Shown here piece after piece: positions 1 to 64,000 of a stretch of 64,000 nucleotides of DNA. Positions within the stretch are counted from its first letter, which is position 1; each line of letters starts with the position of its first letter. The DNA comes from a bacterium (GTDB lineage Bacteria > Desulfobacterota > Deferrisomatia > Deferrisomatales > Deferrisomataceae), in NCBI GenBank assembly GCA_027021615.1, contig JALUTY010000021.1:62001-126000 (forward strand), written 5' to 3'. Position numbers and translations under genes: made by a program. The notes below the pieces were generated by a model. It did not search any database. It saw only the letters and a program-made list of their open reading frames with translations, and was not told the origin of the DNA.

Positions 1-768
1 TACCCCGGAAACCCCACACGTCTGCAGGATATGGTCACCCGGGCCTTGGGACCCGGCCCGGGGGAGCCCGCGGTGGGAGTGGTCTCGCCCCACGCCGGCT
101 ACGCGTACTCGGGCGCCGTGGCCGGGTGCACCTTTGGTGCCGCTCGGGTGCCGGACACCGTGATCCTCCTGGGCCCCAACCACACCGGGCTGGGCACCGA
201 TGCGGGGGTGTGGGCCCGAGGGGGCTGGGCCACCCCCCTGGGCACGGTGCCCGTGGCCGAGGACCTGGCCGAAGCCCTCCTAGCCGCCTGCCCGATCCTC
301 CAAGAGGACACCCTGGCCCACGTGCACGAGCACTCCTTGGAGGTCCAGCTGCCGTTCCTCCAGGTAAAGAGCCCCAGCGTACGCATCGTTCCGATCTCGT
401 TCATGCTGCGGTCCTACGGAGACATCGCCGAGGTGGGGCGGGCCGTTGCGCGGGTGGTGGAGTCCTGGCCCGACCCGGTGCTCCTGGTGGCATCGAGCGA
501 TATGAGCCACTACGAGCCCGAGGACGTGGTCCGGGCCAAGGACCGAATGGCGATCGAGTGTATGCTGGCGCTGGACCCCCGGGGCCTGCTTGACACTACG
601 AAACGCCATGGAATTACAATGTGTGGTGTGGTACCCACGGCGGTGATGCTCGTGGCCGCCCGGGAGTTGGGCGCTGCCGGCGCGAAGCTGGTCCGGTACG
701 CTACCTCGGGCGACGTGAGCGAAGAGCACCGCCAGGTGGTTGGGTACGCAGGTATCGTGGTGGCCTGA
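1..768 (+). CDS. Memo-family protein (AmmeMemoRadiSam system protein B), 5' end cut by the window
   Basis: The frame is open from base 1 and reads YPGNPTRLQDMV before the first in-window ATG at 31. That matches the usual Memo N-terminus (FYPG-P), so only about ten residues are missing and the ATG at 31 is not the true start. Family motifs are present: SPHAGYAYSG, GPNHTG, EHSLEVQLPF, SSDMSHYEP and CGVVPTAVM, which carry the conserved His and Cys residues of the fold. Memo proteins are related to non-heme dioxygenases. In bacteria they usually occur with AMMECR1-domain and radical SAM partners, and the reaction is unknown; the partners would lie left of the window. A strong terminator follows the stop. 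Confidence 0.9.
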   Translation, partial: YPGNPTRLQDMVTRALGPGPGEPAVGVVSPHAGYAYSGAVAGCTFGAARVPDTVILLGPNHTGLGTDAGVWARGGWATPLGTVPVAEDLAEALLAACPILQEDTLAHVHEHSLEVQLPFLQVKSPSVRIVPISFMLRSYGDIAEVGRAVARVVESWPDPVLLVASSDMSHYEPEDVVRAKDRMAIECMLALDPRGLLDTTKRHGITMCGVVPTAVMLVAARELGAAGAKLVRYATSGDVSEEHRQVVGYAGIVVA

Positions 769-774
769 TCCGGC

Positions 775-810
775 CGGGCCTGCTCTCTCAGGCAGGCCCG
801 CTCTCGTTTT
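775..810 (+). terminator. Rho-independent terminator after the Memo gene
   Basis: A 9-bp GC stem (CGGGCCTGC at 775-783 with its complement at 792-800), an 8-base loop and a T-run at 807-810. It separates the Memo gene from gltX. Confidence 0.75.
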
Positions 811-848
811 CCCCTCGGCCGATTCCCCTTTCTCGGAGGAGTTCCCCC

Positions 849-2264
849 ATGTCGGGTGTACGAACCCGTTTCGCCCCGAGCCCCACCGGCCATTTGCACG
901 TCGGAGGGGCCCGGACCGCCCTGTTCAACTTTCTCTATGCCCGCCACCACGGCGGCACGTTCGTGCTGCGCGTCGAGGACACCGACCGGGAGCGCTCCAC
1001 CGACGAGAGCACCCGGGCCATCCTGGAGTCGATGCGGTGGCTCGGTCTGGATTGGGACGAGGGCCCCTACTTCCAGAGCCAACGCACCCGCCTGTACCTG
1101 GAGCACGTGGAGCGGCTGCTGGAGGAGGGCAAGGCCTACCGCTGCGACTGCCCGCCGGAGGTGGTGGAGGCCAAACGGCAGAGGGCGCTGATCGAGGGCC
1201 GCAAGCCCAAGTACGACGGCACCTGCCGGGCGCGCACCGACGTGGACCCTTCGAAGCCTCACGTGGTCCGATTCAAGGCCCCCCAGGCGGGCGCCACCGT
1301 GGTTCCCGACCTCCTGAGGGGGGAGGTGGTCTACGACAACGAGGAGCTCGACGACCTGGTGATCCTGCGCACCGACGGGGCCCCCACCTACAACTTCGTG
1401 GTAGTGGTGGACGATGCGCTTATGGGCATCACCCACGTGATCCGGGGCGACGACCACCTCAACAACACCCCCCGCCAGATCCAGCTGTACCGGGCCTTGG
1501 GCTACCCCCTGCCCCGGTTCGCCCACGTGCCCATGATCCTGGGCCCCGATAAGAAACGGCTGTCCAAGCGCCACGGCGCCACCAGCGTGGAGGCTTACCG
1601 GGACGCTGGGTTCCTGCCCGAGGCCCTCGTGAACTTCCTGGCCCGGCTGGGATGGTCCCACGGGGACCAGGAGATCTTCTCCCTGCAGGAGCTGATCGAC
1701 CGGTTCGACCTGGGCGGGGTGGGCCGCTCCGCGAGCGTGTTCAACGAGGACAAGCTCCTGTGGCTCAACGCCCACTACATCAAGGAGTGCCCCCAGGACC
1801 GATTGGTGGACCTGGTCAGGCCCTTTCTGGAGCGCAAGGGGTACGAGACCGCCAACCGCGACAAGCTGGGGGTGCTGGTGGAGGCGTTCCGGGCCCGCTG
1901 TAAGACCCTGGCCGAGTTCGCCGAGAAGGCCACCCCTTACTTCGTGCGGGAGATCGAGGTGGACCCGGCTGCGGCAAAGAAGTATCTGAAGGCCTCAATC
2001 GCGCCGGTGCTGGCCGACCTGCTCGAGGCGTTCCGGGCGGTGGAGCGGTGGGACGTGCCGTCCCTGGAGCGGGCGTTCCTCGAAGTGGTGGAGGGCAAGC
2101 ACGCCCTCAGGATCGGCAAGGCCGCCCAGCCCCTTCGGGTGGCCGTGACCGGGACCACCGTGAGCCCGGGGATCTTCGAGACCCTGATGCTGGTGGGCCG
2201 GGAGTGGGCCCTGGAGCGGATCGAGCGGGCCCTGGAGATGGCCCGGGCCAGGGCGGCCGGCTGA
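849..2264 (+). CDS. gltX: Glutamyl-tRNA synthetase
   Basis: Class I aminoacyl-tRNA synthetase that charges tRNA-Glu in the cytoplasm; 471 aa, normal family length. The ATG at 849 is chosen because GGAGG (835-839) sits upstream and the protein then starts MSGVRTRFAPSPTG. The ATP-binding HIGH-type motif is HLHVGG near residue 15 and the KMSKS-type motif is KRLSKRHG. A zinc-type CxC with a third Cys 25 residues later (CDCPP to DGTC) is in the insertion domain. It stands alone between a terminator and a short spacer to the next gene. It could be a non-discriminating form charging tRNA-Gln too; the window does not decide this. Confidence 0.97.
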   Translation: MSGVRTRFAPSPTGHLHVGGARTALFNFLYARHHGGTFVLRVEDTDRERSTDESTRAILESMRWLGLDWDEGPYFQSQRTRLYLEHVERLLEEGKAYRCDCPPEVVEAKRQRALIEGRKPKYDGTCRARTDVDPSKPHVVRFKAPQAGATVVPDLLRGEVVYDNEELDDLVILRTDGAPTYNFVVVVDDALMGITHVIRGDDHLNNTPRQIQLYRALGYPLPRFAHVPMILGPDKKRLSKRHGATSVEAYRDAGFLPEALVNFLARLGWSHGDQEIFSLQELIDRFDLGGVGRSASVFNEDKLLWLNAHYIKECPQDRLVDLVRPFLERKGYETANRDKLGVLVEAFRARCKTLAEFAEKATPYFVREIEVDPAAAKKYLKASIAPVLADLLEAFRAVERWDVPSLERAFLEVVEGKHALRIGKAAQPLRVAVTGTTVSPGIFETLMLVGREWALERIERALEMARARAAG

Positions 2265-2290
2265 TCCCCGCTGCTGCGGGGAGGGACCCC

Positions 2291-2827
2291 ATGGCGTCCT
2301 ATTTCGTGTGTCCGTCGTGCCAGACCGCCCTGCGGGTCGACCCGGCAAAGCTTCCTCCCCGGCCCGCCCGCTACCGGTGCAAGCGTTGCAACGCCGTCTC
2401 GGTGGTCCAGGAGCACCTGCATGACCGGCCCTCACCTCCCAAGCCACGCCCCGCCGGCCCGCCGCCGGTGCCCGACGGCACGGTGTACCATCACGTGAGC
2501 GACCTGGCCCGCATGGGCGTGGCCGGCGCGACCTACCGCCTGGTCGTGGAGATCGTTTCCCGGGAGGGCACCGCCCGAACCCTGAGCTTCGACGAGCCTC
2601 GGGTCACCGTGGGTCGGGGCGACGCCGGGATCCGGGTGGACGACCCCCTCGTCAGCCGCCTCCACCTGGAGATCGAACGCATCCGCGACCGGGTGATCGT
2701 GAAGGACCTGGGCAGCACCAACGGCACGTTCGTGAACGAACGCGCCGCCACCGCCGAGTTCGTGGGAGAGACCGACGAGGTTCGGATAGGGAACACCCGA
2801 CTGCGGATCCGGGTAAAGATGGGTTAA
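2291..2827 (+). CDS. Zinc-ribbon plus FHA domain protein
   Basis: 178 aa. The N-terminus (MASYFVCPSCQ, then RCKRC) is a CxxC/CxxC zinc ribbon of the kind found at the start of many deltaproteobacterial regulatory proteins. The second half (about residues 85-178) is an FHA domain with VGRG, SRLHLEI and GSTNGTFVN, which binds phosphothreonine. No membrane segment is visible, so it is cytosolic. It converges on an operon with a Ser/Thr kinase, a second FHA protein and a PP2C phosphatase, so a role as phospho-reader in that pathway is a reasonable inference. It lies 26 bp behind gltX and may be co-transcribed with it. Confidence 0.85.
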   Translation: MASYFVCPSCQTALRVDPAKLPPRPARYRCKRCNAVSVVQEHLHDRPSPPKPRPAGPPPVPDGTVYHHVSDLARMGVAGATYRLVVEIVSREGTARTLSFDEPRVTVGRGDAGIRVDDPLVSRLHLEIERIRDRVIVKDLGSTNGTFVNERAATAEFVGETDEVRIGNTRLRIRVKMG

Positions 2828-2876
2828 GGTGTGTGCCCATGTCGGGTGAATCCGGGGCCTTCGACGGAGCGCAACG

Positions 2877-3596
2877 CTAACCCTTTCGGAACGCCACCAC
2901 CGCGGTCACGTTGTCCGGCCCGCCCCGCTCGAGGGCCGCTTCGATCAGGGCTTCGCAAGCGGACAGGGGATCTGGGCTCTCGCGAAGGAGCCCTTCGATT
3001 CGCCCGGCCGGAACCGGCCCCCACAACCCGTCGGAGCACAGCAGAACCCGATCCCCCCGCTCCACCCCCTCCCACGTGTACTCCGGGCCCGCGTCCAAGG
3101 CCACCCCCACCGCCCGGGTCACCACGTGGCGCAGCCCCGAGGCCCGGCTCCCGAGCTCGGCCACGGCCGAGTGGTCCCGAGTGAGCACCCGAAGGCGGCC
3201 GCCCCGGAGCAGGTAGCACCGAGCATCCCCGGCGTGGACCACGTGGAGCCGGGGCCCGGCCACCAGGGCGGCCACCAGGGTGCATCCCATTCCGGCACGG
3301 GCCGGATCCGCACCGGCATCCCGGGCCACGGCCCGGTGGGCCTTCTCCACCGCGGCCACGAGGTCCTCAGCTCCCGCCCGCCGAGCGGCGGCCATCGCGC
3401 CCACCACCGCCTCCACGGCGATCCGGGCCGCCCGGTCGCCAGCCGCGTGGCCCCCCATGCCGTCGGCCACCACCCACAGGGGAGGCCGCTCCAGCAGCCC
3501 GAACGCATCCTCATTGCGGGCCCGCATCCGGCCCGGATGGGTCTGCCCAGCGGTCCGCCACCCCCCGGCAGGTCGGTTTCGGAACCAGGGCCGCAC
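2877..3596 (-). CDS. PP2C-family Ser/Thr protein phosphatase
   Basis: 239 aa, starting at a GTG 3 nt after the stop of the FHA gene upstream. Metal-binding motifs of PPM phosphatases are in order: HPGRMRARNEDA, ADGMGGHAAGD, LCSDGLWG and GPDNVTAVV, so all acidic ligands are kept and it should be active. No membrane segment. Last gene of a kinase-FHA-PP2C operon, the standard arrangement for reversible Ser/Thr phosphorylation; the adjacent kinase and FHA protein are the obvious partners, but targets are unknown. Confidence 0.93.
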   Translation of the reverse strand: MRPWFRNRPAGGWRTAGQTHPGRMRARNEDAFGLLERPPLWVVADGMGGHAAGDRAARIAVEAVVGAMAAARRAGAEDLVAAVEKAHRAVARDAGADPARAGMGCTLVAALVAGPRLHVVHAGDARCYLLRGGRLRVLTRDHSAVAELGSRASGLRHVVTRAVGVALDAGPEYTWEGVERGDRVLLCSDGLWGPVPAGRIEGLLRESPDPLSACEALIEAALERGGPDNVTAVVAFRKG

Positions 3597-3599
3597 GGC

Positions 3600-4250
3600 T
3601 CACTCGTACCGGAACCGCACCGGGCCCGCGACAATCTCGTCGCCGGGTGACAGCCGTACCGGCTCCCCGCCGATCTTTCGGTCGGCCACCCGAGTGGCTC
3701 GCCACCGGCCCCGGTGGGCGATCACGTGGCCCTCGGCCGAGGCCAGCACCGTGAACTGGACCCGGCCGAGTGCGAACCCCGCCACCCGCGCCTCGCACTC
3801 CGCGCCCTTGCCCACCCGCACCACCCCCCGTCCCGACAGCTCCACCACCTCCGGCTCGGCCCGGCCGGACAGGCACACCAGCCGACGCAGCGGCACAGAG
3901 CACCCGGACCTGCGTCCCAGCACCACGGTGGCGTCCAGGTCCGTTCCACGGCCGGTCGGGCCGGTCGCGGGCTGTACCGTGAACTTGGCCAGGGTCACCC
4001 GGTCCGCCGGCCCGACCGGAGCGTTTCCCTCAACCCGCACGCCGTTGACAAACGTGCCGTTGCGGCTCCCCAGGTCCTCCACCCGGACGTGCCCCCCTTG
4101 CCGGACCAGCCGGCAGTGGCTCCGGGACACGGCGGGGTTGTCGATCCGCACGTCGGCGTCGGCGCCCCGGCCCACCACCACCGACCCGCCCTCGGGCAGA
4201 TCGAACCGAGCCACCTCTCGGTCACCCAGCAACACGCGCCACCGGTCCAT
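3600..4250 (-). CDS. FHA domain protein of the kinase/phosphatase operon
   Basis: 216 aa. Start ATG has AGGAG upstream. Residues about 20-90 form a canonical FHA domain (VVVGRGADADVRI, SRSHCRL, GSRNGTFVNGV), expected to bind phosphothreonine. The C-terminal part (about 115-216) looks like a second, degenerate FHA-type beta fold (VVRVGKGAECEARVAG) without the Ser/Arg/Asn binding residues. The gene sits between the kinase and the phosphatase and is likely a scaffold or substrate of the kinase (inference). Confidence 0.88.
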   Translation of the reverse strand: MDRWRVLLGDREVARFDLPEGGSVVVGRGADADVRIDNPAVSRSHCRLVRQGGHVRVEDLGSRNGTFVNGVRVEGNAPVGPADRVTLAKFTVQPATGPTGRGTDLDATVVLGRRSGCSVPLRRLVCLSGRAEPEVVELSGRGVVRVGKGAECEARVAGFALGRVQFTVLASAEGHVIAHRGRWRATRVADRKIGGEPVRLSPGDEIVAGPVRFRYE

Positions 4251-4367
4251 GGGGAACTCCTGGTCAGATCGTTGGTCGTTCGTATCGCGTTACGCGCGAA
4301 CGTATGTGGACCCCAGCGGTCAACGAACGAACTTTCGGAACAGCGCATGACTCGTCGGTCCCCGGCC

Positions 4368-6146
4368 TCACCCGGGCAGCCAGCCCTTCACCCAGGCGGC
4401 CACCTGGTCGTACAGGGCCTGGACAGCGGGGGGGGCCGAGCGCGAAATCAGGACATGGGCCCAGTAGCCCGTGGCCGCGGCCGCAGCGAGCGCGGCTGCC
4501 ATGCCCGCTCGGCCGCGCCAGCCCCCCCGCCTCCGGGCCACCCCACCTCCCTGGTCCGCGTGCGAGAACTCCCCGTCCCCGAGCACCACGGTGGGGGCCC
4601 CGGTGTCCTCCCCGGGGCCTTCCTCCAGGCGCTCCAGCACCTCCAGTGCCGCATCGGCCGTGGCCGGGCGGCCGTCCGGGGCCAACGCCAGCAGCCTGCG
4701 CACCAGGTCCGCCAGGGCCTGCGGTGCGGCCTGGAACCTCTCGGTCTCGACCAGCGTGCCTCCGTCCCACCGGGGCCGCTGCCCGGCGAGCATCTCGAAG
4801 ACCATCACCCCCACGGCGAACAGGTCGGCGCGCACCGACCGCTCCTCGCCCCGGATTCCGTACCAGTTGGGGGGGCCGGAGGGATCGGCGTAGTGCTCGT
4901 CCAGGCCGAAATCCGTGAGCTTCACGTCCCCGCGCTCCCCGAACAGGACGTTCGTGGGCCGCAGGTTGCCGTGGACGATCCGGTTTCGGTGGGCGAAGGC
5001 GAGGCCCTGTAGGATGCCGCGGACGATCCGGACGGCCTCGGGCCAGGGCAGCGGCCGGACCAGGCGGTCGCGCAGCGACCCGCCGCTCAGGTACTCCATC
5101 ACGACGATGTAGAACTGATCGTTCTGGGAGGTGCCGAGCACGCTGGCGATGTTGGGGTGCCGGAGCGCTGTGAGCATCCGGGCCTCGGTGTAGCCCTGGC
5201 TTCCTGCGGGCTTGCGCTTGATGACCAGGAGCGAGTGGTCCTCGCGGTTCTCGTAGAGGTACACGGCACCGTACCGGTCCTCCTTGAGGACGTCGAGCAG
5301 GGCGAACTTCTCCTCGATTCGGGCCATGCCTTGGCCGGCCCGTCGGCGCTGGTCCCCTGCGATGTGGGCACCCCGCAGAATCTGAAGAAGTCGGTCCCGG
5401 ACCACGTCGGCAGAGAGGGGCCGTCGGGCCGGGTCGGGGTCGAGGCACCGGAGAATCAGCTCGTCCAGGTCCGCCGGCAGCTCCCGACACAGGGCCGAGG
5501 GCGGTCTCGGCTGGGATCCCGGCTTCCTACCGGTGAACAGCTCGTACATCACCGCGCCCAAGGAGTAGATGTCGCTGGCCGGGGTCACGGCCCGGCTGTC
5601 CACCTTCTGCTCGGGGGACATGTAGGCCAAGGTTCCCATCACGACCCCGGCCTGGGTGGCGTCCGACACCCGGGACTCGTCCGCGAACTGGGCGATCCCG
5701 AAGTCCAACACCCGGGCGTTGCCGTCCACGTCCACCAGGATGTTGCCCGGCTTGATGTCCCGGTGGATCACTCCGTTCTTGTGGGCGTAGGCCAGGGCCT
5801 TGCAGACCTGGGTCATCAGGTCCAGCTTGCGATTCGTGTCGAGCCCGCCCTCCTGGATGAGCCGGGCCAGGTCCGTGCCCTCCACGTACTCCATGACGAA
5901 GTAGGGCCGTCCGTCCCGAGTGAGCCCCCGGTCGATCACGTGTATGATGTTGGGGTGGGCCAGACGGGCGATAATGAGCGACTCCCGGCGGAACCGCTCG
6001 CGCAGCTCGGGGTCGTCGACCAAGCTTTGGGAGATCACCTTCACGGCCACCGGCCGGTCCAAGGAGGTCTGCACGCCCTTGTACACCGTGGCCATGCCCC
6101 CCTGGCCCAGCCTGCCTACGATCCGATATGGTCCGACGTCCTTCAT
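4368..6146 (-). CDS. Membrane Ser/Thr protein kinase with a second, degenerate kinase domain
   Basis: 592 aa. The first kinase domain (about 7-265) is intact: glycine loop GRLGQGGMATVYKG, VAVKVI lysine, HRDIKPGN catalytic loop, DFG and an APE-like MSPEQ. A second kinase-like domain follows (about 280-530): it keeps an IKRK lysine and a TDFG motif, but its glycine loop is eroded (EDRYGAVYLY) and the HRD aspartate is replaced (HGNLRPTN), so it should be a pseudokinase. One hydrophobic segment near 548-570 precedes about 25 residues, which is a tail-anchored topology with the kinases in the cytosol. It heads the operon with FHA and PP2C genes. Confidence 0.93.
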   Translation of the reverse strand: MKDVGPYRIVGRLGQGGMATVYKGVQTSLDRPVAVKVISQSLVDDPELRERFRRESLIIARLAHPNIIHVIDRGLTRDGRPYFVMEYVEGTDLARLIQEGGLDTNRKLDLMTQVCKALAYAHKNGVIHRDIKPGNILVDVDGNARVLDFGIAQFADESRVSDATQAGVVMGTLAYMSPEQKVDSRAVTPASDIYSLGAVMYELFTGRKPGSQPRPPSALCRELPADLDELILRCLDPDPARRPLSADVVRDRLLQILRGAHIAGDQRRRAGQGMARIEEKFALLDVLKEDRYGAVYLYENREDHSLLVIKRKPAGSQGYTEARMLTALRHPNIASVLGTSQNDQFYIVVMEYLSGGSLRDRLVRPLPWPEAVRIVRGILQGLAFAHRNRIVHGNLRPTNVLFGERGDVKLTDFGLDEHYADPSGPPNWYGIRGEERSVRADLFAVGVMVFEMLAGQRPRWDGGTLVETERFQAAPQALADLVRRLLALAPDGRPATADAALEVLERLEEGPGEDTGAPTVVLGDGEFSHADQGGGVARRRGGWRGRAGMAAALAAAAATGYWAHVLISRSAPPAVQALYDQVAAWVKGWLPG

Positions 6147-6327
6147 TCGCAGCCTCGCGTTCGGGGAACCCAGGCTTTCTGAACGGCTACCCGCAGGAAA
6201 AACTCAAGCCCGATCCCTTCCCCCCGATGTTGCAACGCGGTATGGATACCCCAAGCGTGAGTTCATCCGCTGGCTCCCCTACCCTCTGTCGGCGTGAGGG
6301 GGTGGATTTCGAAGAGAGGACGACCCC

Positions 6328-6786
6328 ATGGCCAAGCCCGACGCCCCCGACCGAATCCTGATCAAGAAGTACGCCAACCGCCGGCTCTACGACACCCGCA
6401 ACAGCCGGTACGTGAACCTGCGGCAGATCGCCGAGCTGGTGAAGGACGGGCACACCGTGGAGGTGGTGGACGCCACCACCGGAGAGGACCTCACCAAGGT
6501 GATCCTCACCCAGATCATCCTGGAGGAGGAGAAGGACCGCAGGGATCTTCTCCCCGTGGGTTTCCTCCACCAGCTCATCCAGTACGGCGAGTCGGCCTAC
6601 GAGCAGTTCCTGGAGAGCGTGTTCTCCGCCGGCATGGCTGCCTACCGAAACGCCCAGCAGCAGATGGAGAGCGTGTGGCGGACCTGGATGGGCCCGTGGG
6701 CCCCCCCGCCCTCTCCCACCCAGGAGATCGAGGCCCTCAAGGCCCGTATCGCCGAGCTGGAGGCCCGCCTGGCGAAGAAGCGCTGA
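6328..6786 (+). CDS. PhaR-like polyhydroxyalkanoate regulator, DNA-binding
   Basis: 152 aa. The first 65 residues match the PHB/PHA accumulation regulator DNA-binding domain (ILIKKYANRRLYDT, SRYVNLRQIAELV). The middle contains the LLPVGFLHQLIQYGE region seen in the same family, and the C-terminus is a short coiled coil (EIEALKARIAELEARLAKK). Known PhaR proteins bind PHA granules and repress phasin genes. No PHA synthase or phasin is in the window, and this family is often found in organisms without PHA, so the target is open. ATG is preceded by GAGAGG. Confidence 0.85.
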   Translation: MAKPDAPDRILIKKYANRRLYDTRNSRYVNLRQIAELVKDGHTVEVVDATTGEDLTKVILTQIILEEEKDRRDLLPVGFLHQLIQYGESAYEQFLESVFSAGMAAYRNAQQQMESVWRTWMGPWAPPPSPTQEIEALKARIAELEARLAKKR

Positions 6787-6825
6787 GCCGCGCCCGACTC
6801 CCACCGCGGACCACCGTTTTTTCCC

Positions 6826-6854
6826 TTGACACCGCCCCCGTGCGTGTGCAGGAT
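6826..6854 (+). promoter_or_regulatory. Candidate sigma-70 promoter for the RpiR-type regulator
   Basis: Perfect -35 TTGACA at 6826-6831, 17-bp spacer, weak -10 CAGGAT at 6849-6854. It lies between the PhaR-like gene and the RBS (CAGGAG, 6877-6882) of the next gene, which supports the TTG start at 6891 rather than the upstream GTG codons. Confidence 0.5.
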
Positions 6855-6890
6855 TTCCTGCAAACCAAGCCTTTCGCAGGAGCCCCTGCC

Positions 6891-7703
6891 TTGCCCAGCC
6901 GCTCGCGCCCCCGGGACCGCGTGCTCGCCTTCGCCCAGGCCCACCCCGAAGAGGCCAGCTACCTCACCGCCAGGGAGCTGGGCGAGCGGCTGGGGATCAG
7001 CGAGTCCACCGTGATTCGGGCGGTCCAGGCCTCCGGCTTCTCCGGCTACCCCGAGTTCCAACGACGGCTCCGCCAGAACCTGGTGGGTCGGCGCACCACC
7101 GTGGAGCGGTTCACGATCCACGGGGACCCCCTCTCCCGGTCCTTCTCCCGCGACATCGAGAATCTCAGAGAGACGTGGACCGACATGCCCAAGGGCGAGT
7201 TCTGGAAGGCCGCCCACCTGCTGGCCGGCGCCCAGAGGGTGTGGGTGTTCGGGCTGCGCATGTCCCACGCCACGGCCGTGGTGCTGGAGCTGGGGCTGTC
7301 GTTCCTCGGCGTGAACGCGAGGCTCCTGGCTCCCCGCACGGCCGACGTGTGGGACCAGTTCGCCCGGGTGGCGCCCGGCGACGTGGTGGTGGCCATCAGC
7401 TTCCCCCGGTACACCCGCATCGCCGTGGAGGGCGCGGCCCTGGCCCGGCGGCAGGGGAGCACGGTGGTGGCCATCACCGACGGCCCAGACTCCCCCTTGG
7501 CCCCCCACGCCCACGTGCTGCTGCCGGCGGCCTACGGGATCGACGGGTACGTGGAGAGCTTCACCGCCTCGATCAGCCTGGCCCAGGCCCTGCTCCTGGC
7601 GGTGGGCGAGGTGCGGGGCGACGACGGGCTCAAGGCTCTGGAGGCCCGGGAAGAGATCTGGGAACGGCAGAACGTCTACTGGAACCCCGAAGGAGAGGGG
7701 TAG
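6891..7703 (+). CDS. MurR/RpiR family transcriptional regulator
   Basis: 270 aa from a TTG start chosen for the CAGGAG box 8 nt upstream; the family is normally about 280 aa. The N-terminal helix-turn-helix domain contains LTARELGERLGISEST and GYPEFQRRL. The C-terminal SIS domain (about 110-245) is a sugar-phosphate-type ligand fold (GAQRVWVFGLRMSH, PGDVVVAISFPRYTR, ITDGPDSPLAPHAH). RpiR regulators sense a pathway metabolite and control adjacent catabolic genes; here these would be the BKACE, aminotransferase and TRAP-TAXI genes immediately downstream on the same strand. The ligand need not be a sugar. Confidence 0.9.
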   Translation: MPSRSRPRDRVLAFAQAHPEEASYLTARELGERLGISESTVIRAVQASGFSGYPEFQRRLRQNLVGRRTTVERFTIHGDPLSRSFSRDIENLRETWTDMPKGEFWKAAHLLAGAQRVWVFGLRMSHATAVVLELGLSFLGVNARLLAPRTADVWDQFARVAPGDVVVAISFPRYTRIAVEGAALARRQGSTVVAITDGPDSPLAPHAHVLLPAAYGIDGYVESFTASISLAQALLLAVGEVRGDDGLKALEAREEIWERQNVYWNPEGEG

Positions 7704-7756
7704 CCGGCCCCTTCCCTGGGCTTCCGGCACCCTGTAGCCATCGGAGGACGCAAGCG

Positions 7757-8611
7757 TTGGAACCGCTCATCGTCACCGCCGCGGTCACCGGAAGCCGAAC
7801 CCCCCGCGAGAAGTGCCCCCACATCCCGATCCTGCCCGAGGAGATCGCCGACGCGGCCGTGGAGGCCGCGCGGGCCGGCGCGGCCGTGGTCCACATCCAC
7901 GTGCGCGACCCCAAGACCGGTGTGGGCACCCAAAACGAGGGGCTCTACCGTCGGGTCCTCGACCGGATCGCCGCGGCCGGGGTGGACCCGGTGATCTGCC
8001 TGACCACCAGCGGCATTCCCGGCCGCAACCTGGCCTACGAGGCCCGGTTCATCCCCCTGCGTTTTCGGCCCGAGCTGGCCAGCTTCGACGCAGGCAGTCT
8101 GAACGTGGGTGACGGGGTGTTCCTGAACCCCCCGGAGTTCCTGAGAGACCTGGCTCGCCGAATGGCGCAGGTCGGGACCAAGCCGGAGCTGGAGATCTTC
8201 GACACCGGGATGATCGGCAACTGCCTCCGGCTCCGGGACGAGGGCCTGCTGGCCCCCCCCCTCCACTTCCAATTCGTGCTGGGCGCTCCCGGGGGGGCCC
8301 CGGCCACCCCCAAGGCCCTGCTCCACATGATGGAGTCGATCCCGCCGGGGTCCACCTGGAGCTCCATCGGCATCGGAAAGGGCCATCTGCCGATCCTGCT
8401 CACCACCCTCGCCCTGGGAGGGCACGTGCGGGTGGGTCTCGAGGACAACATCTACTACCAGCGCGGCGTGCTCGCCCGGTCCAACGCCCAGCTGGTGGAG
8501 CGGGTGGCGCGGCTGGCCCGGGAAATCGGCCGGCCCCTGGCTACCCCGGACGAGGCCCGCCGCCTCCTCTCGCTTCCCCGGGCCGGGGCCGGCCCACGGC
8601 CCAACCCCTGA
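7757..8611 (+). CDS. BKACE family beta-keto acid cleavage enzyme (DUF849)
   Basis: 284 aa from a TTG start with GGAGGA upstream (7743-7748). Members condense a beta-keto acid with acetyl-CoA and release acetoacetate plus a CoA ester; the prototype is Kce of lysine fermentation. Family marks: N-terminal LIVTAAVTGS, zinc site VVHIHVRDP (HxH), LTTSGIPGR, and GGHVRVGLEDNIYY near the C-terminus. It is 53 bp behind the regulator and 12 bp ahead of an aminotransferase, which suggests that the keto acid is produced by that transaminase. The exact substrate cannot be read from the sequence. Confidence 0.9.
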   Translation: MEPLIVTAAVTGSRTPREKCPHIPILPEEIADAAVEAARAGAAVVHIHVRDPKTGVGTQNEGLYRRVLDRIAAAGVDPVICLTTSGIPGRNLAYEARFIPLRFRPELASFDAGSLNVGDGVFLNPPEFLRDLARRMAQVGTKPELEIFDTGMIGNCLRLRDEGLLAPPLHFQFVLGAPGGAPATPKALLHMMESIPPGSTWSSIGIGKGHLPILLTTLALGGHVRVGLEDNIYYQRGVLARSNAQLVERVARLAREIGRPLATPDEARRLLSLPRAGAGPRPNP

Positions 8612-8623
8612 CGGAGGGGCACC

Positions 8624-10036
8624 ATGGCTGTTGCTCTGGCGACCCAACCCAAGACCCCCGATCCCTCGCCTCGCCCGGACCGGACCGAGGAGCCGGCCGG
8701 GGCGGACCACGTGTTCTACCGCAGCCCGGGTAAGCGCTACCCCAAGGCCGTGCGCGCCGAAGGGGTGTGGATCTGGGACGAGACCGGCCGGCGCTACCTC
8801 GACGGATCATCGGGGGCCTGCGTGGTGGCCATCGGACACGGCGTTCCCGAGATCCGGCAGGCCGCCCTGGCCCAGTTCGACCGGATCGCCTTTGCCCACG
8901 GCTCCCAGTTCACCACCGAGGCCTGCCAGGAGATGGCCGCCCGGGTGGCGGCGCTGTCGTCCGCCCCGGAGCTGGACAAGGTGTACTTCGTCTCCGGCGG
9001 ATCCGAGGCAGTGGAGACCGCGGTGAAGATGGCCCGGCAGTACTGGCGGGAGCAGGGCATGCCCGAGCGCTACAAAGTGATCAGCCGGTGGACCGCCTAC
9101 CACGGCAACACCGCCGGCGCGCTGGCCCTGGGCGGCCACACGGGGCGTCGGGCCCCGTACATGCCCCTGATCCTCCACACCCCTCACATCGAGCCGTGCT
9201 ACTGCTATCGGTGTCCGTTCCACCGCAGCCCGGCCACCTGCGCGCTGGAGTGCGCCGAGGCCTTGGAACGCACGGTCCGGTACGAGGGCCCGGACTCCAT
9301 TGCGGCCTTCATCGCCGAGCCCGTGGTAGGGGCCACGGCCGGGGCCCTGGTGCCGCCGGATGGGTACTGGCCCCGAATCCGGGAGATCTGCGACCGCTAC
9401 GGCATCCTTCTGGTGGCCGACGAGGTGATGACCGGGGTGGGCCGCACCGGCCGCTCCCTGGCCTTGGAGCGGTGGGGCGTGCACGCCGATCTGGTGGTGT
9501 TGGCCAAAGGGCTGTCGTCGGGGTACGCGCCCATCGGGGCCGTGCTGGTCCACCGGAAGGTCCACGACGCCATCCGGGAAGGGTCGGGCCGGTTCGTGCA
9601 CGGCCACACCTACGGCCAGCACCCGGTCAGCATGGCCGTGGGCGCGGCCGTGTTGAGATACATGGAGGAGCACGATCTGGTAGCCCGGGCCGACGCGATG
9701 GGAAGGATCCTCCTGGCCCGGTTGCGCCAGGAGCTGGGGCATCACCCCCACGTGGGTGACATCCGGGGGGTGGGCCTGTTCGCGGGCGTGGAGATGGTGT
9801 CCGACCGGGAGACCCGCGAGCCGTTCCCGGCCGAGGCCCGGGTGGCCGAGCGGGTGGGGGCCGAGGCGTTTCGCCTGGGGCTCGTGACCTATCCGGGCAG
9901 CGGCTCGGTGGACGGGACCCGGGGTGATCACATCCTGCTGTGCCCCCCGTTCGTGATCTGCGAGACCGAGATCGACCTTTTGGTGTCGATCCTAACCGAG
10001 GCGGTGGAACGGGTCACGGGCGGTCAAAGCGCTTGA
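8624..10036 (+). CDS. Class III PLP-dependent aminotransferase (omega-amino acid type)
   Basis: 470 aa, RBS GGAGGGG. Fold type I class III transaminase: substrate/PLP segments VSGGSEAVETAVKMAR, VADEVMTGVGRTG, and the Schiff-base lysine in LAKGLSSGYAPIGAV. A Cys-rich insert near residue 190 (CYCYRCPF, then CALECAEALE) occurs in one branch of this family. Likely converts an omega- or beta-amino acid to the oxo acid with an alpha-keto acid acceptor. The position between BKACE and a TRAP-TAXI importer suggests a pathway import, transamination, keto-acid cleavage. Exact amino donor unknown. Confidence 0.9.
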   Translation: MAVALATQPKTPDPSPRPDRTEEPAGADHVFYRSPGKRYPKAVRAEGVWIWDETGRRYLDGSSGACVVAIGHGVPEIRQAALAQFDRIAFAHGSQFTTEACQEMAARVAALSSAPELDKVYFVSGGSEAVETAVKMARQYWREQGMPERYKVISRWTAYHGNTAGALALGGHTGRRAPYMPLILHTPHIEPCYCYRCPFHRSPATCALECAEALERTVRYEGPDSIAAFIAEPVVGATAGALVPPDGYWPRIREICDRYGILLVADEVMTGVGRTGRSLALERWGVHADLVVLAKGLSSGYAPIGAVLVHRKVHDAIREGSGRFVHGHTYGQHPVSMAVGAAVLRYMEEHDLVARADAMGRILLARLRQELGHHPHVGDIRGVGLFAGVEMVSDRETREPFPAEARVAERVGAEAFRLGLVTYPGSGSVDGTRGDHILLCPPFVICETEIDLLVSILTEAVERVTGGQSA

Positions 10037-10184
10037 TTCGAGATCAAAACAGGTTTTTACTGCTCCGGGGGCAGCAAGCGCGTTTCCGTGCTCCGAGCCG
10101 GGGGAGCAAGGGAAGAGGCGCAGGTCCCTGCGGCACGGTAAGCACCGACCCGGCACGAACCGGAGCCGGGAGATCGGAACAAGC

Positions 10185-10213
10185 TTGACACCGTGGACCG
10201 GTTCGGGTACATG
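10185..10213 (+). promoter_or_regulatory. Candidate sigma-70 promoter for the TRAP-TAXI genes
   Basis: Perfect TTGACA at 10185-10190, 17-bp spacer, weak -10 TACATG at 10208-10213, in the 250-bp spacer ahead of the binding-protein gene (ATG 10287). The rest of the spacer (10037-10184) shows nothing I can name. Confidence 0.5.
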
Positions 10214-10286
10214 AACCGCCCTGTTTGACCACATCAAATGGTTTTCGTCACGGGCCCCTGGCCCACAACGGTAAGGAGGGAAGGTC

Positions 10287-11261
10287 ATGAGGAAGCTCGC
10301 CGTGTTGGCCCTGGCCCTGGGCGTGTCGGCCTTGGGTCTCACCACTGACGCCTCCGCCCGGATGCGTTACGTCACCATCGGCACCGGAGGGGTGACCGGG
10401 GTGTACTACCCCACCGGTGGAGCCATCAGCAAGATGGTCAACAAGAAGCGCAAGGAGTACAACCTGCGGGTCACCGTGGAGTCCACGGCCGGCTCCGTGT
10501 TCAACGTGAACGCCATCATGAACGGGGACCTGGAGTTCGGGATCGTCCAGTCGGACCGCCAGTACCAGGCGTGGAACGGGCTGGCCGAGTGGGGAGGCAA
10601 GCCCCAGAAAAAGCTTCGGGCGGTGTTCTCGATCCACCCCGAGTCGGTGACCCTGGTGGCGGCGGTGGACGCAGGCATCAAGACCATCTACGACCTCAAG
10701 GGCAAGACCGTCAACATCGGCAACCCCGGGTCCGGCCAGCGGCAGAACTCCATCGACGCCTTGGCTGCGGCCGGCATCGACTGGAAGAAGGACATCCGGG
10801 CCGAGGGGCTGAAGGCGGCCGAGGCTCCCGGGATGCTCCAGGACGGCCGGATCGACGCGTTCTTCTACACCGTTGGCCACCCCAGCGGCGCGATCAAGGA
10901 GGCCACGGCCGGCGCCCGCAAGGTGCGGTTCGTGGAGATCCCGGCCGAGGTGGTGAAGAAGCTCACCGAGAAGTACCCCTACTACGCCGCATCGAAGATC
11001 CCGGTAGAGTTCTACCCCGGGGCCGAGAACAAGCAGGACGTGCCGACCTTCGGCGTGAAGGCCACCTTCTGCACCTCCATCGACGTGCCCGAGGACATCG
11101 TGTACGCGATCACCAAGGAGGTGTTCGAGAACTTCGACGAGTTCAAGAAGCTCCATCCGGCCTACAAGGTTCTCACCAAGGAGAGCATGCTCGAGGGCCT
11201 GAGCGCTCCCCTACACCCGGGCGCCGAGAAGTACTTCCGGGAGGCCGGTCTGCTGAAGTAG
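10287..11261 (+). CDS. TRAP-TAXI solute-binding protein
   Basis: 324 aa periplasmic binding protein; AAGGAGGG-type RBS. A signal peptide is clear (MRKLAVLALALG to TDASA, cleavage about residue 23). The mature start MRYVTIGTGGVTGVYYPTGG is the TAXI signature (IGTGGxxGxYYP), and STAGSVFNVNAI plus LEFGIVQSD are further family segments. TAXI systems use an ion gradient to import small carboxylates or amino acids such as glutamate. The membrane partner follows. A strong hairpin between the two genes would give more binding protein than permease. Confidence 0.93.
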   Translation: MRKLAVLALALGVSALGLTTDASARMRYVTIGTGGVTGVYYPTGGAISKMVNKKRKEYNLRVTVESTAGSVFNVNAIMNGDLEFGIVQSDRQYQAWNGLAEWGGKPQKKLRAVFSIHPESVTLVAAVDAGIKTIYDLKGKTVNIGNPGSGQRQNSIDALAAAGIDWKKDIRAEGLKAAEAPGMLQDGRIDAFFYTVGHPSGAIKEATAGARKVRFVEIPAEVVKKLTEKYPYYAASKIPVEFYPGAENKQDVPTFGVKATFCTSIDVPEDIVYAITKEVFENFDEFKKLHPAYKVLTKESMLEGLSAPLHPGAEKYFREAGLLK

Positions 11262-11272
11262 ACGTCCTGCCC

Positions 11273-11307
11273 GCGGGGGAGGGCCTCGAGCCCTCCCCCG
11301 CCTTTCC
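11273..11307 (+). terminator. Terminator/attenuator inside the TRAP operon
   Basis: A perfect 12-bp stem (GCGGGGGAGGGC at 11273-11284 and its complement at 11290-11301), 5-base loop, then CTTTCCT. The weak T-run suggests partial termination. Confidence 0.7.
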
Positions 11308-11369
11308 TCGCCCGGGCTCACTCTCCTGACCCACGCTTTCCAACCCGACCATCCGGCAGGGAGACCGCC

Positions 11370-13445
11370 ATGTCCGTGCCCCCCGCTGACCTGGAGACCA
11401 CCGACCAGAACCTGGCTCAGCGCCTCAAGGAGGAAGAGGAGCTGGGACTGCGCCGGCCCCACGGCTGGCAGCGTTGGCTCGTGCCCGCCATCGCGCTGAC
11501 ATGGAGCGCGTTCCAGCTCTCCCTCGCCAGCTGGCTCCTCCTGGACTCCACCTACGTGCGGGCCATCCACCTGGCCTTTGCCTTTGCCATCGTGTTCCTG
11601 TCGTACCCCACGCTGCGGCGCACGGTACGCATCCCGGGGCTCCGGTGGCTGGGCGAGAAGCGCAGGATCCCGGGGATCGACATGGCCCTGGCCCTGGCCG
11701 CTGTGGTCTCGGCCGTGTACATCGCCTGGGACTACGAGGGCGTGTCGGCCCGCATCGGCATCCCCAACACCCAGGACATCGTGTTCGGCATCGTGCTCGT
11801 GGTGTTCCTGCTCGAGGCGGCCCGCCGGGTGCTCGGGCCGGCCATGCCGATCATCGCCGGCGCGTTCACCCTGTATGCCTTCTTCGGGCCGTACATGCCG
11901 GACGTGATCGCGTTCAAGGGCGTGAGCCTCGATCGGTACGTGAGCCAGATCTCCATGAGCACCGAGGGGATCTACGGAATCCCCCTGGACGTGTCGGCCA
12001 CCATCGTGTTCCTGTTCGTGCTGTTCGGCTCCATGCTCGAGAAGGCAGGGGCGGGCCGGTTCTTCATCGATCTGGCCATGAGCCTGCTGGGGCGGTACAA
12101 GGGCGGGCCGGCCAAGGCCGCGGTGATGTCGAGCGGGCTCACCGGCCTCGTGTCGGGCTCGTCCATAGCCAACGTGGTGACCACCGGGACATTCACGATC
12201 CCCCTCATGAAGAAGGTGGGATACCCCCCCACCAAGGCCGCGGCCATCGAGGTGGCGGCCAGCACCGACGGCCAGATCATGCCACCGATCATGGGGGCGG
12301 CGGCGTTCATCATCGCCGAGTACGTGAACGTCTCGTACCTGGAGGTGGTCAAGGCTGCGGCCATCCCGGCCTTCGCCTCCTACGCCACCCTGTTCTACCT
12401 AACCCACATCGAGGCCTCGAAGCTCGGGCTCCGGGGGCTTCCCAAGGCGGACCTGCCCCGGTTCCGACAGACTCTGGTCTCGGGTCTCCACTACCTGATC
12501 CCGCTCCTCGTTCTCCTCTACGAGCTGATCATCCCCCGTCACTCCCCGGACCTGGCCGCGTTCCGTGCCATCCTGGTGCTCGCCGCGGTCATGCTGCTTC
12601 AGCACCCGATCCGGGCCTGGCGGACCGGGGGGGACATGGGCGCGGCCCTACTGCGCTCCGGCGCAGAGATCCTGGACGGGCTGATCTCGGGGGCCCGAAA
12701 CATGGTCAGCGTGGCCGTGGCCACGGCAGCCGCCGGCATCATCGTGGGCGTGGTGACCATGGGGCTCGGGGGTCTCATCACCGACGTGATCGACACCCTG
12801 AGCCAAGGGAACATCTACCTGATGCTCGCGATCACGGCGTTCGCCAGCCTGATCATGGGTATGGGCCTTCCGACCACAGCCACCTACATCGTGATGGCGG
12901 CCCTCACCGCCCCGGCCATCGTGCAGATCGCCGAGTGGAACGGGCTGTTCGTGCCGATCATCGCGGCCCACCTGTTCTGCTTCTACTTCGGGATCCTGGC
13001 CGACGACACCCCGCCGGTGGGCCTGGCCGCCTACGCGGCCGCAGCGATCGCCAAGAGCCCGCCGATCCCCACCGGGCTCCAGGGGTTCATGTACGACATC
13101 CGCACCGCCATCCTGCCGTTCATGTTCATCCTGAACCACGACCTGATCCTGTGGGGGATCGACAGCTGGCCCCAGGGGCTCATGATCTTCGCGGCCACCT
13201 GCATCGGGGCGTTCGCCTTTGCCTCGGCTACCCAAGGGTGGTTCATCACCTGGAACCGGTGGTACGAGGTGCCGCTGCTGCTCCTGGTGACCCTGATCAT
13301 GATGCGCCCCGACTGGACCAGCAGCCTGGTGGGCATCCCCCGTGAGCAGCGCTACTGGATGTACCTGGTGGGGCTGGCGGTGTGGGGGCTGGTGTACCTG
13401 CTGCAGAAACCCCGGGTGGCTCGGACCGCCCCGAGCCCGGCCTAA
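11370..13445 (+). CDS. TRAP transporter fused permease (DctQM-type)
   Basis: 691 aa polytopic inner-membrane protein that fuses the small (4TM, DctQ-like) and large (12TM, DctM-like) TRAP subunits, as usual in TAXI systems. Many hydrophobic segments run from residue 35 onwards. DctM-type signatures include SGLTGLVSGSSIANVVTTG, EVAASTDGQIMPPIMGAAAF, and the second repeat MGMGLPTTATYIVMAAL and FGILADDTPPVGLAAYAAA. It works with the TAXI binding protein upstream. Its TAA stop forms part of the CTAA that flanks the inserted 176-bp element. Confidence 0.95.
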   Translation: MSVPPADLETTDQNLAQRLKEEEELGLRRPHGWQRWLVPAIALTWSAFQLSLASWLLLDSTYVRAIHLAFAFAIVFLSYPTLRRTVRIPGLRWLGEKRRIPGIDMALALAAVVSAVYIAWDYEGVSARIGIPNTQDIVFGIVLVVFLLEAARRVLGPAMPIIAGAFTLYAFFGPYMPDVIAFKGVSLDRYVSQISMSTEGIYGIPLDVSATIVFLFVLFGSMLEKAGAGRFFIDLAMSLLGRYKGGPAKAAVMSSGLTGLVSGSSIANVVTTGTFTIPLMKKVGYPPTKAAAIEVAASTDGQIMPPIMGAAAFIIAEYVNVSYLEVVKAAAIPAFASYATLFYLTHIEASKLGLRGLPKADLPRFRQTLVSGLHYLIPLLVLLYELIIPRHSPDLAAFRAILVLAAVMLLQHPIRAWRTGGDMGAALLRSGAEILDGLISGARNMVSVAVATAAAGIIVGVVTMGLGGLITDVIDTLSQGNIYLMLAITAFASLIMGMGLPTTATYIVMAALTAPAIVQIAEWNGLFVPIIAAHLFCFYFGILADDTPPVGLAAYAAAAIAKSPPIPTGLQGFMYDIRTAILPFMFILNHDLILWGIDSWPQGLMIFAATCIGAFAFASATQGWFITWNRWYEVPLLLLVTLIMMRPDWTSSLVGIPREQRYWMYLVGLAVWGLVYLLQKPRVARTAPSPA

Positions 13446-13621
13446 CCCGCATGATTCATGAAGCCTTCTGCTGCAACCGCCGATTGCACGCCATCTCGGG
13501 GCGTGCTCGCGCCTTGGGGCTCAGCGTACCGTCCCGTACGCCTGCGCCCCTCGTTGCTGCGCTTGCCCCGACCTGACGCACACTCGACGGTTTCGCGACG
13601 AACGCTCATGAATCATGTGGG
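13446..13621 (+). mobile_element. MITE-like 176-bp element, copy 1
   Basis: Terminal inverted repeats of 16 bp: CCCGCATGATTCATGA at 13446-13461 and TCATGAATCATGTGGG at 13606-13621, one mismatch. CTAA is found directly on both sides (13442-13445 and 13622-13625), consistent with a 4-bp target duplication. No coding capacity. A second copy of nearly the same length is at 60838-61014. Confidence 0.7.
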
Positions 13622-13637
13622 CTAACGGAGGTGCCCC

Positions 13638-14126
13638 GTGATTCCCGTGTACAAGACCATTTTGTACGCCACCGACCTCTCCCCCAACGCGGCCCAGGCG
13701 TTCCGACACGCGGTGAGCCTCGCACGGCATTACGACGGCAAGATCCACATCCTTCACGTGCTCCCCGAGGTGGACTCGGCGGTCGTCAACTACGTGTCCA
13801 CCGTGATGGGTGAGGGCCGGCTCGGCGCGTTCGAGGTGGAGCACAAGCGCGAGGTGGTCGAGGAGATCGAGCGCAGGCTCGCCCGGTTCGCCGAGCAGGA
13901 GCTGCCCGACCATCCGGAAGACCGGGCCCGGGTGGCCGGAATCCTCGTGAGCCACGGCGACCCCGCCGTCCAGATCCTCGAGGCGGCCGAGGACGTGGAT
14001 GCCGACCTCATCGTGATGGGTAGCCACGGCAAGGGCCGGCTGCGGCACGTGTTCCTGGGCACCGTGGCCGAGCGGGTGCTCCGGAAGTCCCGCCGACCCG
14101 TGTTCGTGTCGAGGCTGGTGGAGTGA
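13638..14126 (+). CDS. Universal stress protein (UspA family)
   Basis: 162 aa, GTG start with GGAGGTG upstream. Begins YKTILYATDLSPNA and ends with the ATP-binding type loop VMGSHGKGRLRHVFLGTVAERVL (G2xG9xG(S/T) region), so a nucleotide-binding Usp is expected. Cytosolic. It follows the TRAP permease after the inserted element, and Usp genes often accompany TRAP-TAXI transporters, so it may be part of that unit; the element now separates them. Confidence 0.92.
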   Translation: MIPVYKTILYATDLSPNAAQAFRHAVSLARHYDGKIHILHVLPEVDSAVVNYVSTVMGEGRLGAFEVEHKREVVEEIERRLARFAEQELPDHPEDRARVAGILVSHGDPAVQILEAAEDVDADLIVMGSHGKGRLRHVFLGTVAERVLRKSRRPVFVSRLVE

Positions 14127-14173
14127 GACGTGCGGACGTCGGGACGTTAGGACGTCCGCACGTCCACACGTCC
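14125..14173 (+). repeat. Period-8 tandem array (GGACGTCN type)
   Basis: Five to six degenerate octamers built on GGACGT/GCACGT. The array starts at the stop of the Usp gene and encodes the last residues of the convergent phosphoesterase. Confidence 0.75.
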
Positions 14174-14920
14174 CAGCGGCAGCTCCACCGGGGCGAACCG
14201 CACGAAGTCCGCGCTCACCAGGTAGTAACGCACGCCGTTCTTCTCGCCGTAGGGGTTCTCGAACCGATCCCACCCAGTGCCATGGAGGTGGCCGAACACG
14301 CACAGGTCCACCCGATGCCGTTCGAGCAGCCGGGTGACCGGCGTGTCCTCCAGCCGGGGGGAGGTTGGGGGGAAGTGGAGCAAGGTCACTCGAAACGCCG
14401 TGCCGTCGGGCAACGATCGCAGGGCACGCTCCAGACGACGCAGCTCCCGCTCGTAGATGCGCCGATCCTCCTCCTCGCCCCGGATACCGTGGAGTCGGGC
14501 GTCCTCGCCGGGCAGGTGGCCCATCAGGGGCGAGAAGTCCAGGTTCGGGTCCACCCAACCCCGGGCACCGGCGAACCCTACCCCTTCCAGGGTCGTCCCC
14601 TCCCCCTGGATCGCAAACGCTCCATCGGGTAGCATCCGGCGCACCCGGGACGTGGAGGTCCACCAGTAGTCGTGGTTACCCTTGACCAGGATCTTGCGGC
14701 CGGGCAGCGTCCCCAGCCAGGCCAGGTCGGGCTCGGCCTCCACGGGCTTCAGGGCCCAGGAGAGGTCCCCCGGCAGGCACACCACGTCCCCCGGGGCCAC
14801 CCGCTCCTGCCAGGCCCGGGCGATCCGGCCGGGATGGTCCCGCCAGTGGTCGCCGAACACGTCCATGGGCTTCGGTTTTCCGAACGAAAGGTGCAGGTCC
14901 GCAATGGCCCAGATCCGCAT
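14147..14920 (-). CDS. Metallophosphoesterase
   Basis: 257 aa from the ATG at 14920, which has GGGAGGA six bases upstream; a GTG two codons earlier (14926) is possible. Calcineurin-like metal site motifs: IADLHLSFG, CLPGDLSWAL, VKGNHDYWW and GHLHGTGWD. Related to YkuE/MPPED-type cytosolic phosphoesterases; substrate unknown. The last residues (GRVDVRTS) are encoded by a period-8 tandem array. Its start codon overlaps that of the divergent methyltransferase. Confidence 0.88.
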   Translation of the reverse strand: MRIWAIADLHLSFGKPKPMDVFGDHWRDHPGRIARAWQERVAPGDVVCLPGDLSWALKPVEAEPDLAWLGTLPGRKILVKGNHDYWWTSTSRVRRMLPDGAFAIQGEGTTLEGVGFAGARGWVDPNLDFSPLMGHLPGEDARLHGIRGEEEDRRIYERELRRLERALRSLPDGTAFRVTLLHFPPTSPRLEDTPVTRLLERHRVDLCVFGHLHGTGWDRFENPYGEKNGVRYYLVSADFVRFAPVELPLGRVDVRTS

Positions 14921-15653
14921 GCGCACTCCTCCCGAGGCGTTCGAAGACCCCCTTTATACGGATTTCGGCCCCACCGCGCGACTCCTGCCCGCGGGATACG
15001 AGGTCACGGTCCGCCGCCTCACGGTGGCCGGCCGAACAATCCGGCTGCTTCAGCCGGCCGATCCCAACGCCTTGGCCGATCGGGTGGACCCCCGGGCGTT
15101 CGAGGAGGACGAGCGGTTTCCGTACTGGGCCGAGCTGTGGGCCTCTGGGGTGGCCCTGGCCGAGTTCCTACTGTCGACAAACCGGGTGGTGCCGGGGGTC
15201 GGGGCGGTGGAGCTGGGGTGCGGCCTGGGGCTTGTGGGCACGGCCGCGGCCCTGGCCGGGGCCCAGGTGGTGTTTACCGACTACGACCCCGATGCCCTGG
15301 GGTTCGCCCGGGCCAACCACGGCCTGAACCTGGGCCGCCCCGGCGAGGTCCGGATGGTGGACTGGCGTGAGCCTCCGACGGACCTGGTCGCACCACTCGT
15401 GCTCGCGGCCGACGTGCTCTACGAGCACCGGTTCCTGGACCCCTTCCTCGACACCCTGAAAGCCGTGCTGGCCCCCGGGGGCCGCGCCTTCGTGGCCGAG
15501 CCGGGGCGGAAGATCGCAGAGGGTGCGGTGGAGCGCCTGGATCGGGAGGGGTTCCGGAGGGAGCTTCACCTGTTGGAGATCGGGTGGCAGGGGGCGAGCC
15601 ACGGGGTGTGGGTGCATGAAATAGGCTGGGAGGCTAGGAGGCTGGGAGGCTAG
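14919..15653 (+). CDS. SAM-dependent methyltransferase (lysine/nicotinamide N-methyltransferase-like)
   Basis: About 244 aa. The Rossmann SAM site is VGAVELGCGLGLVGTAAAL with VVFTDYDPDAL, and LVLAADVLYE is the METTL-type motif of small-protein lysine methyltransferases. The WAELWASGVALAEFL stretch ahead of motif I also fits this family. The ATG at 14919 overlaps the start codon of the divergent phosphoesterase; an ATG at 14904 is the alternative, and neither has a strong RBS. The last residues (GWEARRLGG) come from a period-8 tandem array, so the native C-terminus may have been altered. Confidence 0.82.
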   Translation: MRTPPEAFEDPLYTDFGPTARLLPAGYEVTVRRLTVAGRTIRLLQPADPNALADRVDPRAFEEDERFPYWAELWASGVALAEFLLSTNRVVPGVGAVELGCGLGLVGTAAALAGAQVVFTDYDPDALGFARANHGLNLGRPGEVRMVDWREPPTDLVAPLVLAADVLYEHRFLDPFLDTLKAVLAPGGRAFVAEPGRKIAEGAVERLDREGFRRELHLLEIGWQGASHGVWVHEIGWEARRLGG

Positions 15654-15672
15654 GAGGCCGGGAAGCTGGAAC
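15622..15672 (+). repeat. Period-8 tandem array (GGAGGCTR)
   Basis: Six or more degenerate copies of AGGAGGCT/GGGAGGCT. The first copies are inside the methyltransferase reading frame. The same unit recurs near 31871, 40900, 47815 and 59307. Confidence 0.8.
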
Positions 15673-15711
15673 GCTCGCTCCCGGCTCCCCTTTCCGTCCC
15701 TCGGCCCCCTC

Positions 15712-15772
15712 GGGTCCCTTGCCCCGCCCCACGAGAACTCTCGGTTTGGACGCAACTCGGTATCAGTGGGAG
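15712..15772 (+). repeat. Fragment of the dispersed repeat: right end only
   Basis: GGGTCCCTTGCCCCGCCCC followed about 20 bp later by TTTGGACGCAACTCGG and TATCAG. The same pair of blocks flanks the full copies at 28477 and 59413. A short reverse piece (ACCGAGTTGCGTCCAATA) is at 26069-26086. Confidence 0.5.
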
Positions 15773-17268
15773 GTGGGAAGGCCCGCGAGTATCCGGTCGT
15801 GGGTTCCCACCAGGGGGATCAGGTCGCCCGGGCCGGAGCCGGACACGGGCAGGCGCACCGTGACTCGGGCCCCGCCCTCGGGGCGGTTCGCGGCCTCGAT
15901 GGTCCCGCCGTGGTCGGCCACGATGCCCTGACACTCCGACAGCCCCAGACCCGCGCCCTGGCCCACCTCCCGCGTGGTGAAGAAGGGGTCGAACACGTGG
16001 GGGAGCACCTCGTGGGGGAACCCCGGCCCCGTATCCTCCACCCGTACCTCCACCTGGTCGGCCTCGGGGTCGTGTCGGCCGTGGATCCGAACCTCCCCTC
16101 GCTCCCCCACCGCCCGCAAGGCGTTGTCCAGCAACGCCGCAAGGAGCGACTCCAGCCGGTCGGCCTGCCCCCTCACCCGGGGCAGACCGCCGGGGGGGCA
16201 GTCCCGCACCACCCGCACGCCTTCCGGAACGGTCAACCCCGACAGGACCCGGGTGCAGACCCCTGCAAGGTCCACCGGCACCTTCCCCCCAGACCGAAGC
16301 CGGGCGAACTCCTGGAGCCGCCGTAGAATCTCCGCAGCCCGGTGGGCCTGCTCGTTGACGATCTCGAGCTTCCGGCGCAACCCCGGGTCCTCACAGTGCA
16401 ACAACGCAACCTCGGCCGCGCCTGCGATAGCCGAGAGGGGGTTGTTGAGCTCGTGGGCCGCTCCGGCCACCAGCCGGACCAGGGAGAAGGTCTTCTCGGC
16501 CCGGGCGGCCTGGGCCCAGGCCCTCCGGATCGGCGAGAGGTCCACGGCCACGCACACCCGGTTCCCGTCTCCCACGGGGTAGACCGAAAACCGATACTCC
16601 GGCCCCAAGCACGGGCACCCCACCAGCCTGCTCTCCCCATCGGGTAGCCCCGAGAGGCACGCTTGGCAGTCCGCCCTCCCGAACACCTCCCCGCAGGGCC
16701 GGTGCACGATCTCCGGGAACCCCCGGCCGATCTTCCGGGCCACGGCGCGGTTGGCCCGAAGCACCGTGCCCGCGGGATCCACCACCCATACCAGCTCCCC
16801 CACCGCGTCAAAGGTGGACTCCCACACGCGTTTGCCCTCGGCAACCTGGGTGAACAGCCTCTCCAGGTCCCGGTAGGCCCGCACGTGCTCGGCCACCGAG
16901 CGCACGGTCAGGAGCACCCATCGGCGCGGCCCTCGACCCTCCACAGGGCTCAGGAGCACGTCATGGACCAGGTACGATCCGTCGGGCTCGCGCAGAGGCA
17001 GGAGCTCCGAATGAAGCAGGGCCGAGAGGAACCGGTACCCGCCCGTACCCGCCACCTCCTCAAGGTCAGGCTCGTGGCCTTCGAAAAAGGCCGGGGCCAC
17101 CTCGGCGATGGGACGGCCCACAACGGCCCGCGTCCCAAGGCCAGAGGCCCGGGCGATCCAGGCGTTCCACGCCCGCACCCGAAGCCTGGAGTCCAGCAAC
17201 ACCAGGCCCACGCCGGCCCCCTCGACGATCAGCCGTGCGGCCTCCTCACGGGTCAGGGCGGGTGTCAC
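15763..17268 (-). CDS. PAS-domain sensor histidine kinase
   Basis: 501 aa, soluble. Two PAS domains (about 12-120 and 135-255); the second carries a Cys cluster (PCGEVFG, ADCQAC, GCPCLG) that could hold a metal or act as a redox switch. HisKA with the phospho-accepting His in AHELNNPLSA, then an HATPase domain with an N-box (NALRAVGERG), DTGPGFP and GQGAGLGLS. No response regulator follows directly. Its start overlaps the PAS protein gene upstream by 4 bp, so translation is coupled. Confidence 0.92.
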   Translation of the reverse strand: MTPALTREEAARLIVEGAGVGLVLLDSRLRVRAWNAWIARASGLGTRAVVGRPIAEVAPAFFEGHEPDLEEVAGTGGYRFLSALLHSELLPLREPDGSYLVHDVLLSPVEGRGPRRWVLLTVRSVAEHVRAYRDLERLFTQVAEGKRVWESTFDAVGELVWVVDPAGTVLRANRAVARKIGRGFPEIVHRPCGEVFGRADCQACLSGLPDGESRLVGCPCLGPEYRFSVYPVGDGNRVCVAVDLSPIRRAWAQAARAEKTFSLVRLVAGAAHELNNPLSAIAGAAEVALLHCEDPGLRRKLEIVNEQAHRAAEILRRLQEFARLRSGGKVPVDLAGVCTRVLSGLTVPEGVRVVRDCPPGGLPRVRGQADRLESLLAALLDNALRAVGERGEVRIHGRHDPEADQVEVRVEDTGPGFPHEVLPHVFDPFFTTREVGQGAGLGLSECQGIVADHGGTIEAANRPEGGARVTVRLPVSGSGPGDLIPLVGTHDRILAGLPTSH

Positions 17269-17792
17269 GGGGCCCCCTCCAGCAGGGCCAGGATCTTGTC
17301 CAGGGATGGGGCCTGCAGAGCCATCTCCCCCCTCATGAGCGCCATCTCCTCCCGAAGCAGCCGGAGCTGGCGAGCCGCCTCGGTGAGGGTGAACTCCCGC
17401 AGGGCCAGGGCCGTGACATCGTACACCAGGAGTACGGCGCCCTCGGTCTCCTCCCCTTTGCGTAAGGAGAGGCTCTTCACCTCCTGGTAAAACGGGGCAT
17501 CCGTGTCAGGCCAAGGCTCCCGAAGAGGGAACAACCCCCGGTGGAACGCGTGGCTGAAGGTTACCGGAACCCCTTGCTCCACCACGCTCTTCAGCCGGTC
17601 CAACGCGCCGTCATCGGACAGGCGGGGGAAGGCCTCCCCGAGGGACCGCCCTTCCACCCGGTCGGCCGCCAGGCCGGGGGTGCGGGCCATCCAAGGGTTC
17701 CGGTAGGTGACGGTGAGCAGGCGGTTCACGAGCACGATGCCCGCGTCCAGTTGCTCGACCACCTGCTCCCACAGCTCGGCCCGGCCCCTCAT
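17265..17792 (-). CDS. PAS-domain protein of the signalling operon
   Basis: 175 aa from ATG 17792, preceded by GGGAGGTGG. One PAS fold (AGIVLVNRLLTVTYRNPWMA, LGEAFPRLSD) resembles the sensor half of the adjacent kinases but there is no catalytic domain. A C-terminal helical stretch (about 125-175) may mediate dimerisation. It overlaps both neighbours by 4 bp (CheC-like gene upstream, kinase downstream), which suggests a stoichiometric partner of them. Function otherwise unknown. Confidence 0.8.
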   Translation of the reverse strand: MRGRAELWEQVVEQLDAGIVLVNRLLTVTYRNPWMARTPGLAADRVEGRSLGEAFPRLSDDGALDRLKSVVEQGVPVTFSHAFHRGLFPLREPWPDTDAPFYQEVKSLSLRKGEETEGAVLLVYDVTALALREFTLTEAARQLRLLREEMALMRGEMALQAPSLDKILALLEGAP

Positions 17793-18421
17793 GTGGCCCA
17801 CCTCCCGGCGGTGGTGGTCAGCAGCCGGTCCACGGCCGCGGCCAGCGCCCGAACCGAGTCCACCCCCACCACGATGGCGAGGTGCCCGTCCACAGCCCGG
17901 GCCCTCACCCGAAACCGGCTTCCCACCAGCAGGCAGATTCGGCTCCGATCCCCGTTGTCGTCGTTCCCCTGAAGCATGGGCCGCAGACTCTGCACCGCCG
18001 CGTGGGGCACAAGGGACGAGAACCGGATCTTCAGCAGGTTCGACAGGCTCCCAAGACACGCGTTGATCACGATGTTCCCCACCTCCATCAACGCAGCCCG
18101 CTCCAGCTCGGAGAACCGGGCCAGGGTCATGGGCCGGCCCACCAAGAGCTCCAGGAGGTCGCGGGCGCTCGGAAGAGGCAGGAACAGGATGGCGTCGCCG
18201 GCCACCTCCCCCTCGAACATCTGGAGCACGGTGCACACCTCCTGGTCCGCCACCCCCCCGAGGTGCTCGTCGAGCTGACCGATGGCCAGGACCTCGACCC
18301 GGGGCACCTCCAGGACAACCCGGTCCCCGGTGAGCCGGGACAGGCTTGCCGCAGCCCGTCCCATCCCCAAACTCATCATCTTGGCCAGGGCCCCCTTGTG
18401 GCTCGCCGAGAACTCAGTCAT
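17789..18421 (-). CDS. CheC-like chemotaxis phosphatase family protein
   Basis: 210 aa. The segment ELERAALMEVGNIVINACLG matches the CheC/FliY active-site helix (E, then N three or four residues later), and the N-terminal helix (MTEFSASHKGALAKMMSLGMGRAAASL) starts the first half of the pseudo-symmetric fold. A second E/N helix is not obvious, so only one active site is expected. CheC proteins dephosphorylate CheY-P or related receivers. There are no che or flagellar genes here, so a plausible target is a receiver domain such as the one at the end of the hybrid kinase encoded upstream. Confidence 0.82.
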   Translation of the reverse strand: MTEFSASHKGALAKMMSLGMGRAAASLSRLTGDRVVLEVPRVEVLAIGQLDEHLGGVADQEVCTVLQMFEGEVAGDAILFLPLPSARDLLELLVGRPMTLARFSELERAALMEVGNIVINACLGSLSNLLKIRFSSLVPHAAVQSLRPMLQGNDDNGDRSRICLLVGSRFRVRARAVDGHLAIVVGVDSVRALAAAVDRLLTTTAGRWAT

Positions 18422-18425
18422 CGCG

Positions 18426-18575
18426 TCAGGCTCCTGGTGCCTCGAGCCGGCGCCGCAGGTGATCCGCCAGGGGCTCGACGGTCTCGCAAGGCTCCAGCCC
18501 CAAGAGCCCGATCCTCCCCACCACCCGGCGGGCAAGGGCCCAGACAGAGTCGTCCATGGTGGGCACCTCGGACAT
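18426..18575 (-). CDS. Small hypothetical protein, 49 aa
   Basis: Starts MSEVPTMDDSVWALARR with AAGGAG 8 nt upstream, and stops 4 bp before the CheC-like gene. Sequence is a helical, amphipathic stretch (VVGRIGLLGLEPCETVEP, LADHLRRRLE). I do not recognise a family. Spacing inside a tightly packed operon and the good RBS argue that it is translated. It might be a short partner of the flanking kinase or CheC-like protein. Confidence 0.5.
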   Translation of the reverse strand: MSEVPTMDDSVWALARRVVGRIGLLGLEPCETVEPLADHLRRRLEAPGA

Positions 18576-18631
18576 GGAGCCTGCTCCTTCTCCCCGACGC
18601 AGCGGTTGCACCGCCCAGGGGTGGGGAGACC

Positions 18632-21190
18632 TCATTGCGGTCGGGCATCGCGCCTCACCTCCCGGGCCAAAAGCTGCCCCAAGGCTCGGCGGGTGGGGGG
18701 TTTGCGGAGGAACGGCACCTCGGGACGAAGATCGTCGGGCTCGGAGAACCCGCTCAAGAGCACCACCGACACCGTGTCGTTTCGTTCCCGCAGGGCTCGC
18801 AACAGGTCCAGCCCGCCCATCCGGGGCATGGACACGTCGGTGAGCACCACGTCCACCTTGCTCCCCTTCACCCGTTCCAGGGCGTCCCGACCGTCGGCCG
18901 CGGTCTCCACCCGGTAACCCAGGCTCTCCACCAGGGCCGCCGTGATCTCCCGCACCGCCGGGTCGTCGTCCACCACCAGCACCCGCTCGCCCCGGCCCAT
19001 GGGGACCACCTCGGGCTTACTCCTCGCTCCCTCGGCCGGTCGCGCAGCCCGAAGGGGCAAAAACACCCGCACCATGGTTCCTCGGCCGGGCTCGCTCTCC
19101 AGCTCCACCCGACCTCCGTGCTGGTTCACGATGCCGGCCACCTGCGCGAGCCCCAGACCGGTTCCCTGCCCCGTATCCTTGGTGGTGAAGAACGGCTCAA
19201 ACACCCGTTCCCGGATCTCGGGGAGGATGCCGGCCCCGGTGTCGCTTACCCCCAGCTCGGCCCACCCCGTCCCCTGGTCGGAGGGGGTCGTGCGCAAGCT
19301 CAGGGTCAACGTGCCCCCATGGGGCATGGCGTCGCGGGCGTTGACCGCCAGGTTCACGAGCACCTGCTGAATCTCCACGGCCGCCCCCTCAATCCGGACG
19401 TCGGAAGCGTCAAGGTGCGTCACCACCCGGATCTCGTCGGGCAGCGTGCGCTCCAACATCTTGGCCGTCTCTTTGACCAGGGGAACCAGGTTGAGAGGCA
19501 CCTTCTCCGACCCGGTGCCCCGGCTGAAGTCGAGCACCTGGCGGACCAGGTCCGCAGCCCGGAACCCCACCCGCACCAGGTCGTCGAGCCGGGCTCGGGC
19601 CCTCTCGGACAGCCCCCTCTCCTGGGAGGCCAACTCGGCGTACCCGGTGATGGCCAGTAACAGGTTGTTGAAGTCGTGGGCGATGCCGGCCGCCATCTGC
19701 CCTACGGCGGCCAGCCGGTCCTGGTGGGCTGCCTGCTCCCGGAGCCGGCGCTCCTCGGTCACGTCCCGAAGGACCAGGGCCCACAGCACCCCCTCGGCCC
19801 GGGTCTCGATCGGGTGGGTGCTGAGCACGAACCACCGGTTCCGGTCGGGTGAGCGCAGCTCCACCTGCCGCCCCTCCGGGCTCAGGAGCTCAACCAACGG
19901 CCGCTCCCCCAGGTGCCGGACCTCCCGCTCCGGCTCGGCGCCCAGGGCCTCAAGGGCCTCGCGGCCGGCCCGGTTGGCGGCCAGGACCCGGCCCGGGGCT
20001 GTGGCCAGCACCAGGCCCACCGGCACGGCGTCCATGAGGTTCTCCAGCCTCCGGCGGGCCGCCTCCGCCGCTTCCTGGGCCTCCTTGTAAGGGGTAACAT
20101 CCTGGGCCACCGCGATCCGGACCCTTTTGCCCATCCACTCGAACGGCCCCACCCGCAGGCTCGCCCAGAACACCGTACCGTCCTTTCGGAGCGCCCGGAC
20201 CTCGTACTCGCCCTCGAACCCCGCCCGGATTCGGGCGCGGACCAGCTCCCGCTCCTCGGGTACGACCAGGTCCAGGGGATGGAGGTCCAGAAGCTCTTCG
20301 CGGCCGTACCCCAGGATCTCTCCGGCCGCCCGGTTGATATCGAGGATCCGCTCCCCGTCGTGGACGAAGATGGCTTCCCGGGTGGCGTCGGCCAAGGTGC
20401 GGTACCGGACTTCGCTGCGTTCCAGGCTTTGGCGCGCCGCAACCCGCTCGTCGATGCACCGGGCCGCACCCTCGAAGTACAGCAGCCGGCCCCCCTCGTC
20501 CCGCACGGCCCGGGCGTTCACCGAGATCCAGCTCGGCCTGCCATCGGCCCGCCGGATCCGCACGTGCCAGTCGCGCACCTCGTCCCGAGCCCGCAGCTCG
20601 GCCTCGAACCGCTCCCGGTCGGCCGGGTCCAGGTAGAACTCGTCCACCCGCCTCCCGAGGGGCTCCTTCCGGCTGGGCACCCCTAAGATCTCGGTCATGG
20701 CAGGGTTCACGTCCAGGAACGTGCCGTCGGGCCGGCGCCGGAACAGGCCGATCGGGACCCGCTCGAACAGCTCCCGGTACCGCTGCTCGGCCCGGGCCCG
20801 CCCCAGCCGGTCCGCCCGAGCCGCCTGGGCCCGACGGGCGGCTCCGACCACCCGGTCCACGCACACCACATGGGCGCAGGGGGCTACGAAATCCGGCCGG
20901 GCCCGGTGGCGTTGGCAGGCTTGGTCAAAGGCTGTGGGGCAGAGCAGAAAGATAGGAAGGTCTGGATCGGCCGATCGCAGCTCGAGCACGAACCGCTCCA
21001 CCGATCGGCAGTCGTCGTCCGGCGCGATCAGAAGAACCGCCTCCCAGGCTTCGGGATCGAAATCCCACCCCGGTCGGGCATCCGCGCCGTACACCCCCAC
21101 CACCAGGTTCGGGTCGCCCCCCCTTAGTTCCTCGGCTGCCTTGCGGGCCCGCTCCTCGAGCCCCCAGATGAGGATGCGGCTGCAATCCAT
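18632..21190 (-). CDS. Hybrid histidine kinase: pseudo-receiver, three PAS, kinase, receiver
   Basis: 852 aa, no membrane segment. Order: an N-terminal alpha/beta domain (about 1-125, ILIWGLEERARKAAEE, VLLIAPDDDC, LPIFLLCP) like a receiver without its phosphorylation site; PAS at about 145-255, 270-385 and 395-490; HisKA with phospho-His in AGIAHDFNNLLLAITG; HATPase with GQGTGLGLAQVAGIV; and a C-terminal receiver (VLVVDDDPAVRE, phospho-Asp in VVLTDVSMPRMGG, conserved Lys in FLRKPP). First gene of the minus-strand signalling operon. Cytosolic sensing is likely; the signal is unknown. Confidence 0.93.
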   Translation of the reverse strand: MDCSRILIWGLEERARKAAEELRGGDPNLVVGVYGADARPGWDFDPEAWEAVLLIAPDDDCRSVERFVLELRSADPDLPIFLLCPTAFDQACQRHRARPDFVAPCAHVVCVDRVVGAARRAQAARADRLGRARAEQRYRELFERVPIGLFRRRPDGTFLDVNPAMTEILGVPSRKEPLGRRVDEFYLDPADRERFEAELRARDEVRDWHVRIRRADGRPSWISVNARAVRDEGGRLLYFEGAARCIDERVAARQSLERSEVRYRTLADATREAIFVHDGERILDINRAAGEILGYGREELLDLHPLDLVVPEERELVRARIRAGFEGEYEVRALRKDGTVFWASLRVGPFEWMGKRVRIAVAQDVTPYKEAQEAAEAARRRLENLMDAVPVGLVLATAPGRVLAANRAGREALEALGAEPEREVRHLGERPLVELLSPEGRQVELRSPDRNRWFVLSTHPIETRAEGVLWALVLRDVTEERRLREQAAHQDRLAAVGQMAAGIAHDFNNLLLAITGYAELASQERGLSERARARLDDLVRVGFRAADLVRQVLDFSRGTGSEKVPLNLVPLVKETAKMLERTLPDEIRVVTHLDASDVRIEGAAVEIQQVLVNLAVNARDAMPHGGTLTLSLRTTPSDQGTGWAELGVSDTGAGILPEIRERVFEPFFTTKDTGQGTGLGLAQVAGIVNQHGGRVELESEPGRGTMVRVFLPLRAARPAEGARSKPEVVPMGRGERVLVVDDDPAVREITAALVESLGYRVETAADGRDALERVKGSKVDVVLTDVSMPRMGGLDLLRALRERNDTVSVVLLSGFSEPDDLRPEVPFLRKPPTRRALGQLLAREVRRDARPQ

Positions 21191-21319
21191 CGGATCGATT
21201 TCCCCCTACACCGATCGAGGATCCCTGCGACTGTCATCGGCAGGTGGGCCCGGAAAGTTGAACCCCGGCCCGACGCTCAGCGCGGAAAGCCCGGGCCTTC
21301 GCAGCCCTGGGCTCCCGGC

Positions 21320-22258
21320 CTATCTCAGGTTCTGCCGGTACCAGGCGATGGCCTCGGCAAGGCCCTGGCGCACGTCGTAGGCCGGCCGGTACCCCAGATG
21401 CTCCCGGGCCCGCGAGATGTCGGCCAGGCTGTGCTTCACGTCCCCCGGTCTCGGCGGTCCGTACCGCGGCTCGAGGTTGCTGCCCAGCAGTTCCGCGATC
21501 TCCTGGTACAGCTCGTTCAGGCTGATCCTCTCGCCGTAGGCCACGTTGTAAACCTTGCCGCAGGCCTCCCGCGGCGCCTGGCAGGCCCGGAGGTTGGCCT
21601 GCACCACATCGGCGATGTAGGTAAAGTCGCGGGTCTGCTCGCCGTCGCCGTAGATCTCAGGAGGCTCTCCCCTGAGCAGGGCCGACACGAACTTGGGAAT
21701 CACGGCGGCGTACGTGCTGAAGGGGTCCTGGCGCTTTCCGAACACGTTGAAGTACCGCAGGCTCACGGTCTCGAGCCCGTAGAGCTCGAAGAACAGCCGG
21801 CAGTACTCCTCGCCCGCCAGCTTGGTCAGCGCGTAAGGGCTCAGGGGCTGGGGCACCATGGCCTCCACCTTGGGGAGGGTGGGGGTGTCGCCGTAGGCCG
21901 ACGAGCTCGCCGCGAACACGAACCGGCGGGCCCCGGCCTCCCTCGCCGCCACCAGGAGGTTCAGGGTGCCGGTCACGTTGCACTCATTGGACAGAACCGG
22001 ATCCTCGATGCTCCGGGGCACTGAGCCCAGGGCTGCTTCGTGCAGCACGAACTCCACCCCTTCGCAGGCCCTTCGGCAGGCATCGGGATCCCTCACGTCG
22101 CCCTTGACGAACTCCAGCCCGTCCAAGCCCTGGAGATTCTCCGGCTTTCCGGTCAGAAAATTATCGAGCCCCCGGACCCGGTGGCCCTGGGCCAGGAGGG
22201 CCTCGGCTAGGTTGGACCCGATGAAACCGGCCACGCCGGTGACCAGGAACGTTGCCAT
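21320..22258 (-). CDS. NAD-dependent UDP-sugar C4-epimerase (WbpP/TviC-like)
   Basis: 312 aa extended SDR. N-terminal TGVAGFIGSNLAEALL binds NAD, and YALTKLAGEEY holds the catalytic Tyr/Lys pair with the upstream Ser in FAASSSAYGD. Best fit is the UDP-GlcNAc/UDP-GlcNAcA 4-epimerase group. It follows, on the same strand, a nucleotide-sugar dehydrogenase of the WbpO/TviB type; together they would convert UDP-GlcNAc to UDP-GalNAcA for a surface polysaccharide. No glycosyltransferases are in the window, so the precursor feeds a locus elsewhere. GalE-type activity is the alternative. Confidence 0.85.
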   Translation of the reverse strand: MATFLVTGVAGFIGSNLAEALLAQGHRVRGLDNFLTGKPENLQGLDGLEFVKGDVRDPDACRRACEGVEFVLHEAALGSVPRSIEDPVLSNECNVTGTLNLLVAAREAGARRFVFAASSSAYGDTPTLPKVEAMVPQPLSPYALTKLAGEEYCRLFFELYGLETVSLRYFNVFGKRQDPFSTYAAVIPKFVSALLRGEPPEIYGDGEQTRDFTYIADVVQANLRACQAPREACGKVYNVAYGERISLNELYQEIAELLGSNLEPRYGPPRPGDVKHSLADISRAREHLGYRPAYDVRQGLAEAIAWYRQNLR

Positions 22259-22334
22259 GGGATCTCCTTGTTGGGATGGGAAGCCTCAGGGACCCAAGGG
22301 ACGAAAGGGGCCTGAGACCCACGACCGACCTTTT

Positions 22335-23663
22335 TCACAGGGACCAGTAATAGAGCCCCAAGCTTTCCGCTTCGGTCCGATCGTAGCGCATCTTGACATC
22401 GGCCAGCACGCCGCGGCCGTTCTCACGATAGAAGCCCTTGAGGCGACTCAAGGTCAGGTCCCGGTAGGCGTCGTGGTCCACCGCGGCCACGATGCCGTCC
22501 ACCGGGCCGGTGGCGTCCAGCGCCACCGGCCGCAACCCGAACTCCCGCTCGGCCTCGGCCGGATCGGCCAGGGGGTCGTGGGCCACCACATCCACCCCGT
22601 ACTCCTGGAGCTCCCGGATCACGTCCTTCACCCGGGAGTTGCGCAGGTCGGACACGTTCTCTTTGAAGGTGAGCCCCATCACCAGAACCCGGCTTCCCTG
22701 AACCACCTTGCCGCACCGAATCAAGCCCTTCACCGTGTTCTCGGCCACGTACTTGCCCATGCCGTCGTTGATGGCCCGGCCGGCCAGGATCACCTGAGGC
22801 TGGTAGCCCAGCTCCTCGGCCTTGTAGGTGAGGTAGTACGGATCCACGCCGATGCAGTGCCCCCCCACCAAACCGGGGGTGAACCGGAGGAAGTTCCACT
22901 TGGTGCCGGCCGCCTCCAGCACGGCCCGGGTCTCGATGCCCATGCGGTTGAAGATCACCGACAGCTCGTTCATGAGCGCGATGTTCAGGTCCCGCTGGGT
23001 GTTCTCGATCACCTTGGCCGCCTCGGCCGTCCGGATGGTGGGCGCCCGGTGGACCCCGGCCTCCACCACCAGCTCATACACCCGTGCCACCACCTCCAGG
23101 GTGCCGGCGTCCTGCCCTGCCACCACCTTGACGATCCGCTCCAGGGTGTGCTCCTTGTCCCCAGGGTTGATCCGCTCGGGCGAGTACCCCACCCGGAAGT
23201 CCGTGCCGCACCTCAGCCCGGACTCTCGCTCGAGCACCGGTACGCACACCTCCTCGGTGACCCCCGGGTACACGGTGGACTCGTACGCCACCACCGTGCC
23301 CGGGGTGAGGTTTTGGCCGATGGCCCGGCTGGCCGCCACGATCGGCCCCAGGTCCGGCTTCTTGTGCCGGTCGATGGGCGTGGGAACGGCCACCACGATG
23401 AACGACGCTCTCCGGAGATCCCCCGGGTTCGTGGTGTACTCGATCCGGGTCGACGCGAGTTCCTCCCGGCCCAGCTCGCCGGTGGGATCTATGCCGCTTC
23501 GCAACGACTCCACCTTGGCCTCGCTCACGTCAAACCCCACCACCGACACCTTGCGTCCGAACGCCACGGCCAGGGGGAGCCCCACGTACCCCAGCCCCAC
23601 CACGGCCAACGTTGCATCACCGGCCTGCAGCCGATCCGGAATCGACGAGAAATCGTGTGCCAT
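22335..23663 (-). CDS. UDP-N-acetyl-sugar 6-dehydrogenase (TviB/WbpO-like)
   Basis: 442 aa, usual length. Rossmann motif VVGLGYVGLPLAVAFG, UDP-sugar segment GYSPERINPGD and the catalytic cysteine in LVGGHCIGVDPYYLTYKAEELGY-type C-terminal core (Cys about residue 270). The SGIDPTGEL and PTPID patterns place it with UDP-GlcNAc/GalNAc dehydrogenases rather than UDP-glucose dehydrogenase. Oxidises C6 twice with NAD to the uronic acid. It is 76 bp upstream of the epimerase and 39 bp downstream of the HEAT-repeat gene. Confidence 0.88.
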   Translation of the reverse strand: MAHDFSSIPDRLQAGDATLAVVGLGYVGLPLAVAFGRKVSVVGFDVSEAKVESLRSGIDPTGELGREELASTRIEYTTNPGDLRRASFIVVAVPTPIDRHKKPDLGPIVAASRAIGQNLTPGTVVAYESTVYPGVTEEVCVPVLERESGLRCGTDFRVGYSPERINPGDKEHTLERIVKVVAGQDAGTLEVVARVYELVVEAGVHRAPTIRTAEAAKVIENTQRDLNIALMNELSVIFNRMGIETRAVLEAAGTKWNFLRFTPGLVGGHCIGVDPYYLTYKAEELGYQPQVILAGRAINDGMGKYVAENTVKGLIRCGKVVQGSRVLVMGLTFKENVSDLRNSRVKDVIRELQEYGVDVVAHDPLADPAEAEREFGLRPVALDATGPVDGIVAAVDHDAYRDLTLSRLKGFYRENGRGVLADVKMRYDRTEAESLGLYYWSL

Positions 23664-23702
23664 GGAAGTTCCTTTCTATGCGTGATTGGGAGGCCAGCCC
23701 GC

Positions 23703-25430
23703 CTACCTCACCTGCTTCTCGGCCCGGAGGGCTGCCTCGACCTCCGGCCACAGGTCCTGACCCGCGGTGTTCAGGTACTCGCGAACCCGGTCCACCCGGA
23801 GCGGATCTCCGTAGCGCGACACGAGCACCGCGGCCCGCACCCGGGCCTGCCGGGGGAGGTCGGCCGACACGGCCCCTTCCACAGCGTCCCAGGCCTCGTT
23901 GGTGTCACACAGGGCCAGGCCCTCGACTGCGTGGAGCGCGACCCGGTCGTCCCGGTCTGCCCCTAAGGAATCCAACAGCGCCTTGCAGCCCGTCTCCCCC
24001 AGCATGGCCAGGGCCCGGGCCGCAAGCCACCCCACCTGGGGATCGTCGAGCATCTGGGCCAGGTCCGGTGCGGCCACCGGGTCCCCGATCTGGCCGAGCA
24101 CCCAGCACGCTGCAGCCTTGCGGCCCGGGTTGTCAGCACGCAGCTCTTCCTCCAGAAAAGGCACCACCGCCGTGCCCAAGCGCTGAAGGATCTGAAACCG
24201 AAGGCTCATGGTGGGGTCGTTGGGGCTCGCGGAGAAGAACAGCTCGGGCTTTTCCGCACCCACCCGCTCCAGGGCCAGGCCGGCGAACCACCTCAGATCC
24301 TCGTCGCGCAAGGCCTGAAGAAGCGGCTCCACGGCCCGGGCCGTGCCCACGGCCACCAGCCCCGCCACGGCCGCGATCCGAACGGCCCGCACGGGGTGAT
24401 CGAGCAGCTCAATCATCACCTTCTCGGCGCGGGGGTCACCGATGTCCCGGAGGACGTTGAGCGCCCGAACCCGCACGGCAGGCGGCCCGGTCCGGCACAG
24501 CTCCACCAACCGCTCCACCACAGGCTTCCCGAAATGGACCAGCGCCGCCCGGGCCGCTTCGGCGACCTGTTCGTCGTCGTCCCCCAGCCTCTCCGCCAGG
24601 GCGTCCACCACCCACACGGCGTCGTCCAGGTTCTCTGCCAGCTTGCCCAGGGAGAACGCGGCGTTCTTGCGCACCCGAGGGTCCTCGTCGTCCAGCACCC
24701 CCACCAGGGGCTCCACTGCCCTCAGGTCACCCAGCCCTCCCAGCAGGTAAGCGGCCTCCTGCCGCACCCGGGGGTCAGGGCTTTGGAGGGCCTGGATCAC
24801 CGGCTCGGCGTTGTCCCGGGCGTATCGGAGGAGGGCCTCCACGATCATGCCGGAGAGTCCCTTGTTCTCCCGGACCAGGCGTCCCAACACGGCCTCCACG
24901 GCCCGGGGGCCTCCGATCTGGAGAAGCGCCGTGACCGCGTACATGCGTACCTCGTCCCGCGGGTCGTCCAGGTAGCGGATCAACGTGGGTACGGCGCGCC
25001 GATCCTGGATCTCGCCCAGCAGGTAAATGCAGTCGACGGTGGTTGCCTGATCCGCCTCCTCGAGGATCTCGATCAAAGGAGCCACGGCCTCGGACCCCAT
25101 CCGAACCAGGGTGGCCCCGATGAGCCAGTTGTTGCGGGTGCGGCGCATCTCCGACACCAGCCGGGGCACGGCCCGGGGTCCTGTCTGGTGCAGCACCTCC
25201 ATGGCCTCCAGTGCGGCCGGCAGGTCTTTGCCTTTGAGCACCTCGATCAGCGCCTCCAGGCGGCCGGCCTCGGTGGGGGCGGCCACGGCCCGGCGAACGG
25301 CCTCGGATCCCTGGGCACGGCCCCGGGGCAGGGTGCGCATCGCGGCACCGGCGCTCCACGCCATACACAAAACGAGGCCCAGGGCGAGCCGCTTTCGCCC
25401 CGGGCCTCGACAGACGAATCTCCACCCCAT
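23703..25430 (-). CDS. Exported HEAT-repeat protein
   Basis: 575 aa. A basic N-terminus and hydrophobic stretch (RKRLALGLVLCMAWSAGAA) suggest a signal peptide. The rest is about 15 HEAT/PBS-lyase-type repeats with the pattern DPRVRQEAAYLLGGLGD and AVEPLVGVLDD repeated through the protein, making a solenoid for protein binding. No catalytic residues. It directly follows the thioredoxin gene in the cytochrome operon, so it may serve as a periplasmic assembly scaffold for that system (inference). Confidence 0.85.
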   Translation of the reverse strand: MGWRFVCRGPGRKRLALGLVLCMAWSAGAAMRTLPRGRAQGSEAVRRAVAAPTEAGRLEALIEVLKGKDLPAALEAMEVLHQTGPRAVPRLVSEMRRTRNNWLIGATLVRMGSEAVAPLIEILEEADQATTVDCIYLLGEIQDRRAVPTLIRYLDDPRDEVRMYAVTALLQIGGPRAVEAVLGRLVRENKGLSGMIVEALLRYARDNAEPVIQALQSPDPRVRQEAAYLLGGLGDLRAVEPLVGVLDDEDPRVRKNAAFSLGKLAENLDDAVWVVDALAERLGDDDEQVAEAARAALVHFGKPVVERLVELCRTGPPAVRVRALNVLRDIGDPRAEKVMIELLDHPVRAVRIAAVAGLVAVGTARAVEPLLQALRDEDLRWFAGLALERVGAEKPELFFSASPNDPTMSLRFQILQRLGTAVVPFLEEELRADNPGRKAAACWVLGQIGDPVAAPDLAQMLDDPQVGWLAARALAMLGETGCKALLDSLGADRDDRVALHAVEGLALCDTNEAWDAVEGAVSADLPRQARVRAAVLVSRYGDPLRVDRVREYLNTAGQDLWPEVEAALRAEKQVR

Positions 25431-25465
25431 GGAACCGACTCCCTGCCCCCCTTCTCGGGCTGCGG

Positions 25466-26029
25466 CTAGGGTTTGCAGGTGGGATCGGCCAACAGCTCGT
25501 CGAGGACGAACGGCACCTCGCTGATGCCGTCCGCATAGTCTCCCACGTGGGCGTACCGGATCACCCCCTGACAGTCAATGATCACCTTGAGGGGGATCGG
25601 CCCGGACAGCCCGTAGATCTTGGTGGCTACCTCGAACTCGGTGTCCATGAGCATGGGGTAGGTCAGCTTGTACTTCTCGCGCAAGGTGCGGATCTTCTGC
25701 CGGTCCTTCTTGTCCCCCCGGCTCAAGGTGATGCCCAGGAGCTGGTAGCCCTTGTCCTTGTACTGGCGGTACTCCTCCTCCAGCCGGGGCATCTCGCCCT
25801 TGCAGATGTCGCACCAGGTGGCCCAGAACTCCAGCATGATCACTTTGCGGCCGAGAAACTGATCCAGGGAGACCGGCTTGCCGGTCTCGAAGTCCTCCAG
25901 GGTGAACGTGGGGGCCTTGTCGCCGATCTGGAGCCGCATGGCGGTCTCTTGGGCGCGAGCCAGGCCGAACCAGGTCAGGACCAGAGCCGCACCCACTATG
26001 ACCGCTTTCTTCCCCGCCGAAAACGACAT
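25466..26029 (-). CDS. Periplasmic thioredoxin-like protein (TlpA/AhpC-TSA fold), CDIC active site
   Basis: 187 aa from ATG 26029 with GGAGGAA upstream; an upstream in-frame extension to 26128 lacks an RBS. Signal peptide MSFSAGKKAVIVGAALVLTW to ARA. Redoxin domain: GDKAPTFTLEDFETG, active site WATWCDICKGEMP and cis-Pro region GPIPLKVIID. The CDIC pair is unusual relative to CxPC and suggests a distinct redox potential. Third of three redoxins in one operon with a seven-heme cytochrome. Confidence 0.9.
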   Translation of the reverse strand: MSFSAGKKAVIVGAALVLTWFGLARAQETAMRLQIGDKAPTFTLEDFETGKPVSLDQFLGRKVIMLEFWATWCDICKGEMPRLEEEYRQYKDKGYQLLGITLSRGDKKDRQKIRTLREKYKLTYPMLMDTEFEVATKIYGLSGPIPLKVIIDCQGVIRYAHVGDYADGISEVPFVLDELLADPTCKP

Positions 26030-26128
26030 CTCGTTCCTCCCTCCGGTGCCGGGCTTCTCTGTCTCACACCGAGTTGCGTCCAATAAGGATACATCTCCAG
26101 GAACAACCGTTCGAACGCAACAGGGCAC

Positions 26129-27226
26129 TCAGTGGTCGAGCTCCAAAGGTCTCCGCCACCGCTCCACGGTGCGACGGGCCCATTCCCGGCCCCGGTCGCC
26201 GTGGCACTTGGGGCAGGTTCGCTCGATCCGGCGATCATAGCAGTTGTCGGGGTGGACAAGGAAGTACCCGTAGGAGTGCACGTCCCGCTTCGTCTGCTCC
26301 TGGGCCATCAGGTCCTTGGTCTGCTGGATGTGGCAGTCGAAGCACACCAGCTTTGCCGTGTCAGGGTGGTGGGTGTGCTCGGCGTAGCGATCCTTGAACT
26401 CGTGGCAGCCGAAGCAAAACGACATGGCCCCTTCCACCTCCTCCCGGGGCTTTTTGTCGGCGCCGTAGATGCCGCACACGTCGCAGCGCACCTTGTTCTT
26501 CCCACTGCGCTCCTCCTTCCATTTGGCGAAGTTGCGCAGGATGGCCTGGGTGTTCGTCTCCCCGGGCTGCTTGTCGAGAGGCACGTAGTACTTTCCCAGG
26601 TCCTCGCCCGGTCGGAACCCCACCGGAAAGTAGTAGGTTCCGGTGGGATCGCGGCCGCGCACGTGGCATGCCGCGCAAATCATCTCGCTTTGGGCCTCGG
26701 GGAGCTTGCCCGGGTGTACAATCGGGCCGTCCCCCCCGGCCTCGGCATGGGCTCGGCCCGGCCCGTGGCAGGCCTCACACCCGATCCGGCGCTCGGCCAC
26801 GACCCCCGTGGCCGGGTCGAACCCGGTGACGTGGCAGCCCTTGCAGAACTTCCCGTAAGGTTTCTTCCGCCACGACCACACGTTGTAGGGACGCCACTGC
26901 TGGGACTGGATGCTCCAGAGCTTAGGCAGCACGAAGTAGTCGTTCCCGATCTTCTTCATGTAGCGCTGGTCCCAGTGACCACCGATCACGTAATCCACGT
27001 CGTCCTTCGTGAACCCCAGGTTGGGCACCGAGAAGTCACCGAGGATCACATTGGGGTTCTTCCGGGCGTCCTGGACCACCGTGGCGTGGAACGTCTCCTT
27101 CCACCCCTCGTACTTGTCGCGGTGGCACTCCCCGCACCGGGTGCTGCCCACATACCCCTCGAGGCTCACCGCGCCGGCCGGCACCGCCGCCAGCAACATT
27201 ATCAGCCCCCCAACGAGGCGCCTCAT
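26129..27226 (-). CDS. Seven-heme c-type cytochrome
   Basis: 365 aa, exported (signal peptide MRRLVGGLIMLLAAVPAGA). CxxCH heme sites in order: CGECH, CKGCH, CEACH, CAACH, CFGCH, CFDCH, CPKCH, so seven hemes. An eighth CxxC (CDVCG) between sites 4 and 5 lacks the His. The spacing with a long first gap (about 90 residues) resembles NapC/cytochrome c554-type tetraheme-plus proteins (multiheme_cytochrome fold). Start overlaps the upstream lipoprotein redoxin stop by 4 bp. Role: periplasmic electron transfer, partner unknown. Flanking redoxins suggest cysteine or heme maturation, or an electron route to thiols. Confidence 0.92.
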   Translation of the reverse strand: MRRLVGGLIMLLAAVPAGAVSLEGYVGSTRCGECHRDKYEGWKETFHATVVQDARKNPNVILGDFSVPNLGFTKDDVDYVIGGHWDQRYMKKIGNDYFVLPKLWSIQSQQWRPYNVWSWRKKPYGKFCKGCHVTGFDPATGVVAERRIGCEACHGPGRAHAEAGGDGPIVHPGKLPEAQSEMICAACHVRGRDPTGTYYFPVGFRPGEDLGKYYVPLDKQPGETNTQAILRNFAKWKEERSGKNKVRCDVCGIYGADKKPREEVEGAMSFCFGCHEFKDRYAEHTHHPDTAKLVCFDCHIQQTKDLMAQEQTKRDVHSYGYFLVHPDNCYDRRIERTCPKCHGDRGREWARRTVERWRRPLELDH

Positions 27227-27801
27227 CCGCTCTCCCTCAAGATCGCCCGCACCTCTTCCTCGAACCGGGGGGCCAGGGCGCGTTTGAACCCGGTGTGCAC
27301 CGCCCGCACCACCCCCCGCCGGTCGATCACCACGGTCACCGGGATCAACCACTTCGTGTAGTGTTGGGAGATCGCCAGGTCAGGATCCACCAGGATCGGG
27401 TAGGGGGGAGCCAGCTCCCGCTCCGCCATGGCTCGGGCGAGGGACTCGGCCGCGGTACGGTCGGTGTTGACCCCGAGCACCTGGAGGCCCTCGGGGCCGT
27501 AGCGTTCCTGGAGTTCCGCCAGAAACGGCATCTCTTCGAGGCAGGGGCTGCACCGGATGCCCCAGAACTGCAGGATCACCACCTTTCGGCCCACCAGGTC
27601 CGAGAGCCGGACCTCCTTGCCGCCGAGGTCCCGACCCACGAAGTCGATGTACCCCTTCCCCACGGCCACGCGCCCGTCGGCCGGCGGTGCCGGGACCGGC
27701 ACCCGAACCGCCGGTCCCTCCACCCCCACGCCGGCGCATCCGGCCCCCAGGAGGAGCAGAAGCAACGGTGCGACCGCGGCGACTCGGAGTCGTCCCGTCA
27801 C
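27223..27801 (-). CDS. TlpA-like thioredoxin lipoprotein
   Basis: 192 aa. Lipobox LLGAGC at about residues 17-22 after a hydrophobic signal, so it is a membrane-anchored lipoprotein. Redoxin domain with VGRKVVILQFWGIRC, active site CSPC and the cis-Pro segment WLIPVTVVIDRRG. TlpA-type proteins reduce periplasmic disulfides, commonly in cytochrome maturation. 6 bp behind the first redoxin gene and 4-bp overlapped with the cytochrome gene. Confidence 0.9.
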   Translation of the reverse strand: MTGRLRVAAVAPLLLLLLGAGCAGVGVEGPAVRVPVPAPPADGRVAVGKGYIDFVGRDLGGKEVRLSDLVGRKVVILQFWGIRCSPCLEEMPFLAELQERYGPEGLQVLGVNTDRTAAESLARAMAERELAPPYPILVDPDLAISQHYTKWLIPVTVVIDRRGVVRAVHTGFKRALAPRFEEEVRAILRESG

Positions 27802-27807
27802 GGCCGG

Positions 27808-28344
27808 TTACTCCGCCAGCAGGGCCCGGAGGGTCTTTTCGTACGTGGCCTCGTCCCCTGCCTCGTACCCTTCGTGCCGGAACCGGACCACCCCTTTCTT
27901 GTCGATCATCACGTTCAAGGGGGCCCCCATCAGCCCATACGTGTCGATCGCCGTGAACTCCGGGTCCGGCGTCACCGGAAAGGTGATTCCGGCGGCCTTG
28001 AGGTCCTCGCGGCTCTCCAGCTGCCTCCGGATGAACGGGGCGTCCACCCCGTCGGCGTTCACGGCCAGCAGCACGAGTCCCTGATCCCGGTACTTCTCCC
28101 AGAGCTTCTGGAGCTCGGGCAGCTCCCGGATGCACGGCCCGCACCGCAACCCCCAGAAGTTGAGCCACACCACCTTGCCCCTCAGGTCGGCCAGCCGGTA
28201 CGGATTGCCGTCCAGGTCGGACAGGTCGAAGGTGGGAGCCGGCTTGCCCACCCACTCGTCCGCCTCCTCGCCCGCCTGGACGGCCGCCGCCGCGAAGAGC
28301 ACCAGTCCCACCACGACCCAGGCCCATCTGCGCACCTGCCTCAT
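27808..28344 (-). CDS. Periplasmic TlpA-like thioredoxin, CGPC active site
   Basis: 178 aa from ATG 28344 with GGGGAG upstream and a clear sigma-70 promoter at 28384-28413. Signal peptide MRQVRRWAWVVVGLVLFAA to VQA. Redoxin domain: GKPAPTFDLSDLDGN, active site LRCGPCIRELP, cis-Pro region GAPLNVMIDKKG. First gene of the redoxin-cytochrome-HEAT operon. Likely a thiol reductant for apocytochrome or another periplasmic client. Confidence 0.9.
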   Translation of the reverse strand: MRQVRRWAWVVVGLVLFAAAAVQAGEEADEWVGKPAPTFDLSDLDGNPYRLADLRGKVVWLNFWGLRCGPCIRELPELQKLWEKYRDQGLVLLAVNADGVDAPFIRRQLESREDLKAAGITFPVTPDPEFTAIDTYGLMGAPLNVMIDKKGVVRFRHEGYEAGDEATYEKTLRALLAE

Positions 28345-28383
28345 TGGCAACTCCCCTTTCCGGAAAAGTGACGAAGCGCACGA

Positions 28384-28413
28384 ATTGTAGGGGTCCCCCT
28401 CAGCCCCCGTCAA
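28384..28413 (-). promoter_or_regulatory. Sigma-70 promoter of the thioredoxin-cytochrome operon
   Basis: On the minus strand: -35 TTGACG (28408-28413), 18-bp spacer, -10 TACAAT (28384-28389). Transcription would start near 28377, giving a leader of about 33 nt. Confidence 0.75.
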
Positions 28414-28476
28414 CGAGGTACGCGTCGGGGGAAACTTGGAAGCCCCCCTCATACCAAAGGATACCCAGCCGAGGGC

Positions 28477-28663
28477 GGGGCAAGGGACCTGCCTCCGGCC
28501 GGGCGCGAAGCCAGGCATTGAGATTCGCCGCGCAGGCACGGGGCGGGGGAGCTGGCTTCATGACAACCCGTTGGAATCCGCACCCTTTCGCAGTCCAGAC
28601 GCCGGAGGCTCTGCGCGGCGAGCGAAGGGGCCGCGCCCGGCTCTCCGACAGGCCCCTTGCCCC
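28477..28663 (+). repeat. 187-bp dispersed palindromic repeat, copy A
   Basis: Begins GGGGCAAGGGACCTGCC and ends with the near-complement GGCCCCTTGCCCC. Arms continue inward (GGCGCG against CGCGCC, GCCGCGCAG against CTGCGCGGC), so the transcript would fold into a long hairpin. Plus orientation. Further copies at 32815, 36172, 47886 and 59413. Confidence 0.85.
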
Positions 28664-28703
28664 TCTGGGCAGGGGGGCAATAGCTTTGAACGCGATTTGG
28701 TAT

Positions 28704-28755
28704 CAGGCCCCTTCGGGGCCGTACAACGGGGAAAATAACGTTCCCTGCTCCGGGG
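28704..28755 (+). repeat. GGCCCC hairpin module, copy 1
   Basis: GGCCCCTTCGGGGCC (28706-28720) followed by GTACAACGGGGAA, then TAACGTTCCCTG and TCCGGGG. Copies at 36106 (plus) and 32028-32080 (minus) keep both the hairpin and the tail. Confidence 0.75.
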
Positions 28756-28767
28756 TCCACAGCCGGC

Positions 28768-28930
28768 GGCGGGCATGGGTCTCAGAAACCGAAATTCAGC
28801 GGACAGGAGACAGGAAATCCCGAAAAGCAGTTTAGGTTCCCCGGGGGATCCTCTCGGGGCACCGAAGAGCCTTTTCCCTGTCCACCGACTTCTGAATTCT
28901 GGCCCCTGAAACCCATGCCCCCCTAGCTTT
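28768..28930 (+). repeat. Chimeric repeat: 187-bp repeat ends with a different interior
   Basis: Starts GGGCATGGGTCTCAG and ends TGAAACCCATGCCCC, like the termini of the 187-bp repeat, but the interior is unrelated: inverted arms ATTCAGCGGACAGG and CCCTGTCCACCGACTTC plus GAATTCTGGCCCC. The segment at 59647-59835 has the same plan. Confidence 0.55.
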
Positions 28931-28949
28931 GGCGCGGTTCGAGAGCCGC

Positions 28950-29028
28950 CCGGCCGCCTAGCTGCCTAGCGGGCCGAAGGCCCTAGACCGATGACCGTTG
29001 ACCGCAGACCGACGACCGAAGTTACGAA
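28950..29028 (-). repeat. Octad/hairpin/heptad cassette, copy 1
   Basis: On the minus strand it reads a period-7 array of CGGTCNN units, GGGCCTTCGGCCCGCT, then GCTAGGCGGC octad-like units. The heptads appear on the plus strand as GACCGAT, GACCGTT, GACCGCA, GACCGAC and GACCGAA in a row. Confidence 0.75.
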
Positions 29029-29040
29029 GTTACATGGAAA

Positions 29041-29431
29041 CGGGTGCGGGCGGGAGGGCTGTAAGCCGGGTTCTGTACCCCTTTCGGGGCGGCGACCATT
29101 CCTCTGGGACCCGGGTCTCCCCGGGCCTCCAGCGGCCTACCCGGGAGCTTGGGGCGGGCCACCCTCGTTGCGCTCCCCTATTTGGCCTTGCTCCGGGTGG
29201 GGTTTGCCGAGCCGGCCCGGTTGCCCGGACCGCTGGTGAGCTCTTACCTCACCGTTTCACCCTTACCCGGCCCCCAGCACGGCTGAGGGCCGGGCGGTCT
29301 GTTCTCTGTGGCACTTTCCTTCGGGTTGCCCCGACTGGACGTTATCCAGCACCCTGCCCTGTGGAGCCCGGACTTTCCTCCCTAGGGGCCCTGCCCTAGG
29401 GCGGCCGCCCGCCCCCTCGCTGCCGCACCCG
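29041..29431 (-). ncRNA. rnpB: RNase P RNA (bacterial type A)
   Basis: About 391 nt. Both ends pair (CGGGTGCGGGCGGG with the 5' GGGTGCGGCAGC region). Universally conserved P RNA segments are present in order on the minus strand: GAGGAAAGTCCGGGCTCC, then CAGGGTGCTGGATAACGTCC, GGAAAGTGCCACAGAGAA, GTAAGGGTGAAACGGTGAGG and the 3' ACAGAACCCGGCTTACAG. It is the catalytic RNA that trims tRNA 5' ends. It lies between dispersed repeats on both sides, with no protein gene in between. Confidence 0.97.
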
Positions 29432-29508
29432 TCTTCTTTCGGCGGGAAATCGAACGGACTTGAATGTTGACCCGGCGGTTCAGTGGGCGCCCTCTTCCCC
29501 CGATCGGA

Positions 29509-29588
29509 GGGGCAAGGGACCTGCCGGAGAGCCGGGCGCGGCCCCTTGGATCGCCGCGCAGCGCCTCCGGCGTTCGGACCCCGAGAAC
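29509..29588 (-). repeat. Fragment of the 187-bp repeat, copy F
   Basis: Plus strand reads GGGGCAAGGGACCTGCCGG, GAGCCGGGCGCGGCCCCTT and GCCGCGCAGCGCCTCC, the right half of the repeat in minus orientation. Similarity stops near 29588. It lies upstream of the RNase P gene. Confidence 0.75.
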
Positions 29589-29650
29589 GCCCCCATGTTC
29601 GTCGCCGAGGTAATAGATACCCGAGCTTCGGTTCCGCGGTTACCGAAGCC

Positions 29651-30385
29651 TCACCCCGCCTCGGGCGTTTCCCGCGGGGGCACCAGGATCCGGTGGCAGT
29701 TGGGGCATTGGAGCACCCGCGTGCGCCGGATGATCTCGATGTACATCTGGGGAGGAATCCGCATGTAGCAGGCCGTGCACGCCTCGTCGCGGGCCTCGAC
29801 CACCGCGAGCCCCCCCCGCCGCGAGCGGATGAGGCGGTACCGGTCCACCACGTCCTGGGGCAGCTCTCCGAGGATTCTTTGCTCCTCGGCCCGGTGGCCG
29901 GCCATGGCCTGCTCGGTCTCCTCCATCACCGAACTGAGAAGCTGCTCGGCCTCTGCGAGGGTATTCTCCAGATCCCTCACCCGGGTCTGCACCCGCTCCA
30001 TGTCCACCCGCACGGCCTCGAGCTCCTCCACGTCCCGCTCCAAGGCCTGCTCCTCCTGGGCCACGGTCTGCTTCGCAGAGCTCATCTCGGCCAGCACCGC
30101 TTGGTACTCGCGGCTCGTCTTCACGTCGCCCATTCGCGACTTGATCCGCTGGATCCTCTCTTTTCCGTCCTTGATCGCCAGCTCCCGCTTGCGACGCTCG
30201 ATGTCGAGGGCGTGGGCCCGCTCGCGGTAGGCGTCGAGGTTCTGCTGGGTCTCCCGCAGGTCCTCCTCGGCCCGGGCCCGGGCCTCCTCCGCCTCCTTGC
30301 GGCGCGCGGTCAGCCGGTCGATCTCGTCCGCCACCTGCTGCAGCCGTTCCAATAACGTCAACACGTCCTGCTGTCCGGTCTCCAA
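29651..30385 (-). CDS. C4-type zinc-ribbon coiled-coil protein (DUF164-like)
   Basis: 244 aa from a TTG at 30385 with AAGGAGG five bases upstream; a longer in-frame reading lacks an RBS. Residues about 8-170 are one long coiled coil (LLERLQQVADEIDRLTARRK and on). The C-terminal zinc ribbon has CTACYMRIPP and LQCPNCHRILVP, i.e. two CxxC pairs. Family members are widespread in Deltaproteobacteria and often sit next to nif3, as here (92 bp apart). Function is not established; nucleic-acid binding has been suggested. Confidence 0.88.
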   Translation of the reverse strand: METGQQDVLTLLERLQQVADEIDRLTARRKEAEEARARAEEDLRETQQNLDAYRERAHALDIERRKRELAIKDGKERIQRIKSRMGDVKTSREYQAVLAEMSSAKQTVAQEEQALERDVEELEAVRVDMERVQTRVRDLENTLAEAEQLLSSVMEETEQAMAGHRAEEQRILGELPQDVVDRYRLIRSRRGGLAVVEARDEACTACYMRIPPQMYIEIIRRTRVLQCPNCHRILVPPRETPEAG

Positions 30386-30477
30386 CGTCGCCTCCTTCTG
30401 GTTCTTTGGGACTGCGGCCCGGCTGCGTGCCGGGCCTTCGGAGAAAGCCGCAGAGAAACTGAAGCCCGGTCCCCTTT

Positions 30478-31281
30478 TCAGGTTCGGACCGGGCTCCAGG
30501 GTTCGTCCTCCTCCAGCACTACGACCTTCACCCCCCCTTGGTCTCCCTGCGGGACGGCTTGCACCGCCTCGGCCAACGCCTCCACGGCGCACCGCTCGCC
30601 CACGGCGTGACCCACATCCACCAGGGTCATCCCTGCCTCCCGCGCGTCGAGGGCGGCGTGATGGCGCACGTCGCCCGTGACCAGCACCTGGGCCCCGGCG
30701 GCATGGGCGGCCGGCCACAGCGACGCCCCACCCCCCCCGCACACCGCCACCCGCTCCACCCGGCGCAACGGATCGCCCACCACCCGGGCGGTGGGAGCCG
30801 AGAGGCGGGCTGCCGCCTCCCGGGCGAACTCCGCCAGGGGCTTCGGATCCGGCAGCCTCCCCACCCGCCCCAGGCCCGGCCCGTCCTTGCCGGGCTCGGC
30901 CAAGGGCTCCACCTCCACCAGCCCCAACCTCGCGGCCAACCGATCGTTCACCCCCCCCATGGCTCGGTCCAGGTTGGTGTGGGCGCAGTACACCGCCACC
31001 CCTGCCGTCAGCAGATCGCGGATCTTCCGGCCCAGGGGGGTCGAGAGGTCGATACGGGCGAGGGGTTCGAGAAAGAGGGGGTGGTGGGTGAGGAGAAGCT
31101 CCGCCCCTTGACTCAGGGCCGTGGCCACGGCCGCAGGGGAGGGGTCGAGGGCCACCAGCACGGTTCGGACCCGGGCCCGGGGGTCACCCAGCTGCAGACC
31201 CGGCCGGTCCCAGGGTTCGGCCAGTGACAGAGGCGCCACCGATTCCACCGCCCTGGCGATCTCGGAGACGGTCAGCGACAC
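30478..31281 (-). CDS. Nif3-like dinuclear metal-binding protein (YqfO/YbgI family)
   Basis: 267 aa from a GTG. Family motifs: EPWDRPGLQLGDP near the N-terminus, LLLTHHPLFL (metal-binding His pair), CAHTNLD, and C-terminal VTGDVRHHAALDARE and DVGHAVGE. The dimetal site residues are all visible. Members are sometimes annotated GTP cyclohydrolase 1 type 2, but the physiological reaction is uncertain. Likely co-transcribed with the downstream zinc-ribbon gene. Confidence 0.9.
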   Translation of the reverse strand: MSLTVSEIARAVESVAPLSLAEPWDRPGLQLGDPRARVRTVLVALDPSPAAVATALSQGAELLLTHHPLFLEPLARIDLSTPLGRKIRDLLTAGVAVYCAHTNLDRAMGGVNDRLAARLGLVEVEPLAEPGKDGPGLGRVGRLPDPKPLAEFAREAAARLSAPTARVVGDPLRRVERVAVCGGGGASLWPAAHAAGAQVLVTGDVRHHAALDAREAGMTLVDVGHAVGERCAVEALAEAVQAVPQGDQGGVKVVVLEEDEPWSPVRT

Positions 31282-31343
31282 GCGCGTCCTCCCCCCGGCA
31301 TCGCCGTCGGTTCCAACGAACTCCCCATGGGTTGTCCCGCGAG

Positions 31344-31420
31344 TGGTGGGCCCACCTGGATTCGAACCAGGGACCGGCCGGTTATGAGCCGGCTGCTCTG
31401 ACCAACTGAGCTATGGGCCC
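31344..31420 (-). tRNA. tRNA with CAT anticodon (probably Ile2; elongator Met possible)
   Basis: 77 nt with encoded CCA. Perfect 7-bp acceptor stem (GGGCCCA/TGGGCCC), D-arm GCTC...GAGC, anticodon stem GCCGG/CCGGC around CTCATAA, T-arm CCTGG/CCAGG around TTCGAAT. The G1:C72 pair excludes initiator tRNA. The GCCGGCTCATAACCGGC arm resembles lysidine-modified tRNA-Ile2 more than elongator tRNA-Met. Confidence 0.9.
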
Positions 31421-31434
31421 TTCGGAAACCGTGG

Positions 31435-31463
31435 ATTATCGGCGAGAGCAGGCTCGGTGTCAA
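31435..31463 (-). promoter_or_regulatory. Sigma-70 promoter of the tRNA gene
   Basis: On the minus strand: -35 TTGACA (31458-31463), 17-bp spacer, -10 GATAAT (31435-31440), about 7 bp before the likely transcription start and 15 bp before the mature tRNA. Confidence 0.8.
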
Positions 31464-31496
31464 ATGCTGCGGGGCCTGGCGGCCCCGTCTCGTCGG

Positions 31497-31847
31497 TCAG
31501 GCCTTCTTCAACATGGGCCCCAGGGGCCGGCCGCCCAGCAGGTGGACGTGGAGATGGAACACCTCCTGTCCAGCATCCGGCCCGGTGTTGCTGATCAGCC
31601 GATAGCCGCTCCGGGCCACCCCCTCCTTCTCGGCGATCTCCCCGATCGCCCGGGCCAGGCTCGCCAGGAACGGGGCGTCCTCGGCGGTCAGGTCGGCGAA
31701 GCTCTCCCGGTGGGCCCGGGGCACGATGAGCACGTGCACCGGCGCGATGGGACGGATGTCCCGGAACGCCACCGCGTGGTCGTCCTCCCACACCTTGTCG
31801 GCCGGGATCTCCCCCGACACGATCTTGCAGAAGATGCACTCAGCCAC
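31497..31847 (-). CDS. HIT family (HinT-like) nucleotide hydrolase
   Basis: 116 aa, GTG start with GGAGGTG upstream. N-terminal CIFCKIVSGEIPA carries the zinc cysteines, and the histidine triad is EVFHLHVHLLGGR with the catalytic middle His. The family hydrolyses adenosine phosphoramidates and acyl-AMPs. Single gene between the tRNA promoter and a repeat-filled spacer. Confidence 0.93.
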   Translation of the reverse strand: MAECIFCKIVSGEIPADKVWEDDHAVAFRDIRPIAPVHVLIVPRAHRESFADLTAEDAPFLASLARAIGEIAEKEGVARSGYRLISNTGPDAGQEVFHLHVHLLGGRPLGPMLKKA

Positions 31848-31870
31848 GGGAACACCTCCTCTCTCTCGAG

Positions 31871-31902
31871 GGCTAAAAAGCTGGGAGGCTGGGACGGAGG
31901 CT
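31871..31902 (+). repeat. Period-8 tandem array (CTGGGAGG)
   Basis: Three degenerate units AGCTGGGAGGCTGGGACGG in the leader of the HIT gene. The remaining part of the 344-bp spacer (31848-32191) holds repeat pieces only. Confidence 0.6.
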
Positions 31903-31929
31903 TGAGAACCTCACTGCTTTCCAACCGTT

Positions 31930-32140
31930 CCAAGCATGACCGCGCCTCTTTGGGGTCACCTCATGGTCTCGGGGGCATGGGTTTCATTCTGGCTCCTGAA
32001 CCCCATGCCCCACCGCCGGCTCTGCCCCCCGGATCAGGCAACGTTACCTTCCCCGTTGCAGGGCCCCGCAGGGGCCTGATGGAGCTTCTAAGCATCACCA
32101 CGCCTCTCTGGCGTCACCCCACGGTCCGCGGGGGATAGGG
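31930..32140 (-). repeat. Mosaic of dispersed-repeat modules with GGCCCC hairpin copy 3
   Basis: Contains two left-flank blocks (CCGCGCCTCTTTGGGGTCAC at 31940 and CCACGCCTCTCTGGCGTCAC at 32098), each followed by GGTC plus a G-rich run as at the ends of full repeats, a short GGGCATGGGTTTC/CCCCATGCCCC pair with ATTCTGGCTCCTGA between, and the hairpin module in minus orientation at 32028-32080. Confidence 0.65.
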
Positions 32141-32191
32141 GCTGCCCGGGGAACCGGGGCGACGAACGACTTACGACGCCCGACAAACGGA

Positions 32192-32803
32192 CTACCGGTC
32201 CGAAGGCCCGAAGTCGAACCGCAGGGTGCCGTAGGGCCCGGTGAGCCACAGCACGGGGCGGACCTCGGGTCCCGGCTCGGCGGTCTTGGGGAAGATCAAG
32301 GTGTACTCCCGGGTCCAAGGGCTCACGTAGGGGTACTCGACCCGGCTCTTGTCGTTCTTGGGCAGGGCCACTACCTGCACGGGCTCCCCCCGGGACCCGT
32401 CGGGCAGCTCGAGCACGGCCCGCCACAGGGTGTCGGGCTTCTCCAGATCGTTGGTGTCCGGAGAGGGGGTGTACACCGCCACATGAAACTCCCATGCCAG
32501 CCGTACGGCCCGAAGCTCCTCGGCCCGCATCCGCTCGGTCTCGTCAGGCCCCAGACGGTAGCGCGCGGCCGTGGTGGCCACCAGGGCCTCCCGCAGGGCG
32601 GAAGAGCGCCAGGTGGCCCAGGCCTTGGCCACGGTATCGAACCCGCTGTACAGCTCCGCGCTCCGGGTATGCTCCCGGAGCTCCCGGCCGTAGGCCGTGG
32701 CCGGATCTGCGAAGTCCCGGGTCAGGAACACCCCCCGCCGGGCCGGCGCGCAGGCGGCCAGAATCACCAGTGCCGCAAGCACCGTGCCCAAACGGGCACG
32801 CAA
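32192..32803 (-). CDS. Lipoprotein of unknown function
   Basis: 203 aa from a TTG at 32803. N-terminus MRARLGTVLAALVILAACAP has a signal and lipobox (LAAC), so it is a lipoprotein. The rest (EHTRSAELYSGFDTVAKAWA, then beta-rich VYTPSPDTNDLEKPDTLWRA and EYTLIFPKTAEPGPE) is not a family I recognise, although small uncharacterised lipoproteins of this size occur in Desulfuromonads. The RBS is poor. A full 187-bp repeat ends 12 bp upstream, so its transcription must start in or beyond the repeat. Confidence 0.75.
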   Translation of the reverse strand: MRARLGTVLAALVILAACAPARRGVFLTRDFADPATAYGRELREHTRSAELYSGFDTVAKAWATWRSSALREALVATTAARYRLGPDETERMRAEELRAVRLAWEFHVAVYTPSPDTNDLEKPDTLWRAVLELPDGSRGEPVQVVALPKNDKSRVEYPYVSPWTREYTLIFPKTAEPGPEVRPVLWLTGPYGTLRFDFGPSDR

Positions 32804-32814
32804 TCTCGAGGGGC

Positions 32815-33001
32815 GGAGCAAGGGACCTGCCTCCGGCCGGCCGCGAAGCCGGGCATTGCGGTTCGCCGCGCAGGCACAGGACCGAAGAGCTGATTTCCTG
32901 ACAACTCGGTGGAATCCGAACCGTTTCGCGGTCCGAGCGTCGGAGGCGCTGCGCGGCGAACCAAAGGGCCGCGCCCGGCTCTCCGACAGGTCCCTTGCCC
33001 C
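32815..33001 (+). repeat. 187-bp dispersed palindromic repeat, copy B
   Basis: Same length as copy A and aligns with it without gaps. Starts GGAGCAAGGGACCTGCC, ends GACAGGTCCCTTGCCCC. Plus orientation, between pyrE and the lipoprotein gene. Confidence 0.85.
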
Positions 33002-33053
33002 TCCGAGCAGGGAGCGATGGAACCCGTTTATCCGCCGGGTTACCAACGAAACC

Positions 33054-33617
33054 TCAGCCCACCACGTCGGTCTTGGTGAACAGGGCCTCGAACCGGTACC
33101 CCCGGGACTCGATGGCCTGCCTTCCCCCCTCCTCGCGATCCACCAGGGCCAGAACGCCGAGCACGGCATACCCTTCCTCCTCGATCCGTTCGATCGCCCG
33201 AAGGCTCGACCCGCCGGTGGTCACCACGTCCTCCAGCACCACCACCCGCGCCCCGGGCCGCAGGTTCTTGCCCCCCTCGATCCACCGCCGGGTGCCGTGG
33301 CCCTTGGGCTCCTTGCGCACGATGAACGCCGGCACCGGGCGTCCTTCGAGCTGGGAGACCAGGCTGGTGGCGGTGGCCAGGGGGTCGGCCCCCAAGGTCA
33401 TGCCGCCCACCCCCTCCACCTCGCCGAACCCCCGGAGGCGGTCGAAGAACAGGCGGCCGATCAGGTACGCCCCCCGAGGGTGGAGTGCGGTCTGCTTACC
33501 GTCCACGTAGAAGTCGCTCTCACGGCCCGAGGCCAGCACCACCCGGCGGCGCTCGTAGCTCTTGTCGCGCACCAGGGAGAGCAGCTCCTGCCACAGGGTC
33601 TTCGTGTCTTCGTGCAT
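33054..33617 (-). CDS. pyrE: Orotate phosphoribosyltransferase
   Basis: 187 aa. Converts orotate and PRPP to OMP in pyrimidine synthesis. The PRPP loop is VVVLEDVVTTGGSSL; the N-terminal LASGRESDFYVDGKQ and the flexible-loop region IVRKEPKGHGTRRWIEG are family typical. It follows purF by 42 bp on the same strand, so both PRPP-consuming enzymes may share a transcript. Confidence 0.95.
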   Translation of the reverse strand: MHEDTKTLWQELLSLVRDKSYERRRVVLASGRESDFYVDGKQTALHPRGAYLIGRLFFDRLRGFGEVEGVGGMTLGADPLATATSLVSQLEGRPVPAFIVRKEPKGHGTRRWIEGGKNLRPGARVVVLEDVVTTGGSSLRAIERIEEEGYAVLGVLALVDREEGGRQAIESRGYRFEALFTKTDVVG

Positions 33618-33659
33618 TCCGGGTCCTTTTCTTTGGGCCGAGGCCCCAGTCTCTAGTTT

Positions 33660-35033
33660 CTAGCATTCGTCGCGGCAACTACCCACGGGGTAGGCGCCGG
33701 TGAAGCAGGCGTCGCAGAACTCGTACCCGTCTCCGTTGGTGGCTCGCCGCAGCCCCTCATGGCTCAGGTACCCCAGGGAGTCCGAGGTGAGGAACCGGTT
33801 GATCTCGTCCACAGCGTGGTTGGCCGCGATGAGCTCGGTGCGGGTGGGCGTGTCGATGCCGAAGTAGCAAGGGTAGGTGGTGGGCGGCGAGGAGATCCGC
33901 ATGTGCACCTCCCGGGCCCCGGCCTCCCGGATCATCTTCACGATCTTCTGGCTCGTGGTGCCCCGCACGATCGAATCGTCCACCACCACCACCCGCTTGC
34001 CCTGGAGCACGCCCCGCACCGCGTTGAGCTTGAGACGCACCCCGAAGTGCCGGATCGACTGCTCCGGCTCGATGAAGGTCCGGCCCACGTAGTGGTTCCG
34101 GATCAGCCCCATGCCGAACGGGATCCCCGAGGCCTCGCTGTAACCCAGGGCGGCCACGATGCCCGAGTCGGGGACCGGGATCACCACGTCGGCCTCCACC
34201 GGGTGCTCCCGGGCCAGCTCCCGGCCCAGGGCGGTGCGAACCCGGTACACCGACTGGCCGAACACCACCGAGTCGGGTCGGGCGAAATAGATGTGCTCGA
34301 ACACGCACCGACGGGGTGGCACGGGGTCGAACGACCGGAGGCTCTCCACACCCTTGGCGCTGATCATCACCAGCTCCCCCGGCTCCACCTCGCGCAGGTA
34401 CTCGCCGCCGATCAGGTCCAGCGCGCAGGTCTCCGAAGCCACCACGTAGGAGTCCTTGACCTTGCCCAGGATGAGCGGCCGGAACCCGTGGGGATCGCGA
34501 ACCGCGATGAGCCGCTTCTCGATCAGCACGAGCAGGCTGTACGCCCCTTCCACGTGTCCGAGGGCGTCCACCAGCCGGTCCACGAGCTTCTCCTTGCGAC
34601 TGCGGGCGTAGAGGTGGGCAATCACCTCGGTGTCGGAGCTGCCCCGGAAGATGCTGCCCTCCTCCTCCAGCCGGAGCCTGAGGGCCTCGGCGTTGACCAG
34701 GTTGCCGTTGTGGGCGAACGCGATCGAGCCGTGGACCGTCTCCACCACGAACGGCTGGGCGTTCTTGAGCTCGCTCGACCCGGCCGTGGAGTAGCGCACA
34801 TGCCCGATCGCGTGCACGCCCCGGAGTCGTTCGAGGGTGGGCTCGTCGAAGATGTCGTGCACCAGCCCCATGCCAAGGTGGAACCGCATGCCGTCGCCCT
34901 CGGCCACGGCAATGCCGGCGCTCTCCTGGCCCCGGTGCTGGAGGGCGTGAAGCCCCAGGTAGGTGAGGTTCGCAGCCTCGGGGTGGTTGTAGATACCGAA
35001 CACCCCGCAGTGGTCGTGCCAGTGTTTGTCCAT
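33660..35033 (-). CDS. purF: Amidophosphoribosyltransferase
   Basis: 457 aa; first step of purine synthesis (PRPP plus glutamine to phosphoribosylamine). The nucleophile Cys is in [11 protein letters not shown] near residue 9, so a short propeptide must be removed; glutaminase features [12 protein letters not shown] and SDTEVIAHL are present. The PRPP loop is [15 protein letters not shown], and C-terminal cysteines ([14 protein letters not shown]) may ligate an Fe-S cluster as in the B. subtilis type. The ATG is preceded by heptad repeats and no clear SD. Confidence 0.96.
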
Positions 35034-35036
35034 GGG

Positions 35037-35063
35037 ATCGGTCGTTGGTCCTCGGTTGTTGGT
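35037..35063 (-). repeat. Period-7 tandem array abutting purF
   Basis: Degenerate CGGTCGT/TGGTCCT units ending 3 bp before the purF ATG. Confidence 0.6.
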
Positions 35064-35066
35064 GGT

Positions 35067-35228
35067 GGGTGGGGCTGGGGGCTCCGACGAAGCGCGACGG
35101 CCGAGCAGCTAGGGACGCCCGGCGCGAGCGGTGCGGCTGCGGCGCGTGCCCTCACGGGCCGCAGCGGACCGCGCCGAGGCGGCACCTGCGAGGCCGTTCA
35201 GCGAAGGAGGGGCCCCCAGCCCCACCCC
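35067..35228. repeat. 160-bp imperfect palindrome between purQ and purF
   Basis: GGGTGGGGCTGGGGG at 35067-35081 is matched by its exact complement near 35213-35227, and much of the interior also pairs (ACGGCC, GCAG, GGCGCG blocks on both arms). It fills most of the 228-bp purQ-purF spacer. Single copy in this window. Confidence 0.6.
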
Positions 35229-35261
35229 CTGGGATAACCGCGAAATGTCCGGAACACGGCT

Positions 35262-36074
35262 CTAGCCTCTCAAGTACTCCACGGCGTTGCGGAACAGTGC
35301 CAGGCCCTGGCCCTCCTCAGGCAGGTCTTCCCGGGTCCACCGGGGGTGGTTGGTCCGGTGGAGGAACGCCTCGGGGTGGGGCATCAGCCCGAACACCCGG
35401 CCGGTCGGGTCGCACACCCCGGCCACGGCGGCGGGGCTGCCGTTGGGGTTCCAGGGGTAGGTCTGGGTGGGGTCGCCCTGGGGGTCGGTGTACCGGAGCG
35501 CCACGAGCCCTACGGCCTCCATCTCGGCCAGCACCCGGGGCGATCCGGTCACGAACTTCCCCTCGCCGTGGCGCACCGGGTAGTACAGCCTGTCCAGGCC
35601 CCGGGTGAATACGCACGGGGTCGCCGGATCGACCCGCAGGTAGACCCACCGATCCTCGAACCGACCCGAATCGTTGTGGGTGAGGCTCGCGGTGGGCTCG
35701 CCGTACCTCTCGCCCAAGGCCGGGAGGAGGCCCAGCTTCACCAGGAGCTGGAACCCGTTGCACACGCCCAGCACCAGCCTGCCGGCCGCCACGAAGGCCA
35801 TGAGGTCGTCGAAGAACCGGTGGGTGCCGTTGTCCTGCACCCGGCCGTACCGGAACCGAACCGCCCCGGCCTTGGCCGCGCCCAGGTCGTCGCCGTCCAG
35901 GAACCCGCCGGGAAGGTTCAAGAAATCGTAGTCCGCCAGCCGCACCCGGCCGGCGAACACCTCGGCCGTGTGCACCACGGTGGCCTCGGCACCGGCCAGC
36001 CGGCACGCATGGGCCATCTCGCGCTCGCAGTTGGTGCCGTTTCCGGTCAGCACCAGGGCCTTCACCTTGGGCAT
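35262..36074 (-). CDS. purQ: Phosphoribosylformylglycinamidine synthase, glutaminase subunit
   Basis: 270 aa from ATG 36074 (GAGGT upstream). Class I glutamine amidotransferase: nucleophile in VLGVCNGFQLL, oxyanion region NLPGGFLDGDD, catalytic His/Glu in LMPHPEAFLHRTNHP. N-terminus MPKVKALVLTGNGTNCEREM is typical of the larger PurQ form that pairs with a long PurL, which is the next gene upstream. Releases ammonia for FGAM synthesis. Confidence 0.95.
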   Translation of the reverse strand: MPKVKALVLTGNGTNCEREMAHACRLAGAEATVVHTAEVFAGRVRLADYDFLNLPGGFLDGDDLGAAKAGAVRFRYGRVQDNGTHRFFDDLMAFVAAGRLVLGVCNGFQLLVKLGLLPALGERYGEPTASLTHNDSGRFEDRWVYLRVDPATPCVFTRGLDRLYYPVRHGEGKFVTGSPRVLAEMEAVGLVALRYTDPQGDPTQTYPWNPNGSPAAVAGVCDPTGRVFGLMPHPEAFLHRTNHPRWTREDLPEEGQGLALFRNAVEYLRG

Positions 36075-36105
36075 CGCGTCAAACCTCGGGGAGGGAAGCA
36101 TCGTC

Positions 36106-36160
36106 GGGCCCCTGCGGGGCCGTACAACGGGGAAGGTGACTTTCGTTGGTCCGGGGCCAT
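36106..36160 (+). repeat. GGCCCC hairpin module, copy 2
   Basis: GGGCCCCTGCGGGGCC at 36106-36121, then GTACAACGGGGAAGGTGAC and TGGTCCGGGG. It joins directly to the 187-bp repeat copy C. Confidence 0.75.
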
Positions 36161-36171
36161 TGCCGGCGCCG

Positions 36172-36356
36172 GGGGCAAGGGGCCTGCTTCCGGCCGCGCG
36201 CGAAGCCGGGCATTGAGATTCGCCGCGCAGGCACGGGGCATCAACGGTGGCTTCATGACCGACCGGCCGGCACAAACGATTTCACAGTGCGAGCGCTGGA
36301 GGCGCTGCGCGGCGAGCTAAAGAGCCGCACGCGGCTCTCCAGCAGGCCCCACGCCC
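36172..36356 (+). repeat. 187-bp dispersed palindromic repeat, copy C (185 bp)
   Basis: GGGGCAAGGGGCCTGCTTCC to GGCCCCACGCCCC. Plus orientation. A small deletion near 36258 shifts the reading frame that stays open in the other copies. Confidence 0.85.
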
Positions 36357-36395
36357 CCCGGACCGCGAGGTGATACCAACGGTTGGAAATCAGGT

Positions 36396-36433
36396 AGGTT
36401 TTCAAGCCTTCTAGCCTCCTAGCCTTCCAGCCT
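36396..36433 (-). repeat. Period-8 tandem array (AGCCTTCT)
   Basis: Minus-strand units AGGCTGGA, AGGCTAGG, AGGCTAGA and AGGCTTGA, just downstream of purL. Confidence 0.7.
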
Positions 36434-36444
36434 TCACACGGAAG

Positions 36445-39441
36445 TCATCCCAGGGCGGCCAGGGGGGCCTGCCAGGCTCGCTTGAGCTCGTCGATCCGGG
36501 CGTTCACCACCGGCCGGCCGTCGATCCCGTGCAGCACCAGCACCGGGTCGGCCGTCACCGTGCCCGCCGGAGCGAACGCGGTGCCGGCCAGCGCCTCCTC
36601 GAACGCCCCGGCGTGCTCGGGCCGCACCGTGACCACGAACCGGCCAGGCGACTCGCTGAACAGCAGCTCGTCGTCCCGCCCCACCCGATCCATGGCTACG
36701 CCGGACAGGTCGGCCTCGATCCCGAGCCCCCCGGAGAACGCCGTCTCCGCCAGGGCCACGGCCAGCCCGCCGTCCGAGCAGTCGTGGCACGAGGCCACCC
36801 AGCCGCGGCGGATGGCGTTCTCCAGGCCCCGGTACAGGGGCAGGGTCTCCTCGGGCCGGACCCGGGGCACCCGGTTCCCCACGAACCCGCGGGCGGCCCA
36901 GTACTCCGACCCCCCCAGCTCGGGCCGGGTGATCCCCAGCACGTACACCCGGTCACCGGGCCGCTTGGCGTCCATGGTGACGCAGCGGCGCACGTCCTCG
37001 ATCCGGCCGATCACGCTCACGAGCAGGGTCGGGGGGATGGAGATCTTGAGATCCCCGTGCACGTAGTCGTTCTTCATGGAGTCCTTGCCCGAGATGAGCG
37101 GGATGCCGTAGGCCACCGTGAGGTCGTACAGGGCCTCGTTGGCCCGGACCAGCTGGGCCAGCTTGTACTCCCCGTCGGGGTTCTTCTCGCTCGCCACCGG
37201 GTCGCACCAGCAGAAGTTGTCGAGGGCCGCCAGGTGGTCCAGGCTCGCCCCCACGCACAGGGCGTTTCGCACGGCCTCGTCCACCGCGGCCGCGGCCATG
37301 GCGTAGGTGTCGATGTCGCTGTACCGGGGCACGATCCCGTTGGCCGTGACCACCCCCTCGAAACTCTCGAGCACCGGACGCACGACCGCGGCGTCCGAGG
37401 GGCCGTCGTTCACCACCCCCACGAACGGCTTCACCACGCTGCCGCCCTGGACCTCGTGGTCGTACTTGCGGACGATCGACTCCTTGGAGCAGACGTTCAG
37501 CCGACCCAGCAGCCCCGTGAGCTCGGCCGTGAGGTCGCCGGGGCAGGGGAACGTGGGCTCGGGGTGCACCGGCTTCTCCCAGCGGGCCCGAAGCCGCATC
37601 TCGGGCAGGCCTTCGTGCAGGAACCCGAGGGGCAGGTACGCCACGGTGCGGCCGTCGTGGAGCACGTGGAACGCGCCCTCGTCGGTGAACTCCCCCAGGT
37701 CCGTGGCCTCCACCCGCATCTCCCGTGCCAGGCCCAGGAACGCCTCCAGGTTCTCGGGGGGCACGGCCAGGGTCATCCGCTCCTGGGACTCGGACACCAG
37801 GATCTCCCAGGGGTCCAGGCCGGGGTACTTCAACGGGGCCCGCCCCAGGTCCAGCCGGGCGCCGCCCGACTGCTCGGCCATCTCCCCCACGCTGGAGGAC
37901 AGCCCCCCGGCCCCGTTGTCGGTGATCGAGCTGTACAGGCCCCGGTCCCGGGCGATCTGCAGGAAGTCGTAGAGCCGCCTCTGGGTGATCGGGTCGCCCA
38001 GCTGGACGGCGGTGGCCGGGCTGCCCTCGTGGAGCTCCTCGGACGAGAACGTGGCGCCGTGGATGCCGTCCTTGCCGATGCGGCCCCCCACCATCACGAT
38101 GCGGTCCCCCGGCCGGGCGGCCTTCTCGTGGCCGGGCCGGCCGGCCACCTCCCGGGGGATCAGGCCGGCGGTGCCGCAGTACACCAGGGGCTTGCCCAGG
38201 TACCGGTCGTCGAACACCACGCACCCGTTCACGGTGGGGATCCCGCTCTTGTTGCCGCCGTGCTCCACCCCTCGCACCACGCCCTCGTAGATGCGCCGGG
38301 GGTGCAGGAGCCGAGGGGGCAGCTCGCCCTCGAGGAACGGGTCGGCGAAGCAGAAGGTGTCCACGTTGAAGATGAGCCGGGCCCCCATGCCGGTGCCCAT
38401 GGGGTCACGGTTCACCCCCACGATGCCGGTGAGCGCCCCGCCGTAGGGGTCGAGGGCCGAGGGCGAGTTGTGGGTCTCGACCTTGAAACACAGGCTCCAG
38501 TCCTGGTTGAACGCGATCACCCCCGCGTTGTCCTTGAACACCGACAGGCAGAAGTCCCGGTCCCCCTTGCCCCGGCGCACCCGCTCCGTGGCCCCCACGA
38601 TGTAGGTCTTGAACAGGCTCCGGATGGTCCGGCGGGTGCCGGTCTCGTCGTGGTACTCGATGGTGGCGTTGAAGATCTTGTGCTTGCAGTGCTCCGACCA
38701 GGTCTGGGCCAAACACTCCAGCTCCACGTCGGTGGGCCCGGCCGGCAACCCCAGTTCCTTCCGGAGGCGGCGGACCGCCGGGTCGCGGTAGTGGTCGCGG
38801 ATCGCCCGCATCTCGTCCAGGGTCAGGGCCAGCAGCCGCTGCCGGGACATGGCCAGCAGCGCCTCGTCCGGGATCTCCAGATCCACGGCCCCGACCCGCC
38901 CCCCGCCGCCGCCCCGCACCCGCGGCACCTCGGCGGGGAACCCGCCGGCCCGTGCGAACTCCTCCGCCGAGAGCACCCGCCACCGGTGGATCAGCTCGTT
39001 GGCCAGGAGATCGCGGGCCAGCCGCTCCACCTGGTCCCGGGTCAGCACCTCGCCCCGGATCAGGTACTGGACCGCGGTATACACCTGACAGTCGTGGGGG
39101 AACTCGCGGCCGAGGCGCATCTCCACCGCCTCCTTGGCCGTGCGGCCCACGTTGTCGGTAACGCCCGGGAGGAACCCCACCTCCACGGCCCAGTGGAACC
39201 CCGGGAACCCCCGGGGGCCGTAGGGCTCACCCAGGGTCCACTCCTGGATCACGGGGTCCACCAGGGCGTCGCCCACGGCGGCGAGGTCGTCGTCCCCCAG
39301 CCCCAGGTCCAGGGTGTACACGTCCAGGGTGCGGACCTCCTCCACGGGCAGGTGCAGGAACTCCCGCACCTCCCGCGCCACCCCCTCTCCCCGGGGATCC
39401 CGGAACTCGGGCCGGATCCCCACTTCCACTCGATGCGCCAT
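36445..39441 (-). CDS. purL: Phosphoribosylformylglycinamidine synthase, long PurL
   Basis: 998 aa from ATG 39441, longer than the usual 730-aa small PurL because about 200 N-terminal residues form PurS-like domains (VEVGIRPEFRDPRG, VRTLDVYTLDLGL), so no separate purS is needed. Catalytic signature AQTWSEHCKHKIFNATI; ATP/FGAR segments GNKSGIPTVNG and VLVSESQERMTLAV; C-terminal half ISGKDSMKND. Partner PurQ is the next gene. The SD (GGAG) about 9 nt before the ATG lies in a heptad repeat. Confidence 0.96.
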   Translation of the reverse strand: MAHRVEVGIRPEFRDPRGEGVAREVREFLHLPVEEVRTLDVYTLDLGLGDDDLAAVGDALVDPVIQEWTLGEPYGPRGFPGFHWAVEVGFLPGVTDNVGRTAKEAVEMRLGREFPHDCQVYTAVQYLIRGEVLTRDQVERLARDLLANELIHRWRVLSAEEFARAGGFPAEVPRVRGGGGGRVGAVDLEIPDEALLAMSRQRLLALTLDEMRAIRDHYRDPAVRRLRKELGLPAGPTDVELECLAQTWSEHCKHKIFNATIEYHDETGTRRTIRSLFKTYIVGATERVRRGKGDRDFCLSVFKDNAGVIAFNQDWSLCFKVETHNSPSALDPYGGALTGIVGVNRDPMGTGMGARLIFNVDTFCFADPFLEGELPPRLLHPRRIYEGVVRGVEHGGNKSGIPTVNGCVVFDDRYLGKPLVYCGTAGLIPREVAGRPGHEKAARPGDRIVMVGGRIGKDGIHGATFSSEELHEGSPATAVQLGDPITQRRLYDFLQIARDRGLYSSITDNGAGGLSSSVGEMAEQSGGARLDLGRAPLKYPGLDPWEILVSESQERMTLAVPPENLEAFLGLAREMRVEATDLGEFTDEGAFHVLHDGRTVAYLPLGFLHEGLPEMRLRARWEKPVHPEPTFPCPGDLTAELTGLLGRLNVCSKESIVRKYDHEVQGGSVVKPFVGVVNDGPSDAAVVRPVLESFEGVVTANGIVPRYSDIDTYAMAAAAVDEAVRNALCVGASLDHLAALDNFCWCDPVASEKNPDGEYKLAQLVRANEALYDLTVAYGIPLISGKDSMKNDYVHGDLKISIPPTLLVSVIGRIEDVRRCVTMDAKRPGDRVYVLGITRPELGGSEYWAARGFVGNRVPRVRPEETLPLYRGLENAIRRGWVASCHDCSDGGLAVALAETAFSGGLGIEADLSGVAMDRVGRDDELLFSESPGRFVVTVRPEHAGAFEEALAGTAFAPAGTVTADPVLVLHGIDGRPVVNARIDELKRAWQAPLAALG

Positions 39442-39442
39442 T

Positions 39443-39503
39443 GAATCGGTCTCCGGTCGTCGGTCTCCGGTCGTCGGTCTGGGGCCTTCGGCCCGCTGGA
39501 AAG

Positions 39504-39507
<4 letters not shown>
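39443..39507 (-). repeat. Heptad array plus hairpin cassette between purB and purL
   Basis: Plus strand: CGGTCTC CGGTCGT units four times, then GGGGCCTTCGGCCCGCTGG and AAAGCTA. The CTA (39504-39506) is the complement of the purB TAG stop, so purB ends inside the cassette. Confidence 0.8.
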
Positions 39508-40808
<1,301 letters not shown>

Positions 40809-40815
40809 GGGGGGA

Positions 40816-40980
40816 ACTCCGGTCTACGGTCTACGGTCTACGGTCCACGGTCGTCGGTCTACGGTCGTCGGTCTGGGGGCCTTCGGCCCGCTGGAAAGCT
40901 AGGAGGCTGGGAGGCAAGCCCCCAAAACCCCAGTTTCTAGTTTCTAGTCTCTAGTCTCTGGTCTCTAGTCTCTAGCCTCT
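40816..40980 (-). repeat. Longest composite tandem array: heptads, hairpin, octads, heptads
   Basis: Plus strand: about seven units of CGGTCTA/CGGTCGT (40822-40874), GGGGGCCTTCGGCCCGCTGG, AAAGCTAGGAGGCTGGGAGG, then about six units of TCTAGTT/TCTAGTC (40930-40979). It fills the spacer between the MBL hydrolase and purB and reaches the stop codon of the former. Confidence 0.9.
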
Positions 40981-41778
40981 TCCCCGCCGGCCGAGGTCCA
41001 CCACCCGGCCGGGGCGGTCCTGGCGGGCCACCAGCAGCAGCACGTCGTCCCGGGCTCCGTGGGCGGCCAGCACCTCCTGGGTGCATCCGTAGGCCAGGTG
41101 CGGTTCGTTGTTCGTTTCGGACAGGTGGCCCAGCACCACGGCCCGCAGCCCGGGGTGGAGCACCTCGTCCACCAGGCGGGCGCAGTCGCCGTTGCTCAGG
41201 TGGCCGTGGCGCGACCGGATGCGCTGCTTCAGGAACCACGGGTAGGGGCCGCTGAACAGCCGCTCCTCGTCGTGGTTCGACTCCAGGTACAGGCCGTCGC
41301 ACCCCTCCAGGGCGTGGCGAACCGCCTGGGGCACGAACCCCAGGTCCGTGGCGACCCCCAGGGCCGAGGCGCCGTCCGAGACCCGTAGGGCCACGGGGTC
41401 GGCCGCGTCGTGGCACCCCGGCACGGCCAGCACCTCCAGCCCCGCCACCTCGAACGACTCGCCCGGGGCGAACTCCCGGACCTCCACCCCCCGCAGGGCG
41501 CCCGGCCCGAGCACCGCTTCCCCGGCCTGCCGGCAGGCCGGGGTCATCCAGGCGGGTACCCGGAACCGGCGGCACCACACCCCCACCCCCGCCAGGTGGT
41601 CCCGGTGCTCGTGGGTGACCACCACGGCCTCGATCCGCCGGTCCTCCAGGCCGGCGGCGGCGAGGCGCCGCTCGATCTCCCGACCCGGGAGGCCGGCGTC
41701 CACCAGCACGCCCCGGCCGCCGGCCCCCACGTACACCGCGTTGCCGCGGCTGCCGCTGGCCAGGGCACAGAACTCCAC
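40972..41778 (-). CDS. MBL-fold metallo-hydrolase (WalJ/YycJ-like)
   Basis: 268 aa. Starts MEFCALASGSRGNAVYVG, typical of the YycJ/WalJ group; dizinc site VVVTHEHRDHLAGVG, then CHDAADPVALR, ESNHDEE and VLGHLSETNNEPH. Expected activity: 5'-3' exonuclease or phosphodiesterase in the cytosol. A perfect 24-bp palindrome interrupts the frame and encodes TPACRQAGE near residue 83, which looks like an in-frame insertion. Two bases separate it from the CDP-alcohol transferase gene upstream. Confidence 0.88.
   Translation of the reverse strand: MEFCALASGSRGNAVYVGAGGRGVLVDAGLPGREIERRLAAAGLEDRRIEAVVVTHEHRDHLAGVGVWCRRFRVPAWMTPACRQAGEAVLGPGALRGVEVREFAPGESFEVAGLEVLAVPGCHDAADPVALRVSDGASALGVATDLGFVPQAVRHALEGCDGLYLESNHDEERLFSGPYPWFLKQRIRSRHGHLSNGDCARLVDEVLHPGLRAVVLGHLSETNNEPHLAYGCTQEVLAAHGARDDVLLLVARQDRPGRVVDLGRRGRG
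41520..41543. repeat. 24-bp perfect palindrome inside a coding region
   Basis: CCCCGGCCTGCC followed immediately by its exact complement GGCAGGCCGGGG. In frame with the MBL hydrolase, read as PACRQAG on the minus strand. Confidence 0.9.
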
Positions 41779-41779
41779 G

Positions 41780-42409
41780 CTACCCCTCCCGGATCCGCAG
41801 GGCCCGGCGGCCCCTGCGGATCCGGTCCAGGGCCGTGGCGTTGGCCCCCGCGGCCAGCACGGCCAGGGTGGCCAGGGCCGCCCCGCCCCGCCCCAGCCCC
41901 AACACCCCCTCCCACGGGCTCGCCAGGAGTCCCAGGGCCATCAGGAGCACCCGCTCCGGCCGCTCGAACCAGCCCCCCCGCAGCGGGTGCCCCAGCCCCT
42001 CGGCCCGGGCCCGGGCATAGCTGACCATCAACGCCCCCTGGACCGCGGCCAGGGCGAACGCGCTGGCCGCCAGGGGGTGATCCGTGGCCGAGGCGCGCAG
42101 CCACAGACCCGCGAGCACCAGGAACTCGCCGTACCGGTCGAGGGTGGAGTCCAGAAATGCGCCGGCCCGGGTCGCCTTGCCGGCGGCCCGGGCCAGGGAA
42201 CCGTCCAGGGCGTCCATCACGCCCCCCACCAACACCGTGACCCCGGCCGCCACGGGCCAGGCCCAGGCGAGCCCCCCTGCCACGGCCGACAAGACCAGCC
42301 CGGCCCCGGTCAGCGTGTCCGGGGACACGCCCCGACGCGTCAAGGGCCCCACGACCAGGGCCTGGAGCACGCCCCGGAACGCCCGCTCTGCCGGGCCTCC
42401 GGCCAGCAT
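41780..42409 (-). CDS. CDP-alcohol phosphatidyltransferase family protein
   Basis: 209 aa from ATG 42409. The family active site is complete: DALDGSLARAAGKATR then AFLDSTLDRYGE (D-x2-DG-x2-AR-...-G-x3-D-x3-D). About six membrane helices. Family members join a CDP-lipid or CDP-alcohol to an alcohol phosphate. The ATG overlaps the stop of the inositol-3-phosphate synthase gene, so phosphatidylinositol-phosphate synthase is the most likely role (inference); PgsA- or DIP-synthase-type activity is possible. Confidence 0.88.
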   Translation of the reverse strand: MLAGGPAERAFRGVLQALVVGPLTRRGVSPDTLTGAGLVLSAVAGGLAWAWPVAAGVTVLVGGVMDALDGSLARAAGKATRAGAFLDSTLDRYGEFLVLAGLWLRASATDHPLAASAFALAAVQGALMVSYARARAEGLGHPLRGGWFERPERVLLMALGLLASPWEGVLGLGRGGAALATLAVLAAGANATALDRIRRGRRALRIREG

Positions 42410-43494
42410 CACCGGCCCTGGGCCAGGTATGCCTCGATCCGGGCGCGGGCCTCGGGCTCGGGCATCTGCTGGGGGGGGTGCTTCATCGTGTACGCCGAGA
42501 TGGCGAGCAGCGGACCCGCGTCGCCCCGGTCCCGGGCCACTTTGCACACCCGGATCGCGTCCACGGCCACGCCCCCGGAGTTGGGGGAGTCCTGCACGGA
42601 CAGCCGGGCCTCGATCTCGATGGGCGCGCCGCCGAACCCCCGGGCCTCCATCCGGAGGAAGCACACCTTGTTGTCGTTCTGCCAGGCCACGTAGTCCGAG
42701 GGGCCGATGTGGATGTTCTCGCTGGGCAGCGGCTCGGGCAGCACCGACTGGACCGCCTCGGTCTTGGAGATCTTCTTCGACCGGAGCCGGTCCCGTTCCA
42801 ACATGTTCAGGAAGTCCGTGTTGCCGCCGGTGTTGAGCTGGTAGGTGCGTTCCAGCACGGCGCCCCGCTCCGCCATGAGCCGGGCGAGCACCCGGTGGAC
42901 CACCGTGGCCCCCACCTGGCTCTTGACGTCGTCCCCCACGCACGGGATGCCCTCCTGCCGGAACCGCTCCCCCCAATCGGGATCCGACACGATGAACACG
43001 GGCATGCAGTTCACGAACGACACCCCGGCCTGGAGGCAGCACCGGGCGTAGTGCCGGGCCGCCTCCTCGCTGCCCACCGGCAGGTAGTTCACCAGGATCT
43101 CCGCCCCGGTCTCCCGGAGCACCCGGGCCACATCCACGGGCTCGGCCCGGGCGATCCGGAACGCCCGGTCGGCCGGATGGTCGGCCATGTGGGGGGCCAC
43201 CCCGTCGAGCACGGGCCCCATCTGGACCGTCACCCCGGTCGGAGGCAGGTCGGGGCAGATGGGCCGGATGCAGTTGGGCGGGGCCAGGATGGCCCGCTCC
43301 ACCGGCCGCCCCACCTTGCGTTCGTCCACGTCGAAGGCCGCCACCACCCGGATGTCCCACGGCCGGTACCCCCCCACCACCGGATGCATGAGCCCCATCG
43401 ACTCGGACGGATTCCGGCGGTAGTACTCGATCCCCTGGAGGAGGGCAGCCGCGCAGTTGCCCACCCCCACGATGGCCACACGGATCTCACCCAT
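42409..43494 (-). CDS. Myo-inositol-1-phosphate synthase (inositol-3-phosphate synthase)
   Basis: 361 aa, the size of the actinobacterial form. Converts glucose-6-phosphate to inositol-3-phosphate with NAD. Motifs: IRVAIVGVGNCAAALLQG (NAD), ILVNYLPVGSEEAA, GDDVKSQVGATVVHR, and the LNTGGNTDFLNML and KTEAVQS active-site strands with the catalytic lysines. Uncommon in Proteobacteria. Coupled by overlap to a CDP-alcohol phosphatidyltransferase, so inositol probably goes to a lipid. Confidence 0.95.
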   Translation of the reverse strand: MGEIRVAIVGVGNCAAALLQGIEYYRRNPSESMGLMHPVVGGYRPWDIRVVAAFDVDERKVGRPVERAILAPPNCIRPICPDLPPTGVTVQMGPVLDGVAPHMADHPADRAFRIARAEPVDVARVLRETGAEILVNYLPVGSEEAARHYARCCLQAGVSFVNCMPVFIVSDPDWGERFRQEGIPCVGDDVKSQVGATVVHRVLARLMAERGAVLERTYQLNTGGNTDFLNMLERDRLRSKKISKTEAVQSVLPEPLPSENIHIGPSDYVAWQNDNKVCFLRMEARGFGGAPIEIEARLSVQDSPNSGGVAVDAIRVCKVARDRGDAGPLLAISAYTMKHPPQQMPEPEARARIEAYLAQGR

Positions 43495-43607
43495 GGGAAC
43501 CCCTCTCGCCAATGAACACCGACAAGCGGCTGATCCGCCGGGATGGAAGGAGGCCGGCCCGGCGCAGACACGGAACGCTGGAATCTACTTTGCGGCCCTG
43601 CGCCGTG

Positions 43608-45383
43608 TCAACGCCGAAGCCGCTGCACCACGTCCCGGCCCCACGCCAGCAGGTACGCCCCCAGGCCCGTGGTGCGGCGCTCTCCGCCCCGGCGGGTCAG
43701 GGTGCCGTCCAGGTACCATGCACGGGCCCGGAAGCGCTGGAGCTTGCCCGACGAGGTCTTGGGCAGGGTCCGGGCGGGCACCACGACCACCCGGTCGGGG
43801 CGGCACCCCGTAGCCGAGGCCACGGCCGCCCGCACCTCGTCGGCCAGACCCTCCCGCGGGTGGGGGTCCCGGGTCTCCACCACCAGGACCACCTCCTCGG
43901 TGCCCCGGTCCTCCCGCTCCACGGAGAAGGCGCACACCCCGCCGGGCTTCACCCCCTCGATCCGGGCTGCGGCCACCTCCAGGTCCTCGGCGAAGTAGTT
44001 CCGGCCGGCCTTGATCACCAGGTCCTTCTTCCGGCCCGACACATAGAGGTGCCCGTCCAGGAAGAACCCCAAGTCCCCGGTGTGGAGCCACCCGCCCCGG
44101 AGAGTGTCTTCCGTGGCCTTGGGGTTTCCGTAGTACCCCTTCATGACGGACGGGCCCCGCACCACGATCTCGCCCCGCACGCCCTCGGGCACGGGGCGGT
44201 CGGCCTCGTCCACCACCGCCACATCCACCGTGGGCAGCGGCCGCCCCACGCTCACCAGCACCCTGGCACCGTCCCCCCGCGGGCACGGCTTGGCCCGGTC
44301 CTCGGCCTCGAGCCGGTCGGCACGCACCGCCTGCACCCGTGGGGGACGGCCCAGGTCGGAGAAGGACACCGCCAGGGTGTTCTCCGCCAGGCCGTAGGCC
44401 GGGAAGAACGCCTCCGGCCGGAGCCCCACGGCCTGGAACCGGCGGGTGAACGCCTCCACGGTGGAGGGGTGGATCGGCTCGGCCCCGCACAGGGCCACCC
44501 TCAACGCCGACAGGTCCAGGCCGGCGAGATCCGCGTCCCGGACCTTGCGGGCCACCAGGCTGTAGGCGAAGTTCGGCCCGGCCGTGAGGGTGCCCCCGTG
44601 GTCGGACAACATGCGCAGCCACCGCACCGGCCGCCGCAGGAAGTCGATGGGCGAGCACGCCACCAAGGGGATGCCGAAGTACAGGGAGCCCAGCATGAGC
44701 CCGATCAACCCCATGTCGTGGTAGAGCGGCAGCCACGACACCGCCACGTCGCCCGGGCCGGGCCGGATTCCGTGGGCGATGGCCCGGAGGTTGGCCAAGA
44801 GGTTGGCGTGGGTCAGCATCACGCCCTTCTGGGCCCCCGTGGACCCCGAGGTGAACTGGAGCAGGGCCAGGTCGTCGGGCCGGACCTCCAACCGGGGTCC
44901 GTCGCCCGCGGCGGATGCGTCGCCCGGGGTCAGGAACCGCACCTTCTCGCCGATGCGGTCCTCCACGGGTCGGACCAGGGGCCGGATCAGACCGTTGGTC
45001 ACCAGGTGGCGAACCCCGGCCGTGGAGGCCACCCGGGCCAGGCCGTCCAGGTACTCCTCCAGACGCCCCATGCGCACCGGCGGGTAGGCCGGCACCGGCA
45101 CCCCGCCCGCCAGGAGGATGCCCCAGTAGGCCTCGTAGAACGCCCGCTCCGTGGGAAGGATCAGGAGCACGGCGCTCCCCGGCCCCACCCCCTCCCGGGC
45201 CAGGAGGGCCGCCCACCGGCCGGCCCCCTCCCGCAGGTCGGCGTAGGTGAGGCGGCAACCCACCCGGTCCTTGGCGTAGAGGGTCAGCCACACCTCACCG
45301 CCCTGACGCCGGACCCGCTCGTCCAGCACCTGCTGAAGGGTGGTCGCCCCGGCCAGTTCGTCGTGAAAGCGGACGTCGGTCAT
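43608..45383 (-). CDS. Fatty acyl-AMP ligase (FAAL-type adenylating enzyme)
   Basis: 591 aa ANL superfamily enzyme. ATP loop LQFTSGSTGAQKGVML, A5-type AYGLAENTLAV, HTGDLGFFLDGHLYVSGRKKD and C-terminal lysine KTSSGKLQR. PVPAYPPVRM near residue 100 and the FAAL-type VSWLPLYHDMGLIG point to an acyl-AMP ligase that loads an acyl carrier protein rather than CoA. No ACP gene is adjacent. Its start overlaps the acyltransferase gene by 89 bp and is preceded by a heptad unit. Likely part of a lipid pathway with plsC and the inositol genes. Confidence 0.87.
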   Translation of the reverse strand: MTDVRFHDELAGATTLQQVLDERVRRQGGEVWLTLYAKDRVGCRLTYADLREGAGRWAALLAREGVGPGSAVLLILPTERAFYEAYWGILLAGGVPVPAYPPVRMGRLEEYLDGLARVASTAGVRHLVTNGLIRPLVRPVEDRIGEKVRFLTPGDASAAGDGPRLEVRPDDLALLQFTSGSTGAQKGVMLTHANLLANLRAIAHGIRPGPGDVAVSWLPLYHDMGLIGLMLGSLYFGIPLVACSPIDFLRRPVRWLRMLSDHGGTLTAGPNFAYSLVARKVRDADLAGLDLSALRVALCGAEPIHPSTVEAFTRRFQAVGLRPEAFFPAYGLAENTLAVSFSDLGRPPRVQAVRADRLEAEDRAKPCPRGDGARVLVSVGRPLPTVDVAVVDEADRPVPEGVRGEIVVRGPSVMKGYYGNPKATEDTLRGGWLHTGDLGFFLDGHLYVSGRKKDLVIKAGRNYFAEDLEVAAARIEGVKPGGVCAFSVEREDRGTEEVVLVVETRDPHPREGLADEVRAAVASATGCRPDRVVVVPARTLPKTSSGKLQRFRARAWYLDGTLTRRGGERRTTGLGAYLLAWGRDVVQRLRR

Positions 45384-46140
45384 GGGATCGGTCGTGTATC
45401 GCCGGTCTGGGGGCCTTCGGCCCGGCCGCCTCGCCCCGCAACATCTCCGCCACCGCCTGCCGGGCGGCCGCGGCCAAGGCCTTTCGGTCGGGGAACCGGG
45501 CCGGGTCCAGGGGCGGGGCCACCCGCACCTCGGCCCGGATCGGGCCCGCGGGAACCAGCCGGGTCCGCATGTGCCGCCACAGGTCCGGCTCGTCGATCCA
45601 GGCCCACACCCGCGGGTCGGGGGGCTCCAGGTAGCGCACCGCCACCGGGATCACGGGTGCACCCGTGCGCATGGCCGCCTCGAACAGCATGGGCCGAAAC
45701 GTTCCCAGGGTCTTCCCGTCGGCCGAGACCCCGGCCTCGGGGAACAGGACGACCCGCTCCCCCCCGGCCAACAGCCGGGCCAGCTCGTCCACCCAGGGCA
45801 GGCAGTCCCGGGGCCGGTCCCGGTCGAGGAACACCGTCCCCCCGCACCGGGCCAGGGCTCCGAACAGGACCCACCCATGGATCTCGTCCTTGGCCACGAA
45901 CCGGCCCGGCACCGTCGCCGCCAGGCACAGGATGTCCAGGTAGCCCACGTGGTTCGCGGCCACCAGCCCGGCCGGCCGCGGCGCCGGCCCCCTCCGGTCG
46001 ATCCGGAGGGCCAGCGCCGCGGCGCAGAACCGGGCCCACGCCGGCATCGCCCGGCGCCACCCGCCCCACCGGGCCCACACTCCGAACACCGGTGAGGCCA
46101 GGGCGGCGGCGACGATTCCGGCGGTGCGCCTCCATCCCAT
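45295..46140 (-). CDS. 1-acyl-sn-glycerol-3-phosphate acyltransferase (PlsC-like)
   Basis: About 281 aa from ATG 46140 with AGGAGG nine bases upstream. Acyltransferase motif I NHVGYLDIL, motif III VLFPEAGVSADG, motif IV APVIPVAV-type segment. The domain ends near AEMLRG (about residue 240); the last 40 residues (KAPRPAIHDRSHDRRPLSRR) are read from a repeat cassette and from the overlapping FAAL start, so the natural stop may have been lost by repeat insertion. Membrane associated, esterifies lysophosphatidate or a related acceptor. Confidence 0.85.
   Translation of the reverse strand: MGWRRTAGIVAAALASPVFGVWARWGGWRRAMPAWARFCAAALALRIDRRGPAPRPAGLVAANHVGYLDILCLAATVPGRFVAKDEIHGWVLFGALARCGGTVFLDRDRPRDCLPWVDELARLLAGGERVVLFPEAGVSADGKTLGTFRPMLFEAAMRTGAPVIPVAVRYLEPPDPRVWAWIDEPDLWRHMRTRLVPAGPIRAEVRVAPPLDPARFPDRKALAAAARQAVAEMLRGEAAGPKAPRPAIHDRSHDRRPLSRRTGRGDHPSAGAGRAGPASGR
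45388..45425 (-). repeat. Heptad unit plus hairpin cassette in the plsC-FAAL overlap
   Basis: GATCGGTCGTGTATCGCCGG then TCTGGGGGCCTTCGGCCCG. Same hairpin as at 39481, 40875, 46190 and 47788. Confidence 0.65.
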
Positions 46141-46185
46141 GGTGCCCACCCTCCTCATCCGGTGCACCCGATCCGCCGCCCGGCA

Positions 46186-46222
46186 GCTTTGGGCCTTCGG
46201 CCCGCTGGGCGGCTGGGTAGAT
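46186..46222 (-). repeat. Hairpin-octad cassette between purC and plsC
   Basis: TTTGGGCCTTCGGCCCGCTG then GGCGGCTGGGTAGATGGGC. A CCTGAATCCCATGCCC block follows at 46239-46254. Confidence 0.65.
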
Positions 46223-46275
46223 GGGCAGTCGGGCGGTTCCTGAATCCCATGCCCACCGACGGCACCGTGCCAAAC

Positions 46276-47166
46276 CTACGGGAGCTGTCCGGTGAGGATG
46301 CCGAGGATCTCCCGGTACCGCCGGGAGGTCTCGGCCACCACCTCCGGGGGCAGCTCCGGGCCGGGGGGGGTCTTGTCCCAGTCGAGACCCGACAGGTAGT
46401 CACGCACGTACTGCTTGTCCAGGCTCTGCTGGGGCACCCCCATCCGGTAGTCGGCGGCCCGCCAGAACCGGGACGAGTCCGGGGTGAGCAGCTCGTCGAT
46501 CAGGATCAGCTCGTCCCCGAGCAGCCCGAACTCCATCTTGGTGTCGGCGATCAGGATCCCCTTGTCGGCCGCCTCGTCCGCCCCCCGCTGGTACACGACC
46601 AGGGCCAGGTCGCGCACCCGCCGGGCCAGGTCCGCCCCGATCAGCTCCTCGACCCGGGAGAACGGGATGTTCTCGTCGTGGTCGCCCACCTCAGCCTTGG
46701 TGGAGGGGGTGAAGATCGGCTCGGGGAGCTTCTCGGACTCCCGGAGACCCCCTGGAAGGGGAATGCCGCACACCGAGCCGGTCCTCTGGTAGTCCTTCCA
46801 CCCGGAGCCGCTCAGGTAGCCCCGGACAATGCACTCCACCGGCAGGGGCTTTGCCTTCTTGACCAGCATGCTCCGGCCCGCCAAAACCTCGGCGTGGCGC
46901 CGGGCCGGTTCCGGGTACTCGGCCGGATCGGCCGAGACCAGGTGGTTGGGCACCAGGTCCTTCGTGTGGCCGAACCAGTGGACCGACAGCCGGGTCAGCA
47001 CCTCGCCCTTGCCGGGGATCGGGGTGGGCAGGATCACGTCGTAGGCGCTCAGCCGGTCGGTGGTCACGATCAGGAGGTGCTCCCCGAGATCGTAGATGTC
47101 GCGCACCTTGCCCCGGCTCACCAGCCGAAGCCCCTCCAGGTTCGTCTCGTACACGGTCTGGGTCAT
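46276..47166 (-). CDS. purC: SAICAR synthetase
   Basis: 296 aa from ATG 47166 with GGAGGA upstream. Converts CAIR plus aspartate to SAICAR. Motifs: LVSRGKVRDIYDLGEHLLIV, TDRLSAYDVILPTPIPGKG, VECIVRGYLSGSGWKDY and ADTKMEFGLL, DELLTPDSSRFW. Eukaryote-like length class (about 300 aa). On the same strand as the purB-purL-purQ-purF set but separated from it by the lipid cluster. Confidence 0.96.
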   Translation of the reverse strand: MTQTVYETNLEGLRLVSRGKVRDIYDLGEHLLIVTTDRLSAYDVILPTPIPGKGEVLTRLSVHWFGHTKDLVPNHLVSADPAEYPEPARRHAEVLAGRSMLVKKAKPLPVECIVRGYLSGSGWKDYQRTGSVCGIPLPGGLRESEKLPEPIFTPSTKAEVGDHDENIPFSRVEELIGADLARRVRDLALVVYQRGADEAADKGILIADTKMEFGLLGDELILIDELLTPDSSRFWRAADYRMGVPQQSLDKQYVRDYLSGLDWDKTPPGPELPPEVVAETSRRYREILGILTGQLP

Positions 47167-47180
47167 GGAAGATCCTCCAG

Positions 47181-47209
47181 GAACGTTGGGACGTTCGGAC
47201 GTTGGGATG
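47181..47209 (-). repeat. Period-8 tandem array (GGGACGTT)
   Basis: GAACGTTG, GGACGTTC, GGACGTTG and GGATGG, directly upstream of the purC SD. Same unit family as at 14125. Confidence 0.75.
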
Positions 47210-47285
47210 GAAGGGCGGGCAGGGGTTTCTCGCCCCGCCGCCGCCCCCCCGCGGGAGAGGGAGGGCGAGGGTGGGATCTGCCGGG

Positions 47286-47765
47286 CTAGCTTCCCAACCC
47301 CTCGATCTCCAGGATCTCGTACTCCTTGACGCCCCGGGGGGCGTCCACCTCCACGTCGTCGCCCACCTCCTTGTTCAGGAGCGCCCGGGCCAGGGGGGAG
47401 GTGATGGAGATCCGGCCCTCGTTCACGTCGGACTCGTGGGGACCCACGATCTCGTAGACCTTCTCCTCGCCGGTGTCCAGGTCCTCGAGCCGCACCCGCA
47501 CCCCGAACCGCACCCGCTCTTGGGGGCCCCGGGGCGGGTCCACGATGTCCGACTCGGCCAGCTTGGTCTCCAGGTCCCGGATCTTCGCCTCGATCCACCC
47601 CTGCTTCTCCCGGGCGGCATGGTACTCGGCGTTCTCCGAAATGTCGCCGTGGGCCCGGGCGGCCTGGATCTCCTTGACGATCTCGACCCGGTCCACCTTC
47701 TTCAACCGTTCCAACTCCTCGCGAAGCCTCGAGTATCCCTGCCTCGTGATCGGCATCCGGCTCAT
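47286..47765 (-). CDS. greA: Transcription elongation factor GreA
   Basis: 159 aa, GGAGGAAG SD. N-terminal coiled coil (YSRLREELERLKKVDR, HGDISENAEYHAAREKQ with the acidic tip) and C-terminal domain (VNEGRISITSPLARALLNK). Rescues backtracked RNA polymerase by stimulating transcript cleavage. Precedes purC on the same strand. Confidence 0.96.
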   Translation of the reverse strand: MSRMPITRQGYSRLREELERLKKVDRVEIVKEIQAARAHGDISENAEYHAAREKQGWIEAKIRDLETKLAESDIVDPPRGPQERVRFGVRVRLEDLDTGEEKVYEIVGPHESDVNEGRISITSPLARALLNKEVGDDVEVDAPRGVKEYEILEIEGLGS

Positions 47766-47779
47766 CGGAACTTCCTCCT

Positions 47780-47845
47780 CGAATCGTTGGGGCCTTCGGC
47801 CCGCTGGAAAGCTAGAAAGCTGGGAGGCTGGGAGGCTGAAACCCT
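47780..47845 (-). repeat. Hairpin plus octad cassette upstream of greA
   Basis: TTGGGGCCTTCGGCCCGCTG, AAAGCTAGAAAGCTGG, then GAGGCTGG octads three times. Confidence 0.8.
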
Positions 47846-47885
47846 CCTCTATCTCCTAGGTCTGCGCCAGCACCTCACAGTCCGG

Positions 47886-48071
47886 GGGGCATGGGGTCTG
47901 TTGGAGAGCCGCGTGCGGCTCCTTGGCTCGCCGCGCAGCGCCTCCAACCCTCGCACCGCGAAACCGTCCGTCCCCGGCCAGACCGTCATGAAACCATTGT
48001 TGCCGCCCTGTGCCTGCGCGGCGAATCTCATGCCCGGCTTCGCGCGCGGCCAGAAACAGACCCCATGCCCC
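47886..48071 (-). repeat. 187-bp dispersed palindromic repeat, copy D (186 bp)
   Basis: Minus orientation. GGGGCATGGGGTCTG to CAGACCCCATGCCCC; these two ends are near-perfect complements. Interior GAGAGCCGCGTGCGGCTC itself forms a hairpin. A tail block (GAATTCTGGCTCCTGAACCC) follows at 48149. Confidence 0.85.
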
Positions 48072-48234
48072 GCCGCCGAAACTGCGGGGTTGGGTCGGTG
48101 CAAATCACTTTTTCGCAAACAGACCGCCTCGCGGCCTACCGGAGCTGAATTCTGGCTCCTGAACCCCTTGCCCCGCCCTCCGGGAAAAACGGGCCCACTT
48201 CGTCGCCGGATCCCCCGTAGGATCCGACGCCAAC

Positions 48235-48258
48235 AAAAAGGCCGCCCCGCGGGCGGCC
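48235..48258 (-). terminator. Rho-independent terminator of the housekeeping operon
   Basis: Minus strand: GGCCGCCC, 3-base loop, GGGCGGCC, then TTTTTG. It lies 30 bp after the TatD/radical SAM stop and ends the long minus-strand run. Confidence 0.85.
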
Positions 48259-48287
48259 GGCACATCGGGCGCCGCGTCGGGTCTCCC

Positions 48288-49667
48288 CTACCCCACCTCG
48301 TTGTACGGCCGAACCCGGAACCGCACCCCCAGCTCCTCGGCCCGGCGGCGGCACGCCTCCACGTCCAGCCCCGGCACGGCCACCACCGAGGCCGTGACCT
48401 CGGGGATGTGCTCCCGGGCCTGGACCAGAAACCCCAGCACGGCCCGGTAGGCGTCCGGAATGCCCGGACGACACAGCCGCTCGTACGTCTCGGCATCGGG
48501 CGCGTTCAGGCTGACCGACACGGCGTCCACCAGGCCCGCGAGCTCGGCCGGCACGTCGCGGCGGTGCACCGCGCTGGCGAGCCCGTCGGTGTTGACCCGG
48601 ATCCGCCGGGCGCCCCGGGCCCGCAGCTCCCGGGCCACCTGCTTGACCAGGTCGAGCCGAAGCAGGGGCTCCCCGAACCCGCAGAACACCACCTCGTCCC
48701 ACGCATCGGGGCCGCCCTGGGCCTCCACCGCCGCCAGCACCTCGTCGGCCGTGGGCTCGCGGTCCAGGGCCAGGTCGTGGCCCTTCACCACCGGGGCCCG
48801 GTGTTTGGGGCAGAAGGCGCACCGGTTGGTGCACCGGTCGGTCACGTTCAGGTACAGGCTCCGACGGATCGGATAAGCGATGGGGGTGGCCCGGACCTCC
48901 CCGATCCCGAACAGCTCCCGGCACGCCCGGGTGGTGATGCGGGCCACGTCCTCCACCTCGAGCCCGCGCACCCGGGCCACCTCGGCCGCGGTGTGCACGA
49001 CGTACGCCGGCTCGTTGGTCCGGCCCCGCTTCGGCTGGGGCGCCAGGAACGGGCAGTCGGTCTCCAGGAGCACCCGCTCCAGGGGCACGTGGGCCACCAC
49101 CTCGCGCAACCGGTCGTTGCGGGGGTAGGTCACCGTGCCAGGCACCGACAGGTAGAACCCCAGGGTCAGCACCTCCCGGGCCAGGGCCAGGTCGCCCGAG
49201 AAGCAGTGGAACACCCCCCGCAGGCCCTCCCCGGCCTCGTCCTTCAGGATCCGCAGGGTGTCCTCGTGGGCCTCCCGGTCGTGGATCACCACGGGCAGGC
49301 CCAGCTCCCGGGCCCTCCGAAGCTGGTCCCGGAACCGCTGCTGCTGGGCCTCCCGCGGAGAGCGGTCCCGGAAGTAGTCGAGCCCGATCTCCCCCCAGGC
49401 CACCACGCGATCCGACGACCGGGCCAGGTCGGCCAGGTCGTCCAGCTGGGCGTCCGTGACCCGGGCCGCCTCGTGGGGATGCACCCCCACCGTGGCCCAC
49501 ACCCCGGACCGGGCCTCGGCCACGGCCACGGCCTCGCGGCTGTCCTCCGGGTCGATGCCCACCGTGATCACGGCGCCCACCCCGGCCCGGCGGGCGCGGG
49601 AGAGGACCCCTTCCACGTCCTCCCGCAGCCCCTCCAGGGTGAGGTGGGCGTGGGTGTCGACGATCAC
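48288..49667 (-). CDS. TatD nuclease / radical SAM fusion protein
   Basis: 459 aa from a GTG that overlaps the metG stop by 4 bp. Residues 1-255 are a complete TatD-type metal-dependent deoxyribonuclease (VDTHAHLTLEGL, VGVHPHEA, WGEIGLDYFRD, VIHDREAHEDTL, LETDCPFLAPQ). From about 265 a radical SAM domain follows, with the 4Fe-4S motif in TDRCTNRCAFCPK, the GFGEPLL glycine motif and VSVSLNAPD. The combination is known from related bacteria, either fused or as neighbours, but the substrate of the SAM part is not known. Confidence 0.9.
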   Translation of the reverse strand: MIVDTHAHLTLEGLREDVEGVLSRARRAGVGAVITVGIDPEDSREAVAVAEARSGVWATVGVHPHEAARVTDAQLDDLADLARSSDRVVAWGEIGLDYFRDRSPREAQQQRFRDQLRRARELGLPVVIHDREAHEDTLRILKDEAGEGLRGVFHCFSGDLALAREVLTLGFYLSVPGTVTYPRNDRLREVVAHVPLERVLLETDCPFLAPQPKRGRTNEPAYVVHTAAEVARVRGLEVEDVARITTRACRELFGIGEVRATPIAYPIRRSLYLNVTDRCTNRCAFCPKHRAPVVKGHDLALDREPTADEVLAAVEAQGGPDAWDEVVFCGFGEPLLRLDLVKQVARELRARGARRIRVNTDGLASAVHRRDVPAELAGLVDAVSVSLNAPDAETYERLCRPGIPDAYRAVLGFLVQAREHIPEVTASVVAVPGLDVEACRRRAEELGVRFRVRPYNEVG

Positions 49668-51205
49668 CGGACCTCGATCCGGGGGAACAGGCTCTTCCCC
49701 CGCTCCGTGCGCACGCCGGCCGGAAGGCCGCCCCAGGTGCGGAGCTCCTCCAAACGGCCCTCGTCCACCGGCCGGGGCAGCCCCAGCCGACGCCAGATCT
49801 CCCGCCCCGTGCCGGGCAGGAACGGGAACACCAGAAGGCCCACGGCCCGCAGGGCCTCGCAGGCGTTGTAGAGCACCTGGTCCAGGCGCGGGGCCTTCTC
49901 CGGGGCCTTGGCCAGGGCCCAGGGCGCGGTGGTGTCCACGTACTTGTTGACCACGCCCACGAACTCCCACACCGAGGTCAGGGCCTTGTGGAACGCCAGG
50001 TCGTCCATGGCCGCGTCCACCTGCTCCAGGCACGCCGTCAGGGCGTCGCGCAGCCCCTCGTCCACCCCTTCGGTGCCGAACGAGAGCACGCGGGGCACCA
50101 CGCCGTCGCGGTACTTGCCCACCATGGCCAGCACCCGCGACACCAGGTTGCCCAGGTCGTTGGCCAGGTCCGAGTTGATCCGGTGGACCAGGGCCTCTCG
50201 GCTGAAATCGCCGTCCAGGCCGAACGGCACCTCCCGCAGCAGGAAGTAGCGAAACGCATCCACCCCGTACTCGGCCGCGATGGCTCCCGGGTCCACCACG
50301 TTGCCCAGGCTCTTGGACATCTTCTTGCCCTCCACGGTCCACCAGCCATGGGCGAACACCTTCTTGGGCAGCGGCAGCCCCGCGCTCATCAGGAACGTGG
50401 GCCAGTACACCGCGTGGAACCGCAGGATGTCCTTGCCGATCACGTGCACGTCGGCCGGCCAGTACCGGGAGAACCGGTCCTCCTCGTCCGGGAAGCCCGC
50501 GCCCGTGATGTAGTTGGTGAGGGCGTCGAACCACACGTAGATCACGTGGGCCGGGTCGCCCGGGACCGGGATGCCCCACGAGAAGCTGGTGCGCGAGATG
50601 GACAGGTCCCGCAGCCCCTCCCGCACGAACGACAGGATCTCGTTTCGCCGGCTCACGGGCTGGACGAAGTCGGGGTTCTCCTCGATGTGCCGGAGCAGGG
50701 GCTCCTGGTACCGGGACATCCGGAAGAAGTAGCTGGGCTCCTTGAGCCGGTCGGTGGGCCGGTGGCAGTCCGGGCAGTTGCCCTCCATGAGCTGGTTTTC
50801 CGTCCAGAAGGTCTCGCAGGGCGTGCAGTACCAGTCCTCGTACTCGCCCAGGTAGATGTCACCGTTGGCCTGAACCCGGCGGAATAGCTCTTCGACGGAA
50901 CGATGATGGGCCGGATCGGTGGTGCGGATGAACCGGTCGTTGGAGACGTCGAGGGCCTTCCAGAGGTCCTGGAACCGGGTCACCACCCGGTTGGCCAGGT
51001 CGATGGGCTGCTCGCCCCGCTCCGCCGCCGCCTTCTGAACCTTCTGGCCGTGCTCGTCGGTGCCCGTCAGGAACAGCACGTCGTAGCCGGCGGCGCGCTT
51101 GTACCGGGCCAGGGCGTCGCAGGCCACCGTGGTGTACGCGTGGCCGATGTGGGGCACGTCGTTGACGTAGTAGATCGGTGTGGTCACGTAGAAGGTTTTC
51201 GACAT
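49664..51205 (-). CDS. metG: Methionyl-tRNA synthetase
   Basis: 513 aa from the ATG at 51205, six bases after AAAGGG; an ATG two codons upstream is too near the SD. HIGH motif in VPHIGHAYT, KMSKS motif in GKKMSKSLGNVV, zinc knuckle WYCTPCETFW with NCPDCHRP. It lacks the C-terminal tRNA-binding (OB fold) domain present in about 650-aa forms. Fourth gene of the tmk-holB-ricT-metG-tatD run. Confidence 0.97.
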   Translation of the reverse strand: MSKTFYVTTPIYYVNDVPHIGHAYTTVACDALARYKRAAGYDVLFLTGTDEHGQKVQKAAAERGEQPIDLANRVVTRFQDLWKALDVSNDRFIRTTDPAHHRSVEELFRRVQANGDIYLGEYEDWYCTPCETFWTENQLMEGNCPDCHRPTDRLKEPSYFFRMSRYQEPLLRHIEENPDFVQPVSRRNEILSFVREGLRDLSISRTSFSWGIPVPGDPAHVIYVWFDALTNYITGAGFPDEEDRFSRYWPADVHVIGKDILRFHAVYWPTFLMSAGLPLPKKVFAHGWWTVEGKKMSKSLGNVVDPGAIAAEYGVDAFRYFLLREVPFGLDGDFSREALVHRINSDLANDLGNLVSRVLAMVGKYRDGVVPRVLSFGTEGVDEGLRDALTACLEQVDAAMDDLAFHKALTSVWEFVGVVNKYVDTTAPWALAKAPEKAPRLDQVLYNACEALRAVGLLVFPFLPGTGREIWRRLGLPRPVDEGRLEELRTWGGLPAGVRTERGKSLFPRIEVR

Positions 51206-51207
51206 GG

Positions 51208-52212
51208 TCATCCCTTTTTGCGTCTCGGCCGACGCCGACTTCTGCGCTTGCGCCCCTGGCCGGCCGGCTGCTCCGCCGGCGAGGAGGCCGACGCCTGGGA
51301 CGGGCTCTTGGGTTTGTCGGGCTTACGGCCTTTCCCGCCGGCGCGCTTCTCCCGGCCAGGGCCGCCGGACGTTTGCCGGGGCTCCTGCCGAGGCTTCTCT
51401 CTCTTCGCCGGCGCGGGCCGGGAGGGGACACCCCACTCGGCCACCGACACTTCCGCCTCGCCCTCGCGGGTCTGGATGACGAAGGTGCCCTCGAGCACGT
51501 TGCGCCGGACCACCTTACCGATTCCCCGGGGCGTCTCCACGGTCTTGCCCAGCCGGGGGAACCGCTTGGCCTCGCGCTTGTACTGCTCGTGCTCGTAACC
51601 CAAGCAGCACATCAGCCGGCCGCAGACCCCCGAGATCTTGGTGGGGTTCAAGGCCACGTCCTGCTCCTTGGCCATTCGCACGCTCACCGGCGAGAACTGG
51701 GTGAGCCAGGTGGCGCAGCACAGCTCCCGGCCGCAGGGGCCCACCCCTCCCACCAGCTTGGCCTCGTCGCGCACCCCGATCTGGCGCATCTCGATGCGGG
51801 TGTGGAACTCCCGGGCCAGCTCCCGCACCAGCTCCCGGAAGTCCACCCGCTGCTCGGCCGTGAAGTAGAAGATCGCCTTGGACCCGTCGAACAGATACTC
51901 CACGTCCACGAGCTTCATGGGAAGACCCTTCTCGCGGATCTTCTCCAGGCACACCTGGAACGCGTACCCTTCGAGCTCGCAGTTCTGCTCGTAGCGGAGG
52001 ATGTCGCGCTCCCCGGCCCGGCGCAGCACCTTCTTGAGCGCCTGGCCCGGCAGCGGCTCCGCCTCGCAGGGGAGCGACGCCACCTGACCCAGGGCCATGC
52101 CCCGCTCGGTCTCCACCACCACCCAATCGCCGGGCCCGCACTCCAGCGGCCCGGCGTCGAAATGGTACACGCGGCTGGCGCGCTTGAAACGAACCCCTAC
52201 GACCCGAGCCAA
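51208..52212 (-). CDS. ricT: PSP1-domain protein RicT (YaaT-like)
   Basis: 334 aa from TTG 52212, which has GGGAGG just upstream and overlaps the holB end by 16 bp. The PSP1 core (about 1-240) has the characteristic cysteines GPCGRELCCATWL and GVCGRLMCCLGYEH, used for Fe-S binding in the RicA-RicF-RicT complex of Bacillus, where it affects RNase Y processing. The C-terminal 90 residues are a low-complexity Lys/Arg/Pro tail (GRKRRSRRRPRRKKG) that may bind RNA. holB-ricT linkage is conserved in many bacteria. Confidence 0.9.
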   Translation of the reverse strand: MARVVGVRFKRASRVYHFDAGPLECGPGDWVVVETERGMALGQVASLPCEAEPLPGQALKKVLRRAGERDILRYEQNCELEGYAFQVCLEKIREKGLPMKLVDVEYLFDGSKAIFYFTAEQRVDFRELVRELAREFHTRIEMRQIGVRDEAKLVGGVGPCGRELCCATWLTQFSPVSVRMAKEQDVALNPTKISGVCGRLMCCLGYEHEQYKREAKRFPRLGKTVETPRGIGKVVRRNVLEGTFVIQTREGEAEVSVAEWGVPSRPAPAKREKPRQEPRQTSGGPGREKRAGGKGRKPDKPKSPSQASASSPAEQPAGQGRKRRSRRRPRRKKG

Positions 52213-53141
52213 CGGTCCTCCCAATCCTGCCCCGCCAGCCCGAGAAACAGGGCGTCCAGGGCCAGCTGCGTGTTCACGTTGCGATCCATCCACTCCAACA
52301 CCCTCGCCAGCCCAGCCTGACGGTCGAGCCACGCAGGAACCGCCTCGTCCAGGCGGCGGATGCGGCGGCCCACCACCCACTGCAGGGTCTCCAGCCGATC
52401 CCGCAGGTCCTGGGCCCGCGCCCACTCGGCACCCAGCCGCAGCCGCTCCCCCGCGGTCAGCCCGTCCCACCGGTCCGCCAGCTCCTCGGCCTGGCGGATC
52501 CACTCCATGAGCTCCCCCGGCTCCCGACCCAGCACCCGGCCGGGTCGGCCGCCGCACACCCGGGCCAGGGCCTGGGCGTGGTGGGGCTCCACCCCCTCCG
52601 ACACGAGGATCCGCTCCACGGCCCCGTCCGGCAAAGGGTCGAACCGAACGCACTGGCACCGGGAGACCACGGTGGGCAGGAGCTGGTCTCGGTGATGGGC
52701 GGTGAGCACCAGGTGGGTGTCTGCGGGAGGCTCCTCCAGCGTTTTCAGGAGCGCGTTGGACGCCTCCCGGGTCAGCCGGAAAGCATCAGAGATTATAGCA
52801 ACCCGGCGACCTCCCTCAAAGGGCCGAAACGAAAGGCTTTCCTGGAGCGCCCGTACCTCCTCCACCCCTACCCGCGCCCCCCGGGGCACGAGCACGTGCA
52901 GGTCCGGGTGGTTGCTCGAGTCGAGCCGCCGGCACGACCGGCACGCCCCGCACCCCTCGCCGCGGGCGAGGGCCCCAGCCTCGCCGCACAGCAGCGCCCG
53001 GGCCACCTCCCGGGCCACCCGGGTTTTGCCGACGCCGTCCGGCCCCCAGAACAGGTATGCGTGGGGCACCCGTCCCGAGCCCAGGCTGCGGCGTAACACC
53101 CGCAGGGGCCGCTCGTGACCGACCACCCTTCCCCCGGCCAC
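52197..53141 (-). CDS. holB: DNA polymerase III subunit delta'
   Basis: 314 aa. Clamp-loader AAA+ subunit: Walker A-like LFWGPDGVGKTRVA, zinc cluster CGACRSC, KTLEEPPADTHLVL and the SRC motif VVSRCQCVRF. Located between tmk and ricT as in many genomes. 3 bp after tmk. Confidence 0.93.
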   Translation of the reverse strand: MAGGRVVGHERPLRVLRRSLGSGRVPHAYLFWGPDGVGKTRVAREVARALLCGEAGALARGEGCGACRSCRRLDSSNHPDLHVLVPRGARVGVEEVRALQESLSFRPFEGGRRVAIISDAFRLTREASNALLKTLEEPPADTHLVLTAHHRDQLLPTVVSRCQCVRFDPLPDGAVERILVSEGVEPHHAQALARVCGGRPGRVLGREPGELMEWIRQAEELADRWDGLTAGERLRLGAEWARAQDLRDRLETLQWVVGRRIRRLDEAVPAWLDRQAGLARVLEWMDRNVNTQLALDALFLGLAGQDWEDRWLGS

Positions 53142-53144
53142 GGC

Positions 53145-53786
53145 CTAGCCCCCCCCGGGGAATAGGTCGGCCACCTCGGCCCACACCCGCTCGAACACCT
53201 CGTCCTCCGAGCCTAAAGCGTCCACCAGGCGCACCCGCCCGGGCTCGCGCTCGGCAATGGTCCGGTAGCCCTGTCGGACCCTGCGGTGGAACGCCAAGGC
53301 CTCCTTCTCGAACCGCACCTCCGCCCCGTGGGGGCCATGGCGGCCCAGTGACCGAGCCACCCCCTCCTCGGGGTCCAGATCGAGCACCACGGTGCGGTCC
53401 GGCACCACTCCGGCCGCGGCCAGTCGGTTCACGGTGCGGACCGCCTCGGCCGGCATTCCCCGGCCCCATCCCTGGTAGGCCTCGGTGGCGTCGGTGAACC
53501 GGTCGCACACCACCACCTCCCCCGCCTCGAGGGCCGGCCGGATCACCCGCTCCACGTGCTGGGCGCGGTCCGCACCGTACAAGAGCAGCTCCGCCCGGGC
53601 ACATGGCGGATCCCCCCGATCCTCTAAAAGCATCCGGCGCAGGTCATGGCCCAGGGGGGTACCCCCCGGCTCCCGGGTCAGACGCACCCGGTGGCCCAGC
53701 CGCTCCAGGTGCCCGGCCAACCTGCGGGCCTGGGTGGTCTTGCCCGTGCCCTCACCGCCTTCCAGGGTCACGAACACTCCGCTCAT
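53145..53786 (-). CDS. tmk: Thymidylate kinase
   Basis: 213 aa from ATG 53786, overlapping gpsA by 4 bp. P-loop TLEGGEGTGKTTQ, DR(X) motif VVCDRFTDATEAYQGWGRG, and a LID region SLGRHGPHG. Phosphorylates dTMP. Starts the DNA/RNA metabolism half of the long operon. Confidence 0.95.
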   Translation of the reverse strand: MSGVFVTLEGGEGTGKTTQARRLAGHLERLGHRVRLTREPGGTPLGHDLRRMLLEDRGDPPCARAELLLYGADRAQHVERVIRPALEAGEVVVCDRFTDATEAYQGWGRGMPAEAVRTVNRLAAAGVVPDRTVVLDLDPEEGVARSLGRHGPHGAEVRFEKEALAFHRRVRQGYRTIAEREPGRVRLVDALGSEDEVFERVWAEVADLFPGGG

Positions 53787-54814
53787 GCGGGGGGGGTCTC
53801 CAGGTCCCAGAACTCCCGTTTGGCCGGCCGGCCCATGAGCCGCGCCACCCCCTGGCGCGGCTCCAAGCGCCCCTCCACCACATCCCACACGGTCTCGGCG
53901 ATGGGCATCTCCACCCCCTGCCTGCGGGCCAGCTCCACGGCAGCGCCCGCGGTCTTCACCCCCTCGGCCACGGCCCGCATCGACCCCAGGATCTCGTCCA
54001 ACGGCTCCCCATGGCCCAACCGCAGCCCCACGGTGCGGTTCCGGGACAGGCCCCCGGTGCAGGTGAGCACCAGGTCCCCCATGCCGGCCAGCCCCAGGAA
54101 GGTCAGGGGATCGGCTCCCAGGGCCACACCCAACCGGCTGATCTCGGCCAGCCCTCGGGTGATCAGGGCTGCCCGGCTGTTGTGGCCGAACCCCAGACCA
54201 TCGGAGATGCCGGCGGCCAACGCCACCACGTTCTTCAGGGCCCCGCCGGTCTCCACCCCCACGATATCGTCCAGGGTGTAGACCCGGAACCGACGATCGC
54301 TGAACAGCTCCTGGAGCCGGCCGGCCGCCTCGGGGTCGCGGCAGGCCAGGCTCACGGCGGTGGGCATGGCCTGGGCCACCTCGGCCGCGAACGAGGGCCC
54401 CGACAGGGCCGCGATCCGCCCCTCAAACCCCGGTGGAAGCGCCTCGCACAGGACCTCGTGCATGAGCCGGAGGCTACCCATCTCGATGCCCTTGGACGCG
54501 GTGACCACCCAGGCGTCGGCCTCGATCGCCCCGGCGGCCCGGGTCATGACCTGCCGGACCACCTGAGAGGGGGTCACGCTCACCACAACCCACGCCCCGG
54601 ACACGGCCTCCTCCAAGTCGTTGGTGGGCCGTACCGAGTCCGGGATCCGGTGACCGGGCAGGTACAGATCGTTCTCCCGGGTCACGGCCATGCGCTGGGC
54701 CAGGTCAGGCTCGTACACCCACAGGTCCACGGCCACGCCTTTGCGGCCCAGGACCGTAGCCAGGGCCGTGCCCCACGCCCCGGCCCCCACCACCGCCACC
54801 TTCCTCGTGCTCAC
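53783..54814 (-). CDS. gpsA: NAD(P)-dependent glycerol-3-phosphate dehydrogenase
   Basis: 343 aa from GTG 54814. Cofactor site VAVVGAGAWGTALATVLG, substrate motifs LSGPSFAAEVA and the catalytic Lys in VETGGALKNVVALAAG, GLAGMGDLVLTCT. Makes sn-glycerol-3-phosphate for phospholipids. The start overlaps rsfS by 4 bp. Confidence 0.96.
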   Translation of the reverse strand: MSTRKVAVVGAGAWGTALATVLGRKGVAVDLWVYEPDLAQRMAVTRENDLYLPGHRIPDSVRPTNDLEEAVSGAWVVVSVTPSQVVRQVMTRAAGAIEADAWVVTASKGIEMGSLRLMHEVLCEALPPGFEGRIAALSGPSFAAEVAQAMPTAVSLACRDPEAAGRLQELFSDRRFRVYTLDDIVGVETGGALKNVVALAAGISDGLGFGHNSRAALITRGLAEISRLGVALGADPLTFLGLAGMGDLVLTCTGGLSRNRTVGLRLGHGEPLDEILGSMRAVAEGVKTAGAAVELARRQGVEMPIAETVWDVVEGRLEPRQGVARLMGRPAKREFWDLETPPA

Positions 54815-55197
54815 GGGCTCATCTCCCGCCGGGGCTCGAGCACGTCCAAGGGAATCGGGATCCGAGGCGCGTCGAACCACAGCTCCTCCAAACCGAACTC
54901 CTCACGGACCGCCTCGTAGAACACGTGGACCACCCAGTCCCCGAAGTCCAGCAGCGCCCATCGACCCTCCCGAACTCCCTCGGTGCCGATGGGTCGGACT
55001 CCTCGTTTCTTCATCGCCTCGAGCACGGCCTCGGCGATGGTCTGCACCCGGCGGTCACTCGACCCGCTCACGATCACGAAGTAGTCGGTGAACCCGGCCA
55101 CCTCGCGCACGTCGAGCACGGCCGGATCGGTGGCTCGTTTGTCGGCCGCCGCGCGCACGCAAACCATCACCCGCTCCAGAGTCCGTTTGTCGGTCAT
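54811..55197 (-). CDS. rsfS: Ribosomal silencing factor RsfS
   Basis: 128 aa. Signature DYFVIVSGSSDRRVQTIAEA and WALLDFGDWVVHVF. Binds ribosomal protein uL14 and blocks subunit joining in starvation. ATG overlaps the nadD stop; nadD-rsfS linkage is the usual one. Confidence 0.93.
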   Translation of the reverse strand: MTDKRTLERVMVCVRAAADKRATDPAVLDVREVAGFTDYFVIVSGSSDRRVQTIAEAVLEAMKKRGVRPIGTEGVREGRWALLDFGDWVVHVFYEAVREEFGLEELWFDAPRIPIPLDVLEPRREMSP

Positions 55198-55886
55198 CTC
55201 CCGCTCCCTCGAAACCATTCCGGATGCTGCCCAGCGGCCCGCTCCAGCGAGGCCCGCACCGGCTCCGCCACCAGGTACCGCACCGAGCGCCCCCGGGCCA
55301 GCAGGACCCGAATGGTGGACGACGAGATCTCCAGGGGCGTCACCCGCACGACCCGAACCTCGCGGCCCGATGCGTGCCGGTATCCGTGGGCGGTGGGCTC
55401 GCACTCCTCCCGCAGGGCCGGGGGGGGCAGCAGGGGGCCCTCGTCGGGGGGCCGGCGCATCACGGCAAGGTCGGCCAGGGCAAACAGCTCGGGGTACCGG
55501 TGCCAGGTATGGATCTCGCGGAACGCATCGGCCCCCATCAGGAACCACAGCCTCTGGTCCGATCCCATCTCGCGCCGGAACTCGGCCAGGGTGTCCACCG
55601 TGTAGCTCGGGCCGTCCCGTCGCAGCTCCCGGTTCGAGACCCGGAACCTGGGGTTTCCAGCAACGGACTCCCGCAGCCACTCCCAGCGGGCCTCGGCCGG
55701 GGCCAGAGATTCAGAACCCTTGTGGGGCGGGACCCGGGCCGGCACGAACCAGACCCGCTCCAACCCCAGCGCGTCGGCCACCTCCTCGGCCGCCCGCAGG
55801 TGACCCAGGTGGACGGGGTTGAAGGTGCCGCCGAACACTCCTACGCCGCCCGGGGGCGGTGCCTCGGCGGACGGATCAGCCCTCAC
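55194..55886 (-). CDS. nadD: Nicotinate-nucleotide adenylyltransferase
   Basis: 230 aa, GTG start overlapping proA by 11 bp. Nucleotidyltransferase motif [19 protein letters not shown] and C-terminal [13 protein letters not shown]. Forms deamido-NAD from NaMN and ATP. Confidence 0.95.
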
Positions 55887-57135
55887 GCACCTGCCCTTCG
55901 CCGAAGATCACAAACTTGGTGGTGGTCAGATCCATAACCCCCATGGGTCCAAAAGCGTGGAGCTTGGTGGTGGAGATGCCGATCTCGGCCCCGAGGCCGA
56001 GCTGCTGGCCGTCGCTGAACCGGGTCGAGGCGTTTACCGCCACCACCGAGGAGTTCACCTCACGCACGAACCGTTGGGCGTTGGCGTAGTCCCGGGTCAC
56101 GATGGCCTCGGTGTGGAGGCTGGAGTACCGATCGATGTGGTCGATGGCTCCGTCGAGCCCGTCCACCACCCGCACGGCCAGGATCAGATCCAGATACTCG
56201 GCGTGCCAGTCCTCCTCGGTGGCCTCCCGAGCCTCGGGGATCCACCGACGGGTCTGGGGGCACCCCCGGATCTCGACCCCGACCTCCCCCAGCGAGGCGC
56301 CAACCCGAGGCAGGAACGCCTCGGCCACGTCCCGATGGACCAGCAGGGTCTCCAGGGCGTTACACACCCCGGGTCGTTGGCACTTGGCGTTGAGCACGAT
56401 CCGCTCGGCCGCGTCCAGGTCGGCCCATGCGTCCACGAACAGGTGGCACACGCCCTTGAAGTGCTTGATTACCGGGATGCGGCTGTTCTCGGTGACGAAC
56501 CGGATCAGGCCCTCTCCTCCCCGAGGGATGATCAGGTCGATGTACTCGTCGAGCCGGAGCATCTCCAGCACGGCCTGGCGGTCGGTCACGCCAACCACCT
56601 GGATGGCCCCCTCGGGCACGCCCGCGGCCGCCGCGGCCTGGTCGAGCACGGCCGCGATGGCCCGGTTGGAGTGGATGGCCTCGCTTCCGCCCCGCAGAAC
56701 CACCGCGTTGCCCGCCTTCAGGCACAGGCCGGCGGCGTCGGCAGTGACGTTAGGCCGGGACTCGTAGATGATCCCGATCACCCCCAAGGGGATGCGCTGC
56801 TTACCCACCAGCAGGCCGTTGGGCCGCTTCCACATGCGCACCACCTCGCCCACCGGGTCGGCCTGGGCCGCCACCTCGCGCAGGCCCTGGGCCATGGAGG
56901 CGATGACCCCGTCCGACAGGGTGAGCCGGTCTATCATCGCCCTCGACAGCCCCGCCCGCGCCGCCTCCTCCAGATCCCTACGGTTGGCGGCCTGGAGCTC
57001 GGCCCGGGCCTCCTCGAGCCCGTCGGCCATGGCCCTGAGGGCGTCGTCCTTCACCCGGCTCGAGAGCCTCGCCAGCGCCCGGCTCGCCTGCCGGGCCTTG
57101 CGCCCCATCTCCACCAGCTCGTCCCGAATCGACAT
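55876..57135 (-). CDS. proA: Gamma-glutamyl phosphate reductase
   Basis: 419 aa. Aldehyde dehydrogenase superfamily enzyme of proline synthesis; catalytic Cys in [16 protein letters not shown], with [14 protein letters not shown] and [14 protein letters not shown] typical of ProA. 18 bp behind proB, GAGGAGGG SD. Confidence 0.96.
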
Positions 57136-57153
57136 CCGGCCCTCCTCGCTCCC

Positions 57154-59288
<2,135 letters not shown>

Positions 59289-59306
59289 CTAGGGGTTTCC
59301 CATTTC

Positions 59307-59345
59307 CGCTAGAAGGCTGGAAGGCTAGGATACTAGAAGGCTTGA
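59307..59345 (-). repeat. Period-8 tandem array upstream of obgE
   Basis: GCTAGAAGGCTGGAAGGCTA, GGATACTAGAAGGCTTG. It lies 19 bp upstream of the obgE ATG. Confidence 0.7.
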
Positions 59346-59412
59346 AACCCTCCGTGATCTCCCAGCATTCCAAACATGGCCACGCCTCTTCGGCGTCACC
59401 TCACCGTCTCTG

Positions 59413-59599
59413 GGGGCAAGGGGCCTGCCGGAGAGCCGGGCGCGGCCCCTTAGCTCGCCGCGCAGCACCTTTGACGCTCGGACCGCGAAATGGTTCGGAC
59501 TCCACCGAGTTGTCATGAAACCAGCTCTTCGGTTCCGTGCCTGCGCGGCGAATCTCATGCCCGGCTTCGCGCCCGGCCGGAGGCAGGTCCCTTGCCTCT
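59413..59599 (-). repeat. 187-bp dispersed palindromic repeat, copy E
   Basis: Minus orientation, full length. GGGGCAAGGGGCCTGCCGG to GGCAGGTCCCTTGCCTC, preceded by a CACGCCTCTTCGGCGTCACC block (59384) and followed by TTTGAACGTAATGCGG and CATTAG (59619). Confidence 0.85.
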
Positions 59600-59646
59600 C
59601 CCCTCCGGGGGCTCTGGGTTTGAACGTAATGCGGCATTAGAGTCCG

Positions 59647-59835
59647 GGGGGCATGGGGCCTGCTGGAGAGCCGCGTGCGGCCGTATCAGGGGACAGAATT
59701 CAGAGGACAGTGGACAAGAAAAACCTTTCACGTTTTGCAAAACTCCCCCACGGCTTTTGGACTCTACCCGAACTTCTGCCTTCTGCCCTCTGGCCCCTGA
59801 CACCTGAATCGCAGGCCCCATGCCCGCCACCGGCA
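59647..59835 (-). repeat. Chimeric repeat copy G: repeat ends with a foreign interior
   Basis: The first 35 bp (GGGGCATGGGGCCTGCTGG, GAGAGCCGCGTGCGGC) match copy D; after 59682 the interior changes to CAGGGGACAGAATTCAGAGG-type units, with TTCTGCCTTCTGCCCTCTGG near the far end and CAGGCCCCATGCCC at the right terminus. Same plan as 28768-28930. Confidence 0.6.
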
Positions 59836-59857
59836 ATGGGCCCGGCCCCACGAACGA

Positions 59858-59888
59858 AGGCCCGGACGGGGTTCCCCTGTCCGGGCCT
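59858..59888 (-). terminator. Terminator after rpmA
   Basis: 10-bp stem AGGCCCGGAC/GTCCGGGCCT with a further AGGGG/CCCC pair in the loop; minus strand continues TCGTTCG. Would uncouple obgE from rplU-rpmA at least in part. Confidence 0.6.
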
Positions 59889-59928
59889 CGCAAGGGCTGC
59901 GTAAGACGTCGGGTCCGGGGAGGGGCCC

Positions 59929-60201
59929 CTAAGAAGCCGCCTCCTCGGCCGGGATCACGGTCACGTACACTCGGCGCTCCCGGCCCCTCGCCTCGAACTT
60001 CACCACCCCGTCCACCAGGGCGAACAGAGTGTGATCCCGGCCCACGCCCACGTTCTGACCGGGCTTGAACTTGGTGCCCAGCTGCCGAACCAGGATGTTT
60101 CCGGCGCGTACGGTCTGGCCGCCGAACCGTTTCACCCCCCTTCGTTTGCCGATACTGTCGCGGCCGTTCCGGGAGCTGCCGCCTGCCTTCTTATGAGCCA
60201 T
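59929..60201 (-). CDS. rpmA: 50S ribosomal protein L27
   Basis: 90 aa. [20 protein letters not shown] start is diagnostic for bL27; [19 protein letters not shown] follows. No N-terminal cleavage extension. 18 bp behind rplU. Confidence 0.98.
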
Positions 60202-60219
60202 ATCCCATCCCTCCTCGGA

Positions 60220-60534
60220 TCAGGCCGTCTCGATGGCCTCGACCTTCACGCCGGTATAGGACTGCCGGTGCCCCTGCTTTCGACGGTACCCTTTGCGACG
60301 CTTCATTTTGAACACGATAATCTTCTTGTCACGGCCCTGCTCCACGATGGTGCCGCGGACCCGGGCACCTTCGACCACGGGCTTGCCCAGCTTGAGCTCG
60401 CTCCCGTCGTTCACCAGGAGCACCTCCTCGAACACCACCTCTTGACCCACGTCGCCCGGGAGCTTCTCCACCTTCAGGAAGTCTCCCTGGTCAACCAGGT
60501 ACTGCTTGCCTCCGGTGCGGATCACTGCATACAT
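60220..60534 (-). CDS. rplU: 50S ribosomal protein L21
   Basis: 104 aa from ATG 60534 (GGAGGAAGAAG SD). MYAVIRTGGKQYLVDQGD and FKMKRRKGYRRKQGHRQ are bL21 signatures. First gene of the rplU-rpmA-obgE unit, driven by the promoter at 60593-60622. Confidence 0.98.
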   Translation of the reverse strand: MYAVIRTGGKQYLVDQGDFLKVEKLPGDVGQEVVFEEVLLVNDGSELKLGKPVVEGARVRGTIVEQGRDKKIIVFKMKRRKGYRRKQGHRQSYTGVKVEAIETA

Positions 60535-60555
60535 CGGCTTCTTCCTCCAACCCAC

Positions 60556-60571
60556 GGCCCCGCGCGGGGCC
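60556..60571 (-). promoter_or_regulatory. Hairpin in the rplU leader
   Basis: GGCCCCGCGCGGGGCC is a perfect self-complementary stem between the promoter and the rplU SD. It may act in leader regulation by L21, as known for some L21 leaders; structural match not tested. Confidence 0.45.
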
Positions 60572-60592
60572 CCTGTTTCGAGAGAAAAGCGG

Positions 60593-60622
60593 ACTATAGT
60601 GAACCGGCGGACTCGATGTCAA
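60593..60622 (-). promoter_or_regulatory. Sigma-70 promoter of rplU-rpmA
   Basis: Minus strand: -35 TTGACA (60617-60622), 18-bp spacer, -10 TATAGT (60593-60598). Leader of about 50 nt. Confidence 0.85.
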
Positions 60623-60647
60623 CCCGTACGCAGGCTTTCCGACAACT

Positions 60648-60682
60648 TCGGTCGTCGATCTACGGTCATCCGTCGGCGGTCG
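60648..60682 (-). repeat. Period-7 tandem array upstream of the rplU promoter
   Basis: TTCGGTCGTCGATCTACGGT then CATCCGTCGGCGGTCG: degenerate CGGTCNN heptads. The DNA from 60683 to 60837 shows nothing I can name. Confidence 0.6.
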
Positions 60683-60837
60683 AAAAAACCGTGAGCCCCA
60701 AGCCGAAGCCTCGGGGACGCGGGTCTACTGGAGCGCCGGGCGTCGTGGCTCCCATGCTTTCCACATCCAGCCCTCAGCACCCTGCCAGAGAACCTCGGGC
60801 CCTCTCCGGCGTCCAACTTCCAGTCCCTCGCCCCCAT

Positions 60838-61014
60838 CCCGCACGACTCATGAGGTTTCCTGCTGCGACCGCCAAGTGCACGCCATCTCAGGGCTTGCTC
60901 GCGTCCCAGAACTCGACGTAGCATCCCCCAACGCCTTCGCCCGCAGCGCTCGTGCCTGCCCCGATCTGACACACGCCCAGCGGTTTCGTGACGCACGCTC
61001 GGGAATCATGCGGG
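60838..61014 (+). mobile_element. MITE-like 176-bp element, copy 2 (177 bp)
   Basis: Ends CCCGCACGACTCATGA (60838-60853) and GGAATCATGCGGG (61002-61014), with shared interior blocks TGCACGCCATCTC, GCTTGCTCGCG, CTGCCCCGA and GCGGTTTCG-type sequences in the same order as copy 1. No clear target duplication; more diverged. Confidence 0.65.
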
Positions 61015-61122
61015 TTGGATACAGCCCCCCCAGGGCCGGTCCACCGGCAAAGTGGAAACCCGATAGGCCTTCAAACTTCCCATTGATGGAACCCGGTTAC
61101 CCTTTTCCCTCCCTTTACCCCC

Positions 61123-61151
61123 TTGACGAAGGCACAGTTTCTGCATAAAGC
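61123..61151 (+). promoter_or_regulatory. Candidate sigma-70 promoter ahead of a small ORF
   Basis: TTGACG at 61123-61128, 17-bp spacer, TAAAGC at 61146-61151. Would start transcription about 40 bp upstream of the ATG at 61198. Confidence 0.4.
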
Positions 61152-61197
61152 ACCTTCAGACCCCATCCCACCGGAGGGATCGAGAAATCCGTTTCCC

Positions 61198-61332
61198 ATG
61201 GTACGGAGCACTTGGTTGAAGCTATTTCGCCTGCAACGGCTCGTTCGGTTTTTCGCCCACCGCCTCGACGACTGGAGACGGCAGGGAGAGAACTATCTGG
61301 AGCACTGGCACCGACGGCGCCGGCTCCACTAG
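61198..61332 (+). CDS. Possible small basic protein, 44 aa
   Basis: MVRSTWLKLFRLQRLVRFF and HRLDDWRRQGENYLEHWHRR: a strongly basic amphipathic helical sequence ending in a run of Arg. No family recognised. Support is a promoter-like pair upstream and protein-like composition; the SD is weak (GGAGGG lies about 20 nt away). It is the only plus-strand candidate after position 15653 and is convergent with mobA. Confidence 0.35.
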   Translation: MVRSTWLKLFRLQRLVRFFAHRLDDWRRQGENYLEHWHRRRRLH

Positions 61333-61346
61333 CGGCCCGGACTGCC

Positions 61347-62009
61347 CTAACGGTTGGGCGGCTCTTTCTCGGGGTGGAACGCAGGCTGACCTTTCGGCTG
61401 GCTGCCGGCCAGGGCCAAGGCTCGCTCCACGTCCCCAGGACGGTTCAAGTTCAGAAACGTTCGCAGGTCCGGATCCACACGCCGCACCTCCCCCTCCCCG
61501 ACCTCCACGGTCCGCAACCGGGGAAATGCCCGTAGGATGCTGAGGTCGCCGGCAAGCACCCGCTCCAGGAACACCTCCAAAGCGTCCTCCCGGTACAAGG
61601 CACAGAGCGGCTCGTAGCCGGCCTCGACCCGGGGCACAACCGCCTGGGCCTCGTCCCGGCGGGACCAGAGCAGGGAGAGGACCCCTCGCCGGATCAAGGG
61701 CATGTCACAAGCGAGGCAGAGAACCCAAACGCCTGGGCCCAGGTTCTCCCGGGCCCAGGCGAGGGCCGTGGCAATCCCTCCGAGGGCGGCGGCGCCGGGG
61801 AACCGGTCTGGGACGGTGGGGATCCCCCGGTGGGCCAGATACTGCTGCCCCCCCACCACGGCCACCCGTTCGGCTAGCGGCTCCACAGCCGCCAGAACCC
61901 GCTCGATCAGGGGGACACCCAGAAACTCCATGCGCGCCTTGTCCCGGCCGCCCATGCGGCGCCCCTTGCCCCCCGCCAGGATCGCGGCCAAAGGAATCCG
62001 CTCCAGCAT
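61347..62009 (-). CDS. mobA: Molybdenum cofactor guanylyltransferase
   Basis: 220 aa. GTP-binding LAAILAGGKGRRMGGRDKA, VPDRFPGAAALGGI, and the Asp motif LCLACDMPLI. Converts Mo-molybdopterin to MGD for DMSO-reductase-type enzymes, so molybdoenzymes such as formate dehydrogenase or nitrate reductase are expected elsewhere. The C-terminal 20 residues are not conserved in type. Confidence 0.93.
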   Translation of the reverse strand: MLERIPLAAILAGGKGRRMGGRDKARMEFLGVPLIERVLAAVEPLAERVAVVGGQQYLAHRGIPTVPDRFPGAAALGGIATALAWARENLGPGVWVLCLACDMPLIRRGVLSLLWSRRDEAQAVVPRVEAGYEPLCALYREDALEVFLERVLAGDLSILRAFPRLRTVEVGEGEVRRVDPDLRTFLNLNRPGDVERALALAGSQPKGQPAFHPEKEPPNR

Positions 62010-62044
62010 GCTCCCTCTCCGGCCCTACCGAGAGGCGCGGGCGC

Positions 62045-62494
62045 TTACTCCTCCACTACCTCGTCGGGCAGCTCGTTCACGTCGTCCTCGCGCCAAGGAA
62101 AGTGCTCGGCCAGGACCTTGCCCACCTCTTCCACGGCGTAGACCAGGCCCTCGCCGAAGGCGCCTCGGGCGAACCGCTCGGCCATGCCGTCGCGGATGCT
62201 CTCCCACCCGGCCTGCCCCACGAACCGGTGCACCCCTTCGTCACCGAAGATGGCGAACCGACGCTCTGCGGTGGCCAGGTAGACGATCACGCCGTTGCGC
62301 TCCCGGGTCTCGTGCATGCCCAGCCGTGCGAAGGCCCGGCGGGCCGCCGCGAGGGGATCCCCCCGGGCCCGCCGGGAGATCACCACACGGATCTCGGCGC
62401 TGGTGCGCCGCTCGGCCTCGGCGATCGCGGTTTCCACCTGGCGCTTTTCCTCCGGGCTAAGGAACGCCGTCGGCCTCACCTTTCGCTCGGACAT
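62045..62494 (-). CDS. TPM-domain protein (short, cytosolic)
   Basis: 149 aa. TPM/TLP18.3 fold: FLSPEEKRQVETAIAEAERR, TSAEIRVVISRR, NGVIVYLATAERRFAIFGDEG and an acidic C-terminus. No signal peptide. Third gene of a lemA-ygcG-like-TPM set, spaced 3 bp from its neighbour. Function unknown; TPM domains in plants act in photosystem repair. Confidence 0.88.
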   Translation of the reverse strand: MSERKVRPTAFLSPEEKRQVETAIAEAERRTSAEIRVVISRRARGDPLAAARRAFARLGMHETRERNGVIVYLATAERRFAIFGDEGVHRFVGQAGWESIRDGMAERFARGAFGEGLVYAVEEVGKVLAEHFPWREDDVNELPDEVVEE

Positions 62495-62497
62495 GGT

Positions 62498-63277
62498 TCA
62501 CCACCCTCCACTGGCGCCGCCGCCGCCGAACCCCCCACCGCCGCCACCGAAGCCTCCCCCGCCGAACCCACCTCTGCCCCCGAAGCCCCCACCCGGGCCG
62601 AACCACCAGAATCCGCCGCGGTGCACCCCGCGGCCGCCGATGTGGGCCGAGCGCGACCGGGACGCGGCCGCCAGGAACAGCAGCACGAACAGGATGAAGG
62701 GAAAGATCCCCAGGACCTGGGGGGGCACGCCCTTGTCCTTCGCCTCGGGCAACGCCTCGAACTCCCCCCGGCTGGCCTTGTCCAGGGCGTTCACCGCGGC
62801 CAGGATGCCCCCGGCATAGTCCCCCTTTCGGAACCGGGGAGCCAGCACGTCCCGGATCACCCGGCCGGCCAGTACGTCGGGGATCGCCCCCTCCAGGCCG
62901 TACCCCACCTCGATCCGGACTTTACGCTCCTTCGGGAACACCAGCAGGATCAGCCCGTTGTCCCGCCCCTTCTGCCCGATCTTCCAGGCCTCGGCGAGCC
63001 GGATCGAGAAGTCCTCCAGATCCTCACCCTCCAGGCTCGGGAAGATCGCCACCGCGAACTGGTTCGAGGTGGCGCGCTCGATCTCCGCGAGTCGGGCCTC
63101 GATCCGGGCGCGTTCCTGGGGTTTCAGGAGTCCGGCGAAGTCGCTCACCCGCCCGAGGGGCCGGGGCGGCACCTCCAGGCCGGCGGCAGCCGCCGCAAAG
63201 GCGAGCCACACCACCCCCAAGATTCCAAGACGCGCCCCCCACCGACCGATGACCGACGACCGTAGACCGACCACCAC
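62498..63277 (-). CDS. Membrane TPM-domain protein with Gly-rich tail (YgcG-like)
   Basis: 259 aa, GTG start 2 bp after the lemA stop with GAGG in the lemA end. Signal-like N-terminus, TPM domain (about 40-165: VSDFAGLLKPQERARIEARL, NGLILLVFPKERKVRIEVGYG), one membrane helix (IFPFILFVLLFLAAASRS) and a Gly/Phe-rich tail (GGFGGRGGFGGGGFGGGG) ending ASGGW. Its first residues (VVGLRSSVIGRW) are encoded by a heptad array, so the N-terminus was probably changed by the repeat. Confidence 0.88.
   Translation of the reverse strand: MVVGLRSSVIGRWGARLGILGVVWLAFAAAAAGLEVPPRPLGRVSDFAGLLKPQERARIEARLAEIERATSNQFAVAIFPSLEGEDLEDFSIRLAEAWKIGQKGRDNGLILLVFPKERKVRIEVGYGLEGAIPDVLAGRVIRDVLAPRFRKGDYAGGILAAVNALDKASRGEFEALPEAKDKGVPPQVLGIFPFILFVLLFLAAASRSRSAHIGGRGVHRGGFWWFGPGGGFGGRGGFGGGGFGGGGGGFGGGGASGGW
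63241..63276 (-). repeat. Period-7 tandem array inside a coding N-terminus
   Basis: Plus strand GACCGAT, GACCGAC, GACCGTA, GACCGAC units, read in frame as the first codons of the YgcG-like gene. Confidence 0.8.
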
Positions 63278-63278
63278 G

Positions 63279-63869
63279 TCAGAACCTCACCTTGGGCACC
63301 TTCTGGGCGCCCTCCTCGGCCTGGAAGTAGGGCTTGGGCTCGAACCCGAACGCCCGGGCGAACAGGTTGGCTGGAAACGACCGGATCCGGGTGTTGTAGG
63401 CCCGGGCCGCCTCGTTGTACCGGGTGCGGGCCACGTTGATCCGGTTCTCGGTGCCCTCGAGCTGGGTCTGCAGGTCCAGGAAGTTCTGGTTTGCCTTGAG
63501 ATCAGGGTAGCGCTCGGCCACCGCCAGCAACCGCGACAGCGCCCCGGACAGGCCCTGCTGGGCCTTGCGGAACTGCTCGATGGCGCCCGGGGTGAGCCCC
63601 CGAGCGTCCACCCGGATCTGGCCCACCCGGCTACGGGCCTCAGTGACCTGGGTCAGCACGTCCTTCTCGTGGGCCGCATACCCCTTGACCGTCTCCACCA
63701 GGTTGGGGATCAGGTCGGCCCGCCGCTGGTAGGAGCTCTCCACGTCGGCCCAGGCCTTGGCCACCTGCTCCTCGGCCGCCACCAGCCCGTTGTAGGTCCC
63801 CTTGACCCACCCGTAGGCCAAGAGCACCGCCAGAACCACGGCGCCCAGCGCGATCCATCCCTTCTTCAT
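63279..63869 (-). CDS. lemA: LemA family protein
   Basis: 196 aa. One N-terminal membrane helix (WIALGAVVLAVLLAYGW) and a long helical domain with the family motif YQRRADLIPNLVETVKGYA, then AENRINVARTRYNEAARAYN-like region and FPANLFARAFGF. Usually found with TPM-domain partners as here. Start overlaps the selA stop by 4 bp; GGAGGAG SD. Role unclear. Confidence 0.94.
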   Translation of the reverse strand: MKKGWIALGAVVLAVLLAYGWVKGTYNGLVAAEEQVAKAWADVESSYQRRADLIPNLVETVKGYAAHEKDVLTQVTEARSRVGQIRVDARGLTPGAIEQFRKAQQGLSGALSRLLAVAERYPDLKANQNFLDLQTQLEGTENRINVARTRYNEAARAYNTRIRSFPANLFARAFGFEPKPYFQAEEGAQKVPKVRF

Positions 63870-64000
63870 CTTTGCTCCTCCGTCGAATCCAGAGCCCGGA
63901 CCACGGCGTCCACCAGCCCCGCTTCCTCTGCAGGCTCCACCGTGCGCGGGTCGAGAACCAAAACCCCCTCGCGCACCCGGCCCACCACCGGCGGCCGGCG
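63866..64000 (-). CDS. selA: L-seryl-tRNA(Sec) selenium transferase, C-terminal end only
   Basis: 44 residues to the stop, continuing beyond the window. PPVVGRVREGVLVLDPRTV is the SelA C-terminal signature (P-P-V-x-G-R-x-x-x-G-x-x-x-L-D-x-R-T). SelA makes Sec-tRNA from Ser-tRNA and selenophosphate. Presence indicates that the organism uses selenocysteine; selB is the expected neighbour. Confidence 0.82.
   Translation of the reverse strand, partial: RRPPVVGRVREGVLVLDPRTVEPAEEAGLVDAVVRALDSTEEQR

Follow-up and report, generated by a model that had tools for sequence, protein, structure and literature searches.

Within the 64,000-nucleotide stretch of DNA analysed here (the window), a gene for a TRAP-type permease and a usp-like gene are separated by a 176-bp sequence bounded by inverted repeats. 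This arrangement raises the question of what this sequence is, how it came to lie between two intact genes, and which enzyme might have moved it.

A gene-less element at the permease-usp junction

The coordinates of the element, its length, the 16-bp terminal inverted repeats, the CTAA on both sides and the lack of an ORF were all found as a first-pass annotation had given them (Table 1), and so was its location at the stop codon of the permease, since the TAA at 13443-13445 lies within the left CTAA. The two terminal repeats are identical at 15 of 16 positions. When the window was searched for the terminal-repeat pattern with up to three mismatches, four matches were obtained versus 0.32 expected, a number that none of 100 shuffles equalled. 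Inspection of the ORFs within the 176 bp revealed no plausible gene and no transposase ORF, and an Rfam scan of the window matched copy 1 to no known RNA family. The same scan detected a class A RNase P RNA and a tRNA at 29046-29420 and 31347-31420 on the minus strand.

Table 1. Features of the window that bear on the inserted element.
Feature	Position	Strand	Basis or remark
Left target duplication CTAA	13442..13445	+	sequence; G001 has a single CTGA and no element
MITE copy 1, 176 bp, full-length hairpin	13446..13621	+	
Left terminal inverted repeat CCCGCATGATTCATGA	13446..13461	+	
Right terminal inverted repeat CCCACATGATTCATGA	13606..13621	-	
Right target duplication CTAA	13622..13625	+	sequence
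TRAP-type permease gene, intact, ends inside left CTAA	11370..13445	+	ORF of 691 aa; C-terminal part conserved in relatives
usp-like gene, intact, GTG start at 13638	13638..14126	+	
usp ribosome-binding site GGAGGT	13627-13632		downstream of right CTAA
MITE copy 2, 177 bp, decayed, 74% identical to copy 1, no target duplication	60838..61014	+	

Copy 1 is short, is devoid of a transposase gene and has terminal inverted repeats and a CTAA/CTAA duplication, as is typical of a MITE; to this the family as a whole adds multiple dispersed copies and insertion evidenced by empty sites. An IS1380 insertion sequence proper was rejected as an identity for copy 1, given that no PF13701-type transposase is encoded in the 176 bp. 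Copy 1 may behave as an IS1380 passenger, though it is not itself an insertion sequence.

Dispersed copies and a YTAR target

Further copies in the genome, whose absence the first-pass annotation had named as a refuting outcome, proved to be numerous. In the window's own genome (G000; 4.25 Mb in 134 contigs), there are 40 matches at 88% identity or higher, plus further copies interrupted by contig ends. Distinct copies with two ends number 35; they are 175-180 bp long and 85-99% alike. The left flank is CTAG in 25 of 39 cases, CTAA in six and TTAG in four, and the right flank is CTAG in 28 of 43, CTAA in five, CTGG in four and TTAG in three. Both 4-bp flanks are identical in 21 of the 35 copies versus 14.9 by permutation (p 0.004). 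This excess comes from the CTAA/CTAA and TTAG/TTAG copies, and it favours a duplication of 4 bp over one of TA, which the empty site alone could not exclude. CTAG, the preferred target, is scarce in the window as a whole, with 33 occurrences versus 177 expected from base composition.

A special targeting of stop codons was considered and rejected: 12 of the 35 copies close an ORF of at least 100 codons versus 24 of the 56 YTAR sites of the window, so that stop codons are not enriched among the insertion sites. For an element that targets YTAR, lying at the permease stop is nothing out of the ordinary.

Nested IS630-type insertions account for the odd left end of three copies. IS630-like elements are found at the same TA in the MITE terminal repeat, between CCCGCATTA and TATTCATGA, in four copies (L020, L031 and L032 of G000, and L133:276-1390 of the genus-mate G002); the form in G002 carries a 346-aa transposase, and those in G000 are miniature forms of about 270 bp. 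An ORF at L071:1697-2014 that resembles the start of an IS200-type transposase incorporates, in frame, the right half of a MITE copy. The upstream flank of L023 holds an interspersed repeat distinct from the MITE and about 110 bp long, present in dozens of copies in G002 and a further genus-mate, G001, often near contig ends. A short CTTCGGTCGTCGGTCT-type repeat at 60643-60682 of the window is likewise scattered many times through G001 and G002, and this motif also adjoins several MITE copies.

Empty sites and the history of the insertion

An uninterrupted permease-usp junction with a single 4-bp site, for which the first-pass annotation had proposed to look in relatives, is present in G001. 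Its junction reads CCGGCCTGA-CGGAGGTGTGCC-GTG, and the counterpart in the window reads CCGGCCTAA, then the 176 bp, then CTAACGGAGG; G001 has a single CTGA where the window has CTAA twice, around the element. As CTGA differs by one base, the four ancestral bases at the window site are not certain. The genome of G002, a single contig, carries an insertion at the same permease-usp place with the same duplication. In G003, G009 and G010 the permease and usp genes are close together with no element between them; in G008 the leader between the genes is longer, and the MITE ends were not seen there. A second empty site was found for the G000 copy at C17:67697, which in G002 is uninterrupted, with TTAG. 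Judged from these junctions, the window insertion is older than the split between G000 and G002, or else it was lost precisely in G001. The annotation had held that an element fixed in the usp leader of relatives would speak against a transposon; the element is indeed shared at this site with a second species, G002, and so is fixed in part of the genus, yet the leader did not originally contain it.

Of 13 copies in G002, four have both flanks in common with G000. A fifth is also shared but contains a nested IS630-like element, and two or three others are compatible with points at which the G000 assembly is interrupted within a copy. Shared copies and empty sites together imply that the family moved during the history of the genus. 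With about 40 copies in the genome and an empty junction in G001, the proposal of a MITE, a non-autonomous transposon, is well supported.

The second copy in the window is real and diverged, as had been noted, but its flanks, CCAT and TTGG, reveal no target duplication. It scores 130.7 bits (E 4e-29) with the covariance model described below, copy 2 itself being among the 15 sequences of that model, and it is a decayed member of the same family as copy 1. It lies upstream of a minus-strand ORF resembling rplU, in an intergenic stretch that is about 350 bp or more shorter in G001 and G002; an insertion in G000 or a loss in G001 and G002 may each account for this difference.

IS1380-type ends and a probable transposase acting in trans

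The statement that the window contains no matching transposase is not contradicted by our data, but the genome does hold one with related ends, on contig C23. There, an IS1380 transposase runs off the start of the contig, and the 5' end of the element reads CTAG followed by CCCGGATTATTCACGA. A search with PF13701 (IS1380) yielded one complete element of 1682 bp in G002, whose ends, CCCGGATGATTCATGA and CCCGGATAATTCACGA, have CTAG on both sides and agree with the MITE ends at 14-15 of 16 positions. Both transposases, from G002 and C23, are above the NCBIfam IS1380 cut-off.

Scanning genome contigs for TAGCCCGCATNATTCATGA gave at least 117 loci, with Jannaschia seosinensis among the matches listed. 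The genome of J. seosinensis has 51 IS1380 matches; their 3' ends are mostly CCCGCATAATTCATGA, 15 of 16 positions being identical to the MITE, and their flanks are CTAA, CTAG, TTAA or TTAG, hence YTAR. In L309 and L320, the two elements with both ends read, the flanks are identical on both sides. This IS1380 expansion (L309-L338) has many of its 51 matches at contig ends, and its 5' and 3' ends (CCCGGATAATTCACGA and CCCGCATAATTCATGA) differ from each other. Plasmid-borne IS1380 elements also have related ends, and the 4 bp that they duplicate are CTAA or CTAT; in some of them the ends were looked for and none were recognised.

The MITE thus shares 14-15 of 16 end positions and the YTAR target with an autonomous insertion sequence, and IS1380-family transposases are, on this sequence evidence, the most likely source of its mobility, a family that the first-pass annotation had not named. 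We assign a probability of roughly 0.83 to the reading of copy 1 as a MITE with IS1380-type ends whose transposase would be supplied in trans. What counts against an IS1380 source is that the IS1380 elements of the genus end in CCCGGAT and the MITE in CCCGCAT. No element with both ends identical to those of the MITE was present among the IS1380 elements examined, no IS1380 transposase was found by tblastn between the end pairs 1.4-3.3 kb apart in L144, L205 and L213, and a search for plasmid or phage vehicles of the MITE gave no DNA match. The interior bears no likeness to the compared IS1380 elements; as only the ends are shared, "IS1380-mobilisable" is a better name than deletion derivative. 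A MITE of the same type is present on a putative viral contig (L360; IMG/VR contig IMGVR_UViG_3300015264_000082), the only viral contig with MITE ends, where these are paired about 240 bp apart at 802-1043.

These data lend themselves to the following model. An IS1380-family transposase would recognise the 16-bp ends, CCCGCATNATTCATGA, in trans; the element would then be cut out and inserted, presumably by cut-and-paste, at a YTAR site, in most cases CTAG, and these 4 bp would thereby be duplicated. In the common ancestor of G000 and G002, it would have entered a CTAA where the permease gene ends. The duplication kept the TAA stop codon of the permease and the ribosome-binding site of usp intact, and both genes consequently survive. 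The distance from the permease stop to the usp start is 12 nt in G001 versus 192 nt in the window, so that a once-tight junction would now hold a very stable hairpin, and the coupling of permease and usp may have been weakened.

Homologues in distant bacteria and a hairpin kept across phyla

Homologous full-length elements of 60-70% identity occur in Nitrospira, among them one in the complete genome of N. moscoviensis (L185), and in MAGs of Acidobacteriota and Lysobacterales, and a Binatota contig has a 71% match over 136 bp; MAGs may include misbinned contigs, but the genomes of N. moscoviensis and G002 each consist of a single contig. A covariance model was built from 15 elements, copy 2 included, and used for searches of individual genomes. 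G000 gave 86 matches, G002 gave 33 and N. moscoviensis 12; most other genomes of the Nitrospira group searched had 39-79, and one had three. Two Acidobacteriota had 25 apiece, a Lysobacterales genome had 42 and a Binatota genome at least 94. Self-complementary elements can contribute to all of these counts on both strands, so that the true number of copies is smaller and may be only about half as large. The same search gave no match in G003, G004, G005, G007 and G008. A MITE in the phylum-mate G080 has the same ends and an unrelated interior. With an E-value threshold of 1e-30, PF13701 matched nothing in 18 of the 20 distant genomes searched, and in those genomes the MITE family looks like an orphan.

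Folded as RNA together with its flanking CTAA, copy 1 reaches -93.1 kcal/mol (z -8.1), and the N. moscoviensis element -99.4 kcal/mol (z -5.3). In the 15-sequence alignment, the 40 consensus pairs are 94.5% paired and 21 of them have double-sided changes, counts that relatedness inflates and that refer to a consensus structure derived from the same alignment. None of 500 shuffles matched the observed values, and slid structures were at most 41% paired. With the structure obtained from the window sequence alone, 70% of the inner pairs form in distant sequences versus 33-44% for slid structures. The full-length hairpin hence appears to have been kept across phyla by many double-sided base-pair changes.

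Such a hairpin might now be a selected part of the transcript, serving in processing, stabilisation or attenuation between permease and usp, with its transposon origin minor for the present role. The stability of the fold, its retention at this position in both G000 and G002, and the double-sided changes across phyla are in keeping with this idea. However, G001 manages without the element, no promoter- or terminator-like site was found in it, and the covariation characterises the family as a whole and not this particular site; moreover, arm-to-arm correction of a DNA palindrome could give the same pattern without any selection on RNA. We therefore consider a present transcript function at this junction unlikely. 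A broader proposal, doubtful on balance although less so, is that a single old hairpin MITE family, its architecture held together by compensatory changes, persists in many copies in Thermodesulfobacteriota, Nitrospirota, Acidobacteriota, Binatota and Lysobacterales, in genomes of which most have no IS1380 transposase of their own, and that the hairpin itself may be selected, either for a role in RNA processing or stabilisation or as a substrate for mobilisation, instead of being a relic of the ends.

A different transposase as a possible mobilising enzyme

The likeness to IS1380 could be coincidental, and the MITE could be moved by an enzyme of the IS5 type, with a YTAR target, or of the IS630/Tc1 type, with a TA target. 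YTAR is also a target of IS5, IS630-type elements occur in the genus, and many host genomes of the MITE family are without PF13701. With regard to the IS5 type, a search of G000 for PF13586 found no match. The ends, however, match IS1380 at 14-15 of 16 positions directly adjoining the same 4-bp site, the excess of identical flanks fits 4 bp and not TA, and the ends of the IS630-like elements of G002 show no sequence relationship to those of the MITE. These last two observations lead us to reject an IS630/Tc1-type MITE with a TA duplication, and a non-IS1380 transposase in general seems quite improbable. The reading of the 176 bp as an immobile intergenic repeat that always belonged to the usp leader, or as an inverted repeat that arose by chance, has nothing beyond the intergenic position in its favour and is refuted by the two empty sites, the target duplications and the roughly 40 copies.

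Comparison with known systems

Linking the element to IS1380 connects an orphan repeat, present in many copies in several groups of environmental bacteria, with a transposase family whose YTAR insertion preference can be read from the flanks, and the clean empty sites make this connection testable. At the same time, the cross-phylum covarying hairpin poses the question why an element that carries no gene should retain its fold, and a second question is which enzyme moves the MITE where no IS1380 transposase is found.

IS1380-family insertion sequences (PF13701 / NF033539; ISAcr4, elements on plasmids of Sulfitobacter and Skermanella, and the Jannaschia copies) have the same 16-bp ends of the CCCGSATNATTCAYGA form and the same YTAR-like 4-bp duplications; the MITE differs from them in lacking a transposase gene and in an interior unrelated to that of the compared elements. 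ERIC, Correia/NEMIS and RUP repeats likewise lie between genes, form hairpins and have inverted ends and short duplications. Their known ends and targets differ from those of the MITE. The literature searched contained no paper on an IS1380-type MITE, and a review of MITEs does not name IS1380 (PMC10969869). The piggyBac transposons have a conserved 4-bp TTAA target, and IS1380 has been used as their outgroup (PMC10813416); TTAA is also used by some of the Jannaschia IS1380 copies, but piggyBac is eukaryotic and would serve as a mere analogy for insertion with a 4-bp duplication. With prokaryotic MITEs in general, the element shares its short, gene-less build, inverted ends, direct repeats, multiple copies and a stable stem-loop transcript. 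MITEs are typically AT-rich (PMC10969869), whereas the one described here is GC-rich (65%) and has cross-phylum homologues with a covarying hairpin. Collectively, its copies and homologues form a new MITE family of a familiar kind, which folds into a hairpin and is spread over several bacterial groups that are only distantly related.
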